A stretch of 64,000 nucleotides of DNA from Aequitasia blattaphilus. GTDB lineage: Bacteria > Bacillota > Clostridia > Lachnospirales > Lachnospiraceae. The stretch spans positions 1 to 64,000 of the forward strand of contig NZ_JAMXOD010000011.1 in the NCBI RefSeq assembly GCF_024721305.1, written 5' to 3'. The notes beneath the pieces are model-generated. The model saw only the letters and a list, made by a program, of their open reading frames with translations, made no database searches and was not told the DNA's origin. Position 1 is the stretch's first letter; the number at the start of each line of letters is the position of its first letter. Shown here in pieces: positions 1 to 64,000 of this stretch. A program made the translations under genes and the position numbers.

Positions 1-2
1 AA

Positions 3-80
3 GGCTTTGAATCTTACATTGAACGGTTCAAAAAGGGACTTGCCATTGAGCAATCAGCTATTGATCACTTTAAAGAATAA
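3..80 (+). CDS. C-terminal end of an unidentified protein (partial, runs off window start)
   Basis: An open frame enters from the left edge and ends at a TAA at 78-80, giving 25 residues rich in charged amino acids (starting GFESYIERF and ending AIDHFKE). A shared bidirectional terminator follows directly, which supports this as a real gene end. The fragment is too short for me to name a family. Confidence 0.5.
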   Translation, partial: GFESYIERFKKGLAIEQSAIDHFKE

Positions 81-98
81 TATAGAAAAAAATAAATA

Positions 99-133
99 CA
101 GCCTGGGAGAAGAAATCAAGTTCTCTCAGGCTG
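99..133. terminator. Bidirectional intrinsic terminator between the partial gene and murG
   Basis: A 13-bp stem (99-111 with 121-133, one G-T wobble) has a 9-nt loop, with TTTT after the stem on the plus strand and an A-rich stretch (T-run on the minus strand) before it. It sits between two convergent genes and can end both transcripts. Confidence 0.85.
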
Positions 134-136
134 GTT

Positions 137-1201
137 TTATAAGTGTAAATCTTCTATCAAATCAATAATTGCATCGATAGAATTCTGTTGTCCGGAATTC
201 TGCATATTCTGAATAAAATCCTGTCGTTTCTCGTAAAGGCAGTTAATTCTCTCAACCAATACGGAAGTAGTCATATCATCTTCATTTAAAACCATACTAA
301 AACCTTGATGTTCAAAAGAAGCAGCATTTAAAAGCTGGTCTCCACGGCTTGACTTTGCAGGAAGAGGAATCAAAAGATTAGGCTTTCGAAGTGCCAGCAA
401 TTCACAGATTGCATTTGCACCCGCTCTGGAAACCACAAGGTCAGCCAGGGCAAATATATCTTTCAACTCTTCTTTTATGTATTCAAATTGAGCATATCCT
501 GTCGTACCTTCTAAAGCTTTATCCAACTTACCCTTTCCGCATAGATGAACCACTTGATAAGTCTTCAAAAGCTCAGGAAGAGCAGAACGAACCGCCTCAT
601 TCACAGAAACGGCACCAAGACTTCCGCCGGCTACTAAAATCACAGGTTTATCTCCCGTAAAGGATAAAAAGTTTTGTGCATTAATTTTATTTCCAGAAAG
701 AAGCTCCTGACGAATTGGAGATCCTGTCAAAATGGCTTTCTTTTCAGGAAGAAGACCTACAGTTTCTGGGAAATTACAGCAAATCTTTGCAGCAGTTCGA
801 ATCGCTAATTTATTGGCAAGTCCAGGGGTCATATCGGACTCATGAATAATGACTGGAATTTTTCTGCTTTTAGCAGCATAAACAACGGGAACCGTTACAA
901 AGCCTCCCTTTGAAAAAACAATCGCAGGATTTAAAACCTTCATCAGGCTTCGCGCCTCTTTGAAACCCTTTAAAATCCGTATGGGATCTGTAAAATTCCG
1001 AAGACTGAAATATCTTCGAAGCTTACCGGAAGATATTCCGTGATATGGTATTCCAAGTGTTTCGATTAAATCTCTTTCAATGCCATCATAAGTGCCAATA
1101 TAGTGAACATCATAGCCAAGCTCCCTTAGTCTGGGAAGCAAAGCAATATTTGGTGTTACATGTCCGGCAGTTCCTCCGCCGGTTAAAACAATTCGTTTCA
1201 T
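137..1201 (-). CDS. murG: MurG, undecaprenyl-PP-MurNAc-pentapeptide UDP-GlcNAc transferase
   Basis: Converts lipid I to lipid II by adding GlcNAc on the inner face of the membrane, the last cytoplasmic step of peptidoglycan precursor synthesis. The 354-residue length is normal for the family. Visible motifs are the N-terminal glycine-rich loop GGGTAGHVTPN (the family usually reads GGTGGH), HESDMTPGLANK near residue 120, the second nucleotide loop GGSLGAVSVN near 190 and the donor-binding stretch SRAGANAICELL near 260. The gene stands alone here rather than inside a division/cell-wall cluster, transcribed away from mtnN from its own promoter. Family assignment is secure; isolation from other mur genes is what the window shows. 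Confidence 0.95.
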   Translation of the reverse strand: MKRIVLTGGGTAGHVTPNIALLPRLRELGYDVHYIGTYDGIERDLIETLGIPYHGISSGKLRRYFSLRNFTDPIRILKGFKEARSLMKVLNPAIVFSKGGFVTVPVVYAAKSRKIPVIIHESDMTPGLANKLAIRTAAKICCNFPETVGLLPEKKAILTGSPIRQELLSGNKINAQNFLSFTGDKPVILVAGGSLGAVSVNEAVRSALPELLKTYQVVHLCGKGKLDKALEGTTGYAQFEYIKEELKDIFALADLVVSRAGANAICELLALRKPNLLIPLPAKSSRGDQLLNAASFEHQGFSMVLNEDDMTTSVLVERINCLYEKRQDFIQNMQNSGQQNSIDAIIDLIEDLHL

Positions 1202-1236
1202 AAACGCACCTCGTTTTGGTTTGTCTGTCTTATGAA

Positions 1237-1245
1237 ATTATAGCA
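1237..1245 (-). promoter_or_regulatory. Extended -10 promoter of murG
   Basis: On the minus strand the sequence reads TGC-TATAAT, an extended -10 element about 36 nt upstream of the murG ATG. No convincing -35 lies 17 nt further up, which fits extended -10 promoters. Confidence 0.55.
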
Positions 1246-1273
1246 GAATGGCACTAATAATTCCAGTAATAAG

Positions 1274-1303
1274 TTGAAAAGATACCCCTTTATAACGTAT
1301 AAT
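1274..1303 (+). promoter_or_regulatory. Sigma-A promoter of mtnN
   Basis: TTGAAA at 1274-1279 and TATAAT at 1298-1303 are separated by 18 nt. The predicted start near 1310 leaves a short leader before the mtnN ATG at 1331. The element explains why the in-frame ATG at 1274 cannot be the translation start. Confidence 0.75.
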
Positions 1304-1330
1304 TTGAAGTTAGAGAAGGGAGTGGTTAAA

Positions 1331-2023
1331 ATGATAGGAATTATTGGAGCAATGGAAGAAGAGGTTGCAGCTTTAATCGGAGAAATGAAAGAGATTTCAT
1401 CGAAAGAAAAGGCCTCCATGATTTTTTATACAGGAAAGCTAATGGATCAGGAAGTTGTTATTGTTAGAAGTGGTATTGGAAAGGTAAATGCAGGTATCTG
1501 TACGCAGATTCTTGTGGACGAGTATCAAGTGGAAAGTGTCATTAATACAGGAATCGCAGGATCCCTGGATCCAGATATTAATATAGGAGACATCGTAATC
1601 TCCTCAGATGCGGTGCAGCATGATATGGATGCAACTGGATTCGGGTACGAAAAGGGACAGATTCCCAGAATGGACACAAAGGAATTTACAGCAGACAGGG
1701 AATTAGGAAAACGAATGAAAGTGGTGAATGAAGAAGTAAATCCAGACATCCAAACCTTTATGGGACGAATAGCAAGTGGAGACCAGTTTATTGCAGATGG
1801 GAAAATAAAGAACGACATTATTGAGGAGTTCCAAGCGAAGTGCGTGGAAATGGAAGGTGGGGCAATTGCTCAGGTGGCCTATTTGAATCACATTCCCTAC
1901 GTAATCATTCGTGCAATATCAGATAAAGCAGATAATAGTGCAGAGGTAGATTATCCAACTTTTGAGAAACAGGCAATTCTCCATGTGACAAGATTGATGA
2001 AAGCGTACCTAAAAAGCCTATAA
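1331..2023 (+). CDS. mtnN: 5'-methylthioadenosine/S-adenosylhomocysteine nucleosidase
   Basis: Hydrolyses the glycosidic bond of MTA and SAH to adenine plus methylthioribose or ribosylhomocysteine; part of methionine salvage and the first step of AI-2 precursor release. The protein starts IGIIGAMEEEV, where the Glu-rich motif supplies a catalytic glutamate, and the AISDKAD motif near the C-terminus supplies the catalytic aspartate. With the ATG at 1331 the product is 230 residues, the usual family length; an upstream in-frame ATG at 1274 would lie inside the promoter and adds an unrelated 19-residue tail. The RBS GAAGGGAG is correctly spaced for 1331. Monocistronic between murG (divergent) and pgi. 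Confidence 0.95.
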   Translation: MIGIIGAMEEEVAALIGEMKEISSKEKASMIFYTGKLMDQEVVIVRSGIGKVNAGICTQILVDEYQVESVINTGIAGSLDPDINIGDIVISSDAVQHDMDATGFGYEKGQIPRMDTKEFTADRELGKRMKVVNEEVNPDIQTFMGRIASGDQFIADGKIKNDIIEEFQAKCVEMEGGAIAQVAYLNHIPYVIIRAISDKADNSAEVDYPTFEKQAILHVTRLMKAYLKSL

Positions 2024-2025
2024 TC

Positions 2026-2054
2026 TTGATAATATCAATCTGATTTGTTAAAAT
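2026..2054 (+). promoter_or_regulatory. Sigma-A promoter of pgi and the downstream operon
   Basis: TTGATA at 2026-2031 and TAAAAT at 2049-2054 have a 17-nt spacer and lie 47 nt before the pgi ATG. It could also drive the genes that follow pgi without gaps. Confidence 0.7.
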
Positions 2055-2100
2055 ATAACGGCAACTAAAAACACAATAAAAGGAAACGAGGATTATACCA

Positions 2101-3447
2101 ATGAAAAAAATCACTTTTGATTATTCTAAAGCAAGCAAATTTATTGCGGACCATGAAATGGAAAGCATGAAGAAAATAGCGTTGAATGCAAAGGATGAAT
2201 TGCTTTCAAGAGAAGGTGCAGGAAATGATTTTCTTGGATGGATTGATTTACCTGTTCAATATGATAAAGATGAGTTTGCCCGTATCAAGCAGGCAGCAGA
2301 TAAAATAAAATCAGATTCAGAAGTTCTGATTGTAATCGGAATTGGCGGTTCTTATCTTGGTGCAAGAGCAGCGATTGAATTCTTACGTCACAGCTTCTAC
2401 AATACTGTGTCAAAGGAAGTTCGTAAGACACCAGAGATTTACTATGCTGGACAAAACATCAGTGGAACATACTTAAAAGAACTGATTGAAGTGATTGGTA
2501 ACCGGGATTTTTCCGTAAACATAATTTCAAAATCTGGAACAACTACTGAGCCGGCGATTGCCTTCCGTGTATTTAAAGAAATGTTAGAAAATAAGTACGG
2601 GAAAGAAGAAGCAGCAAAGAGAATTTACGCAACGACAGATAAAGAACGTGGAGCCCTTAAAAATCTTGCCACTGAAGAAGGCTATGAAAGCTTTGTGGTA
2701 CCAGATGATGTAGGTGGACGCTTCTCAGTATTAACTGCAGTAGGCCTTTTACCAATCGCAGTAAGTGGAGCGAACATAGACGCGTTGATGGAAGGTGCTC
2801 AGGAAGCAAGAGAAGAAGCTTTACAGGCAGACTTTGAAAACAATAATGCGCTTAAATACGCAGCAGTCCGTAATATCCTGTTCAGAAAAGGAAAGCTCGT
2901 TGAGATTCTGGCAAATTATGAACCAAACCTTCACTACGTATCGGAATGGTGGAAGCAGCTCTTCGGGGAAAGCGAAGGAAAAGATCAAAAAGGTATTTTT
3001 AATGCCAGCGTTGATTTGACAACAGACCTACATTCCATGGGACAGTTTATTCAAGATGGAAATAGAATTCTTATGGAAACAATTTTAAATCTGGAAGCAC
3101 CATCAAAAGATATCGAGTTAAAAGAAGAAAAGGTTGATTTAGATGGATTGAATTACCTTTCCGGAAAAACAATGGACTTTGTCAATAAGAATGCTATGAA
3201 TGGAACCATGCTTGCACATACGGATGGAAATGTTCCAAACCTTATGGTAAACATTCCAGCACAAGACGAACATTCATTAGGACAGCTGTTCTATTTCTTT
3301 GAGTTTGCAGTAGGAATCAGTGGATATATCCTGGGAGTAAATCCATTCAATCAACCAGGGGTAGAAAGCTATAAGAAAAACATGTTCGCACTTCTTGGAA
3401 AACCAGGATTTGAAGCAGAAAGAGAAGAACTTCTTAAGAGGCTATAA
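2101..3447 (+). CDS. pgi: Glucose-6-phosphate isomerase
   Basis: Interconverts glucose-6-phosphate and fructose-6-phosphate in cytoplasmic glycolysis. The 448-residue length matches the short Firmicutes form. Family signatures are [15 protein letters not shown] near residue 80, the SIS-domain phosphate loop [10 protein letters not shown] near 143 and the [17 protein letters not shown] signature near 201. The stop codon is directly followed by the ATG of the next gene, so the downstream decarboxylase-family gene is translationally coupled or at least co-transcribed. RBS AGGAAACGAGG precedes the start. Confidence 0.95.
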
Positions 3448-4818
3448 ATGGAAAAGTTATACCAGAAACTTTGGAATTATTCAAATTCAGATTATTATGG
3501 ATTTCATATGCCAGGGCATAAGCGAAACAAAGAGCTGATGAAAGAAAACTTTCCTTTCGAAATCGATATAACAGAGATTGAAGGATTTGATGACTTACAT
3601 CATCCAAGAGAGATTTTAAAAGAATATCAGGATTTGGCGAAGAAAATATATAAAAGTAAAGCAGCCTATTTTCTGGTGAATGGAAGTACCGTAGGGATTT
3701 TGGCAGCCATTGCCAGTGTTGCAGGGAGAGGGGAAACTCTTTTGGTTGCCAGAAATGTCCATAAGTCTGTGTATAATGCCTTGGAGCTGTTTGACATACG
3801 TCCCGAGTATATATTGCCAAAGAACGGCATGATAACAGCGGAAGAAGTACAGGATGCTATTGCAAAAAATCCTCAGATAAAAGGACTTGTAATGGTGTCC
3901 CCTACATATGAAGGAATTGTTTCTGATATACAGAAAATTGCAGGCGTTCTTCATGAAAGTGGATTGCCTTTGATATTGGATGAGGCTCATGGAGCTCATT
4001 TTGGGTTTCATCCTATTTTTCCAAAGTCGGGAAATGAGCTAGGAGCGGATCTTGTGATTCAAAGTCTTCATAAGACCCTTCCTGCTCTTACCCAGACAGG
4101 ACTTTTACACGTAAATGGACAAATTGTATCTTCAGACAAGGTGAAAAAATATTTGAGCATGCTTCAAAGCAGCAGTCCTTCTTACGTGCTTATGAGCAGT
4201 ATTTGCAGCTGTCTTGATTTTTTAAAAGAAAAGAGTCAAGAGGCCTTTTTCTTGTATGGAAAAAACTTAAAGAAGCTCAGAGAAGAACTAAGAACCCTTC
4301 GGCATTTGAAGCTGTTGGAAGGCCATGAAATAGAGCCATCGAAGATAGTCATATCCACAAAGGGAACGAACCTTTCGGCGAAGAAGCTCTATGAAATTCT
4401 CTATGAAACGTATCATCTTCAAATGGAGATGACAGGAGCCGATTATGTACTGGGAATGACCAGTGTGGGGGATACAAAGGAAGGCTTTGAACGGCTGAAA
4501 AAAGCCTTGGTTGAGATTGATCAAGAATTGCAGTATCAGGAAGAAACTGAAAATGAAATAAATGAGGTCTTTCTTCCGGAAGTAATATTTACCCCCGGGG
4601 AGGCAAGTCAAAAGCCTGGTGAAAATTGTATGCTCCAAGACTGCAAGGGACGGATCGCAAAGAACTCGGTCTATTTGTATCCACCTGGAATTCCTATTTT
4701 GGTTCCGGGAGAAAGAATTACAAAAGCAGTCTATCATATGTTATTATGGTATAGTAAGAATGGATATATTTTAGAAGGGTTAAAAGAAACAGAGGTTGAG
4801 GTTGTGAAAAATGAATAA
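3448..4818 (+). CDS. Orn/Lys/Arg decarboxylase-family PLP enzyme (YaaO-like)
   Basis: A fold-type I PLP enzyme of the basic amino acid decarboxylase family, probably acting on arginine, lysine or ornithine to make a polyamine precursor; substrate cannot be read from sequence. The protein opens with GFHMPGHKR, typical of the family, has the PLP-contact DEAHGAHFGFHP near residue 178 and the Schiff-base lysine in QSLHKTLPALTQTG near 208. At 456 residues it is the short, wing-less form like Bacillus YaaO. Its position directly before a nucleotide-kinase-type gene, holB and ricT mirrors the yaaO-tmk-holB-yaaT order of Bacillus subtilis. It begins immediately after the pgi stop and overlaps the next gene by 8 nt. 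Confidence 0.88.
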   Translation: MEKLYQKLWNYSNSDYYGFHMPGHKRNKELMKENFPFEIDITEIEGFDDLHHPREILKEYQDLAKKIYKSKAAYFLVNGSTVGILAAIASVAGRGETLLVARNVHKSVYNALELFDIRPEYILPKNGMITAEEVQDAIAKNPQIKGLVMVSPTYEGIVSDIQKIAGVLHESGLPLILDEAHGAHFGFHPIFPKSGNELGADLVIQSLHKTLPALTQTGLLHVNGQIVSSDKVKKYLSMLQSSSPSYVLMSSICSCLDFLKEKSQEAFFLYGKNLKKLREELRTLRHLKLLEGHEIEPSKIVISTKGTNLSAKKLYEILYETYHLQMEMTGADYVLGMTSVGDTKEGFERLKKALVEIDQELQYQEETENEINEVFLPEVIFTPGEASQKPGENCMLQDCKGRIAKNSVYLYPPGIPILVPGERITKAVYHMLLWYSKNGYILEGLKETEVEVVKNE

Positions 4819-5398
4819 GCTATTTTATATCATGGGAAAGAGTGCTACCGGGAAAGACTCTTTGTATAAGCATATTAAGGAAGAAATTCCTTCTCTGAAA
4901 ACGGTGGTTCCCTATACAACAAGACCAATTCGTGAAGGCGAGAAAGATGGGGAAGAGTATTACTTCGTAACAGAAGAGGATTTTAAAAAATTTAAAGAAG
5001 AAGGACGCATGATCGAGCAGCGTGCTTATCATACCGTTCATGGTGTCTGGCGATATGCCACTGTGGATGATGGACAAATTGATTTAAACAAAGGAAATTA
5101 TTTAATGATTGGAACCTTGGAGTCCTATCAGAAGATGAAAGAATATTATGGAGAAAAAAATATTCTTCCATTATATATAGAGGTTGAAGACGGAGAACGC
5201 CTAATCAGGAGCATTGAACGAGAGAAAAGACAAAATGTTCCCAAATACGCAGAAACCTGCAGAAGATTTTTGGCAGATGAACAGGATTTTTCCAAGGAGA
5301 ACTTGGAACAGGCAGGGATTACAAGAAAATTTACAAACGACAACATAAGGAAGGTCTTAGATGAGATCACAGAGGTAATCGTCAATGGAGAGCTTTAA
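4811..5398 (+). CDS. Guanylate-kinase-like nucleotide kinase (occupies the tmk position)
   Basis: A 195-residue P-loop kinase of the guanylate kinase superfamily. The P-loop at residues 9-17 reads GKSATGKDS instead of the GPSGxGKST of ordinary GMP kinases, but the nucleotide-binding VPYTTRPIREGEKDGEEYYF block near residue 32 is characteristic of Gmk. In Bacillus the gene between yaaO and holB is thymidylate kinase (tmk); here that slot holds this Gmk-type protein instead. The stop/start overlaps (8 nt with the gene before, 14 nt with holB) show a tightly coupled operon. It could phosphorylate GMP, dGMP or another nucleoside monophosphate; function is inferred only to superfamily level. Confidence 0.8.
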   Translation: MNKLFYIMGKSATGKDSLYKHIKEEIPSLKTVVPYTTRPIREGEKDGEEYYFVTEEDFKKFKEEGRMIEQRAYHTVHGVWRYATVDDGQIDLNKGNYLMIGTLESYQKMKEYYGEKNILPLYIEVEDGERLIRSIEREKRQNVPKYAETCRRFLADEQDFSKENLEQAGITRKFTNDNIRKVLDEITEVIVNGEL

Positions 5399-6380
5399 AG
5401 ACGTAATTGGACACAGTGAAATAATTGAATATATACGGAATGCAGTAAGCAGTGACAAAATAGCCCATGCTTATATTGTAAACGGAAATCAAGGGGCAGG
5501 GAAAAAGATGTTGGCAAAGCTTTTTGCAATGACGGTGCTTTGTGAAAACTCCAATACAGACCCATGTGGAACATGCCCATCTTGTTTACAGGCAGAAAGC
5601 ATGAATCATCCTGATTTGATTTGGGTGAATCATGAAAAGCCGGCAACAATAGGTGTTGATGATGTAAGAGCTCAGATTAATAACACGATACATATAAAGC
5701 CTTACAAAAGTGAATACAAGGTTTATATTATGCCAGAAGCAGACAAGATGACGGAGCAAGCACAGAATGCATTACTTAAAACCTTAGAGGAACCGCCTTC
5801 CTATGTAATATTTTTACTCCTGACATCAAATGCAAAAGCATTGATGTCCACGATTACTTCCAGATGTGTGATTTTAAGGTTACGAAATATAAAAGAAACC
5901 TTGATTAAGAAGTACCTAATGGAGAACATGAATGTTCCGGATTATCAGGCCGAAGTAAGTGCAGCTTTTTCCCAAGGAAATTTAGGACAGGGAATAATGC
6001 TGGCAAAATCTGAGCACTTTAATGCTCTTATGGAAAGCGCTTTGCGCTTCTTAAGAAATGAAGACTCTTTGAAAATGGATGACTTGATAGAAGCAGTCAA
6101 AGAATCAACAAACTATAAAGTAGACTATTGTGATTATCTTGATATTTTTACGATATGGTATCGAGATATCTTATTATATAAAGCAACGAAAGATATTGAT
6201 AAATTGATTTTCAAAAATGAAATTTCAAAAATAAAAGAGATGGCAAAGCATAAATCCTACGAAGATATTGAATTGGTTTTAAAGGGAATTGAGAACGCAA
6301 AAGAAAGACTAAGAGCCAATGTAAATTTCGATCTGGTAATGGAATTACTTTTCCATACAATGAAGGAGACAAATAGATGA
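5385..6380 (+). CDS. holB: DNA polymerase III delta' subunit
   Basis: Clamp-loader AAA+ subunit that helps load the beta clamp during replication. Visible features are the P-loop-like GNQGAGKK near residue 33, a cysteine cluster of zinc-finger type (C-x8-C-x2-C-x2-C) around residues 51-66, the ALLKTLEEPP motif near 130 and the SRC motif (TITSRC) near 157. 331 residues is the normal length. It starts inside the end of the kinase gene and ends 4 nt into ricT, so it is translationally coupled on both sides. Confidence 0.92.
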   Translation: MESFKDVIGHSEIIEYIRNAVSSDKIAHAYIVNGNQGAGKKMLAKLFAMTVLCENSNTDPCGTCPSCLQAESMNHPDLIWVNHEKPATIGVDDVRAQINNTIHIKPYKSEYKVYIMPEADKMTEQAQNALLKTLEEPPSYVIFLLLTSNAKALMSTITSRCVILRLRNIKETLIKKYLMENMNVPDYQAEVSAAFSQGNLGQGIMLAKSEHFNALMESALRFLRNEDSLKMDDLIEAVKESTNYKVDYCDYLDIFTIWYRDILLYKATKDIDKLIFKNEISKIKEMAKHKSYEDIELVLKGIENAKERLRANVNFDLVMELLFHTMKETNR

Positions 6381-7288
6381 TAGAAGTGATTGGGGTGCGT
6401 TTTAGACCGGCAGGGAAAATATATTTTTTTGACCCGGGAAAATTCAATATCCACGTAAATGATAACGTAATTGTTGAGACCGCAAGAGGTATCGAATTTG
6501 GTCTGGTGGTGACTGGCAAGATTGAAGTTGAAGAAGAGAAGGTGATGCAGCCATTAAAACCAGTTATTCGAGTTGCAACAAAAGAAGATAAAAGAAAAGA
6601 AGAAAGAAATAAAGAAAAGGAAAAAGAAGCTTTCCGTATCTGTCTTGAAAAAATCAGAAGCCATAAGCTTGAAATGAAGCTTATTGAGGCAGAATATACT
6701 TTTGATAATAACAAGGTGCTTTTTTACTTTACAGCAGATGGAAGAATTGATTTTAGAGAGCTGGTAAAGGATTTAGCCAGTGTTTTCCGAACGAGAATTG
6801 AACTGAGACAAATTGGAGTCCGCGATGAAACGAAGATACGTGGTGGAATCGGAATATGTGGGCGGGCACTTTGCTGTCATACGTATTTGTCTGAATTTTC
6901 ACCTGTGTCCATTAAGATGGCAAAGGAACAAAATCTATCCTTGAATCCGACAAAAATATCAGGAGTATGTGGAAGGTTGATGTGTTGTCTTGCGAATGAG
7001 GAAAAAGCATATGAAGAACTCAATCGGAAGCTTCCTTCGGTGGGAGATAGAGTCACAACTCCAGAAGGTTTAAAAGGCGACGTACAAAGCATTAATATTT
7101 TACGGCAATTGGTAAAAGTCGTTGTGGTTTTAGATGATGATGAAAAGGAAATCCGAGAGTATAAAGGAAGTGAATTGAAATTCAAAAAGGAACATAAAAA
7201 GAAGGGAATGAACCTTTCAAAAGATGAAATGAAGCAGCTTAAAAACCTTGAAGAAAAGAATGTAGAATCGAAATTAGATGATGAGTAG
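6377..7288 (+). CDS. ricT: PSP1-domain protein RicT (YaaT)
   Basis: Member of the RicT/YaaT family, which in Bacillus acts with RicA and RicF in an iron-sulfur complex that affects RNase Y-dependent RNA maturation and phosphorelay. The PSP1 domain covers roughly residues 50-190. Cysteine-rich motifs GICGRALCCHTYL and GVCGRLMCCLANE around residues 155-210 fit iron-sulfur cluster ligands. The C-terminal ~60 residues are highly charged (KKKGMNLSKDEMKQ). Position behind holB is the conserved Firmicutes arrangement. The partner yabA of Bacillus is absent from this operon. Confidence 0.9.
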   Translation: MIEVIGVRFRPAGKIYFFDPGKFNIHVNDNVIVETARGIEFGLVVTGKIEVEEEKVMQPLKPVIRVATKEDKRKEERNKEKEKEAFRICLEKIRSHKLEMKLIEAEYTFDNNKVLFYFTADGRIDFRELVKDLASVFRTRIELRQIGVRDETKIRGGIGICGRALCCHTYLSEFSPVSIKMAKEQNLSLNPTKISGVCGRLMCCLANEEKAYEELNRKLPSVGDRVTTPEGLKGDVQSINILRQLVKVVVVLDDDEKEIREYKGSELKFKKEHKKKGMNLSKDEMKQLKNLEEKNVESKLDDE

Positions 7289-8015
7289 CAAAAATATAAA
7301 AGAACGAATAGATGACTTACAGGTAAAAGGATATGAGCTTATTCAAAACCAAGACCAGTTTTGTTTTGGAATGGATGCAGTTCTGTTATCTTCTTTTGCA
7401 AAGGTGAAGGCTGGAGAAAAGGCAATTGACCTGGGATGTGGAAATGGAGTAATACCCATTCTTTTAGAGGCAAAAAACAAAGGCGCACATTATACTGGAT
7501 TGGAGATTCAAAAGGACAGTGCAGATTTAGCAATTCGAAATGTTGGCCATAATAAGCTTACGGATAAAATAGAGATTGTGGAAGGAGATATTAAAGAGGC
7601 AACCAAAATATTTGGTGCCTCATCTTTTTCTGTTGTTACGACGAATCCTCCTTACATGATTGCAGAGCATGGGTTACGGAATGAAAACAAGTACTTGGAA
7701 ATTGCACGACATGAAGTTCTGTGCAAATTGGAAGACATTATCAGAGAAAGTGCAGGATTATTAAAGGAGAGAGGTCGTTTCTATATGGTACACAGACCTT
7801 TTCGCCTTGCAGAAATCATGAGTCTGATGACCCAATACAGGATTGAGCCAAAAAGAATGCAGCTTGTTCACCCCTACGTGGATAAAGAACCCAATATGGT
7901 TCTGATTGAAGGGTGTAAGGGCGGAAATAAGCGTCTTAAGATAGAGAAACCTCTTATTGTTTACAATAAGGATAAAAGCTATACGAAAGCACTATTAGAA
8001 ATGTATGGAGAATAG
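7278..8015 (+). CDS. yabB: tRNA1(Val) (adenine-N6)-methyltransferase family protein (YabB-like)
   Basis: SAM-dependent N6-adenine methyltransferase of the TrmN6/YabB family that probably modifies adenosine in a tRNA anticodon loop. The SAM-binding motif I is IDLGCGNGVIPILL near residue 49 and the catalytic NPPY motif (TTNPPYMIAEHG) is near 122. 245 residues is the family norm. It overlaps ricT by 11 nt; the first two codons are ATGATG, so the start could be 7278 or 7281. Its neighbour rsmI is a second RNA methyltransferase. Confidence 0.88.
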   Translation: MMSSKNIKERIDDLQVKGYELIQNQDQFCFGMDAVLLSSFAKVKAGEKAIDLGCGNGVIPILLEAKNKGAHYTGLEIQKDSADLAIRNVGHNKLTDKIEIVEGDIKEATKIFGASSFSVVTTNPPYMIAEHGLRNENKYLEIARHEVLCKLEDIIRESAGLLKERGRFYMVHRPFRLAEIMSLMTQYRIEPKRMQLVHPYVDKEPNMVLIEGCKGGNKRLKIEKPLIVYNKDKSYTKALLEMYGE

Positions 8016-8016
8016 A

Positions 8017-8871
8017 ATGCGGGGAATATTATATTTATGTGGGACTCCCATTGGCAATTTGGAAGATATTACGCTAAGAGCCCTTAATATTTTAAAAGAA
8101 GCAGATGCTATTGCAGCAGAAGATACAAGAAACACAAAAAGACTGCTCAATCATTATGAGATACAAACACCTCTGACCAGTTATCATGAGCATAATAAGT
8201 ATGATAAGGGAAGAATATTGATTGAAATGTTAAATGAGGGGAAAAGCATTGCTCTTGTAACAGATGCAGGAATGCCTGGAATTTCAGATCCCGGAGAAGA
8301 GTTAGTTAAGATGTGTATTGAAGAAGGGATTGAAGTGACGACAATTCCAGGACCCACCGCATTTGTGTCGGCTCTTATCTTATCTGGATTATCCAGCAGA
8401 AGATTTGTATTTGAAGCCTTCCTTCCAAGAGATAAAAAGGAACGAAGAGAGGTTCTTAATGGTCTTAAGAATGAAACGAGAACCATCATTCTTTATGAGG
8501 CACCTCATAGGCTGGCTCGTACTTTAAAAGAATTAGAAGAAACATTAGGAAACCGCAAGGCAGCGGTTGTAAGAGAACTGACAAAGAAATTTGAAGAAGC
8601 CATTCGTATGAATCTGACGGAGATCATTCAATCTTATGAGGAAACGCCTCCCAAGGGAGAGTGTGTCATTGTGTTGGAGGGGAAGAGCAAAGAAGAGGTA
8701 AAAAAAGAAAGCATTGAAATGTGGGAACAACAGTCGATTGAAGAGCATATGAACCATTATTTAAAAAAGAATTATGCTCAGAAAGATGCAATGAAAGCAG
8801 TTGCGAAGGACAGGGGCATTTCAAAGCGGGATGTATATAAACATCTGCTGGCAGACAAGGAGGATGAATAA
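8017..8871 (+). CDS. rsmI: 16S rRNA 2'-O-ribose C1402 methyltransferase RsmI
   Basis: Tetrapyrrole-methylase-fold SAM enzyme that 2'-O-methylates C1402 in the decoding centre of 16S rRNA. The protein opens RGILYLCGTPIGNLEDIT and carries AAEDTRNTKRLLNHY, ALVTDAGMPGISDPGEE and PGPTAFVSAL, all diagnostic. I choose the ATG at 8017, just past the previous stop and served by a GGAG at 8007-8010; an in-frame ATG at 8005 would add four residues and overlap the upstream gene. The TAATG junction with the next gene (stop overlapping ATG at 8871) implies co-transcription with the ABC ATPase. Confidence 0.93.
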   Translation: MRGILYLCGTPIGNLEDITLRALNILKEADAIAAEDTRNTKRLLNHYEIQTPLTSYHEHNKYDKGRILIEMLNEGKSIALVTDAGMPGISDPGEELVKMCIEEGIEVTTIPGPTAFVSALILSGLSSRRFVFEAFLPRDKKERREVLNGLKNETRTIILYEAPHRLARTLKELEETLGNRKAAVVRELTKKFEEAIRMNLTEIIQSYEETPPKGECVIVLEGKSKEEVKKESIEMWEQQSIEEHMNHYLKKNYAQKDAMKAVAKDRGISKRDVYKHLLADKEDE

Positions 8872-10019
8872 TGGCAAGTGTATCGCTGAAACAGGTGCAT
8901 AAAACTTTTCCAAATGGATTTGAAGCGGTAAAAAATATAGATTTAGATGTAGAGGATGGAGAGTTTGTGGTCTTTGTAGGACCCTCAGGATGTGGAAAGT
9001 CAACAATTATTCGGATGGTGGCAGGGCAGGAAATGGTTACCTCCGGTGAAATAAAAATTAATGGTAAGCAGCTGAAGGAAATCAATCCAAAGGAACTGAG
9101 TATGGCCATGGTATTGCAAAATTACGCACTGTATCCCAAATTGACGGTGGAAGAAAATCTGGCATTTGGATTGGAAAAAAGAGGATATCCCAAAGAAGAG
9201 ATTGAAGCGAGATCCAGAGAAGTGGCGGCAGACTTACATCTGGCGGATATATACAATAAGAAACCGAAATCATTAAGTGCAAGTCAGAGGCAAAGAGTTG
9301 CCTTGGGAAGAGCACTTATTTTGAAACCGGATTTATTGATATTAGATGAGCCCTTAGCTGGGCTGGAAAAAGAGATACGGGAATCAGTTGTGCAAAGTAT
9401 GGCAAAAAAGCATGCTGAGATTAAGAATACAATTCTCTATGTAACACACAGTGTAAAGGAAGCAAAGATATTAGCATCTCAAATTGTGGTTATGAAAAGA
9501 GGAGAGGTAATCCAAAAAGGTACCTATAAAGAACTCTATTATAAACCAGAAAATGCCTTTGTTGCAGAGTTTATTAATGAGCCAGATATCAATCTGATTG
9601 ATGGACAGTATGAAGTTCTGGAAGGAAGAGCCTATATTACAACTGAATTGGGAGAGTTTTATATAAAGCTTGAACAGAAAGAAATGGAAGAAATCCATAA
9701 GAGAAAAAGAGAAGTGATTGTGGGAATTCGACCGGAAGATATTACCCTTGGAAAAGGAAGAGAAAAAGATTCTGTTCGTTTCAGTAAAAGAATCGAAGGC
9801 GTTTTAAAAGAAGAGGAAAGTACACTTCTAACCATGCGCGTGGCAAACAGAAGCTTTAATACTCTGATGCGGGGGGAATATAAGGGGAAAGCAGATGCAG
9901 TCGAAGAATTTTGTGTTGAGACAGACCGCATCTACGTATTTGATCGCAAGACAAAGGAGCTTATCTTAGCAGAGAGTAAACTGAATATTAAACCAAATCA
10001 GTACTGCTGGAAAAGCTAA
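8871..10019 (+). CDS. Sugar-type (UgpC/MsmK-like) ABC ATPase with diverged signature motif
   Basis: 382-residue ATP-binding subunit of the CUT1 carbohydrate importer class. Walker A GPSGCGKST is at residues 37-45, Walker B LLILDEP near 158, the switch histidine in YVTHS near 190 and a TOBE-like C-terminal region includes VGIRPEDITLG. The ABC signature reads LSASQRQR instead of LSGGQRQR, and the D-loop is AGLEKEIR instead of SNLDAKLR, so residues that normally complete the composite ATP site are changed. No permease or binding protein adjoins it. It could serve the ATPase-less sugar permease at 20-22 kb, as MsmK does for several importers, but the motif losses make full activity uncertain. It overlaps the MATE gene tail-to-tail by 32 nt. 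Confidence 0.85.
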   Translation: MASVSLKQVHKTFPNGFEAVKNIDLDVEDGEFVVFVGPSGCGKSTIIRMVAGQEMVTSGEIKINGKQLKEINPKELSMAMVLQNYALYPKLTVEENLAFGLEKRGYPKEEIEARSREVAADLHLADIYNKKPKSLSASQRQRVALGRALILKPDLLILDEPLAGLEKEIRESVVQSMAKKHAEIKNTILYVTHSVKEAKILASQIVVMKRGEVIQKGTYKELYYKPENAFVAEFINEPDINLIDGQYEVLEGRAYITTELGEFYIKLEQKEMEEIHKRKREVIVGIRPEDITLGKGREKDSVRFSKRIEGVLKEEESTLLTMRVANRSFNTLMRGEYKGKADAVEEFCVETDRIYVFDRKTKELILAESKLNIKPNQYCWKS

Positions 10020-11301
10020 AAACGAATCCGATTACAAGAGTGATAATCTCCGTAATAGGAAATGAGAGCCACACCCCTGTCAAATGAAAGAGATAGGACA
10101 GACCCAGGGTGATGGGGAGAATAAGCAAAGCACCGCGGAGAATTGAAAGAATAAATGCCTGCTTAGCTTTGGTGATGGAATTCAAAATTGAAATGAGTAC
10201 AATGTTCGTTCCGGCAAAAAAGAAAGCCGTAAAGTACCAGGTGATACCTTCTTTTGCAATGGTGGCCAGTTCAAGATTGTTTTCTTTATTGAAAATATTG
10301 ACAATTGGAGTTTTAAATACAACCAGCAGTACGTAAGAAGCAGCGGCCAAAATAAGTGACATAATGAGAGCGTATTGACATATTTTCCTGATGTGAACTT
10401 TGTTCTTTCTTCCGTAAGCGTCGCTTAAAAGCGGCTGTATTCCCTGGGATATCCCCACAAATATGGAAGTAACCACAAGGGAAAGATTGGCAATAATTCC
10501 ATAAGCGGCGACCCCAATATTTCCAGCAAGAGAGAGAATCACCATATTAAAGACAATCATTACAATGCCTGAGGCCAGTTCGGTTACGAAAGAAGAAGCC
10601 CCAAGTGAAAGGGTAAAAAAAGCTTTTTTAATTGAGTTGAAATCTTTTTCTAAATGAAAGGTGTTTTTCTTTTTCAGCAAATGAGTGGAGAGGATAAGCA
10701 TGCTGATAATTGGTGACAAGCCAGTGGCAAAGGCAGCACCGAAAATCCCCATCTTAAGGGGAAATACTAAAATGTAGTCCAGTATGATATTGGAAAAACT
10801 GCCGATTAACATTCCTGCCATAGAGAGCTTGGGATTTCCGTCATTGCGGACAAAAGCAAGGAATACATTGTTTAAAATAAAAGCCGGTGAGAAAAGCAAT
10901 AATACCCGGAGATAGGTTTGAGTCATTGCAAATACTTCCTCATTTGCCCCAAGTCTGGTGGCCAGAAAGGAAGAGCCAAAGAGCCCGAGAAAAACAAACA
11001 GAAGAGCAAAGAGCAAGGTCAGAATTAAGGAACAGGAAAAAATCTGATTGCCCTCTTTGCTATTTTTTTTTGCCTTTGCAATGGAGAAAGCGGTAGCTCC
11101 ACCAATTCCAATCATCAGCCCACTTCCGTTAATAAAATTAAAGACAGGAATGGCCAGATTCAAAGCAGTAAGGCCCTTTGTTCCAAGACCAGCAGATACA
11201 AAAAAAGTATCGGCCAGAATATAACAGGATATGCCAATCATTCCCATAATATTTGCAGATGTATATTTAAAAAAAGATGATAGTAAATGATCTTGTCTCA
11301 T
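9988..11301 (-). CDS. MATE-family multidrug/cation exporter
   Basis: 437-residue polytopic membrane protein with about twelve hydrophobic segments and the internal two-fold repeat of the MATE family. The N-terminal half has MGMIGISCYILADTFFVSAG and GLTALNLAIPVFNF; the second half has GIIANLSLVVTSIFVGISQG and SDAYGRKNK. It probably exports a toxic or metabolic compound in exchange for Na+ or H+. The start ATG at 11299-11301 has a GGAGG RBS. A strong promoter and an intrinsic terminator lie in the 110-nt leader, suggesting ligand-controlled expression. The C-terminus overlaps the convergent ATPase gene. Confidence 0.9.
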   Translation of the reverse strand: MRQDHLLSSFFKYTSANIMGMIGISCYILADTFFVSAGLGTKGLTALNLAIPVFNFINGSGLMIGIGGATAFSIAKAKKNSKEGNQIFSCSLILTLLFALLFVFLGLFGSSFLATRLGANEEVFAMTQTYLRVLLLFSPAFILNNVFLAFVRNDGNPKLSMAGMLIGSFSNIILDYILVFPLKMGIFGAAFATGLSPIISMLILSTHLLKKKNTFHLEKDFNSIKKAFFTLSLGASSFVTELASGIVMIVFNMVILSLAGNIGVAAYGIIANLSLVVTSIFVGISQGIQPLLSDAYGRKNKVHIRKICQYALIMSLILAAASYVLLVVFKTPIVNIFNKENNLELATIAKEGITWYFTAFFFAGTNIVLISILNSITKAKQAFILSILRGALLILPITLGLSYLFHLTGVWLSFPITEIITLVIGFVFSFSSSTDLV

Positions 11302-11315
11302 GATTTTCCTCCATT

Positions 11316-11369
11316 AAAAAAACGTCACAATCTGCACCTTCAAAGACCTAATGGCGCAAATTACAACGT
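11316..11369 (-). promoter_or_regulatory. Candidate transcription attenuator (terminator hairpin) in the MATE leader
   Basis: On the minus strand, 11369-11353 can pair with 11338-11322 in a 17-bp stem with no mismatch (several G-U pairs), a 14-nt loop and six U residues (11321-11316) just before the RBS. Upstream in the same leader, ACTTTGCC and GGTAAAGT can form a second hairpin. A terminator between promoter and start codon is the arrangement of a riboswitch or other attenuator; no known ligand class was recognised. Confidence 0.6.
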
Positions 11370-11419
11370 ATTTCAACTTTACCCGGTGGCAAAGTAATAT
11401 CCTCATTAAATTCCTGTTC

Positions 11420-11448
11420 ATGATACTAAAGTCGTGTTTAAAAGTCAA
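11420..11448 (-). promoter_or_regulatory. Sigma-A promoter of the MATE gene
   Basis: Minus strand TTGACT (11448-11443) and TATCAT (11425-11420) with a 17-nt spacer. It starts transcription about 110 nt upstream of the MATE ATG. Confidence 0.7.
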
Positions 11449-11476
11449 GAAAAAGCAGGAAAAAAATTTCAGGTAT

Positions 11477-11506
11477 TAGACAAGAGTTGCTTTCCTGTGT
11501 TAAAAT
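11477..11506 (+). promoter_or_regulatory. Probable sigma-A promoter of the aconitase-family gene
   Basis: TAGACA (11477-11482) and TAAAAT (11501-11506) with an 18-nt spacer, 40 nt before the ATG at 11547. It is divergent from the MATE promoter. Confidence 0.55.
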
Positions 11507-11546
11507 GGTAGCTGGTTAAACGCAGGAAGATATAGGAGGAATACAC

Positions 11547-13826
11547 ATGATTCAGTTGTACGAAAAAGGTGTCTATCTTATCAGTGGTGTAGACATAGTA
11601 GAAAATGAGAATGAAGTAAAAAGCAGAATTGGCAAAGAGGTCTGCCAGGAAGAGGCAGCAAAAGGAACCATAGCTTATAGCATTTTAGAAGAACATAATG
11701 TTTCCGGAAATATGGAAAGACTTGAAATAAAATTTGATAAGTTAACCTCTCATGATATTACCTTTGTGGGAATTATTCAAACAGCAAGGGCTTCGGGATT
11801 AGAAAAGTTTCCGATTCCTTACGTACTGACAAACTGTCACAATTCACTTTGTGCAGTAGGCGGAACGATTAATGAAGATGATCACATGTTTGGACTTACT
11901 TGTGCAAAAAAATATGGTGGGATTTATGTACCTCCTCATCAGGCGGTTATTCACCAATATGCCAGAGAAATGCTGGCAGGCGGTAAGAAAATGATTTTGG
12001 GCTCTGATTCTCATACCAGATACGGTGCTCTTGGTACCATGGCTATGGGAGAAGGTGGACCAGAACTTGTAAAACAATTGTTAAATAAAACTTATGATAT
12101 TAAAAAACCGGAAGTAGTAGCGATCTACTTGGATGGCAAGGTTTCAAATGGAGTAGGTCCTCAGGATGTTGCCCTGGCTATTATTGGAGCAGTGTTTGAA
12201 AACGGCTACGTAAATAACAAGGTTATGGAGTTTGTAGGTCCTGGAGTAGAGCATTTAAGCGCAGACTTTAGAATCGGTATTGACGTTATGACTACGGAGA
12301 CAACGTGTCTCTCATCTATTTGGAAAACAGATGAGAAGATTAAGGAGTTTTACGATATTCACGGAAGAATAGAAGACTATGAAGAACTGAATCCAAAAGA
12401 TGTTACCTACTATGATGGATGTGTTTACGTGAATTTAAATGAAATCAAGCCAATGATTGCTATGCCCTTCCATCCATCAAATGTATATACCATTGAAGAG
12501 GTGAATCAGAACTTAAAGGATATTCTTCATGAAGTGGAAAAGAAGGCAGCAGTCAGTCTTGGAGATGCAGTGGATTATCAGTTGATGGATAAAATTGTAG
12601 ATGGAAAACTCTATGTGGAACAAGGAATCATTGCAGGTTGCGCCGGTGGAGGATTTGAAAATATTTGCGCGGCAGCAGATATACTAAAAGGAAAATACAT
12701 TGGTTCAGATGCATTCACCTTAAGTGTTTATCCTGCCAGCACACCAATCTACACAGAACTTGCGAAAAACGGTGTCATTGCAGAACTGATGGAAAGTGGT
12801 TCTGTTGTTAAGACAGCTTTTTGTGGACCTTGCTTTGGAGCAGGTGATACACCGGCGAACAATGCATTCTCCATTCGTCATACTACAAGAAACTTCCCAA
12901 ACAGAGAAGGCTCAAAGCTTCAGAATGGACAGATTTCCTCCGTTGCTCTGATGGATGCCAGATCTATAGCTGCAACATCTGCCAATAAAGGTTTCTTAAC
13001 TTCAGCAGCAGATATAGATGTAGAGTATAAAGGTCAAAAATATCATTTTGACAAGAGAATATATGAGAATAGAGTATTTGATAGTCATGGAGAACCCGAT
13101 CCAAGTGTAGAAATCCAGTTTGGACCCAATATTAAAGATTGGCCGGAGATGTCAGCTTTACCGGATAATCTTTTAATTAAGGTTGTTTCAGAAATACATG
13201 ATCCTGTTACAACGACAGATGAATTGATCCCTTCAGGAGAAACATCTTCTTACCGTTCGAATCCTTTAGGACTTGCAGAATTTACTCTTTCCAGAAAAGA
13301 CCCTGCATACGTAGGAAGAGCAAAAGAAGTGCAAAATGCCCAAAAGGCAATTGAAGCAGGAGGAAATCCCAAAGAAGCCAACGAAGAAGTGAAAAAGATT
13401 CTTGAAATATTGGAAAGTAAATGTCCGGAAAGCCAGTCAGGGGTCTTGGGAGTTGGAAGTACAATTTTTGCAAGAAAACCAGGAGATGGCTCTGCAAGAG
13501 AACAAGCAGCATCCTGCCAGAAAGTTTTAGGCGGCTGGGCAAATATTGCAAATGAGTATGCCACCAAGAGATACCGCTCGAATCTGATTAACTGGGGAAT
13601 GCTTCCATTTATTACGAAGGAGAATCATGAGAACCTAAATTTCCATGATGGAGATTACATCTTTATACCAGATATCCGGAAAAGAGTTATCGATAAGGAT
13701 ACGGATATAAAGGCATATGTGGTTGGAGAAAACTTGAAGGAAGTTTCTTTCACGCTGGGAGATTTAACGGATGGGGAAAGAGATATTATTCTAAAAGGAT
13801 GCTTGATTAACTACTACAGAGGATAG
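11547..13826 (+). CDS. Aconitase-superfamily hydratase (YbhJ-like)
   Basis: A 759-residue single-chain iron-sulfur hydratase of the aconitase superfamily. Cluster-ligand candidates are the cysteine in [11 protein letters not shown] near residue 368 and the pair in [11 protein letters not shown] near 427; canonical aconitases read SCTN and CGPCIG at these places. Early motifs LTNCHNSLC and [20 protein letters not shown] are also present. The protein resembles the YbhJ subgroup rather than AcnA or AcnB, so citrate/isocitrate specificity should not be assumed. The C-terminal swivel domain holds [24 protein letters not shown] precedes the ATG. The gene is monocistronic, closed by the terminator at 13833. 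Confidence 0.85.
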
Positions 13827-13832
13827 TAAAAG

Positions 13833-13881
13833 GACTGTTGCAAAGTATGACAAAAAAATATTTTGTAACAGTCTATTTTTT
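13833..13881 (+). terminator. Intrinsic terminator of the aconitase-family gene
   Basis: A 12-bp stem (13833-13844 with 13862-13873, one G-U pair) with an A-rich loop is followed by TATTTTTT. Confidence 0.8.
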
Positions 13882-13911
13882 GCAACACTTTAGATCCATT
13901 TTTACTCTAAT
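13882..13911 (+). promoter_or_regulatory. Candidate autoregulated ECF promoter of the sigma factor gene
   Basis: GCAACA at 13882-13887 and ACTCTAAT at 13904-13911 with 16 nt between resemble a GCAAC / GTCTAAT bipartite promoter seen upstream of Bacillota ECF sigma genes. A sigma-A reading is weaker. Inference from pattern only. Confidence 0.4.
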
Positions 13912-13942
13912 ATATAGAAGACCCAAAAAAAGGGGGACAATT

Positions 13943-14419
13943 ATGGAAAGCCAGAAGGAAAAATTCGAAAAACTTTATCAAGAGGTATACAAAGATTTGT
14001 ATCGGTTTGCCCTGTGTATTGTAAGAGATGCAAGTGAAGCGGAAGATGCTGTATCAGAAGGGGTATTAATTGCCTATGAAAAATTTCATCAATTAAGGGA
14101 TATTGGGTCTTTTCGCAGCTGGATTTTTACCATTGTTTCAAATGAGTGTAAGAGAAGCCTTAAGAGACGAAAAAAGGTGGTTTCAAATGCTATGAATCTG
14201 GTGCAGGAGCAAGAAGGGAAAGAGGTCAATTATGATTTACCAATTGATGTAAGAAATGCTCTTATGACATTGCCGCAGGACGAGAGGGCTATCATAGGTT
14301 TTTCTGTATTTGGAGGATACAATAGTGTACAAATCGGTGAAATGATGGGACTAAATGCCTCCACAGTCCGATCAAAAAGAAGCCGTGGTCTTCAAAAACT
14401 TGGTCCGTTGCTTCAGTAG
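13943..14419 (+). CDS. ECF-type RNA polymerase sigma factor
   Basis: A 158-residue sigma-70 family factor with region 2 at roughly residues 8-75 (LYRFALCIVRDASEAEDAV, then FRSWIFTIVSNECKR) and region 4 at roughly 105-155 (LPQDERAIIGFSVFGGYN, then MGLNASTVRSKRSRG helix-turn-helix). The ATG at 13943 follows an AGGGGGA RBS; the frame is open further upstream to 13838 but that would run through the terminator and promoter. The next gene, a single-pass membrane protein with an exterior beta-propeller, is the obvious candidate for its anti-sigma factor. Confidence 0.88.
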   Translation: MESQKEKFEKLYQEVYKDLYRFALCIVRDASEAEDAVSEGVLIAYEKFHQLRDIGSFRSWIFTIVSNECKRSLKRRKKVVSNAMNLVQEQEGKEVNYDLPIDVRNALMTLPQDERAIIGFSVFGGYNSVQIGEMMGLNASTVRSKRSRGLQKLGPLLQ

Positions 14420-14435
14420 AAAGGGGTTTGATGAT

Positions 14436-16307
14436 ATGGATAAAAATGAAAGAGAAATCCTGGATAAAATAAAAGAAAAGGTTTCCGATGTTGAGATTCC
14501 AAAAGAGATTACACCAGAAGAAATTAGTAAAAAGCTGGAACAGAAAAATAAAAGAAACACAGGGAGTATCACAAAGATTCTTGCAGCTGTTTTTGTATTG
14601 GTATTAATCAGTGGGGTTGTAGTATCCGGAGTTTTAAGACAGGTAAGTAAGAAAAATGAAGGAACAGACACACAAAAGGAGAGGGGTGTCACAGAGGCAG
14701 AACCCTATAGTGAGATTGCAGATTATCTGGAAAAATATTATGAAGGCATTAAAGCGGAGCCTTTTTTAGGCGATGGGATGATAATGGGAAAATCTGAGGA
14801 AGCAACAGGAACAACAGAACCTGCAGCAGAGGATATACAAATTACTGGAGCAGATTCATCCTACTCAGATACGAACCAACGCCATGGTGATGTAGGGGAA
14901 GGGGATATTGTAAAGACAGATGGGGAATACCTTTATATCCGGCGATCCAACCAAAATCAAGTTGAAATTGTTCAAGCTGATCAAGGTACTCTGAAGAAAA
15001 TATCAACGATTCAGATGGAGGAAGAAGACTTAAAAATCAGTGAACTCTATCTCTGTGAAGATAAACTGATTATTACAGGTACAATCGGTGAAATGTGGGT
15101 ATGGGGCGGATACGCTAAAGATACAGAAAGTGAGACCAAAGAAACTCAAGCTGTCGTCATGACATATAGTGTGGCAGATCGCAATAAGCCTGAATTAATT
15201 GGAGAATATACTCAAAGCGGATATTTGCAGTCGAGTCGGTTTGTAGACGGATATATGTATCTGTTCTCCGAATATATGGTTCCCTATGAATTTAACCGTG
15301 ATCAAATTGATACTTTTATTCCAAAAGCCAATGGTGATTTTATCAAAGAAGCAGATATCTACATGCCTGGCGTTAAGCAGGCAAATCAATATCTCGTGGT
15401 ATCCTCAATTGATATGGAGCATCCAGATGAAAGCATTGAGACAAAAGCTGTTTTATCAGAATACGGACAACTGTATGTCAGTGGGAATAGTATATTCGTG
15501 TATTCTCAAACATGGAAAGATGAGCAAAACCAGACAGAAATAAGAAAAATGTCCTATAAAGATGGTCGTATCAAAGGCTCCGGAAAAGCAACGATTGAAG
15601 GGTACATAAATGATAGCTTCTCTTTGGATGAGTATGAAGACCATTTGCGTCTGGTGATTACCAATAATGAGGATAATGCTCTTTATATATTAGATAAAGA
15701 AATGAAAATCACAGGAAAGATTACGGGACTTGCAAAAGGAGAGCAAATCTATTCGGCAAGGTTTATGGGAGACATAGGATATTTTGTAACCTTTAGACAG
15801 GTGGATCCTCTTTTCAGTGTGGATTTATCCAATCCTGAAAACCCAAAAGTCTTAGGTGCATTAAAAATCCCGGGCTTTTCAGAATATCTTCATCCTTATG
15901 GTGAGAATCTTTTACTGGGAATCGGATTGGATATGAGCGAAGATGGTATGTCAAATGGAGTGAAGCTTTCCATGTTTGATACAACAGATAAGGAAGATGT
16001 AAAGGAGGAAGATAAGATCATCTTAGAAGGAATTTTTTACAGTGATGTTTCCTATGATTACAAGGCGGCATTGGTTGACGTAGAGAGAAATCTGATTGGG
16101 TTTGGAGTAGATGGAGGAAACAAATATGTTCTGTATCGCTACTCAAAGGAAGAGGGATTTACAAAACTTTTAGAGGAAGAACTGATTGGAGGTTATGATG
16201 CCTCTCGTGGAATCTATATTGACGACTATCTTTATCTGATTAAAGGAGATGCAATTAAAAGCTATAGTTTAGAAGATTATAAAGAAGCAGGACAACTTAT
16301 TCTTTAA
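14436..16307 (+). CDS. Membrane-anchored beta-propeller protein, probable anti-sigma partner
   Basis: 623 residues from the ATG at 14436. Residues 1-45 are charged and cytoplasmic, 48-72 form one membrane segment (ILAAVFVLVLISGVVVSGVL), and the rest is an exported beta-propeller domain of the family described as secreted C-terminal beta-propeller (distantly WD40-like). The entry motif GVGEGDIVKTDGEYLYIRR-type stretch near residue 150 (here GDVGEGDIVKTDGEYLYI) is characteristic. Co-transcribed 16 nt after the ECF sigma gene and with an N-out/cytoplasm topology that suits sigma sequestration. The sensing role is inference. The RBS AAAGGGG fits 14436; the open frame upstream overlaps the sigma gene. 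Confidence 0.8.
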   Translation: MDKNEREILDKIKEKVSDVEIPKEITPEEISKKLEQKNKRNTGSITKILAAVFVLVLISGVVVSGVLRQVSKKNEGTDTQKERGVTEAEPYSEIADYLEKYYEGIKAEPFLGDGMIMGKSEEATGTTEPAAEDIQITGADSSYSDTNQRHGDVGEGDIVKTDGEYLYIRRSNQNQVEIVQADQGTLKKISTIQMEEEDLKISELYLCEDKLIITGTIGEMWVWGGYAKDTESETKETQAVVMTYSVADRNKPELIGEYTQSGYLQSSRFVDGYMYLFSEYMVPYEFNRDQIDTFIPKANGDFIKEADIYMPGVKQANQYLVVSSIDMEHPDESIETKAVLSEYGQLYVSGNSIFVYSQTWKDEQNQTEIRKMSYKDGRIKGSGKATIEGYINDSFSLDEYEDHLRLVITNNEDNALYILDKEMKITGKITGLAKGEQIYSARFMGDIGYFVTFRQVDPLFSVDLSNPENPKVLGALKIPGFSEYLHPYGENLLLGIGLDMSEDGMSNGVKLSMFDTTDKEDVKEEDKIILEGIFYSDVSYDYKAALVDVERNLIGFGVDGGNKYVLYRYSKEEGFTKLLEEELIGGYDASRGIYIDDYLYLIKGDAIKSYSLEDYKEAGQLIL

Positions 16308-16310
16308 GGA

Positions 16311-16347
16311 AAAACGCCTTCCCTACTGTATGTGGGAAAGGCGTTTT
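16311..16347. terminator. Bidirectional terminator between the propeller gene and bioY
   Basis: AAAACGCCTTCCC (16311-16323) pairs with GGGAAAGGCGTTTT (16334-16347) with one bulged A, flanked by T- and A-runs. The stem overlaps the last codon of bioY. Confidence 0.85.
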
Positions 16348-16871
16348 TGAATAACGGGACCAATGATCATTGCAATAACAATTTTAATAATATCCAAAGG
16401 AATGTAGGGAAGAACACCAATCGGAAGTCCTGCCAAAAAGGTAATGCCTAATTGGTGAGATAGCCAAAGAGTTCCAAAAGTATAAAGAATTGCTGTGGAT
16501 ATTACCATAGAAATAAAAATCAATACGAGATTTAATTTTTTCTCAACGGCATAGCCGGCAATAATACAGATAAACAAGTATCCAATAAGATAGCCGCCAG
16601 TAGGGCCTGCAAGCTTTCCGAAACCACCTGAAAATCCGGAGAAGACAGGAAGTCCAACCAGACCTAAAAGTAAATAAATACAACAGCTAATGACGGAGCC
16701 CTTCCAACCAAGTACATATACTCCAAGTAATAATACTAATGTAGTCAGGGAGATGGGAACCGGACTAATGGGTAAGGCGATTGATATAGGTGCTAAAATA
16801 CAGGTGATTGCAGTAATAAGTGCAATAAGCACAAGTTTTTTTGTTGAAAAAAATGATTTTGTTTGTTCCAT
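16323..16871 (-). CDS. bioY: BioY, substrate-binding subunit of the biotin ECF transporter
   Basis: 182-residue integral membrane S-component that captures biotin; it works alone at low activity or with a shared EcfAA'T module that is not in this window. Around six hydrophobic segments are visible with the BioY hallmark stretches ISPVPISLTTLVLLLGVYVLG and GPTGGYLIGYLFICIIAG. Expression is under a promoter whose -35 box lies inside a BirA operator, so biotin sufficiency should repress it. Monocistronic, convergent with the propeller gene. Confidence 0.93.
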   Translation of the reverse strand: MEQTKSFFSTKKLVLIALITAITCILAPISIALPISPVPISLTTLVLLLGVYVLGWKGSVISCCIYLLLGLVGLPVFSGFSGGFGKLAGPTGGYLIGYLFICIIAGYAVEKKLNLVLIFISMVISTAILYTFGTLWLSHQLGITFLAGLPIGVLPYIPLDIIKIVIAMIIGPVIQKRLSHIQ

Positions 16872-16906
16872 GTGAATAATACCTCTTTCCTTTTTTGTCT
16901 AAAAAC

Positions 16907-16935
16907 AGTATATAAAGTCGAAAGAGAATTGTCAA
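16907..16935 (-). promoter_or_regulatory. Sigma-A promoter of bioY
   Basis: Minus strand TTGACA (16935-16930), 17-nt spacer, TATACT (16912-16907). The -35 hexamer is part of the downstream half of the BirA operator. Confidence 0.85.
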
Positions 16936-16960
16936 CCACTAAAATTAAAAGGTTGACAAT
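16928..16960. promoter_or_regulatory. BirA (biotin repressor) operator
   Basis: ATTGTCAACC (16928-16937) and GGTTGACAAT (16951-16960) are perfect 10-bp inverted repeats with a 13-nt spacer, matching the TTGTnAACC...GGTTnACAA pattern of Firmicutes BirA boxes. It overlaps the bioY -35 element. Confidence 0.9.
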
Positions 16961-17049
16961 GGAAGAGGATTGCATTTTATAAGAGAGTGATTTATGATAT
17001 TTTACGAGAGTAGTCGTAATTAGCTATGCAGAATTTGAGGGAAAAGAGA

Positions 17050-19180
17050 ATGAAATTGCTTAAAGGTGAAAGTAAATCAATCAAATCATTATACTATATG
17101 TTTTTTGTTGCATTAATTGTGATACCAATTTTAGTCACTCTAGGACTGGTACTCCTTTTCTTGAACCATCAGGTGACACAAAAAGGCAAGGAAAATATTG
17201 AACAGACACAAGAAAGTTTAGCATCTCTTCTACAGACAGAGATAAAAAATACATCTCTAAAACTATCACACCTCGTATATGTAAATGATAATGAAATTGT
17301 CAACATGGCATCGGGGATGGAAAACATTTCGGAAGATGAACAGTATAATTATAAAAGGAAAATGACTGAAACAACAAATTTTGTGATAGAACCGGTCAAG
17401 GATATTGTGTCTATAGGTTTTTATATGAAGAGTAACAAGAAGATTTTTTTTCGAAATGACATTGATATATCCATTGCATCTTTGCGAAAAGAAGATTGGT
17501 ATAAAGAGGCTCAAAAAGAAAAAAATCAAATAGTTATAGGGGCCTATGATATTGGAGAAAAGAATCAGCTGATACAGAATGGAGGAAGAAATACCCTAAT
17601 CCTGGTCTATTCTCTTTCGCCAAATAATTTCATAGACAGGGAGGAAAGGGTTGAGGCAATTTGTGCATATCAAATTTCAGGAGTTGTTGATAGAATTAAA
17701 AAGTATAACACAAAATATGCAAATGGAAAATCAGCATTAGGAATTACACAAATTGTGGATCAAAAAGGGAAGGATGTTTTTTCAGATGATAACATGGCAG
17801 GGCTTGAGAAAGGAAATATCGTCATTCAAACCCCTTTGTCAGTAGGAAATAATACATGGTATATAGAAAGCTATGTAAATCAGTCCGATTTGTCCGGTGG
17901 AAAATGTTATTGAATCACTGAAGGCGGTGGAAGACGGAAATTTAAATGTCAGAGTAGAGCCAAAGGGAACCAAAGAAATAAAAATGATGGCACATCAATT
18001 TAATGCAATGGTTAAAAGGTTAAGAAATTTGATTGCTGAATATGAAGAGAGAGTCAATAGCAAGGAGTTAACAGACGAAATACTCTTTGCAAAATTGTTA
18101 CGAAATGAAATTGACTTTAAAATTATCAAACGGAATAATCCTGACTTGTTAACAGAGTCTTATATCTTACTAAAGTTTCACTTTGAAGAAGGCAATGAAA
18201 ATGTATTGGAAATACTGGAACGAAACAATCGATTTGTAACAAGGTGTATTTCATATTTGCCGGATTCACACAGTATGCTATGTTATTACAGGGTGAATGA
18301 GGAAGACTATGAATATAAGCTGCTTCAAATGATTTCTGTATTGCAAAAGGCAGTGAATAAGGATAAGAACATCTCGTTTTCTGTATGTATCAGTACTTTA
18401 CATCAAGGAATCATAGATATTTATGATACAGCAGACGAAGTAGATCAATTTATGCATGTGAGGCATCTTCTTGGGAAAAACTCAGTTATTAATTTACCAA
18501 GAGATATTGAATTTTGGAATCAAATAATTCGGCTGGAGTCACGATATGAAGAACTGGCAAAGGCGGTGTACGCATGCGATGAGAAGAAAATGAACGATGG
18601 AAAAAAGGAACTATTTACTTATTTTAATTCAGAGAATCTTGAAATAGGAAAGATGCATGTATATGCTGCCATACTGGCAATTTCAAAACAACTGGAGATT
18701 CACCAGGAAAGAATGACAGAGATATTCATGGAAGAATATAATTATATTGACAAAATTGATCGTATTATCAATATTAGGAATCTGCAGTTATGGGTTACAA
18801 ACTATTTTGCGTGGATTATGGACTATTCTATGGCAAAACTAAAGATTAATGAGACAGATGTTATTGTAAAAGCAAAACGCTACATTGCAAATCAGTATGA
18901 GAACCCAGGGCTAAAGCTAAAGGATGTTGCGGAGTATGTGGGATTAAATGAAAAATACTTTACAAATCAGTTTTCTAAATCAGAGGGTGAGACCTTTACA
19001 AACTATCTTTTGGGGATACGCATGGAAAAGGCGAAAGAATTATTAAAGACAACAGACTTTAAAGTCTATGAGATTGCAGAGATGGTAGGATATCGAAATG
19101 TGGAACATTTTACAAGGTTATTTAAAAAATCAGAAGCAATTAGCCCAACCCAATATAGAAAAACGAAAGAAATATCATAA
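17050..19180 (+). pseudogene. AraC-family membrane sensor/regulator broken by an internal deletion
   Basis: Two adjoining frames together form one regulator: an N-terminal membrane segment (residues ~17-42) and an extracellular sensing domain in 17050-17913, then in another frame a HAMP-like linker (PVENVIESLK onward), a middle domain and a C-terminal AraC helix-turn-helix (YIANQYENPGLKLKDVAEYV and VYEIAEMVGYRNVEHFTRLF) to 19180. The second membrane helix expected between sensor and HAMP is absent: frame one ends in SDLSGGKCY and frame two resumes at PVENVIES within a few bases near 17890-17900. A deletion that removed the helix and shifted frame explains both. Lying directly upstream of the sugar operon, it was probably its activator. 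The DNA-binding part could still be made from the GTG at 17897. Confidence 0.8.
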
Positions 19181-19324
19181 ATGCAAACGATTCAACAAGG
19201 TGTCAAATATAAAGAAAATAACAATATATCAAGAAAAATTATAATAGAACAAGGTAAAATAGCAAGGATAACTCTATAATTCTCATTAGTAATTCGAAAA
19301 CAAATGATGAGAAGGAGGAAAACA

Positions 19325-20635
19325 ATGAAGAAGAAAATTGTATCATTACTATTAGTGGGTACACTCTTACTATCCATGACAGCGTGTGGTGGAAAGAAAG
19401 AAGAAGGGGGAAGCGGTTCCGGAGGCAAAAAGACGACAATTACATTTGCAATCTGGGATAATAACCTGAATGATTTTATTGAACAAGAAGATATGGTAGG
19501 TAAGTTTCAAGAAGAATATCCAGATATTGATGTCGAAGTCGAGAAACTAAAAGATGACTCTGAGTATTGGAATGCAATGAAAATGCGCTCATCTGCAAAT
19601 GAATTACCAGATGTTATGTTTAACAAAACTTTTACATTATCAAGATTTAAAGATTATTTAGTGGATTTGTCAGATACAGAAGCCGCAAAGAATAATGAGC
19701 TGGCTGAAGGATATGGAATTGATGGGAAGATTCTTGGAGTTCCAATGACTGCAGGTTACGAATACGTATATTATTGGAAAGATATGTTTGAAGAGGCAGG
19801 AGTAGAAGTGCCAACAACCTGGCCACAGTTTATGGAAGCTGCACAGAAACTTCAAGATTACTATGGAAAAGATAATCCAGATTTTATGGGACTGGCAATC
19901 GGATTAAAAGATACCTGGACAGACTATCCATTTATGGAGTTCATGCCTTCTCTTGAATCTGGAAATGGACAAAATTGGAATACGATGGCAACAGAAGATG
20001 AACCCTTTAAAGAAGGAACAGATGTATATAATGCATTTAAAAAGGTAGATGAATTATTTAGTTCTTCTTCACTTGGTAAAGATCCATTGGGACTGGGAAA
20101 TGATCAGGTGACAAGCCTGTTTGCTGCCAAGAAGGGTGGAATGATTGCTCTTGGTGATTGGGGACTGCAAAATATTGAAACCAACGCAGGTGATATTTCC
20201 CAGCTAGGCAGCTTCTATTTGCCAGCAAGAAATACAGAGTCGGATCCATTTAATGTAATCGTACAAGGAGATTCCTTCATGGGAGTTACCACACATAGTA
20301 AAAATCAGGAAGCAGCAATTAAATTTGTTGAGTGGTTTTATTCGGATGCATGGTATCCAGATTATTTAGATTACATCACTTCCGCATCTGCAATGACAAC
20401 ATTTCCAAAGGAGAAGCATGAGGTGCTTCAAGAAGCAGATGAATTAGCAGAGGATGCAAATTTTGTAATGTATGATGGAGGCGGGGATGATTTTCAGGCA
20501 TTGCAAAATGAAACTACTTTTGACTACAAAAATTTAGGTGCGCAGATGGCTACAAAAGATTTTGATTTGGATAAGGCTCTTTCTGAATTAAATACAAGCT
20601 GGAAAGCAGCAAGAGAGAAGCTAGAGATTAAATAA
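19325..20635 (+). CDS. Sugar ABC transporter solute-binding lipoprotein
   Basis: 436-residue extracellular binding protein of the CUT1 family. The signal peptide MKKKIVSLLLVGTLLL ends in lipobox LSMTAC, so the mature protein is lipid-anchored at its cysteine near residue 22. ITFAIWDNNLNDF and VPMTAGYEYVYYWKDMFEEAG are typical of the family. The ATG at 19325 has a perfect GAAGGAGG RBS; an ATG at 19304 precedes the RBS and is rejected. Upstream there is a TATAAT at 19275-19280 without a good -35, which suits activator-dependent control by an AraC protein. The genes after it (two permeases, lacL, lacM) indicate a beta-galactoside such as lactose as substrate; this is inference. Confidence 0.9.
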   Translation: MKKKIVSLLLVGTLLLSMTACGGKKEEGGSGSGGKKTTITFAIWDNNLNDFIEQEDMVGKFQEEYPDIDVEVEKLKDDSEYWNAMKMRSSANELPDVMFNKTFTLSRFKDYLVDLSDTEAAKNNELAEGYGIDGKILGVPMTAGYEYVYYWKDMFEEAGVEVPTTWPQFMEAAQKLQDYYGKDNPDFMGLAIGLKDTWTDYPFMEFMPSLESGNGQNWNTMATEDEPFKEGTDVYNAFKKVDELFSSSSLGKDPLGLGNDQVTSLFAAKKGGMIALGDWGLQNIETNAGDISQLGSFYLPARNTESDPFNVIVQGDSFMGVTTHSKNQEAAIKFVEWFYSDAWYPDYLDYITSASAMTTFPKEKHEVLQEADELAEDANFVMYDGGGDDFQALQNETTFDYKNLGAQMATKDFDLDKALSELNTSWKAAREKLEIK

Positions 20636-20643
20636 ACCAAAAA

Positions 20644-20668
20644 GGGCTGCTGTATAGCAGCTCTTTTA
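20644..20668 (+). terminator. Intercistronic attenuating terminator after the binding-protein gene
   Basis: An 8-bp stem (20644-20651 with 20656-20663, one G-U) with GTAT loop is followed by TTTTAATTT. Placement between binding protein and permease fits partial read-through that gives more binding protein than membrane subunits. Confidence 0.7.
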
Positions 20669-20686
20669 ATTTGAGGAGATTGAGAC

Positions 20687-21589
20687 ATGAATAAGTTAAC
20701 AAAGAAAAGAAGAAATTTCATTATTGTTTCTCTGATTATTCCAGTCGCTCTTTTAGTAGGCTTTGTACTATTTCCAGGTTTGGATCTATTTCGCATGAGT
20801 TTTACTAATTGGGATGGCTATTCACCAAAGATGGATTTTATTGGTTTTGATAATTTTGTAAGTATGTTTAAAAATAAGGATTTATGGTTGTCTTTAAAAA
20901 ATAATGCTGTGTACTTTTTTATTCATTTATTAATGATACCAATTGAGTTAGGGTTTGCCGTACTTTTAACCAGCAAACTTCGGGCAGCAAAATTCTATAA
21001 AACTGTAGTATTTATGCCATATATTATTAATGGAGTGGCAATTGCATATGCATTTTCCTACTTTTTCTCACCAGTAAATGGAGCATTTAATTCAATCCTG
21101 AGTACAGTAGGGCTGGAGTCATGGATTCGGAACTGGTTATCAGACCCTAAGATTGTGAACTTCGTGCTGTCTTTTGTGTCTCTGTGGAGATTCAGCGGAT
21201 ATCATATTATTCTGTTTATTGCAGCATTACAGTCGGTACCTCAGGATACAATAGAAGCAGCAAGGGTAGACGGAGCAAACACTTTACAGATTTTTCGCTT
21301 CATACAAATTCCAGCAATAATGCTAATGGTAGATTTTGTTCTTTTTGATAATATAAGAGGAGCATTACAAGTCTTTGATATACCATTTGTCATGACTGGA
21401 GGAGGACCAGGATATGCGTCTTCCACCTTTACACTATACACGATTAACACCGCGTTCCAGTTCTCAAACTTTGGTTTGGCTTCAACAATGGCAATTGCAA
21501 TTATGTTAATGATTATTGTCATCTACTTTATTCAAAATAAGTTGATACATGGAATAATCTTAAGAGACGGAGGTGGAAAAAATGACTAA
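20687..21589 (+). CDS. Sugar ABC transporter permease (MalF/LacF type)
   Basis: 300-residue permease with six predicted membrane helices, first at residues ~12-34. The cytoplasmic EAA loop (IEAARVDGANTLQIFRFIQIPAI) that docks to the ATPase is clear near residue 188. GLDLFRMSFTNWDGYSPKMDFIGFDNF in the N-terminal part is typical of the first CUT1 permease. RBS TTGAGGAGAT precedes the ATG. It overlaps the second permease by 8 nt. No ATPase gene accompanies the operon. Confidence 0.9.
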   Translation: MNKLTKKRRNFIIVSLIIPVALLVGFVLFPGLDLFRMSFTNWDGYSPKMDFIGFDNFVSMFKNKDLWLSLKNNAVYFFIHLLMIPIELGFAVLLTSKLRAAKFYKTVVFMPYIINGVAIAYAFSYFFSPVNGAFNSILSTVGLESWIRNWLSDPKIVNFVLSFVSLWRFSGYHIILFIAALQSVPQDTIEAARVDGANTLQIFRFIQIPAIMLMVDFVLFDNIRGALQVFDIPFVMTGGGPGYASSTFTLYTINTAFQFSNFGLASTMAIAIMLMIIVIYFIQNKLIHGIILRDGGGKND

Positions 21590-22409
21590 AAGAGTGGCGC
21601 AGCAAGTGATAAAACAGCTGATTTGCATCGGAATGGTATTGGTCGTTATTGCACCAATCATATTGACCCTGTTTGCATCCTTAAAGACAGGGGCAGACAT
21701 GGTGAACTCTTCTCCTTTAAGCCCGGGAAGTAATATCACCACAGAGAATTACGAAAACGTGCTTTCAAACCGATATCTTTTGGTTGGATTTAAAAATACA
21801 GGAATTATATTGGCAGTCTCTTTAGTATTTAACGTATTGTTTGGTACAATGACAGCGTATGTAATCGAACGCTTTGAGTTCAAAGGAAAGAAGCTTGTAG
21901 TAGGGTTGTTTTTTATGGGAATGCTGATTCCAACATTTGTAACAGAAATAGCCAGATTTCAAATCATCCAAAAGCTCGGACTCTATAATACATTAGGAGC
22001 TCCTATTGTGATATACATTGCATCGGATTTAATGCAGCTCTATATTTATCGGCAATTTATTCAAGGCTTACCGGTCTCACTAGATGAATCTGCATTATTA
22101 GATGGCTGTTCTTATTTCCGATTGTTCCGGTCTATTATTTTTCCTTTACTGAAACCGGCAACAGCCACTGTTTGTATTATTAAGGCAATTAACATAATAA
22201 ATGATATGTATATTCCCTATTTGTATATGCCCAATAATAAACTTCGGACAGTAACAACATTTTTAATGAATTTTGCGAATGCCCAGCAAGGCTCTTGGCA
22301 AAAGCTGGCAGCAGGAATTATCATTGTTATGATTCCAACAATCATTATATATTTGATATTCCAAAAGTATATTTTGGCTGGTATATCAGCAGGAGCGGTT
22401 AAAGGCTAA
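21582..22409 (+). CDS. Sugar ABC transporter permease (MalG/LacG type)
   Basis: 275-residue partner permease. Six hydrophobic segments and the EAA loop (LDESALLDGCSYFRLFRSIIFPLL) near residue 166 are visible; the loop has DESALLDG where most relatives have EAAxIDG. The ATG at 21582 is served by GGAGGT at 21569-21574; a GTG at 21573 in the same frame is inside that RBS and is not the start. It ends 12 nt before lacL. Confidence 0.9.
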   Translation: MTKRVAQQVIKQLICIGMVLVVIAPIILTLFASLKTGADMVNSSPLSPGSNITTENYENVLSNRYLLVGFKNTGIILAVSLVFNVLFGTMTAYVIERFEFKGKKLVVGLFFMGMLIPTFVTEIARFQIIQKLGLYNTLGAPIVIYIASDLMQLYIYRQFIQGLPVSLDESALLDGCSYFRLFRSIIFPLLKPATATVCIIKAINIINDMYIPYLYMPNNKLRTVTTFLMNFANAQQGSWQKLAAGIIIVMIPTIIIYLIFQKYILAGISAGAVKG

Positions 22410-22421
22410 GGAGGTTAGAAA

Positions 22422-24302
22422 ATGGATAAAATTGTATGGCTGGATGACCCGGAAATTTATCGTGTCAATCAAATTGATTCTCATAGTGATCATGTGTGCT
22501 ATGCTTCAAAAGAAGAAAGTGAGAGAGGAAAGAGTACATTAAGCCAATCTCTTAACGGGTCATGGTCATTTTTATACTCGGTCAATGCTAAAGTACGGCC
22601 AAAAGAATTCTACAAAGCTGATTTTGACAGTACAGGGTTTGATGAAATTCAAGTTCCAAAGCACATTGAGCTTGCAGGATACGATAGAGTGCATTATATA
22701 AATACTATGTATCCCTGGGAAGGAAGTGAATATAGGAGACCGCCCTATACTCTTGGAAAAGATACGTTGGAGAAGGGAATGTTTAGTGAAGCGGAATATA
22801 ACCCTGTTGGCTCCTACATAAAGAAATTTGATTTGGATCAGGGTATGATTGGAAAAGACATATCAATAAAATTCCATGGTGTGGAACAAGCTTTCTATGT
22901 ATGGCTTAATGGGGTTTTTATTGGCTATGGAGAGGACAGCTTTACACCGTCAGAATTTGATCTTTCACCTGAAATCCAGGAAAAAGAGAATATACTGTGT
23001 GTAGAGGTGCATAAAAGAAGTACAGCAGCCTTTTTGGAAGATCAGGATTTCTTTCGATTCTTTGGTATCTTTAGAGATGTAGAGCTTGTTGCCAGGCCGA
23101 AGCTTCATGTCGAGGACTTATGGATACAACCGGTTTTGACGAATTTGGAATCTGGAAGAATAAACTTAAGGGTACAAACAAAATCAAAGGTAAATAAAGG
23201 AAAAATTTGCTGCATCATTAAGAATCAGGACAACCATATCATTCACGAAAGTGAGGAAGTATTTTCAGAGACCATTCAATTTTCTGAAGTTATTGTAAGC
23301 AACCCGAACCTGTGGGATAATACAAACCCCTATCTTTATTGGTTAGAGTTGCTTGTGAAGACAGACACAGAAGAGGTAGTAGAATATATAAAGTATCCAT
23401 TTGGATTTCGGAAAATAGAGATTCATCAAGGTGTTATGCAGCTGAATGGAAAGCGGCTTGTGATAAATGGAGTGAATCGCCATGAGTGGAGTCCCTATAA
23501 CGGGCGTGTTATAGGAGAAGCAGAAAACAGAGGGGATATTGAAACTTGTAAAAAAAATCATATCAATTCCGTGCGTACCTCTCATTATCCATTCCAAATT
23601 CCATGGTATTATCTATGCGATCAAAATGGGATTTACGTAATGGCAGAAACGAATATGGAAAGCCATGGCTCCTGGCAGAAAATGGATCAGATTGAACCTT
23701 CCTATAATGTGCCAGGGGATATACCACAGTGGCGAGGTGCAGTATTAGATCGTGCAAGAACACAGTATTACCTTCTGCGAAACCATACCAGTATTTTATT
23801 CTGGTCTCTGGGAAACGAATCTTATGCGGGTGAAAACATTCGTTTGATGCATGAGTTTTACAAAAATGCAGATGAGGAACGGCTGGTTCATTATGAAGGA
23901 AATTTTCATAATCCAGATTATGAGGAGAGCATTTCAGATATTAAAAGTAGAATGTATGCTAAGCCATTGGAAATCAAAGAGTATTTAGATAATGAGCCAA
24001 AGAAGCCATTTATTCTTTGTGAGTATATGCATAATATGGGAAACTCATTAGGGGGGATGAAAGCATATATGGAGTTGCTGGATCGGTATGAAATGTATCA
24101 AGGCGGGTACATTTGGGATTTTATTGATCAGGCACTTTATGTCTATGATGAAATATCAAAGAAGCAAGTACTTCGATATGGAGGAGACTTTGGTGACCGA
24201 CCTTCTGATTATGAATTCTCTGGGAATGGTATTCTGTTTGCCAATCGGGAGGAAAAGCCAGCGATGCAGGAAGTGAGGTACTATTATGGAAAATATAAAT
24301 AA
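22422..24302 (+). CDS. lacL: Beta-galactosidase large subunit LacL (GH2)
   Basis: Large chain of a heterodimeric GH2 beta-galactosidase, hydrolysing lactose to glucose and galactose in the cytoplasm. 626 residues matches LacL of lactobacilli. The sugar-binding domain and immunoglobulin-like domain precede the TIM barrel, which carries the acid/base glutamate in SLGNES (residue 466) and the nucleophile in LCEYMHNMGNS (residue 534). The chain ends after KPAMQEVRYYYGKYK, where one-chain LacZ enzymes continue into the domain carried here by LacM. The 17-nt overlap with lacM is the classical lacLM arrangement, so this is not a frameshifted lacZ. RBS AAGGAGG precedes the ATG. Confidence 0.9.
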   Translation: MDKIVWLDDPEIYRVNQIDSHSDHVCYASKEESERGKSTLSQSLNGSWSFLYSVNAKVRPKEFYKADFDSTGFDEIQVPKHIELAGYDRVHYINTMYPWEGSEYRRPPYTLGKDTLEKGMFSEAEYNPVGSYIKKFDLDQGMIGKDISIKFHGVEQAFYVWLNGVFIGYGEDSFTPSEFDLSPEIQEKENILCVEVHKRSTAAFLEDQDFFRFFGIFRDVELVARPKLHVEDLWIQPVLTNLESGRINLRVQTKSKVNKGKICCIIKNQDNHIIHESEEVFSETIQFSEVIVSNPNLWDNTNPYLYWLELLVKTDTEEVVEYIKYPFGFRKIEIHQGVMQLNGKRLVINGVNRHEWSPYNGRVIGEAENRGDIETCKKNHINSVRTSHYPFQIPWYYLCDQNGIYVMAETNMESHGSWQKMDQIEPSYNVPGDIPQWRGAVLDRARTQYYLLRNHTSILFWSLGNESYAGENIRLMHEFYKNADEERLVHYEGNFHNPDYEESISDIKSRMYAKPLEIKEYLDNEPKKPFILCEYMHNMGNSLGGMKAYMELLDRYEMYQGGYIWDFIDQALYVYDEISKKQVLRYGGDFGDRPSDYEFSGNGILFANREEKPAMQEVRYYYGKYK

Positions 24303-25203
24303 AGAGCTAAGTATTATATATGGAGATGTTACCCTGGGATTAAAGGGGGATGACTTTCACTATATTTTTTCTTATGCAAAAGGTGGTCTGGAGTCTTTGA
24401 AAAAGCAGGGACAGGAGTGGCTGTATCGTATCCCCATGCCCACCTTTTGGAGAGCAACAACTGACAATGACAGAGGAAATGGATTCTCCTATGCCTCAGC
24501 AATGTGGATGGGAGCAGACATGTTCTTACGTTGTATCAGCAAATATGTAAAAATCAATGGGGAAGAAATACCTTTTCCGGCAGCGCCTGAGAATAATAAA
24601 TATAGCAATAATGAGAATGCAAAAGAGGTAGAGATTACATTTATCTATGAGACAAGTACCGTACCAAAAACAAGTGTTAGCGTAAGTTACACGGTGTTAC
24701 CATCAGGGGAAATAAAGATACATATGCATTATAAAGGGAAAGATAATCTTCCAGGTTTACCCGTTTTAGGAATGAGATTTGTGTTGATGGAAAAAGCCGA
24801 TGGATATAAATATGAGGGACTTTCAGGTGAAACCTATCCGGATCGAATGGAGGGAGGAGCATATGGAGTCCATCAGGTAGAAGGACTTCCAGTCACTCCG
24901 TATTTGGTACCTCAGGAGTGTGGCATGCATATGAAAACAAGATGGGCGGAAGTGGAAAGAAACAATCAGAGCATTAAATTTAGAGGCAAAGACGAATTTG
25001 CATTTTCATGTTTGCCTTATACATCTCAGGAATTAGAAAATGCAACCCATATGGAAGAGCTGCCTTTGCCCAGAAGAACCGTAATGGTGATTGCCAATAA
25101 AGTACGTGGAGTTGGAGGGATTGATAGTTGGGGATCAAAGCCAGGAAAAGATTATGAAATCCCGGGGGATCAGGACTATACTCTCCAGTTCAGTGTAAAA
25201 TAA
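24286..25203 (+). CDS. lacM: Beta-galactosidase small subunit LacM
   Basis: 305-residue small chain corresponding to the C-terminal domain of LacZ. It has the IPMPTFWRATTDNDRGNGF stretch that completes the active site in GH2 beta-galactosidases, and near the C-terminus GVGGIDSWGSKPGKDY, the equivalent of GIGGDDSWSP in LacZ. Neither chain alone is expected to be active. The ATG at 24286 lies 17 nt inside lacL, so translation is coupled. No obvious terminator follows; the next 900 nt are non-coding. Confidence 0.9.
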   Translation: MENINKELSIIYGDVTLGLKGDDFHYIFSYAKGGLESLKKQGQEWLYRIPMPTFWRATTDNDRGNGFSYASAMWMGADMFLRCISKYVKINGEEIPFPAAPENNKYSNNENAKEVEITFIYETSTVPKTSVSVSYTVLPSGEIKIHMHYKGKDNLPGLPVLGMRFVLMEKADGYKYEGLSGETYPDRMEGGAYGVHQVEGLPVTPYLVPQECGMHMKTRWAEVERNNQSIKFRGKDEFAFSCLPYTSQELENATHMEELPLPRRTVMVIANKVRGVGGIDSWGSKPGKDYEIPGDQDYTLQFSVK

Positions 25204-25277
25204 AGAGGGGAATTGACAGACTATTTATACAAATCGCAACAATAGTAAAATAACAAATAAAAAATAAATAAATAGTA

Positions 25278-25306
25278 TTGACAAATAGAAAAGCCAATGG
25301 TATTAT
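25278..25306 (+). promoter_or_regulatory. Orphan sigma-A promoter in the decayed region
   Basis: TTGACA (25278-25283), 17-nt spacer, TATTAT (25301-25306). Near-consensus, but it leads only into decayed sequence. A GAAAAGGAGGC RBS-like site follows at about 25377-25387. Confidence 0.6.
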
Positions 25307-26000
25307 ATACTCAACCTACAGGAAATCCAATAAAAAAAGCCTGACGAGAAAGGGTTTTCGGATTTCAAATCGGAACGAAAAGGAGGCTTGATCCATTGGA
25401 CAATGTAGAGATGAAGACTCAATATGTTAGTGGTACAACAAATATTAGTTCCCGTAAATTAAGCCTTATAAAAAAGGTATAAAAAGACGGCAACAAAAAA
25501 AGTAATAAAAAATCGGAGAGATTTGTAGCCGCAGAAATGATTAAAATTTGTTGGCATATTGAAAAGAAAAATACCACCTCAAAGTTATCAGAAGATGCGT
25601 AAAGAAGCATTACCTGATATATCATGTAATATTAAATATATAAGAGTAAACGGTTTAAGAGGTAATAGCTTAGTACGGTTGTACACAAATGATAAGGGCT
25701 CTGTGTATGATTGAAACGGTTATAGGTACTTATTAACCAAAGTAATAATATATTTAAAGAGGAAGTATAATAAAGATACCATGAAAATGGACTTTGGGCG
25801 ATTCATAAGAAGAATGAAAATTAATGAATTGAAAAAACAAAAAGTCATTATATAATAAAGATAACCAATGAAAATGTAATAACAGTCTGTAAAGGCGATG
25901 TTATTGGAGAATGAGGGTTATGAAATAAAGATAATGAAAAAAGTAAAAGGGAACTAGGTCGAGGTAGACCTCCGATTATAAAGAAAGTTAGATAAAACTT

Positions 26001-26052
26001 AATAGGGAAGTGGCCATTGCAGTCAAAAGATTGTGATGGCCACTTCTCTATT
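26001..26052. terminator. Very long perfect-type hairpin, probable bidirectional terminator
   Basis: 26001-26017 (AATAGGGAAGTGGCCAT) pairs with 26036-26052 with one wobble, and the stem continues through GCAGTC/GATTGT to an AAAA loop, about 24 bp in all. TTTTC follows on the plus strand. It insulates the metNIQ promoter from upstream read-through. Confidence 0.65.
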
Positions 26053-26065
26053 TTCAAGAAAATAC

Positions 26066-26094
26066 TTGACAAATTTGTAGCGATGTATCATAGT
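26066..26094 (+). promoter_or_regulatory. Promoter of the metNIQ leader transcript
   Basis: TTGACA (26066-26071), 17-nt spacer and CATAGT (26089-26094, 4 of 6 matches). The predicted start near 26101 gives a ~27-nt leader before the small Met-rich reading frame. Confidence 0.6.
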
Positions 26095-26127
26095 TATTTC
26101 ATAACTTGTTAAAGGAGAAATGAATCG

Positions 26128-26241
26128 ATGAAATCAATAGCTTATCAGATTACAAATCAGAATATGATGATGTGTGGCTGTGGAATCATGATGATGATGA
26201 ACACAGTTTCTTTTCCACGCATTAACATATCTGCAAAGTAA
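26128..26241 (+). CDS. 37-residue Met/Cys-rich leader peptide of the metNIQ operon
   Basis: A 37-codon frame with its own RBS (AAAGGAGA, 10 nt upstream) begins MKSIAYQITNQ and carries NMMMCGCGIMMMMN in the middle: seven internal methionine codons (26164-26172 and 26188-26199) and two cysteine codons. It lies between the promoter and an intrinsic terminator in front of the methionine transporter genes, the layout of a ribosome-mediated attenuator. GTGTGG and CTGTG (26172-26182) can pair with CACAG and CCACGC (26202-26220) over the Met codons. The stop at 26239-26241 lies between the two halves of the putative antiterminator. The peptide itself probably has no function beyond measuring charged Met-tRNA (and perhaps Cys-tRNA). 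Function is inferred; the frame and RNA elements are visible. Confidence 0.8.
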   Translation: MKSIAYQITNQNMMMCGCGIMMMMNTVSFPRINISAK

Positions 26242-26287
26242 ATTGATTTCTTAAGTTTTGTTTTGATTATAAATCAATGGGCGGATA
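26228..26287 (+). promoter_or_regulatory. Putative antiterminator of metNIQ
   Basis: TATCTGC (26228-26234) can pair with GCGGATA (26281-26287), and just inside it ATTGATTT (26242-26249) pairs perfectly with AAATCAAT (26271-26278). The first helix uses the same bases as the 5' arm of the terminator, so the two structures exclude each other. A ribosome at the leader stop codon would cover 26228-26249 and block it; one stalled on the Met codons would not. Confidence 0.6.
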
Positions 26288-26316
26288 CATACATGCGTGT
26301 GTATCCGCCTTTTATA
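26280..26316 (+). terminator. Attenuator terminator before metN
   Basis: GGCGGATACATA (26280-26291) pairs with TGTGTATCCGCC (26298-26309), a 12-bp stem with one G-U pair and a 6-nt loop, followed by TTTTATAT. It lies 36 nt before the metN ATG. Confidence 0.85.
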
Positions 26317-26348
26317 TATGGAATTAAAAAGATAAAGGAGAGTAGAGT

Positions 26349-27383
26349 ATGTCAGCGATTGAATTAAAAAAACTAACAAAAACATTTCAAACAAAAGACC
26401 ATCAAGTAGAAGCGCTAAAAGATATTAGTCTTAAGATTGAAGAGGGTGAGATCTATGGGATTATTGGAATGTCGGGAGCAGGAAAGAGTACACTGGTACG
26501 CTGTTTTAACTTTTTAGAAAGGCCGACAAAGGGGCAAGTTCTAATTGAAGGGAAGGATCTTGGGGAACTGTCAGAAAAAGAACTGAGGAGACAGAGAAGT
26601 GATATAGCAATGATTTTTCAGCATTTCAACTTATTATCACAAAAAAATGTTGTAGATAATATTTCTCTTCCTCTCATTATACAAGGAGTCAAGAAAAGTG
26701 AGGCAAAGAAAAGGGCAAAGGAGCTGCTTAAAATTGTTGAGCTGGAAGATAAGGAAAAGGCATACCCCGCTCAACTATCAGGTGGACAAAAGCAAAGAGT
26801 TGCAATTGCAAGAGCCTTAGCCAGTGATCCGAAAATTCTTCTGTGTGATGAAGCAACATCTGCATTGGATCCACGAACTACGAAATCAATTCTTGAGCTT
26901 CTAAAAGAAATTAATAAAAATCTTAATATTACAATTGTAATGATTACACATCAGATGGAAGTTGTACGGGAGATCTGCCAAAAAGTCGCAATTATGGAAG
27001 AAGGTATTGTTGTTGAGGAGGGAGGCGTCGAGGAAATCTTTGATACACCCAAAACGAAGGCAGCCAAACGTCTGATTTTAGGAGATAAAAGTAAAGATGA
27101 TGATATATTACAAGACTCAAAAGTAAAGGAATTGCTCAAAAGCGGAAAGAAAATTAGAATTGTATTTACAGAGAATTCAGCCTTTGAACCTGTTGTCAGC
27201 AATATGATTCTTAAGTTTAATACTCCCATCAATATTTTAGGAGCAGATACGAAGAATGTAGGGGGAATTGCAAAGGGTGAAATGCTTATTCAACTCACCG
27301 ATGAAACGAAAAATGAAGAAGATATCATCACATATCTAAAAGAGCGAGGATTAAAAGTAGAGGAGGTAGAAGAAGATGTTTAG
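26349..27383 (+). CDS. metN: Methionine ABC transporter ATP-binding protein
   Basis: 344-residue ATPase of the MetNIQ importer for methionine. Walker A GMSGAGKST is near residue 40, signature LSGGQKQRV near 145, Walker B ILLCDEATSALDP near 163 and the switch histidine in MITHQ. The C-terminal ~75 residues (from about 265) form the NIL domain that binds methionine and inhibits transport when internal methionine is high. RBS AAAGGAGAG precedes the ATG and metI overlaps the end by 8 nt. Expression is controlled by the leader-peptide/terminator region upstream. Confidence 0.95.
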   Translation: MSAIELKKLTKTFQTKDHQVEALKDISLKIEEGEIYGIIGMSGAGKSTLVRCFNFLERPTKGQVLIEGKDLGELSEKELRRQRSDIAMIFQHFNLLSQKNVVDNISLPLIIQGVKKSEAKKRAKELLKIVELEDKEKAYPAQLSGGQKQRVAIARALASDPKILLCDEATSALDPRTTKSILELLKEINKNLNITIVMITHQMEVVREICQKVAIMEEGIVVEEGGVEEIFDTPKTKAAKRLILGDKSKDDDILQDSKVKELLKSGKKIRIVFTENSAFEPVVSNMILKFNTPINILGADTKNVGGIAKGEMLIQLTDETKNEEDIITYLKERGLKVEEVEEDV

Positions 27384-28035
27384 TAGTGAAGTTATACAGA
27401 TGCTTATAACAGGAGTTGGCGAAACACTTTATATGACATTGGTTTCAACATTATTGGGATACATTATTGGATTACCTCTGGGAGTGCTATTAGCAGTATC
27501 AGACAGAGAAGGTATTAGGCCGAACGGGATACTGTATAAAGCATTGGATTTTATATCGAATATCATCCGAAGCATACCATTTTTGATTTTGTTAATCCTG
27601 GTGATCCCATTTACCCGGATGCTGGTAGGAAAAAGCTATGGTTCAACAGCGACGATAGTACCTCTTGTGATAGCGGCAGCACCTTTTATAGCCAGAATGG
27701 TAGAAGCTTCTATCAACGAAGTGGATAAAGGGGTTATTGAAGCAGCGAAATCTATGGGAGCTTCAAACTGGATTATTATAACCAAGGTATTATTGGTAGA
27801 GGCAAGAACATCCCTGATTTCAGGGGCAACAATTGCAACGGGAACCATCTTAGGCTATTCAGCTATGGCAGGTTCTGTAGGCGGCGGAGGCTTAGGAGCA
27901 ATAGCAATTCGTTATGGATATAACCGCTATGAAACAGATATTATGCTGGTAACCGTTATTTTATTAATTGTTTTAGTTCAAGTGTTCCAAACGGTTGGAA
28001 TGAAAACATCCACACGTTTAGATAGAAGAAAATAA
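27376..28035 (+). CDS. metI: Methionine ABC transporter permease
   Basis: 219-residue membrane subunit with five or six hydrophobic segments. NIIRSIPFLILLILVIPFTR and the coupling loop EAAKSMGASNWIIITKVLLVEA are typical of MetI. It begins within the end of metN and is followed after 16 nt by metQ. Confidence 0.95.
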   Translation: MFSSEVIQMLITGVGETLYMTLVSTLLGYIIGLPLGVLLAVSDREGIRPNGILYKALDFISNIIRSIPFLILLILVIPFTRMLVGKSYGSTATIVPLVIAAAPFIARMVEASINEVDKGVIEAAKSMGASNWIIITKVLLVEARTSLISGATIATGTILGYSAMAGSVGGGGLGAIAIRYGYNRYETDIMLVTVILLIVLVQVFQTVGMKTSTRLDRRK

Positions 28036-28051
28036 GAAGGAGGAGAAACAC

Positions 28052-28897
28052 ATGAAAAAGAGAATTTTAGCAAGTTTATTAGCAGGAATATTGGTGATTG
28101 GACTTATGGTTGGATGCAGCAAAAAGGCAGAAACAGCGGATACAGATGAAGGTTCCAGCTCCGGTACAGAGACATTGACAATTGCAGCATCTGCAACGCC
28201 TCATGGGGAAATATTAGAAGAGGCAAAGAAAATCTTAAAAGAGGACGGAATTAATCTTGAGATTGAAATTTTTGATGATTACGTTCTCCCCAATGAGGTC
28301 GTGGAAAGCGAAGAGCTGGATGCAAATTACTTTCAACATGCGCCGTATCTGGATAGCTTTAATGAAGAAAAAGGAACTCATTTGGTAGATGCAGGCCAGA
28401 TTCATTATGAGCCCTTTGGTATTTATCCGGGAACAAAAAATAATTTAGATGATTTAGAGGATGGGGACAGTATCGCAGTGCCAAATGATACAACCAATGA
28501 AGCAAGAGCACTTCTTTTATTAGAAGATAATGGAATTATTACATTAAAAGAAGGAGCAGGCTTAACTGCAACGGTAAATGATATTGATAAAAATCCGAAA
28601 AACATTAAGATTGAAGAGCTAGAGGCTGCTCAAATCCCAAGAGTAAAAGAGGAAGTGGCATTTGTAGTATTAAATGGAAACTATGCGCTAGAAGCAGGGT
28701 TCTCCGTTTCAAAGGACGCAATTGCATATGAAGAATCGGATTCTGAGGCTGCAAAAACTTATGTAAATATTATTGCAGTCAAAGAAGGAAATGAAGACGA
28801 AGCAAAGATTAAAAAACTGGTTGAGGTATTAAAGTCTGATGATATAAAGTCTTTCATTGAAACGAAGTATGATGGTGCTGTAGTGCCATTTGAATAG
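28052..28897 (+). CDS. metQ: Methionine-binding lipoprotein
   Basis: 281-residue NlpA/MetQ family protein. The signal peptide KKRILASLLAGILVIG ends in a lipobox (LMVGC), so it is anchored outside the membrane. ATPHGEILEEAKKILKEDG and LDANYFQHAPYLDSF are family signatures, and IHYEPFGIYPG follows. It receives methionine (either isomer in relatives) and passes it to MetI. RBS AAGAAGGAGGAG; terminator follows at 28908. Confidence 0.95.
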   Translation: MKKRILASLLAGILVIGLMVGCSKKAETADTDEGSSSGTETLTIAASATPHGEILEEAKKILKEDGINLEIEIFDDYVLPNEVVESEELDANYFQHAPYLDSFNEEKGTHLVDAGQIHYEPFGIYPGTKNNLDDLEDGDSIAVPNDTTNEARALLLLEDNGIITLKEGAGLTATVNDIDKNPKNIKIEELEAAQIPRVKEEVAFVVLNGNYALEAGFSVSKDAIAYEESDSEAAKTYVNIIAVKEGNEDEAKIKKLVEVLKSDDIKSFIETKYDGAVVPFE

Positions 28898-28907
28898 GAG
28901 ATAAAGA

Positions 28908-28943
28908 AAAGGAAAGCATCCAAGTAAGGAGCTTTCCTTTTTT
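28908..28943. terminator. Bidirectional terminator after metQ
   Basis: AAAGGAAAGC (28908-28917) pairs with GCTTTCCTTT (28931-28940), a perfect 10-bp stem followed by TTT. It also closes the convergent VOC gene. Confidence 0.85.
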
Positions 28944-28948
28944 AAAAC

Positions 28949-29326
28949 CTATTTGTCTTCAGATGGAATTATTTCAATCCAGTAACCATCAGGATCGATG
29001 ATGAAATAAATACCCATATCGTTGTTCTCGAAGACAACACAATCCATTTCTTTATGTTTTCTTAAAGCTCCTTCATAATCGTCTACCTCAAGTGCAAGAT
29101 GAAATTCATTGTCACCGAGATTGTAAGACTCTTTTTCCCAGTCTCTAAGCCAGGTAAGCTCCAAGGTATGCCTGCTGGAACCATCACCTAAGTATACCAG
29201 AATAAAGCTTCCATCCTCCGCTTCTTTTCTGCGGACTTCCTGAAGTCCTAAAGCTTCCTTGTAAAAAGCAAGGGATTTATCTAAGTCCATAATGTTGAAA
29301 TTGTTATGTGCAAATGTAAATTTCAT
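28949..29326 (-). CDS. VOC-superfamily protein, lactoylglutathione-lyase-like
   Basis: 125-residue glyoxalase-fold protein. The N-terminal half has FAHNNFNIMDLDKSLAFYKEALGL and TLELTW, the C-terminal half EFHLALEVDDYE and DPDGYWIEIIP. These supply the metal-ligand His/Glu pairs of glyoxalase I (His near 7, Glu in LELT, His in FHLAL, Glu in WIEII). It may detoxify methylglyoxal, but Clostridia generally lack glutathione, so another thiol or substrate is likely. It lies 15 nt after queT on the same strand. Confidence 0.85.
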   Translation of the reverse strand: MKFTFAHNNFNIMDLDKSLAFYKEALGLQEVRRKEAEDGSFILVYLGDGSSRHTLELTWLRDWEKESYNLGDNEFHLALEVDDYEGALRKHKEMDCVVFENNDMGIYFIIDPDGYWIEIIPSEDK

Positions 29327-29341
29327 AGTAATCCACCTCGT

Positions 29342-29833
29342 TTAAGCTGTTTTTTTGAAAAGTACATTTTGATATTTTCTGAGTGCAAAAAATAGAATCA
29401 TTCCAAGTACTCCACAAGAGAGAACCTCTCCAATTCCCACACTTAACATAAGCAATGGAATCGGTAGATTGATACCGTATCCAAAGCGTAAAATCATAGG
29501 AACAATGATGGTATTAGAAATAATTGGCGGCAGGGGAGCAAGATAAGGATTCTTTTTACTAAAGTAGTAAGTAAAAACAGCTCCAATTAAGGTCGCAACG
29601 CTACCAAAAACAATATCCGGCAGCATGGCTCCACCAGTAATATTTCCAATAAGACATCCCACAAAAAGGCCAGGGATGGCAGCTGGAGTAAAAGCTGGAA
29701 GTATGGTAAGTGCCTCTGCTATTCGTACTTGAACCTCTCCAAAGGAAATGGGAGCAAATACAAAAGTTAAGACAACATAAATAGCTGCAATCATCGCAGC
29801 CTGCACTAAAAATAAAGTACTTTTGTTTTTCAT
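29342..29833 (-). CDS. queT: QueT-family queuosine-precursor ECF transporter subunit
   Basis: 163-residue integral membrane S-component with about five hydrophobic helices; hallmark stretches are YVVLTFVFAPISFGEVQVRIAE and NITGGAMLPDIVFGS. It probably imports preQ1, preQ0 or queuine together with an Ecf energising module encoded elsewhere. The leader holds a preQ1-I riboswitch whose 3' end overlaps the RBS, which supports the assigned substrate. VOC gene follows in the same transcript. Confidence 0.93.
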   Translation of the reverse strand: MKNKSTLFLVQAAMIAAIYVVLTFVFAPISFGEVQVRIAEALTILPAFTPAAIPGLFVGCLIGNITGGAMLPDIVFGSVATLIGAVFTYYFSKKNPYLAPLPPIISNTIIVPMILRFGYGINLPIPLLMLSVGIGEVLSCGVLGMILFFALRKYQNVLFKKTA

Positions 29834-29846
29834 AATAGTTCATTCT

Positions 29847-29887
29847 CCTTAGTTTTGTTTTACGTGAGGATGGTTACGAACTCACGG
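29847..29887 (-). promoter_or_regulatory. PreQ1-I riboswitch controlling queT translation
   Basis: On the minus strand a 6-bp P1 stem (29886-29881 with 29868-29863, CGTGAG/CTCACG) encloses a 12-nt loop with GUAACC, followed by the A-rich tail UAAAACAAAACUAAGG. This closely follows the preQ1-I aptamer of Thermoanaerobacter (loop GUAACC, tail AACAAAACAAGG). The final AAGG is the start of the queT Shine-Dalgarno (AAGGAG), so ligand binding should hide the RBS. Confidence 0.88.
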
Positions 29888-29935
29888 TATTATTTTGGGC
29901 TACACCTGGTAAATATAAGGTGTGTAGCAACTGGT

Positions 29936-29964
29936 AGTATAGCATGGAGAGAGTGGGAAATCAA
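29936..29964 (-). promoter_or_regulatory. Sigma-A promoter of queT
   Basis: Minus strand TTGATT (29964-29959), 17-nt spacer, TATACT (29941-29936). The start near 29929 is followed by a GCTACAC/GTGTAGC hairpin (29929-29901) before the riboswitch. Confidence 0.75.
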
Positions 29965-30124
29965 TAAAAGTACAAAAAAAGTCTAAAGATAAACATTATC
30001 ATTTGCCCCTCTTCTTTTCGTTTTCTTTTTTTGATAACATAGTTATGTAGGAGGGGCTACCATGGAGCCGAAGTTACCAATTTCTTAGCAAACCGCTGAC
30101 ACAAAATAATTTGGAGAAACCAAT

Positions 30125-30428
30125 ATGCATGAATATTATCAACAAAAAGCTCCACATCTAAAAAAACAAATGAATAAATACTTCCATGATTTATCACACC
30201 ACCGTCTGCCCTCTTTATGAATTTGCTAAAACCGGTGGATACCTATCCTACATGCCTTACCTCTGCAATTTTGACTACATTATGTTCAGCAAGATGGGCG
30301 TCTCCCTTTATCGAGAGAAAACCTGTGCCGATGGCGATGAATACTGCGATTTCAAAGTGAAAGCAAATGCTCCCATCCCTCCCTATTGGCCTCCTCACAT
30401 ACTAGATAAAGACGACCCTCTTAAATAG
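30125..30428 (+). pseudogene. Remnant of an L-2-amino-thiazoline-4-carboxylate hydrolase-like gene
   Basis: An RBS-preceded N-terminal fragment (from the ATG at 30125, MHEYYQQKAPHLKKQ) stops after 31 codons. A second frame overlapping it (to 30428) reads YLSYMPYLCNFDYIMFSKMG, then TCADGDEYCDFKVK, which resembles the C-terminal part of the ATC hydrolase family. The middle of the gene is missing. Family recognition is from the CNFDY and CDFK motifs only. Confidence 0.5.
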
Positions 30429-30467
30429 TGTCTGCTTAAGCACCTCTTGCCGAAAATTTGTTGGATG

Positions 30468-31757
30468 TCAAGAAATCAATTTGTAATCCTCTTGTGTAAG
30501 TCTCCTTTTCAAAACACCAACAAGAAGTGGAGCATTTGCAGCCTCCGCACATTTAAATACCATAATCCGATCCTTATGGGTTGAAAAGTCATAAATACTA
30601 CTGAGGATATTCATAATTTTCATCACATCATTATCGGTTTTGATTTCATCCTTTAAAAAATATAGAAGCTCCATAAGACATTGAATTTGGTTCTTATTTG
30701 TCTTAAGAGAGGCAATAGAGTATTTCACCACGCCATTTAAGTCCTGTGTGGCTTTGCATAAAGAAATCAAGAGATTTGTAATATCCTCAAAGCTTGATGC
30801 TGCCACTAAAGTAAGATAACCATTATAGGATTGCAGCTTCGAATAGGCACGCTCAAAGAAACTCTTTGTACGGATTGTATCCTTTTTGCTCAAATACCAA
30901 TTGCCTAGTAAAAGATCATAGTCGGGGTGAGAAGCATTCCAGCTCATCCCCTGATTATATAACATAAGCAACGCCTCCTCACAATGCTCTGGTTTTTTAC
31001 GAAGATAATATTGCATAAGGCCAATTTCCAAGGTAACCCGAAGCCCTGGCTCCACGTGCTTGAAGTTTTCCTTCTTAAAGATGCTTTTACACAATACAAC
31101 TGCATCGTCATATTTCTTTTGGGCGATTAGATTAAGGGCGAAATACGTTTTAACATTATAGTCATCGGGCTTTTCCTCAATTAACTTGTGGAGCAAGTCC
31201 GTATTTCTGGAAACCTTATCTTTTCGCTGATGCTCCTCTTTCGAGTATCCCGTATGAAGGATGGTCAGCAAATTGTCAAAATACGTAGCGGTAATAGCAG
31301 TACTATTATTGTAAATAAGGGATTCGTGAATGAGTCCACGATAGCGGATTTCTGGCTGATTCCGAAAAACACGAATCTGTGTAATACGGGATTGAGCCTC
31401 TCCCTTTTCATTAATATTTACTAAGGGAAATGCAACAGACATGGTATGTCGGGGAATTCTTGGCAAGAGTTGCTTTAGTTTTTGTACCTCTTCCAAAGAC
31501 TGAATATACTCATCGGCATCGAAAAAAAGAATCCATTTACCCGTTGCCTTTTCAAGACAATAGTTTTTAGCCTTGGAAAAATCATCTTCCCAGGGAATCT
31601 CATAGACGGTTGCCCCCATCTGCTTTGCAATCTCTACTGTTCTGTCCGTAGAGCCAGTATCCACGACAATCTGCTCATGGACAATATCCTTTGCCCATGA
31701 CAAGGCTCTTTTTATGTTGTGTTCTTCGTTTTTGACAATCATACATTGTGAAATCAT
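30468..31757 (-). CDS. Family 2 glycosyltransferase with C-terminal TPR-like repeats
   Basis: 429 residues. The N-terminal GT2 domain (residues 1-230) begins ISQCMIVKNEEHNIKRAL, has VDTGSTDRTVEIA and the DXD-type FFDADEY motif near 77-83. Residues ~190-400 are helical and TPR-like (YNVKTYFALNLIAQKKYDDAV). It lies directly downstream of flagellin on the same strand, so flagellin or surface glycosylation is a reasonable guess. Upstream, minus-strand TTAA-N16-GCCGACAA (around 31799-31826) weakly resembles a sigma-28 promoter. No membrane segment was seen, so it is probably cytoplasmic. Confidence 0.85.
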   Translation of the reverse strand: MISQCMIVKNEEHNIKRALSWAKDIVHEQIVVDTGSTDRTVEIAKQMGATVYEIPWEDDFSKAKNYCLEKATGKWILFFDADEYIQSLEEVQKLKQLLPRIPRHTMSVAFPLVNINEKGEAQSRITQIRVFRNQPEIRYRGLIHESLIYNNSTAITATYFDNLLTILHTGYSKEEHQRKDKVSRNTDLLHKLIEEKPDDYNVKTYFALNLIAQKKYDDAVVLCKSIFKKENFKHVEPGLRVTLEIGLMQYYLRKKPEHCEEALLMLYNQGMSWNASHPDYDLLLGNWYLSKKDTIRTKSFFERAYSKLQSYNGYLTLVAASSFEDITNLLISLCKATQDLNGVVKYSIASLKTNKNQIQCLMELLYFLKDEIKTDNDVMKIMNILSSIYDFSTHKDRIMVFKCAEAANAPLLVGVLKRRLTQEDYKLIS

Positions 31758-31827
31758 ACGTACATCCTTTCCCTGTGAAATACTAAGTTCTATTTATATT
31801 GTCGGCAGAAAGTCCTCATTTATTAAG

Positions 31828-31860
31828 AAAAAAACCAAGACAAATTTGCCTTGGTTTTTC
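31828..31860 (-). terminator. Terminator of the flagellin gene
   Basis: A 9-bp stem (31831-31839 with 31850-31858) with a short loop and A-rich flank at 31823-31834 (U-tract on the minus strand) ends the flagellin transcript 12 nt after its stop. Confidence 0.8.
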
Positions 31861-31871
31861 CTTCATGTGAA

Positions 31872-32699
31872 TTATTGTAATAATTGCAGCACACCCTGTG
31901 GAATAGAGTTTGCTTGTGCAAGCATTGCCTGAGAAGATTGTACTAAGATATTATTCTTAGTATATGCCATCATCTCTTTTGCCATATCCACGTCACGTAT
32001 ACGGCTCTCAGCAGCAGTCATGTTTTCCGCATTAACACTTAAGTTATTAATGGTATGCTCCAAACGGTTCTGGTAAGCACCAAGAGAACCTCTTTGTGTA
32101 GATACCGTGTTAATCGCTGTTTTAATTGTATCAATTGCCTCATTAGCCTTCGTTACATCTGTAATATCCAGACCAGAAAGTCCTAATCCTGAGGCAGACA
32201 TATCTGCGATTGAAACATTTAAGATGTCATCCTTGCTGTCACCAATCTGGAACTGTGTATCTGCAAAAGAACCATCCAACAGTTTCGTCCCATTAAAGTT
32301 TGTGCTCTCTGCAATACGATTAATTTCTTCGTTGAGAGAATCAATCTCAGCCTGCATAGCTACACGGTCTACACCGCCATTAGCAGCATCGTCATAGATA
32401 CCATTTGCAGATTGTGTTGCCAGCTCAACCATACGGTTCATCATAGAGTGAACCTCTGTTAAGGAACCTTCAGCAGTTTGAATCAAAGATACTGCATCCT
32501 GTGCGTTCTTTCCAGCAGTCTCAAGACCAGTAATCTGAGCACGCATTTTCTCTGAAATTGCAAGACCGGCAGCATCATCACCAGCACGGTTGATGCGGTA
32601 ACCAGAAGAAAGCTTTTCTAAGTTCTTGCCTACTGCAGAGTTGTTGTTTGTTAAGTTACGGTAAGAGTTGATTGCTGTAATGTTGTGTTGAATTCTCAT
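31872..32699 (-). CDS. fliC: Flagellin
   Basis: 275-residue filament subunit with the two conserved D0/D1 ends: MRIQHNITAINSYRNLTNNN and LEKLSSGYRINRAGDDAAGL at the N-terminus, and AESRIRDVDMAKEMMAYTKN with ILVQSSQAMLAQAN at the C-terminus. The variable middle is short, as in Bacillus Hag. The length is that of small Firmicutes flagellins. Exported by the flagellar type III apparatus encoded at 55-60 kb. Expression is probably by sigma-28; the 5' leader has features resembling CsrA control. Confidence 0.95.
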   Translation of the reverse strand: MRIQHNITAINSYRNLTNNNSAVGKNLEKLSSGYRINRAGDDAAGLAISEKMRAQITGLETAGKNAQDAVSLIQTAEGSLTEVHSMMNRMVELATQSANGIYDDAANGGVDRVAMQAEIDSLNEEINRIAESTNFNGTKLLDGSFADTQFQIGDSKDDILNVSIADMSASGLGLSGLDITDVTKANEAIDTIKTAINTVSTQRGSLGAYQNRLEHTINNLSVNAENMTAAESRIRDVDMAKEMMAYTKNNILVQSSQAMLAQANSIPQGVLQLLQ

Positions 32700-32702
32700 A
32701 AT

Positions 32703-32745
32703 AAATTCCTCCTTGAATTTGTTTCCCGGAAATTCCCTTTTCCGG
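32703..32745 (-). promoter_or_regulatory. Flagellin 5' leader hairpin and RBS with CsrA-like GGA sites
   Basis: On the minus strand a 7-bp stem (32745-32739 with 32732-32726, CCGGAAA/TTTCCGG) presents AGGGAA in its loop, and the Shine-Dalgarno AAGGAGG follows at about 32712-32706. AGGGA and AAGGA both fit the ANGGA core bound by CsrA, an arrangement like the Bacillus hag leader. csrA and fliW are not in the window. Confidence 0.45.
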
Positions 32746-32768
32746 AGTGTTTATTGTTTACAATTATA

Positions 32769-32796
32769 TTATCGTCCCTGTTTTGAAAAACATAAG
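32769..32796 (-). promoter_or_regulatory. Sigma-28 promoter of flagellin
   Basis: Minus strand CTTAT (32796-32792), 15 nt, GACGATAA (32776-32769). The -10 resembles the sigma-28 consensus GCCGATAA and the -35 is the same pentamer found before cheA and the chemoreceptor. Confidence 0.65.
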
Positions 32797-32813
32797 AGAA
32801 AAAATAAAAAAAA

Positions 32814-33398
32814 TTATTTTGTATGACGGATGATTAATCCGGCAATGTTTTCAAGACCAGTTCTGGTACATACAGCCCCTTTTTCATAAGCGACCATAGG
32901 CATACCGTAGACGACACTGCTGGCTTCGTTTTGTCCAATCGTGTAAGCGCCGGCCTTTCTCATATGAAGAAGCCCTTGGGCACCATCATTTCCCATACCG
33001 GTCAGGATAATTCCGATGGCATTTTTTCCGGCAGAACGTGCTACCGAATCAAAAAGGATATCTACGGAAGGGCGATGTCCATTTACTTTATCGCCCTTGA
33101 AGAGACGAATAAAAAACCGGTCACCAATTCGAACAATCGTCATATGTGTCCTTCCCCCAGGGGCAAGAAGAGCAAGACCGGAAGTGATAGCGTCTCCGTC
33201 ACGGGCTTCCCGAACCTCAAAGGCACAGAGTTTATTGAGACGCTCTGCATACATACGTGTAAAACCCTCGGGCATATGCTGGGTAATGACCATACCGGGA
33301 ATGTCTGCTGGCAGATCCTTTAAAATTTGTACAGTTGCTTCGGTGCCGCCTGTTGAGGCGCCGATGGCAATAATATCAATATTTGTCCTGTTTGTCAT
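32814..33398 (-). CDS. cheB: CheB methylesterase domain protein without receiver domain
   Basis: 194 residues, covering only the catalytic methylesterase/deamidase half of CheB. Ser15 in GASTGG, His in VITQHMPEG near 41 and Asp in LTGMGNDGAQG near 135 form the catalytic triad. The receiver domain and linker (~150 residues) that restrain CheB in most bacteria are absent; the upstream cheR stop 18 nt away rules out a longer start. The enzyme removes methyl groups from chemoreceptors, presumably without phosphorylation control. Last gene of the cheA-cheW-cheR-cheB transcript. Confidence 0.9.
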   Translation of the reverse strand: MTNRTNIDIIAIGASTGGTEATVQILKDLPADIPGMVITQHMPEGFTRMYAERLNKLCAFEVREARDGDAITSGLALLAPGGRTHMTIVRIGDRFFIRLFKGDKVNGHRPSVDILFDSVARSAGKNAIGIILTGMGNDGAQGLLHMRKAGAYTIGQNEASSVVYGMPMVAYEKGAVCTRTGLENIAGLIIRHTK

Positions 33399-33416
33399 AA
33401 TAACCTCAATATTAGT

Positions 33417-34229
33417 TTATGGTTTGCGGTATGTAGAAGGCATTACATGTTCATAAGGAAGGTTTTGTGATGTGATGTTTTCTGAGTGTCCTATGAAAAG
33501 GTAACCTCCTTGATTCGTCGCATTAAAAAAACGTTTGCAAAGATTGTCTTTTGTTGTTTGGTCAAAGTAAATCATCACATTGCGGCAAAATATAACATCA
33601 AAACGCCTTTTAAATTGAATGGGTTCCATTAGATTAAAAGTGCGGAAGAGCACGTTTTCTCTGATTTCTGACACAACCTGATATTGGTTGGGGGTTGATG
33701 TTTTTGTGAAATATTTCGACTTAAAATCCTTTGGCATGCTTTCCAGTGACTCGCCAGAATAAACAGCCTTTTGAGCTAAAGAGAGAGCTTGGAGGGATAT
33801 ATCTGTAGCAAGAATACGGGTATCCCAATTGGAAAAAGCACTTCCAAAATATTCCTTCATCAGCATAGAAAGAGTATAGGGCTCTTGTCCTGAGGAACAA
33901 CCAGCACTCCAGATGCTAAGAGTTTTGTCTTTTTTTGTTTTCTCAAGCCAAGGCAATACGGTATCCATAAAATATTCGAAATGGTTTACTTCACGCATGA
34001 AAAAGGTGTAATTTGTAGTTAAACGATTTAAAAGAAGATCGATGTCCTCTTTCTCACTATTATTAAGAATATGGTCAACATAATCGGTAAAGTTGGTATA
34101 TCCCATTCCGGAGAGGACAGGAGAAAGTCGTCCTGTAATCAGCTGCCGTTTGTTGATCAAATTAATACCGTAGTTTTCTTTTACAAAAGAAACCAGCCGG
34201 GTGAAATCCTGATTATTTATATCGAACAT
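33417..34229 (-). CDS. cheR: Chemotaxis protein methyltransferase CheR
   Basis: 270 residues. The N-terminal helical domain (residues 1-75) is followed by the SAM-binding domain with IWSAGCSSGQEPYTLSMLM near 107 and DVIFCRNVMIYFD near 205. It methylates glutamates of chemoreceptors such as the one at 38952-40763. It starts 13 nt inside cheW, indicating coupling. Confidence 0.95.
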   Translation of the reverse strand: MFDINNQDFTRLVSFVKENYGINLINKRQLITGRLSPVLSGMGYTNFTDYVDHILNNSEKEDIDLLLNRLTTNYTFFMREVNHFEYFMDTVLPWLEKTKKDKTLSIWSAGCSSGQEPYTLSMLMKEYFGSAFSNWDTRILATDISLQALSLAQKAVYSGESLESMPKDFKSKYFTKTSTPNQYQVVSEIRENVLFRTFNLMEPIQFKRRFDVIFCRNVMIYFDQTTKDNLCKRFFNATNQGGYLFIGHSENITSQNLPYEHVMPSTYRKP

Positions 34230-34630
34230 ACGAGTTTTTCACTTTCTAACAGTAATGCGACACTTCCATCTTTAAGTGTCATCAGATTTTTAGCAGGTTC
34301 ATCCTCCTTCGGTGTTGGAAGAGGAGAAATGGTATTATCATCTAAATCTTGTACCTGCAAAACACTGTCAACAACGAGACCCATAAGCTGCTCGCTAATA
34401 TTTAAGATGATAATACAGGTGGAATCACTATAAGGAGTACCTTCTTTACCCAGGCGTAAGCGCATATCCATAATGGGAATAATTTGTCCTCTTAGATTAA
34501 TGATTCCTGGAATATAGTCCGGTACCTTTGGAACGGAACGGATTTTATAGTTGGTAATAATTTCAATTACCTGATCCGTTTCCACACCAAAAGTTAAATT
34601 GTCAGTTATAAACGTAAGATAGCTTGTCAT
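34217..34630 (-). CDS. cheW: Chemotaxis coupling protein CheW
   Basis: 137-residue SH3-like adaptor linking receptors to CheA. Core stretches are FGVETDQVIEIITNYKIRSVP, VPDYIPGIINLRGQIIPIMD and LMGLVVDSVLQV, all standard for CheW. It starts 3 nt after the cheA stop. Confidence 0.93.
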   Translation of the reverse strand: MTSYLTFITDNLTFGVETDQVIEIITNYKIRSVPKVPDYIPGIINLRGQIIPIMDMRLRLGKEGTPYSDSTCIIILNISEQLMGLVVDSVLQVQDLDDNTISPLPTPKEDEPAKNLMTLKDGSVALLLESEKLVCSI

Positions 34631-34633
34631 TTT

Positions 34634-36622
34634 CTATACCTCGCTCTGTTTTTTTGGTGCCATAGCTTCGGCAAAAGCAGTATACACTCCGGCACCGTCT
34701 AGTATGATACTAATACTGCCATCCCCAAGAATTGTACAACCGCTGATCCCTGAGTTTTTGATTCCAAAATTATTTAAATAAGGAGGGAGGGGTTTTACAA
34801 CTACTTGCTGTTCTCCAATTAGGCTGTCCACAAAGAGACAGTAAGATTTATCACCCGATTCAACCCAGATAAGAATACCTTCTGAAATATCGGAAACGCC
34901 TCTTTCTAAATCCAAAAGTCTGTTCAATCGGATAATTGGATAAAATTCACCAAGATATTGAATCATCTCTAAGCCATTTGTATCTTGAACTACTTCCTCA
35001 GCAGTAGCTTTAAAAGATTGTTTGATATTTGAGATTGGCAAGGTGAAGATTTCGTTACCCACAGCTAAATCCATACCATCAACGATTGCCAGCGTCAAAG
35101 GAATTTTTAAAGTTGTGGTACTGCCCTTTCCCCGCTCACTGGTAATGGTAACAGTGCCTCCGATCGTTTCTACATTTTTCTTTACAACATCCAGACCCAC
35201 ACCACGACCGGAATACTCCGTTACTTCAGTATTGGTGGAGAATCCAGGAAGCATAAGTAAAGATAAAATTTCTTTCTTGGTATAGGACTCTGCCGGTTTC
35301 GTTAGGAGACCGTTATTTTCAGCCTTACTTAGAATCGCATCCGTATCCATACCTTGGCCATTATCAGAAATCGTGATAATTACCTCTCCGCCAGTATGCT
35401 TTGCACTTAGGATTACCTCAGGTTGTTCCTGCTTCCCAGTATTTTTTCGCGTTTCCGGATCCTCAATTCCATGATCGATAGCATTCCGAACGATGTGCAT
35501 CAAAGGATCAGAAATTCCGTCTACAATTGTTTTATCCATCTCTGTATCAGCGCCAATTAGAGTGAGCTTTACATTCTTGTTTAAAGCTTTGTTCATGTCC
35601 CGTACAATTCGGTTCATCCGTTGGAATACTCCGGATACAGGAACCATGCGAAGGGACATAGCAATATCTTGAAGCTCATCCGTAAGCTTACGCAGCTGTC
35701 TGGCGGATTTCAAAAAATTATCATCTCTTAAATTTTTTGCTGCTGGAGCAGAAACTACCATAGACTCTGTAATCACGATTTCTCCAACAATTGCAATCAG
35801 ACTATCCAGTTTACTTAAGCTTACACTAATAAGATCTTGTTTGATAGCCGGTTTTGCCACCTCTGGTCCAGCCGATTTTGGAGTCTCTTTTTGAGTTTCT
35901 TTCACATGTGTAATCATTTCATAAGAGCGGATGCTTCCAGCATTCTGAATTTCTTCAATGGCTTCTTTGGCAAGAGGCTCCGTATCAAAAAAAAGTTTAA
36001 ATCCATCTTGGAGGATACGCTCCGAACTGCCAGGATTCGTTTCGACGTCTGCCGGATAGAAAGTAAAGGATAAACCCTCCTGAGTAAGAGCATTAACCAA
36101 CATAAAAGCGCGAAGGTTTTCCATGCCGCAGTCCTGATCAAAATGAACTAAAAGTTCATAATTCCCACTTGGAATATTTTCTTCCTTTTCACAAGAAGGA
36201 GAAACAGACTCTCCTTTTAACTTGCTGAGAAAATGATTGATACGAAGGGTTAAAGTATCCACATCGGTAGCCAATGCCTCGTTGTTTTTTACTTTTTCAA
36301 ATTCTGCACGTAATGCATCCATTGACTCAAACATGAGCTCGAAGAGCTTTGTTTTCTGTTTACTGGCTAAGCTGTCCATACCGTTATCGCGGATGTAGAA
36401 AAAAAGATCCTCAATATGGTGGGAAATCTCCATGAGACTTTGATACTCCAACATAGCGGAAGAACCCTTTATCGTATGCATGTTGCGAAAAATCTGATTT
36501 GTGTCATCCGCAGAAAAGGTTCCAGAAGCTTCGGCATTAATCAATAACTCATCCAGCTCTGCAAGAAGGGAATCTGTTTCGAAAAGATAAGCCTCCAAGA
36601 GACTTTCATTCATATTATCCAT
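34634..36622 (-). CDS. cheA: Chemotaxis histidine kinase CheA
   Basis: 662-residue kinase. The HPt domain (residues 1-130) has the phospho-accepting histidine in FRNMHTIKGSSAML near residue 50. A short P2-like region lies at roughly 145-245, the dimerisation helices near 265-330 (LDSLIAIVGEIVITESMV), the ATPase near 330-510 with NAIDHGIEDPETR, ISDNGQGMDT and GRGVGLDVVKKNVE, and the CheW-like receptor-coupling domain at 515-655. Phosphorylates CheY (53573) and is followed by cheW, cheR and cheB. The sigma-28-like promoter lies 74 nt upstream. Confidence 0.95.
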   Translation of the reverse strand: MDNMNESLLEAYLFETDSLLAELDELLINAEASGTFSADDTNQIFRNMHTIKGSSAMLEYQSLMEISHHIEDLFFYIRDNGMDSLASKQKTKLFELMFESMDALRAEFEKVKNNEALATDVDTLTLRINHFLSKLKGESVSPSCEKEENIPSGNYELLVHFDQDCGMENLRAFMLVNALTQEGLSFTFYPADVETNPGSSERILQDGFKLFFDTEPLAKEAIEEIQNAGSIRSYEMITHVKETQKETPKSAGPEVAKPAIKQDLISVSLSKLDSLIAIVGEIVITESMVVSAPAAKNLRDDNFLKSARQLRKLTDELQDIAMSLRMVPVSGVFQRMNRIVRDMNKALNKNVKLTLIGADTEMDKTIVDGISDPLMHIVRNAIDHGIEDPETRKNTGKQEQPEVILSAKHTGGEVIITISDNGQGMDTDAILSKAENNGLLTKPAESYTKKEILSLLMLPGFSTNTEVTEYSGRGVGLDVVKKNVETIGGTVTITSERGKGSTTTLKIPLTLAIVDGMDLAVGNEIFTLPISNIKQSFKATAEEVVQDTNGLEMIQYLGEFYPIIRLNRLLDLERGVSDISEGILIWVESGDKSYCLFVDSLIGEQQVVVKPLPPYLNNFGIKNSGISGCTILGDGSISIILDGAGVYTAFAEAMAPKKQSEV

Positions 36623-36695
36623 AGTTTTATTACCTCAATTATTTATAGTTTAGAAAGTTGCATCAAGCGTATCTGTATGGTAATGTACAAATAGT

Positions 36696-36723
36696 ATATC
36701 GACTCTTTTTAAGAAAAAATAAG
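36696..36723 (-). promoter_or_regulatory. Candidate sigma-28 promoter of cheA-cheW-cheR-cheB
   Basis: Minus strand CTTAT (36723-36719), 15 nt, GTCGATAT (36703-36696). Same spacing and -35 pentamer as the flagellin and chemoreceptor promoters. Confidence 0.6.
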
Positions 36724-36741
36724 AAGTATGGGGACAAAAAT

Positions 36742-38103
36742 ATGACAAATATTTTGAAAGTAACAACACCAGTTAGTGGTTATGGGAAAATCACGCCGGA
36801 ACGAGTACAAGGAGATCAAAATACAACGAAGGCTGCAAGCCAGAAACTTGAGGGAAATCAAAGTAGCATCGCAAAATTTCGCTATGAGTCTAATTACGGC
36901 AGTTTTATCAAACAGCTGCAAGAAAACCTATTTCAGACAGGCGACTTTTCCAAAATTTTCAGTGAGGGACTGGGAGGGAACGAGTATCTGCATAAACTTC
37001 AGGAGTTTCGGACAGAATTAGTGGTAAATCCAGAAGATATTCCAGAAGTGTTTAAAACCTGGCACAATGCTTCGGCAAAATTTAGTGGTGATTTTTTTGG
37101 AGTATTTCGGGAGGTGCTTAATTCCAATGCACCATTGGAATTAAAAGCAGAAATATTAGAGTTTATTAGACGTTATAGTGATCTGTCAGACACACCAAGG
37201 ATGCTTGAAAGCATTCGGCATACATTGACAGAAATTGAAGGACACATGTACCAGGAGGCAAGAAATCAGCTAAAAGAGTTAACGGCCAATCTGACCTTAG
37301 AGGGGACGAATGAAGAAATCCAGGCTGAACTGGGTTATATAAGGGAAAAGGTACTGCCATTTTTAAATCTGTATATCTCTCGAACCAATGAACGAGGAAG
37401 AATGAGAGATTTGTCAGCGCTTTTGGGAAATTTGCTGGGACGCTGTGAAAACGGGGCACCTAGTCGTGTAGAAGAGGGATTTGCAAACTTGATGAAATAC
37501 CAGACTATGAACGCATATTTCCCGGATCTGGATTCTTCTGGGATTCTGCAATTTTTAGCAAACACAGATTATGAAAAAGCAAAAAGAGGACAGAAATGGG
37601 TAAAGAAGTTTCAAGAATTGGTTACGGAGGCAATGGCAGGAAAAGCCGGGAAAGAACAGCAAATTTTATTGAAAAACATGGTACATTCCACCTTGCTAAA
37701 TGAGAGTGTGTATATGCCAGTTTTACATTCTATATTACCAATGCAGGTAAATGAAAATCTTACATTTGTGGAGATGTGGGTAGATCCGGACGCCGATAAA
37801 AGAACCTCCCAGGATGAAACGAAGCAAGGAACACAGAGTTTGATTAAATTTGATATTGAGAACGTAGGAAAATTTGATTTGTTTTTTTATCATCAGGAGG
37901 GGAAGGTTCGGATGCAGTTGAATGCGCCTGAAGCATTTAAAGAAACCCTTGGTCAGATAAAGACAGATATTGGAAAAATTATAAGAAACAATGATTTAGA
38001 AGTCGAGGAGCTTTTTGTGGAGACGGGAAAGGAAATGATTCCTCTTACAGAGGCCTTTCCACGAATTGTAGAAAAGGAGAATGTTGTAAATGTCAGAATA
38101 TAA
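36742..38103 (+). CDS. YlqG-like protein with FliK-type C-terminal region
   Basis: 453 residues from the ATG at 36742, which has a TGGGGAC RBS; the frame is open 28 codons further upstream but that part has no RBS. The first ~320 residues are largely helical with no family I can name. The last ~90 (FDIENVGKFDLFFYHQEGKV, then IRNNDLEVEELFVE) resemble the hook-length-control/YlqG-like fold. It overlaps an FlhB-C-terminal homologue by 14 nt, the ylqG-ylqH arrangement of Bacillus, where function is unclear but associated with flagellar export. Transcribed divergently from cheA. No signal peptide or membrane segment. Confidence 0.7.
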   Translation: MTNILKVTTPVSGYGKITPERVQGDQNTTKAASQKLEGNQSSIAKFRYESNYGSFIKQLQENLFQTGDFSKIFSEGLGGNEYLHKLQEFRTELVVNPEDIPEVFKTWHNASAKFSGDFFGVFREVLNSNAPLELKAEILEFIRRYSDLSDTPRMLESIRHTLTEIEGHMYQEARNQLKELTANLTLEGTNEEIQAELGYIREKVLPFLNLYISRTNERGRMRDLSALLGNLLGRCENGAPSRVEEGFANLMKYQTMNAYFPDLDSSGILQFLANTDYEKAKRGQKWVKKFQELVTEAMAGKAGKEQQILLKNMVHSTLLNESVYMPVLHSILPMQVNENLTFVEMWVDPDADKRTSQDETKQGTQSLIKFDIENVGKFDLFFYHQEGKVRMQLNAPEAFKETLGQIKTDIGKIIRNNDLEVEELFVETGKEMIPLTEAFPRIVEKENVVNVRI

Positions 38104-38359
38104 CAGTAAACAAAAGGCAATAGCACTAAGCTATGACGAAGAAAACCAGGCAGCTCCTGTTGTGGTTGCTTCAGGCATGGGATTTATGGCGGAAGAAATA
38201 CTTAAAGTAGCAGAAGAAGCAGGAGTGCCTGTTTATGAAGATAACTCCTTGGCAACCCTGCTTACGCAATTGGAATTGGGAATGGAAATCCCGGAAGAAC
38301 TCTATCAGGTTGTGATTGACATTTACATGTATTTCTTAAATTTCAAATCAACACGATAA
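38090..38359 (+). CDS. FlhB C-terminal-domain homologue (FlhX/YlqH-like)
   Basis: 89 residues corresponding to the cytoplasmic cleaved tail of FlhB. It has KAIALSYDEENQAAPVVVASG, close to the VALKYD-x-AP-x-V-x-A-G core, then EEAGVPVYEDNSLATLL, but lacks the NPTH autocleavage motif and the membrane part. Such stand-alone copies can substitute for the FlhB tail in Bacillus. It overlaps the YlqG-like gene by 14 nt and overlaps the convergent PilZ gene by 37 nt at the 3' end. Full-length flhB is at 57565. Confidence 0.85.
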   Translation: MSEYNSKQKAIALSYDEENQAAPVVVASGMGFMAEEILKVAEEAGVPVYEDNSLATLLTQLELGMEIPEELYQVVIDIYMYFLNFKSTR

Positions 38360-38937
38360 ACGTATCTTCGAAGCTCTGATTCAGTACTAGAGGTAATATT
38401 TATAAAACGTGCACCATAGGTAAAGTCTTCTTGAGTTCTTAATATTTCAGCAGATAAATGAAGATTTTTATTTAGGGGAACAAAGGTAAAATGAATAATT
38501 TGCCCTTTATTAAGTGCCAGTGAACTGCTTAAACACAGTCCACCGGCACTTATATTGTTTATTTTTGCTACAAAAGGAAGTCGATTTCCACTTTCATCAT
38601 GAGTTAACATATCTACTTCTGTATTAATCGGGACCTTGATATCACTGCGACGTTCAATTGTAGAAATGACCTGAACGACTTCACAGTGAACACGACATTT
38701 TTGCTCCCTTTTTGGGGTAATATACTCTTCATATCCTGAAAGCAGACATTCACAGGTAATTACGCCCCTAAAACGGTCAAAGAAAGAAATGGTCATCTCA
38801 CTTCTTAAAATCTGGGAATAAGGTCTTGAAAAGCTAAGAGTAATAGCTTCCTTATCACTTACAAAAACTTCTGCATCACAGAGATAATTTTCGTTAGAGT
38901 CGTAAAGAGCGGCCTTTCGACAATTATAAAGCAGCAT
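38323..38937 (-). CDS. PilZ-domain protein (YcgR/DgrA-like c-di-GMP effector)
   Basis: 204 residues with an N-terminal YcgR-type domain (1-90) and a C-terminal PilZ domain starting at ERRSDIKVPIN near 95 and containing NNISAGGLCLSSSL near 127, the (D/N)xSxxG motif. In the arginine motif the second arginine is lysine (RRSDIK), a conservative change that may reduce but not abolish c-di-GMP binding. In relatives it brakes the flagellar motor. Follows the chemoreceptor gene by 14 nt, so the two form an operon. Confidence 0.85.
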   Translation of the reverse strand: MLLYNCRKAALYDSNENYLCDAEVFVSDKEAITLSFSRPYSQILRSEMTISFFDRFRGVITCECLLSGYEEYITPKREQKCRVHCEVVQVISTIERRSDIKVPINTEVDMLTHDESGNRLPFVAKINNISAGGLCLSSSLALNKGQIIHFTFVPLNKNLHLSAEILRTQEDFTYGARFINITSSTESELRRYVYRVDLKFKKYM

Positions 38938-38951
38938 ATTATGTTCCTTCC

Positions 38952-40763
38952 CTAATACTTATCATCCGTACCGGTGAGTGCCTCAAAGGAATGCTTGTCT
39001 GTTACTGGAGAAGAAAGGCTTTTAAAACGTTCCCGGTTAATATTACCTGTGTTTCGAATTTTAAAGCTCCCGATTAAATCTTTTAACACACGAGCCTGGC
39101 CGGAAAGCTCCTCGCTGGCAGCAGCTCCTTCTTCTGCTGTGGCAGAATTCGTCTGTATCACACTGGATATTTGTTCAATGCCGATGGTAACCTGTGAAAT
39201 GGAGTCGGCTTGTTCTTTTGATACGGTAGAAATATTATTGATGATATCAACAACGCCTTTTGCGTGTTCGGAAACCTGTGTCATAGCCTGCGCCGTTGCA
39301 TCTGCAATCTCGGTACCATTTTCAACTGCAACAATAGCATTTTCAATTAAGGCAGTTGTATTTTGAGCGGCATCCTGACTTTTTCCGGCAAGATTACGAA
39401 CCTCATCGGCAACAACAGCAAACCCTTTACCTGCAGAACCTGCCCGGGCAGCTTCAACAGCAGCATTCAAAGCCAGAATATTGGTCTGAAAAGCAATATC
39501 TTCAATGGTTTTGATAATCTTATTTATTTCTCCAGAGGCTTCTTTAATTGCCGTCATAGCTTTGGTCATTTCATCCATCTTTTTGTTACCTTCAAAAATT
39601 TCAGTACCAGCTTTTTCTGACAATTCATTTGCCTTTTCCGCATTTTCCGCATTTCGCTTAACGGTTGCAGATATTTCGTTAATGGTTGCAGCCAGCTGTT
39701 CCACGGAACTTGCCTGCTCGGTAGCTCCTTGGGATAAAGCCTGGGTACCACTGGCCATCTGGTCAGCACCCACATCAACCTGGACAGAGGACTCAGCAAT
39801 TTGTGCCAAAGTATTATTGAGACGTTCACAAATGCTATTAATCGAGTGAAGAAGAGGGGCGAAGTCACCAATATATAGTTCCTCATGACTGGAGGAAACG
39901 GTGAAATCCCCCTTGCTCATTCCTTCCAGTAATTGTTGTTCATCACGGATAATACCGGTTAACGAAGCAACAATGGTTTCAGAAGCTTCTTTCATCTCTT
40001 CTATCTCCGCACAGCCCTTCATTTCAGGAACTGGTGTAGAAAGGTCTCCTTTAGAAAGAGCTATTAAACGTTTTGCACCAGCCTGAATAGGTTTTGCCAA
40101 GTGTTTGTTCAGGCGAATTGTAACAATAATAATGACGATAATAGACAAGGCAAAAAGGAGTGTACAGATCAGTGTTGTAACGCTGGAGCCGGCACTCAAC
40201 TCTTTGATGGTTTCTCTTCCAGTAGCCACTTTTTCATCACCTATTATATCTAAAGAATTGAAGGCGCTGTCATAAAGAGGCTCCAATGTATCGTGAGCCT
40301 TGTCTTCTAAAATCTCCATTTCAGCCGGTGAAGTAATGGATGAAATATTGGATGAATAGTCCAGAAGCGTGCTGCGGTAATCAGCATAAACATTTAGATA
40401 TTCATCAAAAGCAGTCCGTGCCTCTTTTACCACAATATACTTCTCAATGGTTTCATTAAGTGTATCAAGAGTATCAATACTGGTAGCAGTCAAATCCTTG
40501 ACTTGGGCAATCACTCCGGGATCATTGGAAGCAAGTGCGCCATAAAGATCTGATTTTGAATCCGCCAAAAGGGTTTTGGCTTCGCCAATGTCTCCCAGAG
40601 CAAATCCATAATTCTCCATTGCGGTGCTGTAGCGTTCGCCCATCCATTGATTAAACAGAATACTCACGGTATTTGACAGGTTTGTTAAGACGGCAACCAG
40701 TAAAAATGCGCTTATCAATCTTGATTTGATGGTCAGTTTATTTCTTCGTAATAGTTTCAACAT
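38952..40763 (-). CDS. Methyl-accepting chemotaxis protein
   Basis: 603-residue transmembrane receptor. First membrane helix ~16-36, a four-helix-bundle sensing domain ~40-190, second helix ~197-217 ([21 protein letters not shown]), HAMP to ~270, then the coiled-coil signalling domain with the conserved hairpin tip [22 protein letters not shown] and [15 protein letters not shown]. No C-terminal CheR-binding pentapeptide (it ends TGTDDKY). First gene of an operon with the PilZ protein; sigma-28-like promoter upstream. Confidence 0.93.
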
Positions 40764-40807
40764 TTTCTATACTCCTCTTCTTTACAAAATTTCTTTGGTT
40801 AATTTGA

Positions 40808-40835
40808 ATATCGACACTTTATAAAATTAAATAAG
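40808..40835 (-). promoter_or_regulatory. Candidate sigma-28 promoter of the chemoreceptor-PilZ operon
   Basis: Minus strand CTTAT (40835-40831), 15 nt, GTCGATAT (40815-40808), 45 nt before the chemoreceptor ATG. Confidence 0.65.
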
Positions 40836-41026
40836 GCGATGATGTATGTAATATTGCATAAAAATTTAGGAGGTAAAAAAAAAACATTTCCATTTTTTGT
40901 GACGAAAGTAGAAATTATTTCCCTGTTATTGACTGGAGATAATAACATAAAGTAATATAAAAAAACATTAAGTAATTTGGTGATGAACATTGAACTGTGC
41001 GAAAGCATAGGTGAGGAGCGTAAAAT

Positions 41027-42540
41027 ATGTCAAAAAGAATATCGACTGACGAAACGGTGTTGGGGGACATCGTTTGTGTTTCTACTAGGGACGATTATGA
41101 AATATGCTACCTAAATAAAGAAGGTAAGCAAATGTTCAATCGTCTTTCCTCTGATGGGAAAATAAACCCTTCATATCGTGAAATATTCAAAAGTTCAACA
41201 AAATCAGCAGACTCAAATCTTGATGTTCAAAGGATGGACATTACTTTAAAAGGAGAAAAATATCATCTGACAATTGCGAGAGATGTAAGTTACAAGGTTT
41301 ATGATGCACTGACCAAGACAAAGAATCGACAGAGCTATATAGAGAAAGTAGCATATCTAAGAAAAAACAATAGCAGGAACATAGGAATTATGGTAATCGA
41401 TATTGACAATTTGCGAAATGTGAATCAATCCTATGGTCATCGCTGGGGTGACGCAATGCTAAAGTATACGGCATCGGTTTTAAAAGACCACTTTGGCGAT
41501 GAAGTGTATCGTGCCGGGGAAGACGAGTTTGTAGTCCTGACAGAAAAAACGACGGAAAAAAATTCCGGGAAATAGAAAAAGAGCTGCTGGAACAAGCCAA
41601 AGAGGATGAACAATTTCCCGTTTCTTTGGGGAGTGCATGGTTTACAGGAGAGATGGATCTGGAAGAGCAGATTTTTGGTGCTACGGACCGAATGCATTTA
41701 AACAAAAGAAACAGTTACAAGGGTGAAGCAGAGGGCAATGAGCAGTTTAAGTCAAAGCTGATTGAAAAGCTGCAGAAAGACATTGCAGATAATAGATTCC
41801 TTGTATATTTACAGCCTCAAATCAATTTGAAAACCGATGAAATCGGTGGAGTAGAGGCATTGGTCCGCTATCTTGATGAGGAAGGGAAAGTAGTCCCGCC
41901 GGTGTCCTTTATTGGAAAGTACGAAACAGAGGGAATTATCAACTATTTGGATTTACATATGCTGGAAATGGTTTGTGCTCTGATTAAAAAGTGGCGGGAA
42001 CGAGGGAAAGAGATAAACAATATTTCTGTAAATTTCTCAAGAGTCACAATGATGGTAGCAGGAATAGTAAAGAAGATTCTAAGTATTTGTAACCGGTATG
42101 AGGTGTTGCCAGAGCAGATTACGATTGAAGTAACAGAAAGCATCGGATTACTAGAACGCCGTGAGCTAAAGACCCTCTTGGAAACCCTCCAAAAAGAAGG
42201 GTTCAAAATTTCTCTGGATGATTTTGGATCAAGGTATTCAGATCTTGCAATTCTTTCAATCACTAATTTCAACGAGATTAAGCTGGATAAAAGTCTGGTA
42301 GACACTATTGAAAGCAAAAGCAAGTCCAGAACGATTGCAGGATATGTCCTTCAAATGTGTATGGGGCTAGAACTTTCTCATACAATTGCGGAAGGAATAG
42401 AAAATATATCCCAGAAAGAAATCCTCAAACAGCTAGGCTGCGAGTATGGTCAGGGATACTTATTTGACAGACCATTGCCGGTAGATGAGTTTGAAAAAAA
42501 ATATTTGAAGGAAAGGAGAAAAAGCGATGAGCATAAATAA
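41027..42540 (+). pseudogene. GGDEF-EAL protein split by a frameshift in an A7 run
   Basis: Two frames make one c-di-GMP turnover protein: 41027-41575 (sensor-like N-terminus ~90 residues, then a diguanylate-cyclase domain with RAGEDEF, a GEDEF variant of GGDEF) and, after a shift, the rest to 42540 with an EAL phosphodiesterase domain (VEALVRYLDEEG, EVTES, SLDDFGSRYSDL, KLDKSLV, AEGIE), which keeps the main catalytic acidic residues. The shift maps to the seven-A run near 41556-41562: one extra A would join the frames as KKFREIEKELLEQ. Possible explanations are mutation, phase variation, slippage or a sequence error. It overlaps flgB by 14 nt, so it is the first gene of the flagellar operon. 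Confidence 0.8.
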
Positions 42541-42871
42541 TATATTTGGAAAATCCATTGGGATGATGGGAAAATCCCTGGATTATCTTTGGACAAAACA
42601 AAAAGTCACCAGCAACAACATTGCAAATGCAGAGACACCAGGGTACAAGTCAAAATACGTTACATTTGAAGAGAATTTTAAAAGCAAATTGTTGGAGGCA
42701 AATACCAGGATTAAAGAAAACAGCAGTGAATCCGCAAGGCTTGATGGAAATAATGTAAATACAGAGGTCCAGATGATTGAGCTTACGAGAACTGCTTTGC
42801 AGTATCAGTATGGGATTGAGAGTGTCAATAAAGATTTCACACGACTTGGAACCGCAATAAAAGGGCAATAG
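42527..42871 (+). CDS. flgB: Flagellar basal-body rod protein FlgB
   Basis: 114-residue proximal rod subunit. The N-terminal rod motif is VTSNNIANAETPGYKSKYV near residue 26, and the C-terminal helix VQMIELTRTALQYQYGIESV is also typical. RBS AAGGAGA. It begins the structural part of the large fla operon, but the flgC usually next to it lies 11 kb downstream. Confidence 0.93.
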   Translation: MSINNIFGKSIGMMGKSLDYLWTKQKVTSNNIANAETPGYKSKYVTFEENFKSKLLEANTRIKENSSESARLDGNNVNTEVQMIELTRTALQYQYGIESVNKDFTRLGTAIKGQ

Positions 42872-42883
42872 GAGAGATAAAGA

Positions 42884-43189
42884 ATGGAAAATAATTTTAT
42901 ATCACCAATCAAACCGGCAAACAGCCTAAATGAATTACACAGATTAAGTAAGACGAATAGTAGTGAAGGAACTTTTTTTAAAGGGATATTTGAGGATGCC
43001 GTTAGCACGGTGAAAGACTCTGAAAATAATCTTGCAAATCAACAGTACCTTCTGGCCACAGGACAAATTGATGATGCTCATACCGTGCAAGTAGCTGCAT
43101 CAGAAGCACAGTTGGCAGTAGATATGCTGGTACAGTTGAGAAATAAAGCATTGGAGTCCTATAACGAATTAATGCGTACGAGTTTGTAG
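42884..43189 (+). CDS. fliE: Flagellar hook-basal body protein FliE
   Basis: 101 residues. The family C-terminus is clear: ATGQIDDAHTVQVAASEAQL and LVQLRNKALESYNELMRTSL. FliE joins the MS ring to the rod and is an early export substrate. It sits directly after flgB. Confidence 0.93.
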   Translation: MENNFISPIKPANSLNELHRLSKTNSSEGTFFKGIFEDAVSTVKDSENNLANQQYLLATGQIDDAHTVQVAASEAQLAVDMLVQLRNKALESYNELMRTSL

Positions 43190-43197
43190 GTTGAGAC

Positions 43198-44790
43198 ATG
43201 GATAAAGTGAAGCAATATAAAGATAAAATTGACCAGCTTCTAAAAAAATATAATCGTAAGACAAAAATCACTTTTGTGATAGGGGTTCTTGGCATTCTAG
43301 CAGCGGCAATTATTGCGGCAACCCTCTTAAACCGTACAAGTTATACCGTTTTGTACACAGACATTACCCAGGATGAAGCGAATGAAATTATCGGAAAACT
43401 CGGGGAAATTGGTGTGGGTTATCGTTACGATAATAATGGAACGATTCGTGTGGATAAAGGAAAAGCAGATCAAGCAAGAGCAGATTTAGCAGCAGAGGGC
43501 TATCCAAAGAATGGGTTTTCTTATGATATTTTCACAGAAAATGCTGGGGGAATGACAACGGATTCCGAGAAGCAGACTTATAAACTGTATGAATTACAGA
43601 ATCGTATCGGAGCAACCATTCGCTTGTTTGATGGAGTAAAGGATGCAAAGGTAACAATTGCATTATCAGAAGAAAAGAAATATGTCCTAAGCGAAGAAGA
43701 TGAGGAAGAAAACTCATCGGCTTCTGTAGTGGTAACGATGAAAGACAGTGGAGCACCTTCCGACAAACAAGCATCTGCCATGCAACGTCTGGTAGCAAAG
43801 AGTGTACCTGGAATGCAGATGGAAAATGTGGCGGTTTTTGATGGAAACGGTATTGAAGTTACGACAAACAGTGGCAGTGGAGGCACATCAGGAAATGCGG
43901 CAGAGGAAATCGCTCGTTTGATAGAGTCCCAATTAACACAGAAAGTCTTAAATGTCTTAGGTCCCTTTTACGGAAGTGAGAACATACGAGTCTCGGCAAG
44001 AGGAAAGGTGGATATGGAAAAGGTGATTCGTGAATCTACAACCTATGAAACACCAGAAAAAATCAACCAGGATGATAAGACAGGGATTGTTGCCAGTGAG
44101 AGCACGACAAAAGATACCAGTAGTGCAGGCGGGACTGCTCAAGGCGTAACAGGCACCGAAGCGAATGCTGATCAAAGCGAATACAATGCGAACACAACCA
44201 CAGAAGGAACCGGTACATCCTTAAGTGAAAGTGCAACCAGAGATTATCTAGTCAATCAAATCAAAGAACAAGGAGAGATTGATCCCGGTGTATTAAAGGA
44301 TATGACAGTTTCTATTGCAATAAATAGCGAGAGCTTAAATGATTTAAACATGAATCAGCTGAGAGATTTGGTTGGGAATGCAACAGGAATCACAACGGAG
44401 GAGCGGCAAAGCAAAATCACCATTGTCAGTGCCCCCTTCTATCAGGAAGAGAAGAAGGAGACGGTTAATACTGTGAAGCTGGTAGAGCAGTTAAAAGCCA
44501 AATGGCCAATCTTCGGGATTGCAGGTGGTGGTCTGCTCTTACTGATAATAATCTTAATCATTATTAGGAAAATCAGGAAAAAGAAGCATCCGATAGATGA
44601 GGAATTTGAAAAATTTGTTATGCCGGAGACGGCAGTGAACCCAGATCTTCTGAATATGAAAAATGAAAAGAGCAGAGAATTGCGTGAGAATGTGAGAGGA
44701 TTCGTGGACGAGAATCCGGAAATATCTGCCCAGATGATTAAGAATTGGTTAAACGGAGGAACACAAGATGGAGGCAACGCATCAGAGTAA
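43198..44790 (+). CDS. fliF: Flagellar MS-ring protein FliF
   Basis: 530-residue membrane ring subunit with two membrane helices: residues ~24-44 (TFVIGVLGILAAAIIAATL) and ~440-460 (FGIAGGGLLLLIIILIII). The periplasmic ring-building motif region has YTVLYTDITQDEANEIIGKL and AEGYPKNGFSYDIF. The C-terminal tail IDEEFEKFVMPETAVNPDLL through SAQMIKNWLNGG binds FliG. It overlaps fliG by 23 nt. Confidence 0.95.
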   Translation: MDKVKQYKDKIDQLLKKYNRKTKITFVIGVLGILAAAIIAATLLNRTSYTVLYTDITQDEANEIIGKLGEIGVGYRYDNNGTIRVDKGKADQARADLAAEGYPKNGFSYDIFTENAGGMTTDSEKQTYKLYELQNRIGATIRLFDGVKDAKVTIALSEEKKYVLSEEDEEENSSASVVVTMKDSGAPSDKQASAMQRLVAKSVPGMQMENVAVFDGNGIEVTTNSGSGGTSGNAAEEIARLIESQLTQKVLNVLGPFYGSENIRVSARGKVDMEKVIRESTTYETPEKINQDDKTGIVASESTTKDTSSAGGTAQGVTGTEANADQSEYNANTTTEGTGTSLSESATRDYLVNQIKEQGEIDPGVLKDMTVSIAINSESLNDLNMNQLRDLVGNATGITTEERQSKITIVSAPFYQEEKKETVNTVKLVEQLKAKWPIFGIAGGGLLLLIIILIIIRKIRKKKHPIDEEFEKFVMPETAVNPDLLNMKNEKSRELRENVRGFVDENPEISAQMIKNWLNGGTQDGGNASE

Positions 44791-45793
44791 AAAGGACAAT
44801 TTGAAAATAGGTCAAAAGGCAGCAGCTGTGATTGCGGCATTGGGGGCAGAAAAAGCCTCTAAAGTATACAAGTATTTAAGCGAAGATGAGGTAGAGAAGC
44901 TGACACTGGAAGTTGCCAGACTGGGTCATGTGGAAGCGGAACAAACAGAAACGATTTTGGATGATTTTTACAAAACTTGTTTGACCCAGAAAGTTGTTAC
45001 CGACGGAGGAATGGAATATGCCCGTGCAGTCTTAGAGAAAGCCTATGGGGAATCGGTTGCTCAAGAGCTGCTGAAAAAAGTTGGAAAGCATATGAAAGGC
45101 CGTTCCTTTGACTTTATCGGCAAGGGAGACACAAAAAACCTCATATCATTCTTACAACACGAGAGGCCTCAAACCATTGCCTTGGTACTGTCTTATGTGG
45201 AATCCAATCAAGCGGCAGAATTAATCAGCAACCTGGATGATGAAAAACGGTTGAAAGTGGTAGAGAGTATTGCCCGTATGGAGAGTGCATCACCGGAAGT
45301 GATTAAACTGGTAGAAAGTGAGCTGGCAAAGAAATTTGACAGCGTCTTAACAACAGACTTCACAAGAATAGGCGGTGTGGATTATATTGCAGGCGTCATG
45401 AATCATATGGATAGAAGCAGTGAAAAAGCTATTTTTGATGCCATGGCATCGAATGATCCAGAATTGGCAGACAACATCCGCAAGAAAATGTTTGTCTTCG
45501 AAGATGTCCTTGGTATGGATGACCGTTCTGTTCAGAGATTCATAAGAGAATGTGATATGAAGGATGTGGTTTATGCTTTGAAGAATGCCAGTGGTCAGAT
45601 GCTGGAACTATTCTTTTCAAATATGTCAGCAAGAATGGCAGAGACCATTCAATCCGATTTGGAAGTAACCGTCAATGTACGTTTAAAAGATGTCGAAGAA
45701 GCACAACAGCGTATTGTTGCAATTATTCGTAAACTGGATGAAGAAGGCGAGCTAATCCTTGGTAAAGGTGGTAAAGATGATATCATCGCATAA
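44768..45793 (+). CDS. fliG: Flagellar motor switch protein FliG
   Basis: 341 residues with three armadillo-like domains. HERPQTIALVLSYVESNQAA near 120 is the middle-domain EHPQ-type motif, and the C-terminal torque helix is in MFVFEDVLGMDDRSVQRFIREC near 240 with its charged residues. It transmits torque from MotA and binds FliF and FliM. Confidence 0.95.
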   Translation: MEATHQSKKDNLKIGQKAAAVIAALGAEKASKVYKYLSEDEVEKLTLEVARLGHVEAEQTETILDDFYKTCLTQKVVTDGGMEYARAVLEKAYGESVAQELLKKVGKHMKGRSFDFIGKGDTKNLISFLQHERPQTIALVLSYVESNQAAELISNLDDEKRLKVVESIARMESASPEVIKLVESELAKKFDSVLTTDFTRIGGVDYIAGVMNHMDRSSEKAIFDAMASNDPELADNIRKKMFVFEDVLGMDDRSVQRFIRECDMKDVVYALKNASGQMLELFFSNMSARMAETIQSDLEVTVNVRLKDVEEAQQRIVAIIRKLDEEGELILGKGGKDDIIA

Positions 45794-46481
45794 AAAAGTT
45801 GAAGAAATTGATTTAAATATCCTTTTTCCCAGTTTTTCTACAGAGTCTGAAGAGAAAGAGAACCGGGAAGAAATTTATGAAGGAAGTGCTGAATTACTGC
45901 CAGGTATGGATGAAATTGATGAGATTGAGAGCCAGGCCGAAAGCATTTATGAGGAAGCAAGAGAGCGAGGATATAAAGAGGGTTTTGAAGAGGGATATAA
46001 CGAAGGCTTTCAAAATGCTGCAAAACAAGTTGCAGCAGAGGCAGAGGCAGCAAAATTTCAGATGCTAAAAGAAATTGAAAGCACTTTAAAAGACCTAGAG
46101 CATAAAAAGGAGCAATTCCAGGAGCAGCATATGGAAGACTTGAAAAACATTGCCATTGCCATCGGCGAAAAGATTATTCAAACGAGCCTGCAAGCAAGTG
46201 ATGATGTAATTAGAAGATTGATATTGACAGCAATTGCCAGAATGAAAAAAACAGCCTGGGCTAAAATTTATGTTGGAGGCGGAGGGCAGGAACTAAGCAT
46301 TGAGGGAGATGAGAAGTTCTTAAAAGAGCTGGCAACACTGTCAGACAATGTCAAAGTCATTATTATCGATGAGGAAGAGTTGGGGTCTTGCTTTATCGAG
46401 ACTCCGGAGGAGATTGTAGATGCCGGAGTACAGACACAAATGGGGAATATTAAAGATATAGTCGAGAATGCCAGGGTATAA
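45777..46481 (+). CDS. fliH: Flagellar export regulator FliH
   Basis: 234 residues from the ATG at 45777, 17 nt inside fliG. The middle carries the GxxxG-rich helix (ERGYKEGFEEGYNEGF) typical of FliH and a coiled coil (KEIESTLKDLEHKKEQFQEQ), followed by the C-terminal NIAIAIGEKIIQTSLQ domain. It binds and restrains the FliI ATPase. Confidence 0.88.
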   Translation: MISSHKKVEEIDLNILFPSFSTESEEKENREEIYEGSAELLPGMDEIDEIESQAESIYEEARERGYKEGFEEGYNEGFQNAAKQVAAEAEAAKFQMLKEIESTLKDLEHKKEQFQEQHMEDLKNIAIAIGEKIIQTSLQASDDVIRRLILTAIARMKKTAWAKIYVGGGGQELSIEGDEKFLKELATLSDNVKVIIIDEEELGSCFIETPEEIVDAGVQTQMGNIKDIVENARV

Positions 46482-46494
46482 GAGGAGAGCTGTT

Positions 46495-47796
46495 ATGTTA
46501 CAACATATTCCGGAAATGATTAAAAATTCCAGGACAATGAATTATATTGGCAGAGTAGAAAATATCATCGGAATGACGATTGAAGCGTCTGGTGGAAGCG
46601 CCAATATTGGTGATATTGTAATGATTCAAAATGATGAACAAAAGAAAGAAATACCTGCAGAAGTAGTTGGGGTTCGAGATGATCGTTTACAGCTGATGGT
46701 TTATGAAAGTATGCAGGGAATCGGTTCGGGCTGCTATGTAACCAATACGAAAAAACGGTTGAAAATACCAGTGGGAGAGTTTTTGAGAGGACGGGTAATC
46801 GATGCTTTAGGCAATCCAATCGATGGAAAAGGAGCTTTTGTATCCGAACAATATTATTATGTGGAAAATACCATGACCAATCCATTAAGCAGACCTCCGA
46901 TTCAAGAAGAATTAGGATTTGGAGTCAAAGCAATTGATGGGTTAAATACCATTGGAAAGGGACAAAGAATTGGAATTTTTGCAGGAAGTGGTGTGGGAAA
47001 AAGTACTCTGCTTGGCATGATCGCAAGAAATGTAGAAACAGACATCAATGTAATTGCATTGGTAGGAGAACGAGGCCGGGAAGTGCGAGAGTTTATTGAA
47101 AAGGATCTGGGACCTGAGGGAATGAAACGTTCCATATTGGTTATTGCAACCTCAGATCAGCCGGCCATGATGAGAATGAAGTGTCCTATGGTCGCAACCA
47201 CTATTGCAGAATACTTTAGGGATCAAGGGAAAAATGTTCTTCTGATGATGGACTCTCTTACCAGATTTGCCATGGCACACAGGGAAATTGGCCTGGCAAC
47301 GGGAGAGCCGCCTATTGCCAGAGGATATACACCATCTATATATGCAGAGTTCCCAAAGCTATTAGAGCGAAGTGGAAACTTTGAAAAGGGCTCCATAACT
47401 GGAGTATATACAGTCTTAGTAGAGGGAGATGATACAAATGAACCAGTAGCAGATACGGTTCGCGGTATTTTAGATGGTCACATCGTTCTTACAAGAAAAC
47501 TTGCAAACAGAGGACACTTTCCGGCGATTGACATTAGTTCCAGTATATCTCGTCTTATGAGTTCTATTATTGGACCTGAGCATAAAGAAGCAGCAGCCAA
47601 ACTTCGGGATATCATTAGTCTTTATGAACAAAATGAAGATTTAATCTCCATTGGTGCATATAAAGCTGGATCGAATCCGAAGTTAGATGATGCAATTGAG
47701 AAGATTAATGCTGTTACAAGTCTTGTGAAACAGCAAATAGAAGAACGTTTTTCCAGTAAAGAAACTGTGGAGATGATGAAGAAAATTGTTGGATGA
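46495..47796 (+). CDS. fliI: Flagellar export ATPase FliI
   Basis: 433 residues from the ATG at 46495, chosen because of the AAGAGGAGAG RBS; the frame opens earlier inside fliH. Walker A is GSGVGKST near 168, then VGERGREVREFIEKDLGPEG, Walker B in VLLMMDSLTRFAMAHREIGL and IARGYTPSIYAEFPKLLERSG. It supports unfolding and delivery of export substrates. Confidence 0.95.
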   Translation: MLQHIPEMIKNSRTMNYIGRVENIIGMTIEASGGSANIGDIVMIQNDEQKKEIPAEVVGVRDDRLQLMVYESMQGIGSGCYVTNTKKRLKIPVGEFLRGRVIDALGNPIDGKGAFVSEQYYYVENTMTNPLSRPPIQEELGFGVKAIDGLNTIGKGQRIGIFAGSGVGKSTLLGMIARNVETDINVIALVGERGREVREFIEKDLGPEGMKRSILVIATSDQPAMMRMKCPMVATTIAEYFRDQGKNVLLMMDSLTRFAMAHREIGLATGEPPIARGYTPSIYAEFPKLLERSGNFEKGSITGVYTVLVEGDDTNEPVADTVRGILDGHIVLTRKLANRGHFPAIDISSSISRLMSSIIGPEHKEAAAKLRDIISLYEQNEDLISIGAYKAGSNPKLDDAIEKINAVTSLVKQQIEERFSSKETVEMMKKIVG

Positions 47797-47806
47797 GGAG
47801 TAAAAG

Positions 47807-48256
47807 ATGAAAAAATTCACCTTTGCATTGGATAAGGTATTACGTTACAAGAGGCAAATAGAGAGAAACTTGCGGAATGAGCACGCCTATATTGTACAGG
47901 AGATCAATCAGCAGGAAAAAGTAATTGAGGACTTAGAAAAAGAGTATGACAAGCTTGCCCATGAATTTGAAGAAATCAAGCAAGTGGGAGCAACAGTAAA
48001 AAGCCTTCGGGTGTATGAAGATTATTTTAATACACTGAGGCAGAGCATAATTATGGAAGAACAACTACTGCATTTATTGCGACAAAAAGAAGCACAAAAG
48101 CGGAAAGAGGTTATTACTGCGAAACAGGAAACTTCATCTATTGACATACTGAAAGATAAACGTAAGGAAGAGTATACAAAAGAGTTAAGAAAGAATGAAG
48201 AGCGGGAATTAGAAGAATTTGTTGCGAGCACGATGCATCAAGCCAAAGGGGCGTAA
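47807..48256 (+). CDS. fliJ: Flagellar export chaperone FliJ
   Basis: 149-residue, almost entirely coiled-coil protein starting FTFALDKVLRYKRQIERN, the FliJ signature. It couples FliI to FlhA. Located 10 nt after fliI. Confidence 0.88.
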   Translation: MKKFTFALDKVLRYKRQIERNLRNEHAYIVQEINQQEKVIEDLEKEYDKLAHEFEEIKQVGATVKSLRVYEDYFNTLRQSIIMEEQLLHLLRQKEAQKRKEVITAKQETSSIDILKDKRKEEYTKELRKNEERELEEFVASTMHQAKGA

Positions 48257-48301
48257 TTCACCAAAACAATAAATAAATTTGGGGGAAAGGAGGAGAGAAG
48301 G

Positions 48302-49285
48302 ATGAATCAAATCGTTACTTTATTTGCGGAAATGATGCCAAAGTCAGCCAACACAGCCTTTAAAAAGACAGAAAATAGTGAACTGATAATCAATTTTGGA
48401 GAGCTGCTGAAAAAGCAGGAAGAAGAGATACCACATCTTGTGCTGGCAGATAATCCATTAATGGTTTTACAGAGGATTGAGGATCAGTCAAACACTTGGG
48501 GAATGACAGATAATAAAAGTACATCGGTGCAAGAAATCACTACAGGAGAGATACCTGTATCAGAGAAATTACCATCAGATATATCCATACCTGATGCTGT
48601 ACAAGGGGATATACAAATAGCAGCTGAAACCACTTCGAATCAAAGCATATCTGAGCAGCCAGTATCTCAAAAACCAAAGCAAGAACAATGGGTACCGGAT
48701 ACGTCGGTATCAGAAAAGCCTTTCCCAGAAAAATCTCAATTAGAACCAGAGATACCTGTGAAGGAAGAAAAGTCAGAAAGCACCCATGAGCTGCTGGAGC
48801 AGAACACAAATTTGGTACAAGGAAATCACACCGGTGAAATACAAAAACCGAAACAGATAAAAGGTATTTCCTTACCGGAACCAGTAGCTGTAGAGGATCT
48901 GCCAGAGGTGGTTGTGAAAGGCATCCAGCAAGGGAAAAATAACTTTGAAATCAAGTTGAATCCTGTTCATCTAGGTGAAATTACGATTCAGGTTACACAA
49001 GAAGAAAAGGGGCAAGCAATTATATCCCTAGTCTGTAAGGAACCAGAAACACTACAAGTATTGACAAATAATTCAAAAGAGTTGGCAGGGTTAATTGAAA
49101 CCAAACTTGGAACACCATGCCAAATCGTAAATGAATCACCAAAATCAGACTATCTGGAGCAACAAGGTGAGCATTCAAAGGAAGACCAAAACCAACAGCA
49201 GAGCAAAAGGCAGAACCAATCAAAGACAAGAGACCAGGTAGGAGAAGAAGATTTTCTTCATCAATTACGTTTGGGGTTAATTTAG
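48302..49285 (+). CDS. fliK: Flagellar hook-length control protein FliK
   Basis: 327 residues. The N-terminal ~200 are low-complexity, rich in Ser, Pro, Glu and Gln with loosely repeated EQPVSQKPK and EKPFPEKSQ units. The C-terminal domain (residues ~215-285) has FEIKLNPVHLGEITIQVTQE and QAIISLVCKEPETLQVL, the conserved FliK substrate-specificity switch. A Gln-rich tail follows. Confidence 0.88.
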   Translation: MNQIVTLFAEMMPKSANTAFKKTENSELIINFGELLKKQEEEIPHLVLADNPLMVLQRIEDQSNTWGMTDNKSTSVQEITTGEIPVSEKLPSDISIPDAVQGDIQIAAETTSNQSISEQPVSQKPKQEQWVPDTSVSEKPFPEKSQLEPEIPVKEEKSESTHELLEQNTNLVQGNHTGEIQKPKQIKGISLPEPVAVEDLPEVVVKGIQQGKNNFEIKLNPVHLGEITIQVTQEEKGQAIISLVCKEPETLQVLTNNSKELAGLIETKLGTPCQIVNESPKSDYLEQQGEHSKEDQNQQQSKRQNQSKTRDQVGEEDFLHQLRLGLI

Positions 49286-49302
49286 ACAAAGGAGGAAGAA
49301 AG

Positions 49303-49851
49303 ATGCCAGATATTACAGGCGTTAGTGGATTCACCAACTATGCTGCTCAAGCAACAACTTTGAGCGGAGGAGGCGGTGGCGGTGCATTATCTGTAGCAGG
49401 TACCGGCACTGGTGGCGGGTTAAGCATTAATGACTTTTATAAATTGCTTGCAGCTCAGATGCAGTATCAAGATGCTGATAATCCAATGGATACCAGCCAG
49501 ATGATGGCACAAATGGTACAGACACAGATGATTTCTGCGATTTCTCAAATGTCGCAAATCAATACTATTACCTACGCGAATTCTCTTGTAGGAAAAGATG
49601 TAGTCATGGCAGAAGTAGATGAGACCACGGGGCAGTTTACCGGAGAGCATACAAAAGGAAAAATCGAAGGCCTGATTATGGGAGATAGTCCAATTATATT
49701 TGTCAATGGTGAAGCATATACATTAGCGCAAATAATGACAATTGGAGAAGTACCAGAAGAGTTCCTGGATCCGGAAAAAGATCCAGAAGGGGAAAACCCA
49801 GGAGAGCCTGGAGAACCAGGGGAACCAGAGATACCAGAAGAAACAATTTAA
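49303..49851 (+). CDS. flgD: Flagellar hook assembly (capping) protein FlgD
   Basis: 182 residues. The FlgD N-domain has DFYKLLAAQMQYQDADNPMD and MMAQMVQTQMISAISQMSQI, followed by a small conserved part with YANSLVGKDVVMAEVDE. A Gly-rich start (GGGGGGALS) and an acidic proline-rich tail with GEPGEPGEPEIPEE repeats are additions not usual in FlgD. It caps the growing hook. Confidence 0.9.
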   Translation: MPDITGVSGFTNYAAQATTLSGGGGGGALSVAGTGTGGGLSINDFYKLLAAQMQYQDADNPMDTSQMMAQMVQTQMISAISQMSQINTITYANSLVGKDVVMAEVDETTGQFTGEHTKGKIEGLIMGDSPIIFVNGEAYTLAQIMTIGEVPEEFLDPEKDPEGENPGEPGEPGEPEIPEETI

Positions 49852-49872
49852 AAAAAGAGGGAGAAAAAAATT

Positions 49873-50745
49873 ATGGTTAAATCAATGTACGCGGCAATTG
49901 CCGGACTTCGAACGCATCAATCAAAAATGGATGTTATCAGTAATAACATTGCAAATGTAAATACTTGGGGATATAAATCAAGATCTGCAAACTTCCAGGA
50001 TGCTATGTATCAAAACCTTGTCAATTCAACAGGAGGTAATACAGCAAATGGAGGAAGCGGTGGGGTCAATGCTTCTCAGGTAGGTTATGGAGTAAATATG
50101 GGATCCATTTCAACAAACTTTGCAACAGGAAGCTGGGGCTATACCGGAAGAAGTCTTGACTGCATGATTAATGGAACAGGATTCTTTATTGTAGGACCAA
50201 TGAAAGAAGGGGATATTTCAGCTGATGATATCAGTGACAGTGGTCTTTCTCTTTCGAAGGTGGGAATTTTCTCCGTTGATAACAATGGCTATCTGGTAGA
50301 TGGAGACGGGAACTATGTATATGGGTTTGCTCCAGACGGTGAAGGATATGATACCTCGAAGCTGGAACCGATTAAAGTGCCGGGAGATCCCAGTGAGATT
50401 GCAACATATACCATCAAAAAAGATGGAACAGTAAGCTGCGTAACCACAGAAGATGAAACTATTACAATTGGTCAGATTGCAGTTGCTTCTGTATCCAACC
50501 CAAATGGACTTAGCCAAAGCAGTGGTTATCTCTATGAAATCGGAGAAAATGCTGGTTCAGTAGCAGGTATTCCTACGACTGCAGCAACAGGAGACATCCT
50601 AAGCAATTATCTGGAAATGTCCAATGTGGATTTATCAACAGACATGGCAAATATGATTACAACCCAGAGAGGATATCAAGCCAACACAAAAATTATCACC
50701 GTAACAGATGAGATGTTAGAGCAGCTTGTAAACATGAAACGTTAA
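49873..50745 (+). CDS. flgE: Flagellar hook protein FlgE
   Basis: 290 residues, the short Firmicutes hook form. The rod-family N-terminus SMYAAIAGLRTHQSKMDVIS with NNIANVNTWGYKSRSANFQD and the C-terminal NYLEMSNVDLSTDMANMITT with QRGYQANTKIITVTDEML are diagnostic. Located directly behind flgD, the usual order. Confidence 0.9.
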   Translation: MVKSMYAAIAGLRTHQSKMDVISNNIANVNTWGYKSRSANFQDAMYQNLVNSTGGNTANGGSGGVNASQVGYGVNMGSISTNFATGSWGYTGRSLDCMINGTGFFIVGPMKEGDISADDISDSGLSLSKVGIFSVDNNGYLVDGDGNYVYGFAPDGEGYDTSKLEPIKVPGDPSEIATYTIKKDGTVSCVTTEDETITIGQIAVASVSNPNGLSQSSGYLYEIGENAGSVAGIPTTAATGDILSNYLEMSNVDLSTDMANMITTQRGYQANTKIITVTDEMLEQLVNMKR

Positions 50746-50756
50746 AAGGAGATATT

Positions 50757-50963
50757 GTGATTGAGTTGACAAAAATAAACGGTGAAGTAATTCTCATAAA
50801 TTCCCTTCAAATCGAGTTTATAGAATTAATACCGGAATCGAAGATTATTATGATGAATGGAAAATATCACATTGTTGTAGAAGATAAGGATGAAATCATG
50901 AAACGAGTGATTCGTTTTCATCAGGCATCACATGAAAAAAGTCAGTATGGAGAGGAGGCGTAG
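50757..50963 (+). CDS. flbD: FlbD-family small flagellar protein
   Basis: 68 residues starting at a GTG (50757) with AAAGGAGA in front. IELTKINGEVILINSLQIEF and IVVEDKDEIMKRVIRF match the small conserved protein between flgE and motA. Its role in assembly is not established. Confidence 0.85.
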   Translation: MIELTKINGEVILINSLQIEFIELIPESKIIMMNGKYHIVVEDKDEIMKRVIRFHQASHEKSQYGEEA

Positions 50964-50965
50964 AA

Positions 50966-51805
50966 ATGGATTTAACAACTATAATTGGGGTTTTAGGCGG
51001 AATGGCTTTTATCATTAACGGAATTGTAGGAAGTGGTAAACTTGATAATTTTGTCGATATACCCAGTGTGGTAATTGTTGTTGGTGGAACAATATGCGCT
51101 GTAATTGCAAGTTTCCCTTTCAGTATGCTGAAAAATGTAGGTGCTCATATGAAGAAGTTGATTTCAAACAAGGCATACAAGGTGGAACCGGTAATTAACG
51201 ATTTGGTTGAGTTTGCTCAGATTGCCAGGAAAAATGGCTTATTGGCTTTGGAAGAGAAAGCCAATAAGCTAAAAGATCCATTTTTTAAGCAAGGTATTAT
51301 GTTGGTGGTAGATGCCACTGAGCCAGATAAGGCAAGGGAGATGCTGGAAATGGAGCTGGATGCAATGGTTGCCAGGCATGAAGAAGAAATCGCTATTTAT
51401 GATAAAGCAGCATCATATGCTCCGGCATTTGGTATGATTGGAACCTTGATAGGATTGATTAATATGCTTATGAGCATGGATTTGTCACAAGGGTCATCAA
51501 GCTCCCTGGGACAAAATATGGCAGTAGCAATGATTACAACCTTTTATGGATGTATGTTAGCAAACTTGATTTTTTCACCAATTGCAAAAAAGCTACGTAT
51601 TCGCAATGAAGAAGAAGTGCTCTACAAGCAAATTATTATTGAAGGAGTAATCGATATTCAAGCCGGTGTGAATCCTAAAAACATAAAAGAAAAAATGGTA
51701 TCACTACTACAGCAGAAGCGGCAGAGAGTGCTTCTGGAAGGAAAAGGAAGTAAGGGTAAAGGAAAAGGGAATGCAAAAGAAATGAAAGCAGGTAGTCCTT
51801 CATGA
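50966..51805 (+). CDS. motA: Flagellar motor stator protein MotA
   Basis: 279 residues with four membrane helices (first ~5-25, second ~35-52, then ~150-172 and ~182-205). PGEE-type cytoplasmic loop includes ARKNGLLALEEKA; YAPAFGMIGTLIGLINMLMSMD is the family core. It forms the proton/ion channel with MotB, which overlaps by 4 nt. Confidence 0.93.
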   Translation: MDLTTIIGVLGGMAFIINGIVGSGKLDNFVDIPSVVIVVGGTICAVIASFPFSMLKNVGAHMKKLISNKAYKVEPVINDLVEFAQIARKNGLLALEEKANKLKDPFFKQGIMLVVDATEPDKAREMLEMELDAMVARHEEEIAIYDKAASYAPAFGMIGTLIGLINMLMSMDLSQGSSSSLGQNMAVAMITTFYGCMLANLIFSPIAKKLRIRNEEEVLYKQIIIEGVIDIQAGVNPKNIKEKMVSLLQQKRQRVLLEGKGSKGKGKGNAKEMKAGSPS

Positions 51806-52560
51806 AAAAACGTGAAAAAAAGCAAGAAGAAAGTGGAAGCTGGATGGATACCTATGGGGATATGGTGACTTTGCTACTGTGCTTTTTTGTACTGCTTTAT
51901 TCTATTTCCAGTGTGGATCAGGTAAAGTGGGAAAATTTAGTAAAAAGTATGAACCCGGAAGCGGCAGAGGCTTCGCAAATTGTGACAAAGGAAGGAACCG
52001 TTGATGGGACAGAGAATGTGCCTGGTGTCAATGGAACAGAAATAGACTCACAGTTTGATGAATTGTATGACAACCTGTTGGAAATCAAGGAGAACATGGG
52101 AGACAGCAGTGCCATTCAGGTGGCAAAGGGAGATGGATATCAATTTATTACCTTTAAAGACAGTGTTTTTTTTGATGGAGACAGTTACATCTTAAGAGAT
52201 GAGGGACGCAATGTGTTGGAAGCTTTTGCGTCAGCAATTTCTCCGGCAGCCGCTGCAATTAAGGAAATTCAGGTATTAGGACATACTACTCAGGTAGATC
52301 CCAGCCTGCCAAACGAAACGGTAAACGATCGATTGCTTTCTGCAAATCGGTCTGCAATGGTCGTCTCTTATATTCAGGATAAAAATATTATTGGACCTGA
52401 GAAGTTGGTCAGCATAGGTTATGGACAGCACCGGCCGATTTCGGGGTTTGGAACAGAAGAAGAACGAACTCTAAACAGACGAGTCGAGATGTTGATTACG
52501 AAGACGGGTTCTGTGGAAAAGAGTTTGAACGAATACTATGAACAAGTATATCAGGAGTAA
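51802..52560 (+). CDS. motB: Flagellar motor stator protein MotB
   Basis: 252 residues. One membrane helix (~19-38) starts with YGDMVTLLLCFFVLLYS; Asp20 is the expected ion-binding residue. The OmpA-like peptidoglycan-binding domain occupies ~115-245, with VLGHTTQVDPSLPNE and LSANRSAMVVSYIQD and NRRVEMLI near the end. Confidence 0.93.
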   Translation: MKKREKKQEESGSWMDTYGDMVTLLLCFFVLLYSISSVDQVKWENLVKSMNPEAAEASQIVTKEGTVDGTENVPGVNGTEIDSQFDELYDNLLEIKENMGDSSAIQVAKGDGYQFITFKDSVFFDGDSYILRDEGRNVLEAFASAISPAAAAIKEIQVLGHTTQVDPSLPNETVNDRLLSANRSAMVVSYIQDKNIIGPEKLVSIGYGQHRPISGFGTEEERTLNRRVEMLITKTGSVEKSLNEYYEQVYQE

Positions 52561-52566
52561 AAATTA

Positions 52567-53580
52567 ATGGCTGAAGTATTAACCCAAAGTCAGATTGACG
52601 CACTGTTAAGTGAGATGGAGAATCCGGATACAAATCAACCGGAGAAAAAAACTGAAAACGAAAAACCGGAGTACAAGAAATATGATTTTTACAGTCCGAA
52701 GAAGTTCACCAAAGAACGTCTAAAGATGATTAATAATATTTATGATAATTACACCCGGATTGCATCTTCAAGAATCAATAGCATCTTACGCGCCAATTGT
52801 GAGATGGAGGTTATTTCAGTGGAGGAACAGCGTTACCATGAATTTAGTAATGCACTCAGTGAAAATGACATTATTGTATTGCAGCCCCTGCATCTTTCGG
52901 ATAAGGCAAAGGCACCTCCAATGGTAGCTCATATTAGCTCAGGACTGATGTTGGGGATGATGGATCGCCTTTTAGGGGGAAGTGAAAGCGACGAGTATGT
53001 CAGTGCTGATTACTCGTATACAGAAATTGAATTGGTTCTCTACAAGAAGATGATGGGCTATCTTCTCGGTGTGACAGAAGATGCATGGAGCAGTTACTTA
53101 AAAGTAACCTGTAAGGATTTAAAGTTTGAATCAAATCCTGGTATGTTTCAAGAGGTCAGTGGGGAGGCTCCGGTAGCAATTATACTGATTAATGTGAGGA
53201 TGAATAAGGTAGAAGGCAGAATTACGGTGTGTATACCGGGGAATTTGCTGGAACGTATATTTACATATATAGATAAGCAGCGAAATACAGGAACGTATGA
53301 AGATGGTCTTCCAGGAGGAAGAGAGCAGATTCTGGAACAAATCAAGGATAGCTCTCTAACAGTGAAAGCAGAATTGGGAAAAGCACAGCTAACTCTTGGG
53401 GATATACGGAATCTATGCATTGGGGATGTAATTGATTTACGTAAAAACAAAGACGAAGAGATTACCTTATACGTAGAAGAGCAGCCCTGGTTTGAATGTG
53501 CATTAGGGGCATATAAGAAATACGCTGCAGCAAAAGTGACAAATAAGATAACGAAGAAAGAGGTAAAGGCAAATGGCTAA
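52567..53580 (+). CDS. fliM: Flagellar motor switch protein FliM
   Basis: 337 residues. The N-terminal LTQSQIDALLSEME is the phospho-CheY-binding motif. The middle CheC-like domain and the C-terminal SPOA domain (LTLGDIRNLCIGDVIDLRKN) follow. It forms the C-ring with FliG and FliY and overlaps cheY by 8 nt. Confidence 0.95.
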   Translation: MAEVLTQSQIDALLSEMENPDTNQPEKKTENEKPEYKKYDFYSPKKFTKERLKMINNIYDNYTRIASSRINSILRANCEMEVISVEEQRYHEFSNALSENDIIVLQPLHLSDKAKAPPMVAHISSGLMLGMMDRLLGGSESDEYVSADYSYTEIELVLYKKMMGYLLGVTEDAWSSYLKVTCKDLKFESNPGMFQEVSGEAPVAIILINVRMNKVEGRITVCIPGNLLERIFTYIDKQRNTGTYEDGLPGGREQILEQIKDSSLTVKAELGKAQLTLGDIRNLCIGDVIDLRKNKDEEITLYVEEQPWFECALGAYKKYAAAKVTNKITKKEVKANG

Positions 53581-53935
53581 GATTATGGTAGTAGATGATG
53601 CGGCATTTATGCGCATGATGGTGAAAGACACACTAACAAAGGGAGGATACACAGAGATTTGTGAGGCCGGTGACGGAGCAGAAGCAGTACAGATGTATCA
53701 AGATGAACGACCGGCACTTGTTTTAATGGATATCACTATGCCTAACATGGACGGGTTAGAGGCCTTAAAAGCAATCAAGGGAATAGATGGGGCTGCAAAT
53801 ATCGTAATGTGTTCGGCAATGGGACAGGAATCGATGGTAATAGATGCCATTAAATCTGGGGCAAAGGACTTTATTGTAAAGCCTTTTAAGCCCGATAGAA
53901 TTTTGGATACTGTGGAGAAAATTGTGGGAAAATAG
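53573..53935 (+). CDS. cheY: Chemotaxis response regulator CheY
   Basis: 120-residue stand-alone receiver domain. Acidic pocket D8-D9, phospho-acceptor Asp53 in LMDITMPNMDG, switch residue Ser in MCSAMGQ and Lys103 in VKPF. Phosphorylated by CheA and bound by FliM. It lies directly between fliM and flgC. Confidence 0.93.
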   Translation: MAKIMVVDDAAFMRMMVKDTLTKGGYTEICEAGDGAEAVQMYQDERPALVLMDITMPNMDGLEALKAIKGIDGAANIVMCSAMGQESMVIDAIKSGAKDFIVKPFKPDRILDTVEKIVGK

Positions 53936-53947
53936 AGGGGGAGTAAA

Positions 53948-54379
53948 ATGTCATTTTTAAGTTCACTTAATATTAGCGCATCTGGTATGACGGCACAACG
54001 CTTGCGGCTGGATGTAGTTTCAGAAAACATAGCCAATATTGAAACCACACGAACAGAGGTGGGAACACCTTATCGTCGCAAACTGATTAAACTGGAAGCA
54101 AAAGATGATTTTCGAACTGCTATGGAAAGAGCGGAATCAGCAGGAAATACTGGCGGTGTTCGGGCCACTCAGATTTTGGAAGACGAGACAGATTTAAAGT
54201 CTGTGTATAATCCGACCCATCCAGATGCCAATGAAGAAGGGTATGTGATGATGCCAAATGTAGATCTTGTACAGGAAACAGCAGATGCGATGGCTGCTAC
54301 AAGAGCGTATGAAGCGAACGTTACTGCGTTTAATACTGTGAAAGCAATGGCACAAAAGGCACTAGAAATTGGAAAATAG
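53948..54379 (+). CDS. flgC: Flagellar basal-body rod protein FlgC
   Basis: 143 residues. The N-terminal SLNISASGMTAQRLRLDVVS, then ENIANIETTRTEVGTPYRRK, and the C-terminal YVMMPNVDLVQETADAMAAT mark FlgC. In most Firmicutes flgC lies between flgB and fliE; here it is inserted between cheY and fliY, 11 kb away from flgB, with its own GAGGGGG RBS. It completes the proximal rod. Confidence 0.92.
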   Translation: MSFLSSLNISASGMTAQRLRLDVVSENIANIETTRTEVGTPYRRKLIKLEAKDDFRTAMERAESAGNTGGVRATQILEDETDLKSVYNPTHPDANEEGYVMMPNVDLVQETADAMAATRAYEANVTAFNTVKAMAQKALEIGK

Positions 54380-54395
54380 AAAGTAGGAATGGAAG

Positions 54396-55493
54396 ATGGA
54401 CAATAATATATTAAGCACCATGGAAAGAGATGTCATCGGTGAAATTTTGAATATCAGCTTAGGTGCTTCTGCAACGGCGATTTCCAAAATGCTTGATCGG
54501 CGTATCGAAATTACAATTCCTTCTGTGAATTTGGTGAAAAAAACGGAATTGGCATTTGCTCATCTAAATCCAGCAATCGGTGTTGGGATTGCATACGTTG
54601 AGGGGTTAGAAGGCAGCAATGTGATGTTTCTGAAACAGGATGATGTGCGAATGATTGTATCCTTGTTAATGGGGACAGAGATTTCACCGAAAGATTTTGT
54701 GTTGGATGAAATGACGATCAGCGCTATCTGTGAAGTTATGAACCAAATGATGGGAGCATCTGCGACAGCTCTGTCTGAACTGTTGGAGCGTCCGGTTAAT
54801 ATCTCTACACCGGAGCCTTTTGCAGAGGATGAAGAAGCAGTATATAAAGAGAAGTACTTGAAAAATCAAGAGGACTTGGTAGTAGTAAACTTTGACTTGC
54901 ATGTAGAAAATGAATTGAAGAGTGAGTTTGTCAATATTATTCCCCTTGAAATGGCCAAAGAATTAGTGGCAGGGTTCCTAAAAGATATGGCACCAAAAGA
55001 GCCGGCTCCAATTGAGCCAGAGTCTCAAGCACCAGAACCCCAAGCTCCAGAGTCTCAAGCACCAGAAGTAAAAGAGAGTGCTGCTGGGGAACAAGGGGCA
55101 GTGATGGAATCCATTCAAGAGATGATGAAAATGATGCAGGCACAAATGAATCAGCGTGACCCCAAAATGATACAGGCGGAGATGGCACCAAGACCCAATC
55201 TAAATGCTGGAAACGAGATGATTACACCCGAAGAGCAGGAAGAGAATATGGGACTGATTATGGGCGTGCCAATGGAGGTGTCAGTAGAAATAGGGCGTAC
55301 CAGAAAGCTGGTAAAAGACATCTTAGATTTAAATAAAGGGTCATTAGTGGTGCTGGATAAGCTAACGGGTGAGCCGGTTGACTTATATGTGAATGGACAG
55401 TGTGTTGCAAGAGGCGATGTGGTGGTTGTAGAAGATAATTTTGGTGTACGAATTACAGAGATTCTGACAAAAGAGCTTGTCGCGGCAGAGTAA
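54396..55493 (+). CDS. fliY: Motor switch phosphatase FliY (CheC-FliN fusion)
   Basis: 365 residues. The CheC-like half carries both phosphatase sites: EILNISLGASATAISKM near residue 12 and EVMNQMMGASATALSEL near 111, each with the paired Glu/Asn. A proline-rich linker (~195-235) includes a repeated SQAPE/PQAPE unit. The C-terminal FliN domain (~285-360) has MEVSVEIGRTRKLVKDILDL and GEPVDLYVNGQCVARGDVVV. It is a C-ring component that dephosphorylates CheY-P. Confidence 0.93.
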   Translation: MDNNILSTMERDVIGEILNISLGASATAISKMLDRRIEITIPSVNLVKKTELAFAHLNPAIGVGIAYVEGLEGSNVMFLKQDDVRMIVSLLMGTEISPKDFVLDEMTISAICEVMNQMMGASATALSELLERPVNISTPEPFAEDEEAVYKEKYLKNQEDLVVVNFDLHVENELKSEFVNIIPLEMAKELVAGFLKDMAPKEPAPIEPESQAPEPQAPESQAPEVKESAAGEQGAVMESIQEMMKMMQAQMNQRDPKMIQAEMAPRPNLNAGNEMITPEEQEENMGLIMGVPMEVSVEIGRTRKLVKDILDLNKGSLVVLDKLTGEPVDLYVNGQCVARGDVVVVEDNFGVRITEILTKELVAAE

Positions 55494-55504
55494 AGGAGAA
55501 AAAG

Positions 55505-55843
55505 ATGTTTAAGGAGATGATTACAGCTATCGGAACACTTTTGATCATCTGTGTTTTTTTATATATGGTATATTTTCTTACCCGGCATTTGGGGAAAATC
55601 GGAAAAGTAAGAGGAAATGCTAAGTATATGAAAATCTTGGACCAAATGTCAATTGGCCAAGACCGATCCTTGATGATTGTTCAGATCAATAGTGAGTATT
55701 TACTTTTAGGAGCTACAGGACAAGAAATCAAGGTATTAGAAAAATTAGAGGAAGTCGAGAGGGTTAATGAGGGAGAAGATAGTAATCCTGAATTACCGGA
55801 TTTTAAGCAACTGATGGAAAAGCTAACAAAGAGAAAGAAGTAG
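55505..55843 (+). CDS. fliO: Flagellar biosynthetic protein FliO
   Basis: 112 residues with one membrane helix at ~7-28 (AIGTLLIICVFLYMVYFL) and a small cytoplasmic domain with MKILDQMSIGQDRSLMIVQI and EYLLLGATGQEIKVLEKL, typical of FliO/FliZ. It helps assemble the FliP export channel encoded 4 nt further on. Confidence 0.85.
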   Translation: MFKEMITAIGTLLIICVFLYMVYFLTRHLGKIGKVRGNAKYMKILDQMSIGQDRSLMIVQINSEYLLLGATGQEIKVLEKLEEVERVNEGEDSNPELPDFKQLMEKLTKRKK

Positions 55844-55847
55844 ATTT

Positions 55848-56513
55848 ATGGAAAGTAGTTCACTTATTAATATCAATGGAAACCAAATACCTTCTTTAGA
55901 AATACTTGTAACATTAACAATTGTTACAATGCTGCCTTCAATTGTCATTATGACGACTTCATTTGTTCGTATTATCATCATCTTATCATTTACAAGAAAT
56001 GCTTTAGGAGTACAGCAGACACCACCGAATATGGTTCTGGTGGGAATCGCACTTTTTTTAACACTCTTTATTATGAGTCCGGTGATTAAAGTGGTGGACG
56101 AAAATGCGTATCAGCCATATAAAAGTGGCTTAATTACACAAGAAGAAGCCCTTCATAGAGCGGAAGAACCTTTGAAAGAGTTTATGCTGAAACAAACAGA
56201 GAAGAGTAGTCTTAAGATGTTTGCAGACATTGCCGGAGTAGATACAAAAAAAGTGGAAGCGAAAGATATGGAATTAACAGTGGTGATACCTTCTTTTATG
56301 ACCAGTGAGTTAAAAAGAGGATTTATGGCAGGCCTGCTGTTGTTTTTACCCTTTTTGCTGATTGACATTATTGTATCTAGTACATTGATGTCAATGGGGA
56401 TGATTATGCTTCCGCCAGCAACAATTGCTCTTCCCTTTAAAATATTGTTATTTGTAACATTGAATGGTTGGGAACTCCTGTTTTCAACAATTGTGAAGAG
56501 TTTTAATTATTGA
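55848..56513 (+). CDS. fliP: Flagellar type III export protein FliP
   Basis: 221 residues with four membrane helices. The family signatures MLPSIVIMTTSFVRIIIILS with FTRNALGVQQTPPNMVLVG and SSTLMSMGMIMLPPATIALP with FKILLFVTLNGWELL are clear. There is no obvious cleavable signal sequence. Confidence 0.95.
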   Translation: MESSSLININGNQIPSLEILVTLTIVTMLPSIVIMTTSFVRIIIILSFTRNALGVQQTPPNMVLVGIALFLTLFIMSPVIKVVDENAYQPYKSGLITQEEALHRAEEPLKEFMLKQTEKSSLKMFADIAGVDTKKVEAKDMELTVVIPSFMTSELKRGFMAGLLLFLPFLLIDIIVSSTLMSMGMIMLPPATIALPFKILLFVTLNGWELLFSTIVKSFNY

Positions 56514-56529
56514 CGTGGAGGTGAGAAGA

Positions 56530-56793
56530 ATGCTGACAACAGGAGAAATTATGGACTTGTTATATCGACTGTTTCTTATGGCAGTTAAGATTGGCGGTCC
56601 GATTATCATAATAAGTATGGTGGTCGGTGTTGTGATTTCGATTGTTCAGGCTGCAACGCAGATTAATGAGCAGACTTTGACCTTCGTTCCGAAGTTGATT
56701 GTAATAGGAGTCATGTTAATTGTAATGGGAAATAGCATGCTAAAGAGCCTGCAGGAATTTACTCTCTATGTATTTGGTATGATAGCTGGTTAG
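56530..56793 (+). CDS. fliQ: Flagellar type III export protein FliQ
   Basis: 87 residues from the ATG at 56530 with GTGGAGGTG as RBS; a GTG at 56515 would start inside that RBS. Two helices, with GPIIIISMVVGVVISIVQAA and TQINEQTLTFVPKLIVI, identify FliQ. Confidence 0.92.
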   Translation: MLTTGEIMDLLYRLFLMAVKIGGPIIIISMVVGVVISIVQAATQINEQTLTFVPKLIVIGVMLIVMGNSMLKSLQEFTLYVFGMIAG

Positions 56794-56801
56794 GAGGTAA
56801 C

Positions 56802-57548
56802 ATGCTGTTTAGTCTAGTCTTGATGCGTATGTCGGGATTTATATTTTTAAATCCGGTTTTAGGGAGGAAGGATATCCCAGCCTATTTTAAGGGAGCATTT
56901 GCCTTTGTTTTAGCCTACTGTCTTTATCCAACGGTTACAGGGGAGGTACCAGAGGTAAGCGGTGGAATTGTCTATGGAATATTACTTTTGAAAGAGTTTG
57001 CTGTTGGATTTGTTCTTGGATTCGTGATGCAGCTTTTTGAAATGGTTGTTACTTATGGAGGAGCAATCATAGACTTTCAAATGGGATTGTCTATGTCCAC
57101 TGTTTATGACAGTCAAAATGGTACACAAATTGCTTTAACAGGTAATATTTTGCAAATCTATTATTATTTACTTTTTTTTGCAGTGGATGGCCATTTAATG
57201 TTAATCAAAATCATAAGTGATTCATCAAGAGTTGTGCCTTATGGAAGTATTAGCATTGGGGAAGAGGCAGCTCAAGCAATTCTAATGATCTTTATCCAAT
57301 GTATTGTTTTGGCAGTAAAGCTTGCACTTCCGATTATTGTATTTGAATTTTTGATGGAAATTGGGGTTGGTATTCTGATGCGTATTGTTCCACAGATTAA
57401 TGTTTTTGTTATTAGCATGCAGCTTCGAATTGCAATGGGAATCCTGATTTTGCTCTTTATGATTTCACCGATTGGAAACTATTTAAATGGAGTAATTGAT
57501 GATATGCTTCGCGGGCTAAATGATGTGCTTGGAATGTTAGCGGCATAA
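56802..57548 (+). CDS. fliR: Flagellar type III export protein FliR
   Basis: 248 residues, six hydrophobic segments. Starts LFSLVLMRMSGFIFLNPVLG and contains LKEFAVGFVLGFVMQLFEMV and VTYGGAIIDFQMGLSMSTVY. It completes the FliPQR core. Confidence 0.93.
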   Translation: MLFSLVLMRMSGFIFLNPVLGRKDIPAYFKGAFAFVLAYCLYPTVTGEVPEVSGGIVYGILLLKEFAVGFVLGFVMQLFEMVVTYGGAIIDFQMGLSMSTVYDSQNGTQIALTGNILQIYYYLLFFAVDGHLMLIKIISDSSRVVPYGSISIGEEAAQAILMIFIQCIVLAVKLALPIIVFEFLMEIGVGILMRIVPQINVFVISMQLRIAMGILILLFMISPIGNYLNGVIDDMLRGLNDVLGMLAA

Positions 57549-57564
57549 AAAGGAGTGATGATTT

Positions 57565-58626
57565 ATGGCAGCAGAAAATAAAACAGAAAAAGCCACTCCG
57601 AAAAAAAGGAAGGATGAACGGAAAGAAGGAAACATCTTTATGAGTAAGGATGTTGTCAGCGTGGTCTTTATTTTTGGATCCTTTTATGCATTACGAATAC
57701 TCTTTCCTTACACCTATGAGAATCTGAGCCACATTACAAAGAGATTCATCTATTTATCAGGAACGATGACGGATTTAAATCAAGATAATATTGGAAGTCT
57801 TGGGCAAGAGTTTTTGACTGCTGCAGCCCAGGGGATTCTGCCTATCAGCTTCGTCTGTTTGGCCATTGGTGTTCTTGCATATGGGGTACAGACAAGATTT
57901 ATCTTTGTGGGAAAGAGTTTAAAGCCAAAGTTTTCCAAGCTGAATCCTGTGGAAGGCATTAAAAAAATGTTTGCCTTGAAAAATGCAGTGGAATTGTTGA
58001 AAAGCTTGATTAAGACAGTGATCTTAGTAGCCATTCTTTATTCCATATTAAAGGATAGTGCAATCAACGTAGTTCGCACGATGGATATGTCAATACAAGA
58101 CGGAGTGAAATATATGTTTTCTATCATGATGAGCATGATTTTCAGAGTCTGTATATTTTTTGCGGCAGTTGCATTTTTGGATTATCTGTTTCAGCGATGG
58201 GATTATGAACGAAAAATCATGATGACCAAGCAGGAAATAAAGGAAGAGCATAAGCAGGCTGAAGGAAACCCAGAGGTAAAGGGAAAAATTAAAGAGACAC
58301 AACGCCAAAGAGCACGAATGCGAATGATGCAGGCAGTTCCAGATGCAGACGTTATTATAAGGAATCCGACGCATTTTGCAGTAGCATTAAAATATGATCA
58401 GGACAAAAACAGAGCCCCAATCGTTCTGGCAAAAGGAAAAAATGAACTGGCTTTTCGAATCATTGAAGTGGCTCAAGAAAATGGAGTCACCTGTGTGGAA
58501 AATAAACCATTGGCACGAGGCTTGTATGCTGAAGCAGAATTAAACCAGGAAATACCAATGGCCTACTATGGAGCGGTAGCAGAAGTTCTCGTATATGTAT
58601 TGAAGTTAAATAAGAAGTTGAGGTAA
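57565..58626 (+). CDS. flhB: Flagellar export switch protein FlhB
   Basis: 353 residues. The N-terminal KTEKATPKKRKDERKEGN is characteristic, followed by four membrane segments. The autocleavage NPTH motif (residues 267-270) is intact, followed by the tail VALKYDQDKNRAPIVLAKG. Cleavage between Asn and Pro permits the switch from hook to filament export. A stand-alone copy of this tail is encoded at 38090. Confidence 0.95.
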   Translation: MAAENKTEKATPKKRKDERKEGNIFMSKDVVSVVFIFGSFYALRILFPYTYENLSHITKRFIYLSGTMTDLNQDNIGSLGQEFLTAAAQGILPISFVCLAIGVLAYGVQTRFIFVGKSLKPKFSKLNPVEGIKKMFALKNAVELLKSLIKTVILVAILYSILKDSAINVVRTMDMSIQDGVKYMFSIMMSMIFRVCIFFAAVAFLDYLFQRWDYERKIMMTKQEIKEEHKQAEGNPEVKGKIKETQRQRARMRMMQAVPDADVIIRNPTHFAVALKYDQDKNRAPIVLAKGKNELAFRIIEVAQENGVTCVENKPLARGLYAEAELNQEIPMAYYGAVAEVLVYVLKLNKKLR

Positions 58627-58629
58627 AAC

Positions 58630-60690
58630 ATGAAAAGATTAGCGAACAACGCTGTGGCAGTATTTGTAATCATTGCTGTCTTGCTATTGATTATACCTTT
58701 GTCGCCCTTTTTTCTGGACGTCATGATTATTATAAATATTACAATATCGATGGTCGTTCTTCTCGTTAGTATGAACATTAAGGAGCCTTTGGAATTTTCC
58801 ATTTTTCCATCCCTGCTCTTGATTACCACACTGTTCCGCATTGGGATTAACATATCATCAACGAAGAACATTTTATCGAATCAAGGCCAGGCAGGTGCAG
58901 TGATTAAGTCTTTTGGTGATTTTATTCTTCAGGGAAATGTTATTGTAGGTTTTGTCGTTTTCATTATTATTGTTTTGGTACAATTTATCGTTATTACAAA
59001 AGGTGCAGAACGTGTTGCAGAGGTTGCAGCCAGATTTACATTGGATGCGATGCCAGGAAAACAAATGGCAATCGATGCAGATTTAAGCGCGGGACTAATT
59101 AATGAGGAGGAAGCCAGAGCACGGCGTATTAAAATTCAAAGAGAAGCCGATTTCTATGGAGCTATGGATGGTGCAACCAAAATTGTTAAGGGCGATGCAG
59201 TAATGTCGATTATTATTACAGCCGTTAACTTAATTGGTGGATCGATTATCGGTTTGCTGCAGTCAGGAATGGAAATAGGACAGGTTCTGCAGCTTTACTC
59301 AATAGCAACGGTAGGAGACGGACTGGTGTCTCAGATTCCAGCGCTGTTAATATCGACTGCAACAGGCATGATCGTTACCAGAGCAGTAGCAGAGGGAAGC
59401 TTAAACACAGATGTCACAAAGCAATTTCTGGCACAGCCCAGAGCGTTAATCATGACAGGAGGAGTGCTTCTGGTTCTCTTATTGGTACCGGGAATGCCGA
59501 AAGTCCCTTTGGCAGTTGGAGCAACAGCTCTGATTTTGTTAGGGTACCGACTGAGTAAAAAAATGGAAGAAGAGGTCATTGTTCAAGAAGCAACTTCAAA
59601 TCGGGCCGTGGAACCTTCCGGGGATGTTCCAGAAGAAGAATACTTTAGAGATATTAATAATATCTATTCATTAATAGAGGTAGAGCCCATTGAAATGGAG
59701 TTTGGCTACAGCTTAATTCCTTTGGTGGATGAAACCAGCGGTGGCAAGATGATTGACCGTATTGTTATTTTCAGACGACAATACGCTCAGGAAATGGGAT
59801 TTGTAATTCCATCCGTTCGGTTAAGAGATAGTGTGAATCTTAATACGAATCAATACGTCATTAAAGTACGGGGAGAGGAAGTGGCCAGAGGTGAGATTTT
59901 GGTAGATCATTACCTGGCGTTAGAACCCACAGAACCAGGAGGAGATATTGATGGAATTGAAACCTTAGAACCAGCCTATGGTATTCCAAGTAAATGGATA
60001 TTGCCAGAAAACAGGGATATGGCTGAGGCCTATGGATTTACAGTAATTGACCCGTTATCTGTTATGGTAACCCATTTATCAGAAACAATTAAGCAGCATG
60101 CCTATGAGCTGTTAAATAGGAAAGAAGTAGTCAACTTATTAGAAAATACGAAGGTGCAGGCACCTGAATTGGTAGATGAGGTTATTCCGGGATTCATCTC
60201 CCATGGAAACTTCCAGAAGGTATTGGTAAGCCTTATAAAAGAGGGGATTCCAATTAAAGACATGGAAACCATTTTAGAAACCATTGCCAATGGAACTGTT
60301 CCCGGGGAGGATATTTTAAGCACAGTGGAAAAGATTCGAGGTGCATTAAAGAGAACCATTACAAGGAAATTCTGTGAGGGAGGCCAGCTTCGAGTGGTTA
60401 CCTTAGACTCGGAACTAGAAAAAGAGTTGATGTCGAGTCTGGCAAAAAATGAGCAGGGAACATATTTGGCAGTAAAGCCAGATGTGATGCAGCGTCTTTT
60501 GAGTCAGTTGGGAGAAGAGGTTAAAAAATTCCAGGAGTTATCTCAGGAGTCTATTGTACTGACAAGTCAGGTTATACGAGCACATTTGTATCAGCTTTTG
60601 GAACAGTTTTATCCATCCGTACACGTTTTGGCTTTTAACGAAATTGCCGGAAATGTACAGATTCAAGCGATAGATAATATAACAATGTAA
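58630..60690 (+). CDS. flhA: Flagellar export gate protein FlhA
   Basis: 686 residues. The N-terminal half has about eight membrane segments, with LFRIGINISSTKNILSNQG and ERVAEVAARFTLDAMPGKQM (the FHIPEP region). The C-terminal ~350 residues form the cytoplasmic nonameric ring that binds chaperones. It is usually followed by flhF and flhG; here the sigma factor gene follows directly. Confidence 0.95.
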   Translation: MKRLANNAVAVFVIIAVLLLIIPLSPFFLDVMIIINITISMVVLLVSMNIKEPLEFSIFPSLLLITTLFRIGINISSTKNILSNQGQAGAVIKSFGDFILQGNVIVGFVVFIIIVLVQFIVITKGAERVAEVAARFTLDAMPGKQMAIDADLSAGLINEEEARARRIKIQREADFYGAMDGATKIVKGDAVMSIIITAVNLIGGSIIGLLQSGMEIGQVLQLYSIATVGDGLVSQIPALLISTATGMIVTRAVAEGSLNTDVTKQFLAQPRALIMTGGVLLVLLLVPGMPKVPLAVGATALILLGYRLSKKMEEEVIVQEATSNRAVEPSGDVPEEEYFRDINNIYSLIEVEPIEMEFGYSLIPLVDETSGGKMIDRIVIFRRQYAQEMGFVIPSVRLRDSVNLNTNQYVIKVRGEEVARGEILVDHYLALEPTEPGGDIDGIETLEPAYGIPSKWILPENRDMAEAYGFTVIDPLSVMVTHLSETIKQHAYELLNRKEVVNLLENTKVQAPELVDEVIPGFISHGNFQKVLVSLIKEGIPIKDMETILETIANGTVPGEDILSTVEKIRGALKRTITRKFCEGGQLRVVTLDSELEKELMSSLAKNEQGTYLAVKPDVMQRLLSQLGEEVKKFQELSQESIVLTSQVIRAHLYQLLEQFYPSVHVLAFNEIAGNVQIQAIDNITM

Positions 60691-60705
60691 GAAAGGGGGA
60701 GTTAC

Positions 60706-61494
60706 ATGTTAGAGCTTTCAAACGAAGAAGTATTTGCACTGTATCGTCGTACCGGTAATCTGGAACTGAAACAGGATTTGACCATGCGATATCTTTATAT
60801 CGTACGAAGTATTGCAATTCAGATGCGGGATGTTTATGCAGGATTTAGTCAGCTGGAAGATATTATTAATGAGGGTGTTTTGGTATTAATGGGAGCGATT
60901 GATCGATATGACGATAGCAAGAATGCGAAATTTGAAACTTATTTATCCAGACGAATAAGAGGCATGGTTATTGATTTGGCAAGAAAGCAAGATTGGGTTC
61001 CCCGCTCTGTCCGTAAAAAGCTGCGGGATATTGAGCTTGTGGGAAATGCCTTTTACAGCGAAAATGGACGGATGCCTACGACCCAGGAATTGGCAGAGCT
61101 TATGGAGATTGAGCCAGATAAATTAGTAAGTATTATGGGGAATACAAATTTATCAGCAATTCTTTCATTGGATATGATGATGGAGGAAAAAGAGGAACAA
61201 CACAGCCGGACTCAGATTGTTTCAAATAATGCGTCAGAGCAGCCGGAAGAGAGTTTTCTCAAAGGAGAGATGAAAGAAATACTGAAAAGTGGAATCCTTT
61301 CCTTAAAGGAGTCTGAGCAACTTGTTATTTCACTCTACTATGAACAGGAACTTAACATGAAGCAGATTGCTGAAGTGATTGGTGTAAGTGAACCCCGTGT
61401 GTCACAAATCCATGGAAAAGCAATTGAAAAGCTACAAAAGTATATGGCAGGCACTAAGCAGGTAAGGAGGGAATATGTTTCAGGGGTTTTATAA
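60706..61494 (+). CDS. fliA: Flagellar sigma factor sigma-28 (FliA/SigD)
   Basis: 262 residues. Region 2 has EDIINEGVLVLMGAIDRYDD and KFETYLSRRIRGMVIDLARK with DWVPRSVRKK; region 3 follows, and region 4 has LYYEQELNMKQIAEVIGVSE with the DNA-reading helix EPRVSQIHGKAIEKL. It should read the late genes, including the minus-strand flagellin, cheA and chemoreceptor promoters. It overlaps the next gene by 20 nt. No flgM anti-sigma gene is in the window. Confidence 0.93.
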   Translation: MLELSNEEVFALYRRTGNLELKQDLTMRYLYIVRSIAIQMRDVYAGFSQLEDIINEGVLVLMGAIDRYDDSKNAKFETYLSRRIRGMVIDLARKQDWVPRSVRKKLRDIELVGNAFYSENGRMPTTQELAELMEIEPDKLVSIMGNTNLSAILSLDMMMEEKEEQHSRTQIVSNNASEQPEESFLKGEMKEILKSGILSLKESEQLVISLYYEQELNMKQIAEVIGVSEPRVSQIHGKAIEKLQKYMAGTKQVRREYVSGVL

Positions 61495-62224
61495 TTTAAC
61501 GGCAGGAATGCTTACAAGAACCAGGAATCTAAATGTAATCAGCAACAATATGGCAAATGTATCAACGCCAGGATATAAAAGAGATCAGTTCGTTGCCACA
61601 ACGTTTCAGGAAGAGATGATTTACCGTAGTGGGAATAATATTAAAACAGGTTCGGTGCCTTTGGGAACTATGAACCGTATTGTAACGGCAGATCGTAATT
61701 ATGTGGATTACACAGAGGCAGGGTTTAAAGAGAGTACCAGTGCTATGGATTTCGCATTGAGTGGAGAAGGATTTTTTTGTATACAAGGAGCGAATGAGAC
61801 CGTCTACACTCGAAATGGTTCTTTCTCCTTAGATGGTGCAGGATATCTTTGTCTTCAAGGAGTGGGAAGGGTACAAGGAGAAAACGGAGCTATTTATCTG
61901 GGAACCGATAAAATAAATGTGGATCGAAACGGAAATATATCAAATCAAAGTGGTCAGAACTTAGGGAAAATAAAAGTGGTTGACTTTGAGGACAAAGAAA
62001 ACACCTTAATAAAGCAAGGAAATGGGGTGTTTCGTGGAACAGGGGCAGAGCAGCAGGTATCCACCTCCATTGTTCAAAATGCCTTAGAACATTCCAATGT
62101 AGAAGTCGTTTCCGAGATGTCAGAAATGATGAGTGCCCAACGTTCGTTACAAAGTAATGCCCAGGTTATGAAAATGTACGATCAGCTTATTCAAAAGGTA
62201 GTAAATGATTTAGGAGTAAATTAG
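61475..62224 (+). CDS. flgF: Flagellar rod/hook-family protein (FlgF/FlhO-like)
   Basis: 249 residues. The rod-family N-terminus FYNLTAGMLTRTRNLNVISN with NMANVSTPGYKRDQF, the FlgE/F/G domain with FALSGEGFFCIQGANETVYT and RNGSFSLDGAGYL, and the C-terminal LEHSNVEVVSEMSEMMSAQR are clear. Together with the next gene it forms the distal rod pair flhO-flhP of Bacillus. The F versus G label is by gene order. Confidence 0.85.
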   Translation: MFQGFYNLTAGMLTRTRNLNVISNNMANVSTPGYKRDQFVATTFQEEMIYRSGNNIKTGSVPLGTMNRIVTADRNYVDYTEAGFKESTSAMDFALSGEGFFCIQGANETVYTRNGSFSLDGAGYLCLQGVGRVQGENGAIYLGTDKINVDRNGNISNQSGQNLGKIKVVDFEDKENTLIKQGNGVFRGTGAEQQVSTSIVQNALEHSNVEVVSEMSEMMSAQRSLQSNAQVMKMYDQLIQKVVNDLGVN

Positions 62225-62246
62225 AGAAATACGGAGGAAGTGATTT

Positions 62247-62957
62247 ATGGATACATCGTTTTATACGGGCATTAGAGGTGCCAAAACCCAGCAGGAAAAA
62301 ATGAATGTTATTTCAAATAATATTGCAAACGTAAATACATCAGGTTTTAAATCAAAGGATTCCGTCTTTCAGGATCTGATGTACTACAATATGCGGGATG
62401 CACAGGGCAAAAATGTTCATTTAGCAGCAGGAGCAGGGGCTCTTCAAAGTCATGTAAATACAAATTTTAGTGGTGCAGGTTTACAAGTCACCGGAAATGG
62501 GACTGATTATGCAATTGTTGGAGAAGGTTTTTTCTGTCTGCAGGAGCCAACAACAGGAGAAATAACATACACTCGGAACGGGAAATTTTCACTGTCTCAG
62601 CGAAGTGATGGATTTTATTTGGTTTCTGATTCTGGGAAACTTGTGCTGGGAAGCAACAGACAGCCGATTACCGTAAATAATGGGGAAACTTCATCTGAAC
62701 CTGGGGCATTTACTTTTCAGAATACAGATGGAATGGAGAGTATTGGAAATAATGAGTTTAGAGCAATCGATAAAAATGGTGAGCCAATCTTAAGCGTAGA
62801 AGCCAAAATAGAAAAGGGCTATCTGGAACTGTCCAATGTAAATCTTGCAAAGGAAATGGCCGATACAATTGAAGCATCCAGAGCCTATTCGTATGTTTTA
62901 AAGATGGTGCAGACTGCAGATGAGGTTGAGCAGACAATTAATGGTTTAAGGGGATAA
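62247..62957 (+). CDS. flgG: Flagellar rod/hook-family protein (FlgG/FlhP-like)
   Basis: 236 residues. FYTGIRGAKTQQEKMNVISN with NIANVNTSGFKSKDSVFQDL, AIVGEGFFCLQEPTTGEITY and TRNGKFSLSQRSDGF, and the C-terminal GYLELSNVNLAKEMADTIEA mark the family. It differs enough from the preceding gene to be a distinct rod protein rather than a recent duplicate. Confidence 0.85.
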   Translation: MDTSFYTGIRGAKTQQEKMNVISNNIANVNTSGFKSKDSVFQDLMYYNMRDAQGKNVHLAAGAGALQSHVNTNFSGAGLQVTGNGTDYAIVGEGFFCLQEPTTGEITYTRNGKFSLSQRSDGFYLVSDSGKLVLGSNRQPITVNNGETSSEPGAFTFQNTDGMESIGNNEFRAIDKNGEPILSVEAKIEKGYLELSNVNLAKEMADTIEASRAYSYVLKMVQTADEVEQTINGLRG

Positions 62958-62961
62958 ATGA

Positions 62962-63570
62962 ATGGATATTAATGAAAAGACGTTAGATGTTATCAAAGAA
63001 GTCGGAAGCATTGGAACGTCTCATGGGGCAACGGCTGTTTCTTCTCTGTTACAGCAAGAAGTAAAAATCAGCTTGCCGGATGTATGTTTTTTGGATTTTA
63101 ATGAGGCACTGCAAGCAATTGGTGATCCAGAGGAAGAAATTCTTTGTGTTCTTTCAGAACTGTCTGGTGATTTTGAAGGAATGATGCTATTTCTCATGCG
63201 TAAGGATCTAATTAATCAAATTATTGGTCCTATGTTGGGAAGAGAGATTAGTAACTATGAGGAATTGGATGACTTGTCTTTATCTGCACTGACCGAAGTT
63301 GGAAATATAGTTATTTCAGCATATATAAATGCTTTGGCTGGGTTGTCTCAAATGGATATTGGTGTTTCAGTACCTGCCATATCAAGAGAGATGTTAGGAG
63401 CAATCTTAAGTGTTCCAATGACTATGCTGGGATATGAGATGGATCAAATAATGATGGTTTCAGGAACTTTTATTATTGAGGGCACCGTTTTGGATAGTAG
63501 TTTTATTATGGTGCCAGATGCAAAATCTCTGGTGAAACTTACAAATCAATTGGTATCAAGCTATGAATGA
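62962..63570 (+). CDS. cheC: CheY-P phosphatase CheC
   Basis: 202 residues. The second phosphatase motif is complete (Glu112, Asn115 in TEVGNIV). The first is altered: Glu13 is present but the paired asparagine is Ser16 (KEVGSIGTS). CheC removes phosphate from CheY-P and binds CheD as part of adaptation. It overlaps cheD by 8 nt. Confidence 0.9.
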   Translation: MDINEKTLDVIKEVGSIGTSHGATAVSSLLQQEVKISLPDVCFLDFNEALQAIGDPEEEILCVLSELSGDFEGMMLFLMRKDLINQIIGPMLGREISNYEELDDLSLSALTEVGNIVISAYINALAGLSQMDIGVSVPAISREMLGAILSVPMTMLGYEMDQIMMVSGTFIIEGTVLDSSFIMVPDAKSLVKLTNQLVSSYE

Positions 63571-64000
63571 GGAAGTGAAAGTGGGAATTGCCGATATGAA
63601 ACTTCTGGAAAAGGAAGGGAGCTTGATTACCTATGCTTTAGGATCATGCATAGGAATCAGTTTTTATGATCCCCAGATAAAGCTTGCATCTCTTTTACAT
63701 ATTTTATTGCCGGAAGCACAAAATTTAAGCGAGACACAGGTCTATAAATTTGCAGATACCGGCATACGGAAAACCTTGAAAGAATTGCAATTGAAAGGTG
63801 GAAATAAAAGGCGGTATTTGTGTAAGCTGGCAGGTGGAGCAGAAATGTTTAAACTTTCGGGAAACAGCCCAGTTGCAAATATAGGACAGCGAAATCTGGA
63901 GAGCGTCTGTCACATTTTACGACAGGAAGGAATTTATATTGCCGCACAGGAAGTGGGTGGAAATATTGCAAGAACTATGATCCTAGAGGCAGAAACAGGA
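63563..64000 (+). CDS. cheD: Chemoreceptor glutamine deamidase CheD (partial, cut by window end)
   Basis: 146 codons are visible and the frame is still open at 64000. The catalytic cysteine is Cys29 in ALGSCIGIS, the histidine His46 in LLHILLPEA and the threonine Thr23. GGAEMF is also conserved. It deamidates receptor glutamines and is regulated by CheC from the adjoining gene. Confidence 0.93.
   Translation, partial: MNEEVKVGIADMKLLEKEGSLITYALGSCIGISFYDPQIKLASLLHILLPEAQNLSETQVYKFADTGIRKTLKELQLKGGNKRRYLCKLAGGAEMFKLSGNSPVANIGQRNLESVCHILRQEGIYIAAQEVGGNIARTMILEAETG

Follow-up and report, generated by a model that had tools for sequence, protein, structure and literature searches.

In the trp, his, leu, thr, ilv, and phe attenuators, a leader open reading frame (ORF) rich in cognate codons is followed by a terminator before the first gene, and the position of the ribosome frees an antiterminator strand. 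Methionine genes of Firmicutes are controlled by the SAM-I (S-box) riboswitch and the Met T-box, often by termination. The available part of one source names leader-peptide attenuators for His, Leu, Thr, Trp, Ile/Val, and Phe only (PMC3766115), and methionine is absent among the amino acids sensed by such attenuators in the literature searched. Cysteine has been connected with leader peptides in several groups: according to the accessible portions of the sources, uORFC-8-2 before cysS in Rhodobacterales encodes a Cys leader peptide with a terminator-like 3′ end (PMC8632094), other attenuator elements are reported missing from leaders of cys operons in Actinobacteria (PMC1262725), and polycysteine ORFs occur in mycobacteria (Canestrari 2020, as cited). 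In bacilli, His leader peptides precede hisS and hisZ (PMC2965389, available text).

The locus considered here shares with the trp, his, leu, thr, ilv, and phe systems a cognate-rich leader ORF, a terminator, and, as a candidate, an alternative antiterminator, and it differs, as far as the available text of the sources goes, in its codon (Met, with Cys), its transporter target, and its Lachnospiraceae host. As with the cysteine leader peptides, a short ORF preceding sulfur genes is proposed to sense Cys codons; those leaders, as described in the accessible text, read Cys only and belong to other phyla and other genes. Like the hisS and hisZ leaders of bacilli, as partly available, it would be a Gram-positive leader-peptide attenuator used in place of a T-box, for a different amino acid and a different gene. 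No Met-codon leader before metNIQ was found in the literature searched, a search whose reach mostly excluded subscription journals.

The window is a 64,000-nt stretch of Aequitasia blattaphilus DNA (contig NZ_JAMXOD010000011.1, positions 1 to 64,000), and all features of the locus lie on its plus strand. A σ70-type promoter (TTGACA-17-CATAGT, a 10/12 match) occupies positions 26066–26094 and is followed by the ribosome-binding site AAAGGAG (26111–26117) and by a leader ORF of 37 codons, MKSIAYQITNQNMMMCGCGIMMMMNTVSFPRINISAK, with the stop codon TAA (26128–26241); the ORF is recognized from its sequence and from related leaders. Three ATG codons (26164–26172), the residues Cys-Gly-Cys-Gly-Ile, and four further ATG codons (26188–26199) form a Met/Cys block at 26164–26199, which we propose as the stall site from its sequence and from the in-frame Met codons found across leaders. 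Altogether, the leader contains seven internal Met and two Cys residues. Promoter, ribosome-binding site, and Met-run ORF had been noted in the preliminary description, and all are present, placing a short frame with a ribosome-binding site between the promoter and the first gene. The 150 nt before metN are identical in a genome of the same genus (G077, locus L152) and in Ohessyouella blattaphilus PAL227 (Lachnospiraceae; L032).

Downstream lie metN (26349–27383), encoding a methionine-type ABC transporter adenosine triphosphatase, metI (27376–28035), encoding a methionine ABC transporter permease, and metQ (28052–28897), encoding a binding lipoprotein of the MetQ/NlpA family. The permease exceeds the cut-off of its NCBIfam model (NF008049, 222.4 bits versus 212), whereas MetN (best match TIGR02314, 386.5 bits versus 499.7) and MetQ (PRK11063, 186.9 bits versus 374) fall under the curated cut-offs. 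Solved relatives of MetQ include chains named as methionine-binding MetQ (4got and 4yah), but the nearest one, 4ib2, carries no name beyond putative lipoprotein. Since two of the three proteins score below the cut-offs, methionine is the likely rather than the certain substrate of the transporter.

Upstream regions for comparison were gathered via MetN. Eighty loci came from named records, mostly labelled Lachnospiraceae or its genera. MetN matched in 154 of 398 genomes of the family, which supplied 30 loci and 120 fetched stretches, four stretches serving other checks; among the MetN matches listed, genomes G037, G089, G274, and G377 were left out of the locus set. Of the 231 loci, 227 yielded metN, and the remaining four were stretches for pattern checks. 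Removal of 12 duplicates left 215 distinct upstream regions, nearly all from Lachnospiraceae. In four of the metN loci, the upstream region was shorter than 250 nt. The score of a region was the number of Met and Cys residues in any 16 residues of its best ORF preceded by a ribosome-binding site. The ORF caller picks the longest start with such a site, so that in a few leaders the real start may be a Met that was counted as internal.

The scores were distributed in two humps, with 171 regions at 0 to 4, 4 regions at 5 to 7, and 40 regions at 8 to 12. On the reverse strand, all 215 regions scored 0 to 5. A short ORF with at least eight Met and Cys per 16 residues is therefore found in 40 of 215 upstream regions versus none of 215 controls, which makes chance an unlikely source of the Met-rich ORF, and a chance origin was rejected. 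The Met codons singled out in the preliminary description are, by this comparison, strongly conserved in homologous leaders. A promoter match of at least 10/12 was present within 110 nt 5′ of the leader in 31 of 37 cases, the mean best score being 10.19 compared to 8.13 in shuffles. In the family sample of 143 distinct loci, 35 scored at least 8, 4 scored 5 to 7, and 104 scored below 5; that most of these metN genes have no clear leader counts against the attenuator. The 35 positive loci span 30 genera, as counted from genus labels, and include leaders such as MNQLKAMQMNMYMMNGMMMCRMSMCVKNRK, MKTTFHQNMNQNMMMTGCATMCMMCMMDMAY, and MNTFKTQKTNVEMMMMRSCGTMMMYTVSFARIRYSAS. When presence of a leader was mapped onto a MetN tree (82 of 143 loci with enough protein), 11 changes were needed compared to 19.6 in shuffles, indicating that leaders are clustered, with several gains or losses.

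The composition of the 40 leaders points to the Met codons themselves. With start codons excluded, 335 ATG triplets occupied the leader reading frame, versus 22 and 11 (33 in total) in the two other frames. Met makes up 23.1% and Cys 10.3% of leader residues, whereas in the remaining short ORFs of these regions each accounts for 3.6%, so that enrichment in the cognate codons is kept in relatives. No leader has fewer than four Met downstream of its called start (median 8), and each contains at least one Cys (median 4). The TGY triplets were distributed over the frames as 150, 144, and 52, and the Cys frame count is not telling; TGY is nearly as common in the second frame, in part since any ATG with a C or T after it also contains TGY. 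Outside Met and Cys, the sequences wander between leader groups. The third-position excess between related leaders is slight (1038/922/838), which counts against the attenuator; as a test for coding, codon position is only weakly positive, and the in-frame ATG count is the stronger test. Since the leader ORFs otherwise diverge, codons rather than the peptide seem to be selected, and the pattern looks like what selection on Met codons would produce.

Known RNA elements were sought as regulators of the leader. The window contains no Rfam family at gathering score. Around the leader, four matches appeared at E ≤ 1, all far below their gathering scores, the best being an L20 leader with 22.9 bits versus 58.7. 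Neither the SAM riboswitch (RF00162) nor the T-box (RF00230) was found at Rfam gathering score in 60 metN loci (57 distinct), among them 27 of the 40 leader loci; the other matches in these scans were a TwoAYGGAY RNA in L033, which has no leader, and a tRNA in L242. A simple search of the 215 upstream regions with riboswitch and T-box motifs returned the T-box motif once, in a locus without a leader (L275). The host genome does contain one SAM-I match, located away from metN and followed by an ORF that we recognized by eye and take to be metK, and twelve T-box matches, eight of them over the cut-off and none at metN. The window metN leader thus differs from loci under SAM-I or Met T-box control in matching neither element, as the preliminary description had stated, and an Rfam element was rejected as its regulator.

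Several other features of the window were observed. A preQ1 riboswitch match on the minus strand (29843–29891; 33.7 bits, below the gathering score of 39; E 2.9e-5) lies directly before the QueT transporter gene queT (29342–29833, minus strand). A beta-galactosidase is encoded by two overlapping ORFs, one with GH2 domains (22422–24302) and the other with Bgal_small_N (24286–25203), an arrangement that we take to resemble LacL/LacM. The ~860 nt between the beta-galactosidase genes and the leader promoter (25204–26065) have no listed ORF over 75 codons and hold a TTGACA-17-TATTAT promoter-like sequence at 25278 and a strong 20-pair hairpin with a T-tail at 26005–26048; this region may possibly produce an unannotated transcript.

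An intrinsic terminator hairpin followed by TTTATATA is located at 26279–26310 (14 bp, −23.6 kcal/mol, z of −6.80), and none of 200 shuffles was as good. The hairpin reported earlier is thus real, but its distance from the metN start at 26349 is 38 nt, not 36 nt. By the detector, 38 of 40 leaders have a terminator between the stop codon and metN; in L065 and L247, where it detected none, hairpins can be made out by eye. Within the 150 nt preceding metN, a terminator is present in 32 of 40 regions with a leader versus 34 of 171 without. Among the 17 alignable leaders, 96.3% of terminator cells are paired, 24 cells have double changes, and double changes affect 7 of 13 pairs, values that none of 500 shuffles reached.

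The leader RNA can also form a competing structure. The two alternative helices proposed earlier are exact: TATCTGC inside the leader ORF (26228–26234) pairs over 7 bp with the terminator 5′ arm GCGGATA (26281–26287), which is common to both structures, and ATTGATTT, directly 3′ of the stop codon (26242–26249), forms an 8-bp inner helix with AAATCAAT (26271–26278). We found a third, outer helix of 7 bp, missed in the preliminary description, in which CACGCAT within the leader ORF (26216–26222) pairs with ATGCGTG of the terminator loop region (26293–26299), that is, CACGCAU with AUGCGUG; its inner four pairs were also recovered in nascent-RNA folding. The stretch 26207–26300, which holds all three helices, folds with −21.4 kcal/mol (z of −3.09; 1 of 200 shuffles as good).

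Pairing between the leader 3′ end and the terminator 5′ arm was evaluated in 42 of 44 leaders, the 40 scoring at least 8 plus the weaker L249, L286, L170, and L225, minus L065 and L247 in which the terminator was undetected. On average, pairing was stronger than in the controls: the mean z was −1.64 against shuffles, with 17 of 42 leaders below −2, and also −1.64 against natural windows of the same loci, with 16 of 42 leaders in the top 5%; these counts are not fully independent because the loci are related. For the window locus, the values were −1.58 and −2.72, respectively. On the other side, pairing was worse than in the median natural window in 9 of 42 loci. Covariation of the antiterminator among the 17 alignable leaders is weak and also speaks against the model: two pairs have double changes, as many as in 68 of 500 shuffles, and 87.0% of cells are paired versus 85.6% (reached by 11 of 500 shuffles), falling to 29 to 49% when slid. 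The covariation is close to that of shuffles since the 5′ strand of the antiterminator hardly varies in the aligned group. The compensatory changes that had been suggested as a check are therefore clear in the terminator and weak by column in the antiterminator, though the capacity to pair recurs with different sequences.

Folding of five leaders showed how the position of a ribosome may decide between the two structures. When nascent RNA was folded up to the terminator loop with the ribosome stalled, the antiterminator formed in all five. With the ribosome at the stop codon, no antiterminator formed in four of the five, the window leader included; L246 still folded one. However, once the whole terminator was included, the minimum-energy fold was the terminator in every state of all five leaders, the stalled state too. 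The antiterminator must then win by forming first, before the 3′ arm is made. The full-length folds were counted against the attenuator and slightly lowered our confidence in the mechanism.

The geometry of most leaders fits masking of the strand by a finished ribosome. The pairing strand starts at a median of 26 nt after the last Met or Cys codon of the block (quartiles 16 and 32; n = 42), which would place it immediately beyond a ribosome stalled on the block. The window leader is among the 32 of 42 in which the strand begins upstream of or within the stop codon, and a ribosome at the stop would thus cover it at least partly. In the remaining 10 leaders, the strand lies wholly 3′ of the stop codon, beginning within 9 nt of it in 6 and farther away in 4; a terminating ribosome would not cover the strand well there, and the plain model does not fit them. 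In L238, L246, and L261, a short frame that crosses the antiterminator strand begins with an ATG overlapping the leader stop codon. Termination-reinitiation across this strand is our guess for these three. The parts of the locus, their recurrence, the in-frame Met codons, the terminator, and the capacity to pair are all computed results.

The best explanation, and in our judgment a highly probable one, is a ribosome-mediated transcription attenuator of metNIQ that reads Met-tRNA and probably also Cys-tRNA. From the parts of the locus we infer that the leader is translated, that ribosomes stall on it according to the amino acid sensed, and that termination follows or is relieved. RNA polymerase would start just after 26066–26094, and a ribosome would translate the leader. 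With Met-tRNA (probably also Cys-tRNA) well charged, the ribosome would reach the stop codon and cover the leader 3′ end with 26216–26241, and the RNA behind the polymerase would fold into the terminator at 26279–26310. Under a shortage of charged Met-tRNA or Cys-tRNA, the ribosome would stall on the MMMCGCGIMMMM block, leaving the strand 26216–26249 free to pair with 26271–26299 before the terminator 3′ arm exists; the terminator 5′ arm would be kept busy, and polymerase would read on into metNIQ. The Met attenuator originally suggested for this locus is supported by the in-frame recurrence of Met codons and by the kept terminator, and to it we add the likelihood that cysteine is also read.

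Leaders of this type were sought beyond the known metN loci. A profile built from 26 leaders (A1) gave three matches in 291 genomes of the class; outside Lachnospiraceae nothing convincing appeared, the single match there (G399, E 0.026) having no convincing context. In the 398 genomes of the family, the same profile matched 26 places in 23 genomes, of which 21 were known metN leaders. These are 21 of the 35 known family loci, and divergent leaders would therefore be missed. Of the five other places, one (L319, G283) adds a metN leader to the set, and L327 and L324, whose matches were the weakest, were dismissed. L325 (positions 73–162; G326, contig 68) is a second copy of a metN-type leader and terminator at a contig end; the second metN of this genome (contig 49) has 238 nt upstream to the contig end and no leader in them. 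The DNA pattern MMM..C..MM had many matches in the 398 family genomes. Among the matches listed, four of those away from known metN (L295, L296, L297, and L300) lie inside larger genes or have no Met-rich leader, and L133 and L134 look coding; all were rejected.

The fifth place, L326 (942–1091; G194, contig 7), bears on which amino acid is sensed. Genome G194 has a metN leader and this second, Met/Cys-rich leader, MKIQTHAWKEKMEIMCCGMCCMAVCFM..., with MEIMCCGMCCMAVCFM and MMM. It has a promoter of the TTGACA type, and a terminator separates it from the gene for a cystine-type ABC binding protein. Together with the Cys found in all 40 leaders (at least one, median 4, beside at least four Met, median 8), it lends some support to a tentative variant of the attenuator in which cysteine is the main signal or both amino acids count equally, making it a sensor of sulfur amino acids. 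We hold this variant to be somewhat doubtful, as there are 335 Met codons but 150 Cys codons, ATG occurs almost only in frame while TGY is nearly as frequent in the second frame (150 versus 144), and the window leader has seven internal Met versus two Cys. The cystine-type case is also a single one among 30 loci of that protein family, one of which has only 157 nt upstream, and its binding protein stays under the curated cut-off (212 bits to PRK11260 versus 312). The evidence seems to us evenly balanced on a broader proposal, that these leaders read the charging of both Met-tRNA and Cys-tRNA, open importers of sulfur amino acids (metNIQ in many genera and a cystine-type transporter in at least one genome) where no SAM riboswitch or T-box was found, and solve the problem of methionine shortage hitting initiation of the leader itself.

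The remaining explanations fare worse. Met- and Cys-rich peptides can bind soft metals, and the nascent peptide itself might stall the ribosome, through binding of metal, copper, or oxidant by Met and Cys or through an exit-tunnel arrest motif, with the codons mirroring peptide chemistry. uORFs stalled by other signals exist, according to the available text of PMC12121999. We consider such stalling improbable, given that Met and Cys are spaced and ordered differently from one leader to the next and that the downstream genes encode a methionine-type importer, not metal export. Less probable still is sensing of initiation rather than elongation, whereby a short supply of formyl-Met-tRNA would reduce initiations and leave the leader untranslated. 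This has been suggested for the streptococcal fthC uORF in the accessible part of PMC11109978, and methionine shortage presumably must also touch initiation, but internal Met runs would then be unneeded, yet they are the most conserved trait. Finally, a small protein gene merely lying upstream of metNIQ would account for the strong terminator and for an ORF with its own promoter and ribosome-binding site, but it is the least probable reading, since little of the peptide other than Met and Cys is shared between groups, leaders are placed before metN again and again, in 30 genera of the family sample, and the terminator 5′ arm pairs back onto the end of the ORF.

Overall, the metNIQ leader looks like a classical ribosome-mediated attenuator, and its probable specificity for Met had no counterpart among the attenuators in the literature searched. 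Methionine is unusual among sensed amino acids in that every leader also begins with it. With Met leaders from 30 genera, the way in which the supplies of elongator and initiator Met-tRNA are told apart becomes testable. The leaders also provide an entry point to methionine uptake in this family, whose members are common gut bacteria. The results suggest that, in part of Lachnospiraceae, attenuators read by ribosomes stand where one would expect SAM riboswitches or T-boxes.
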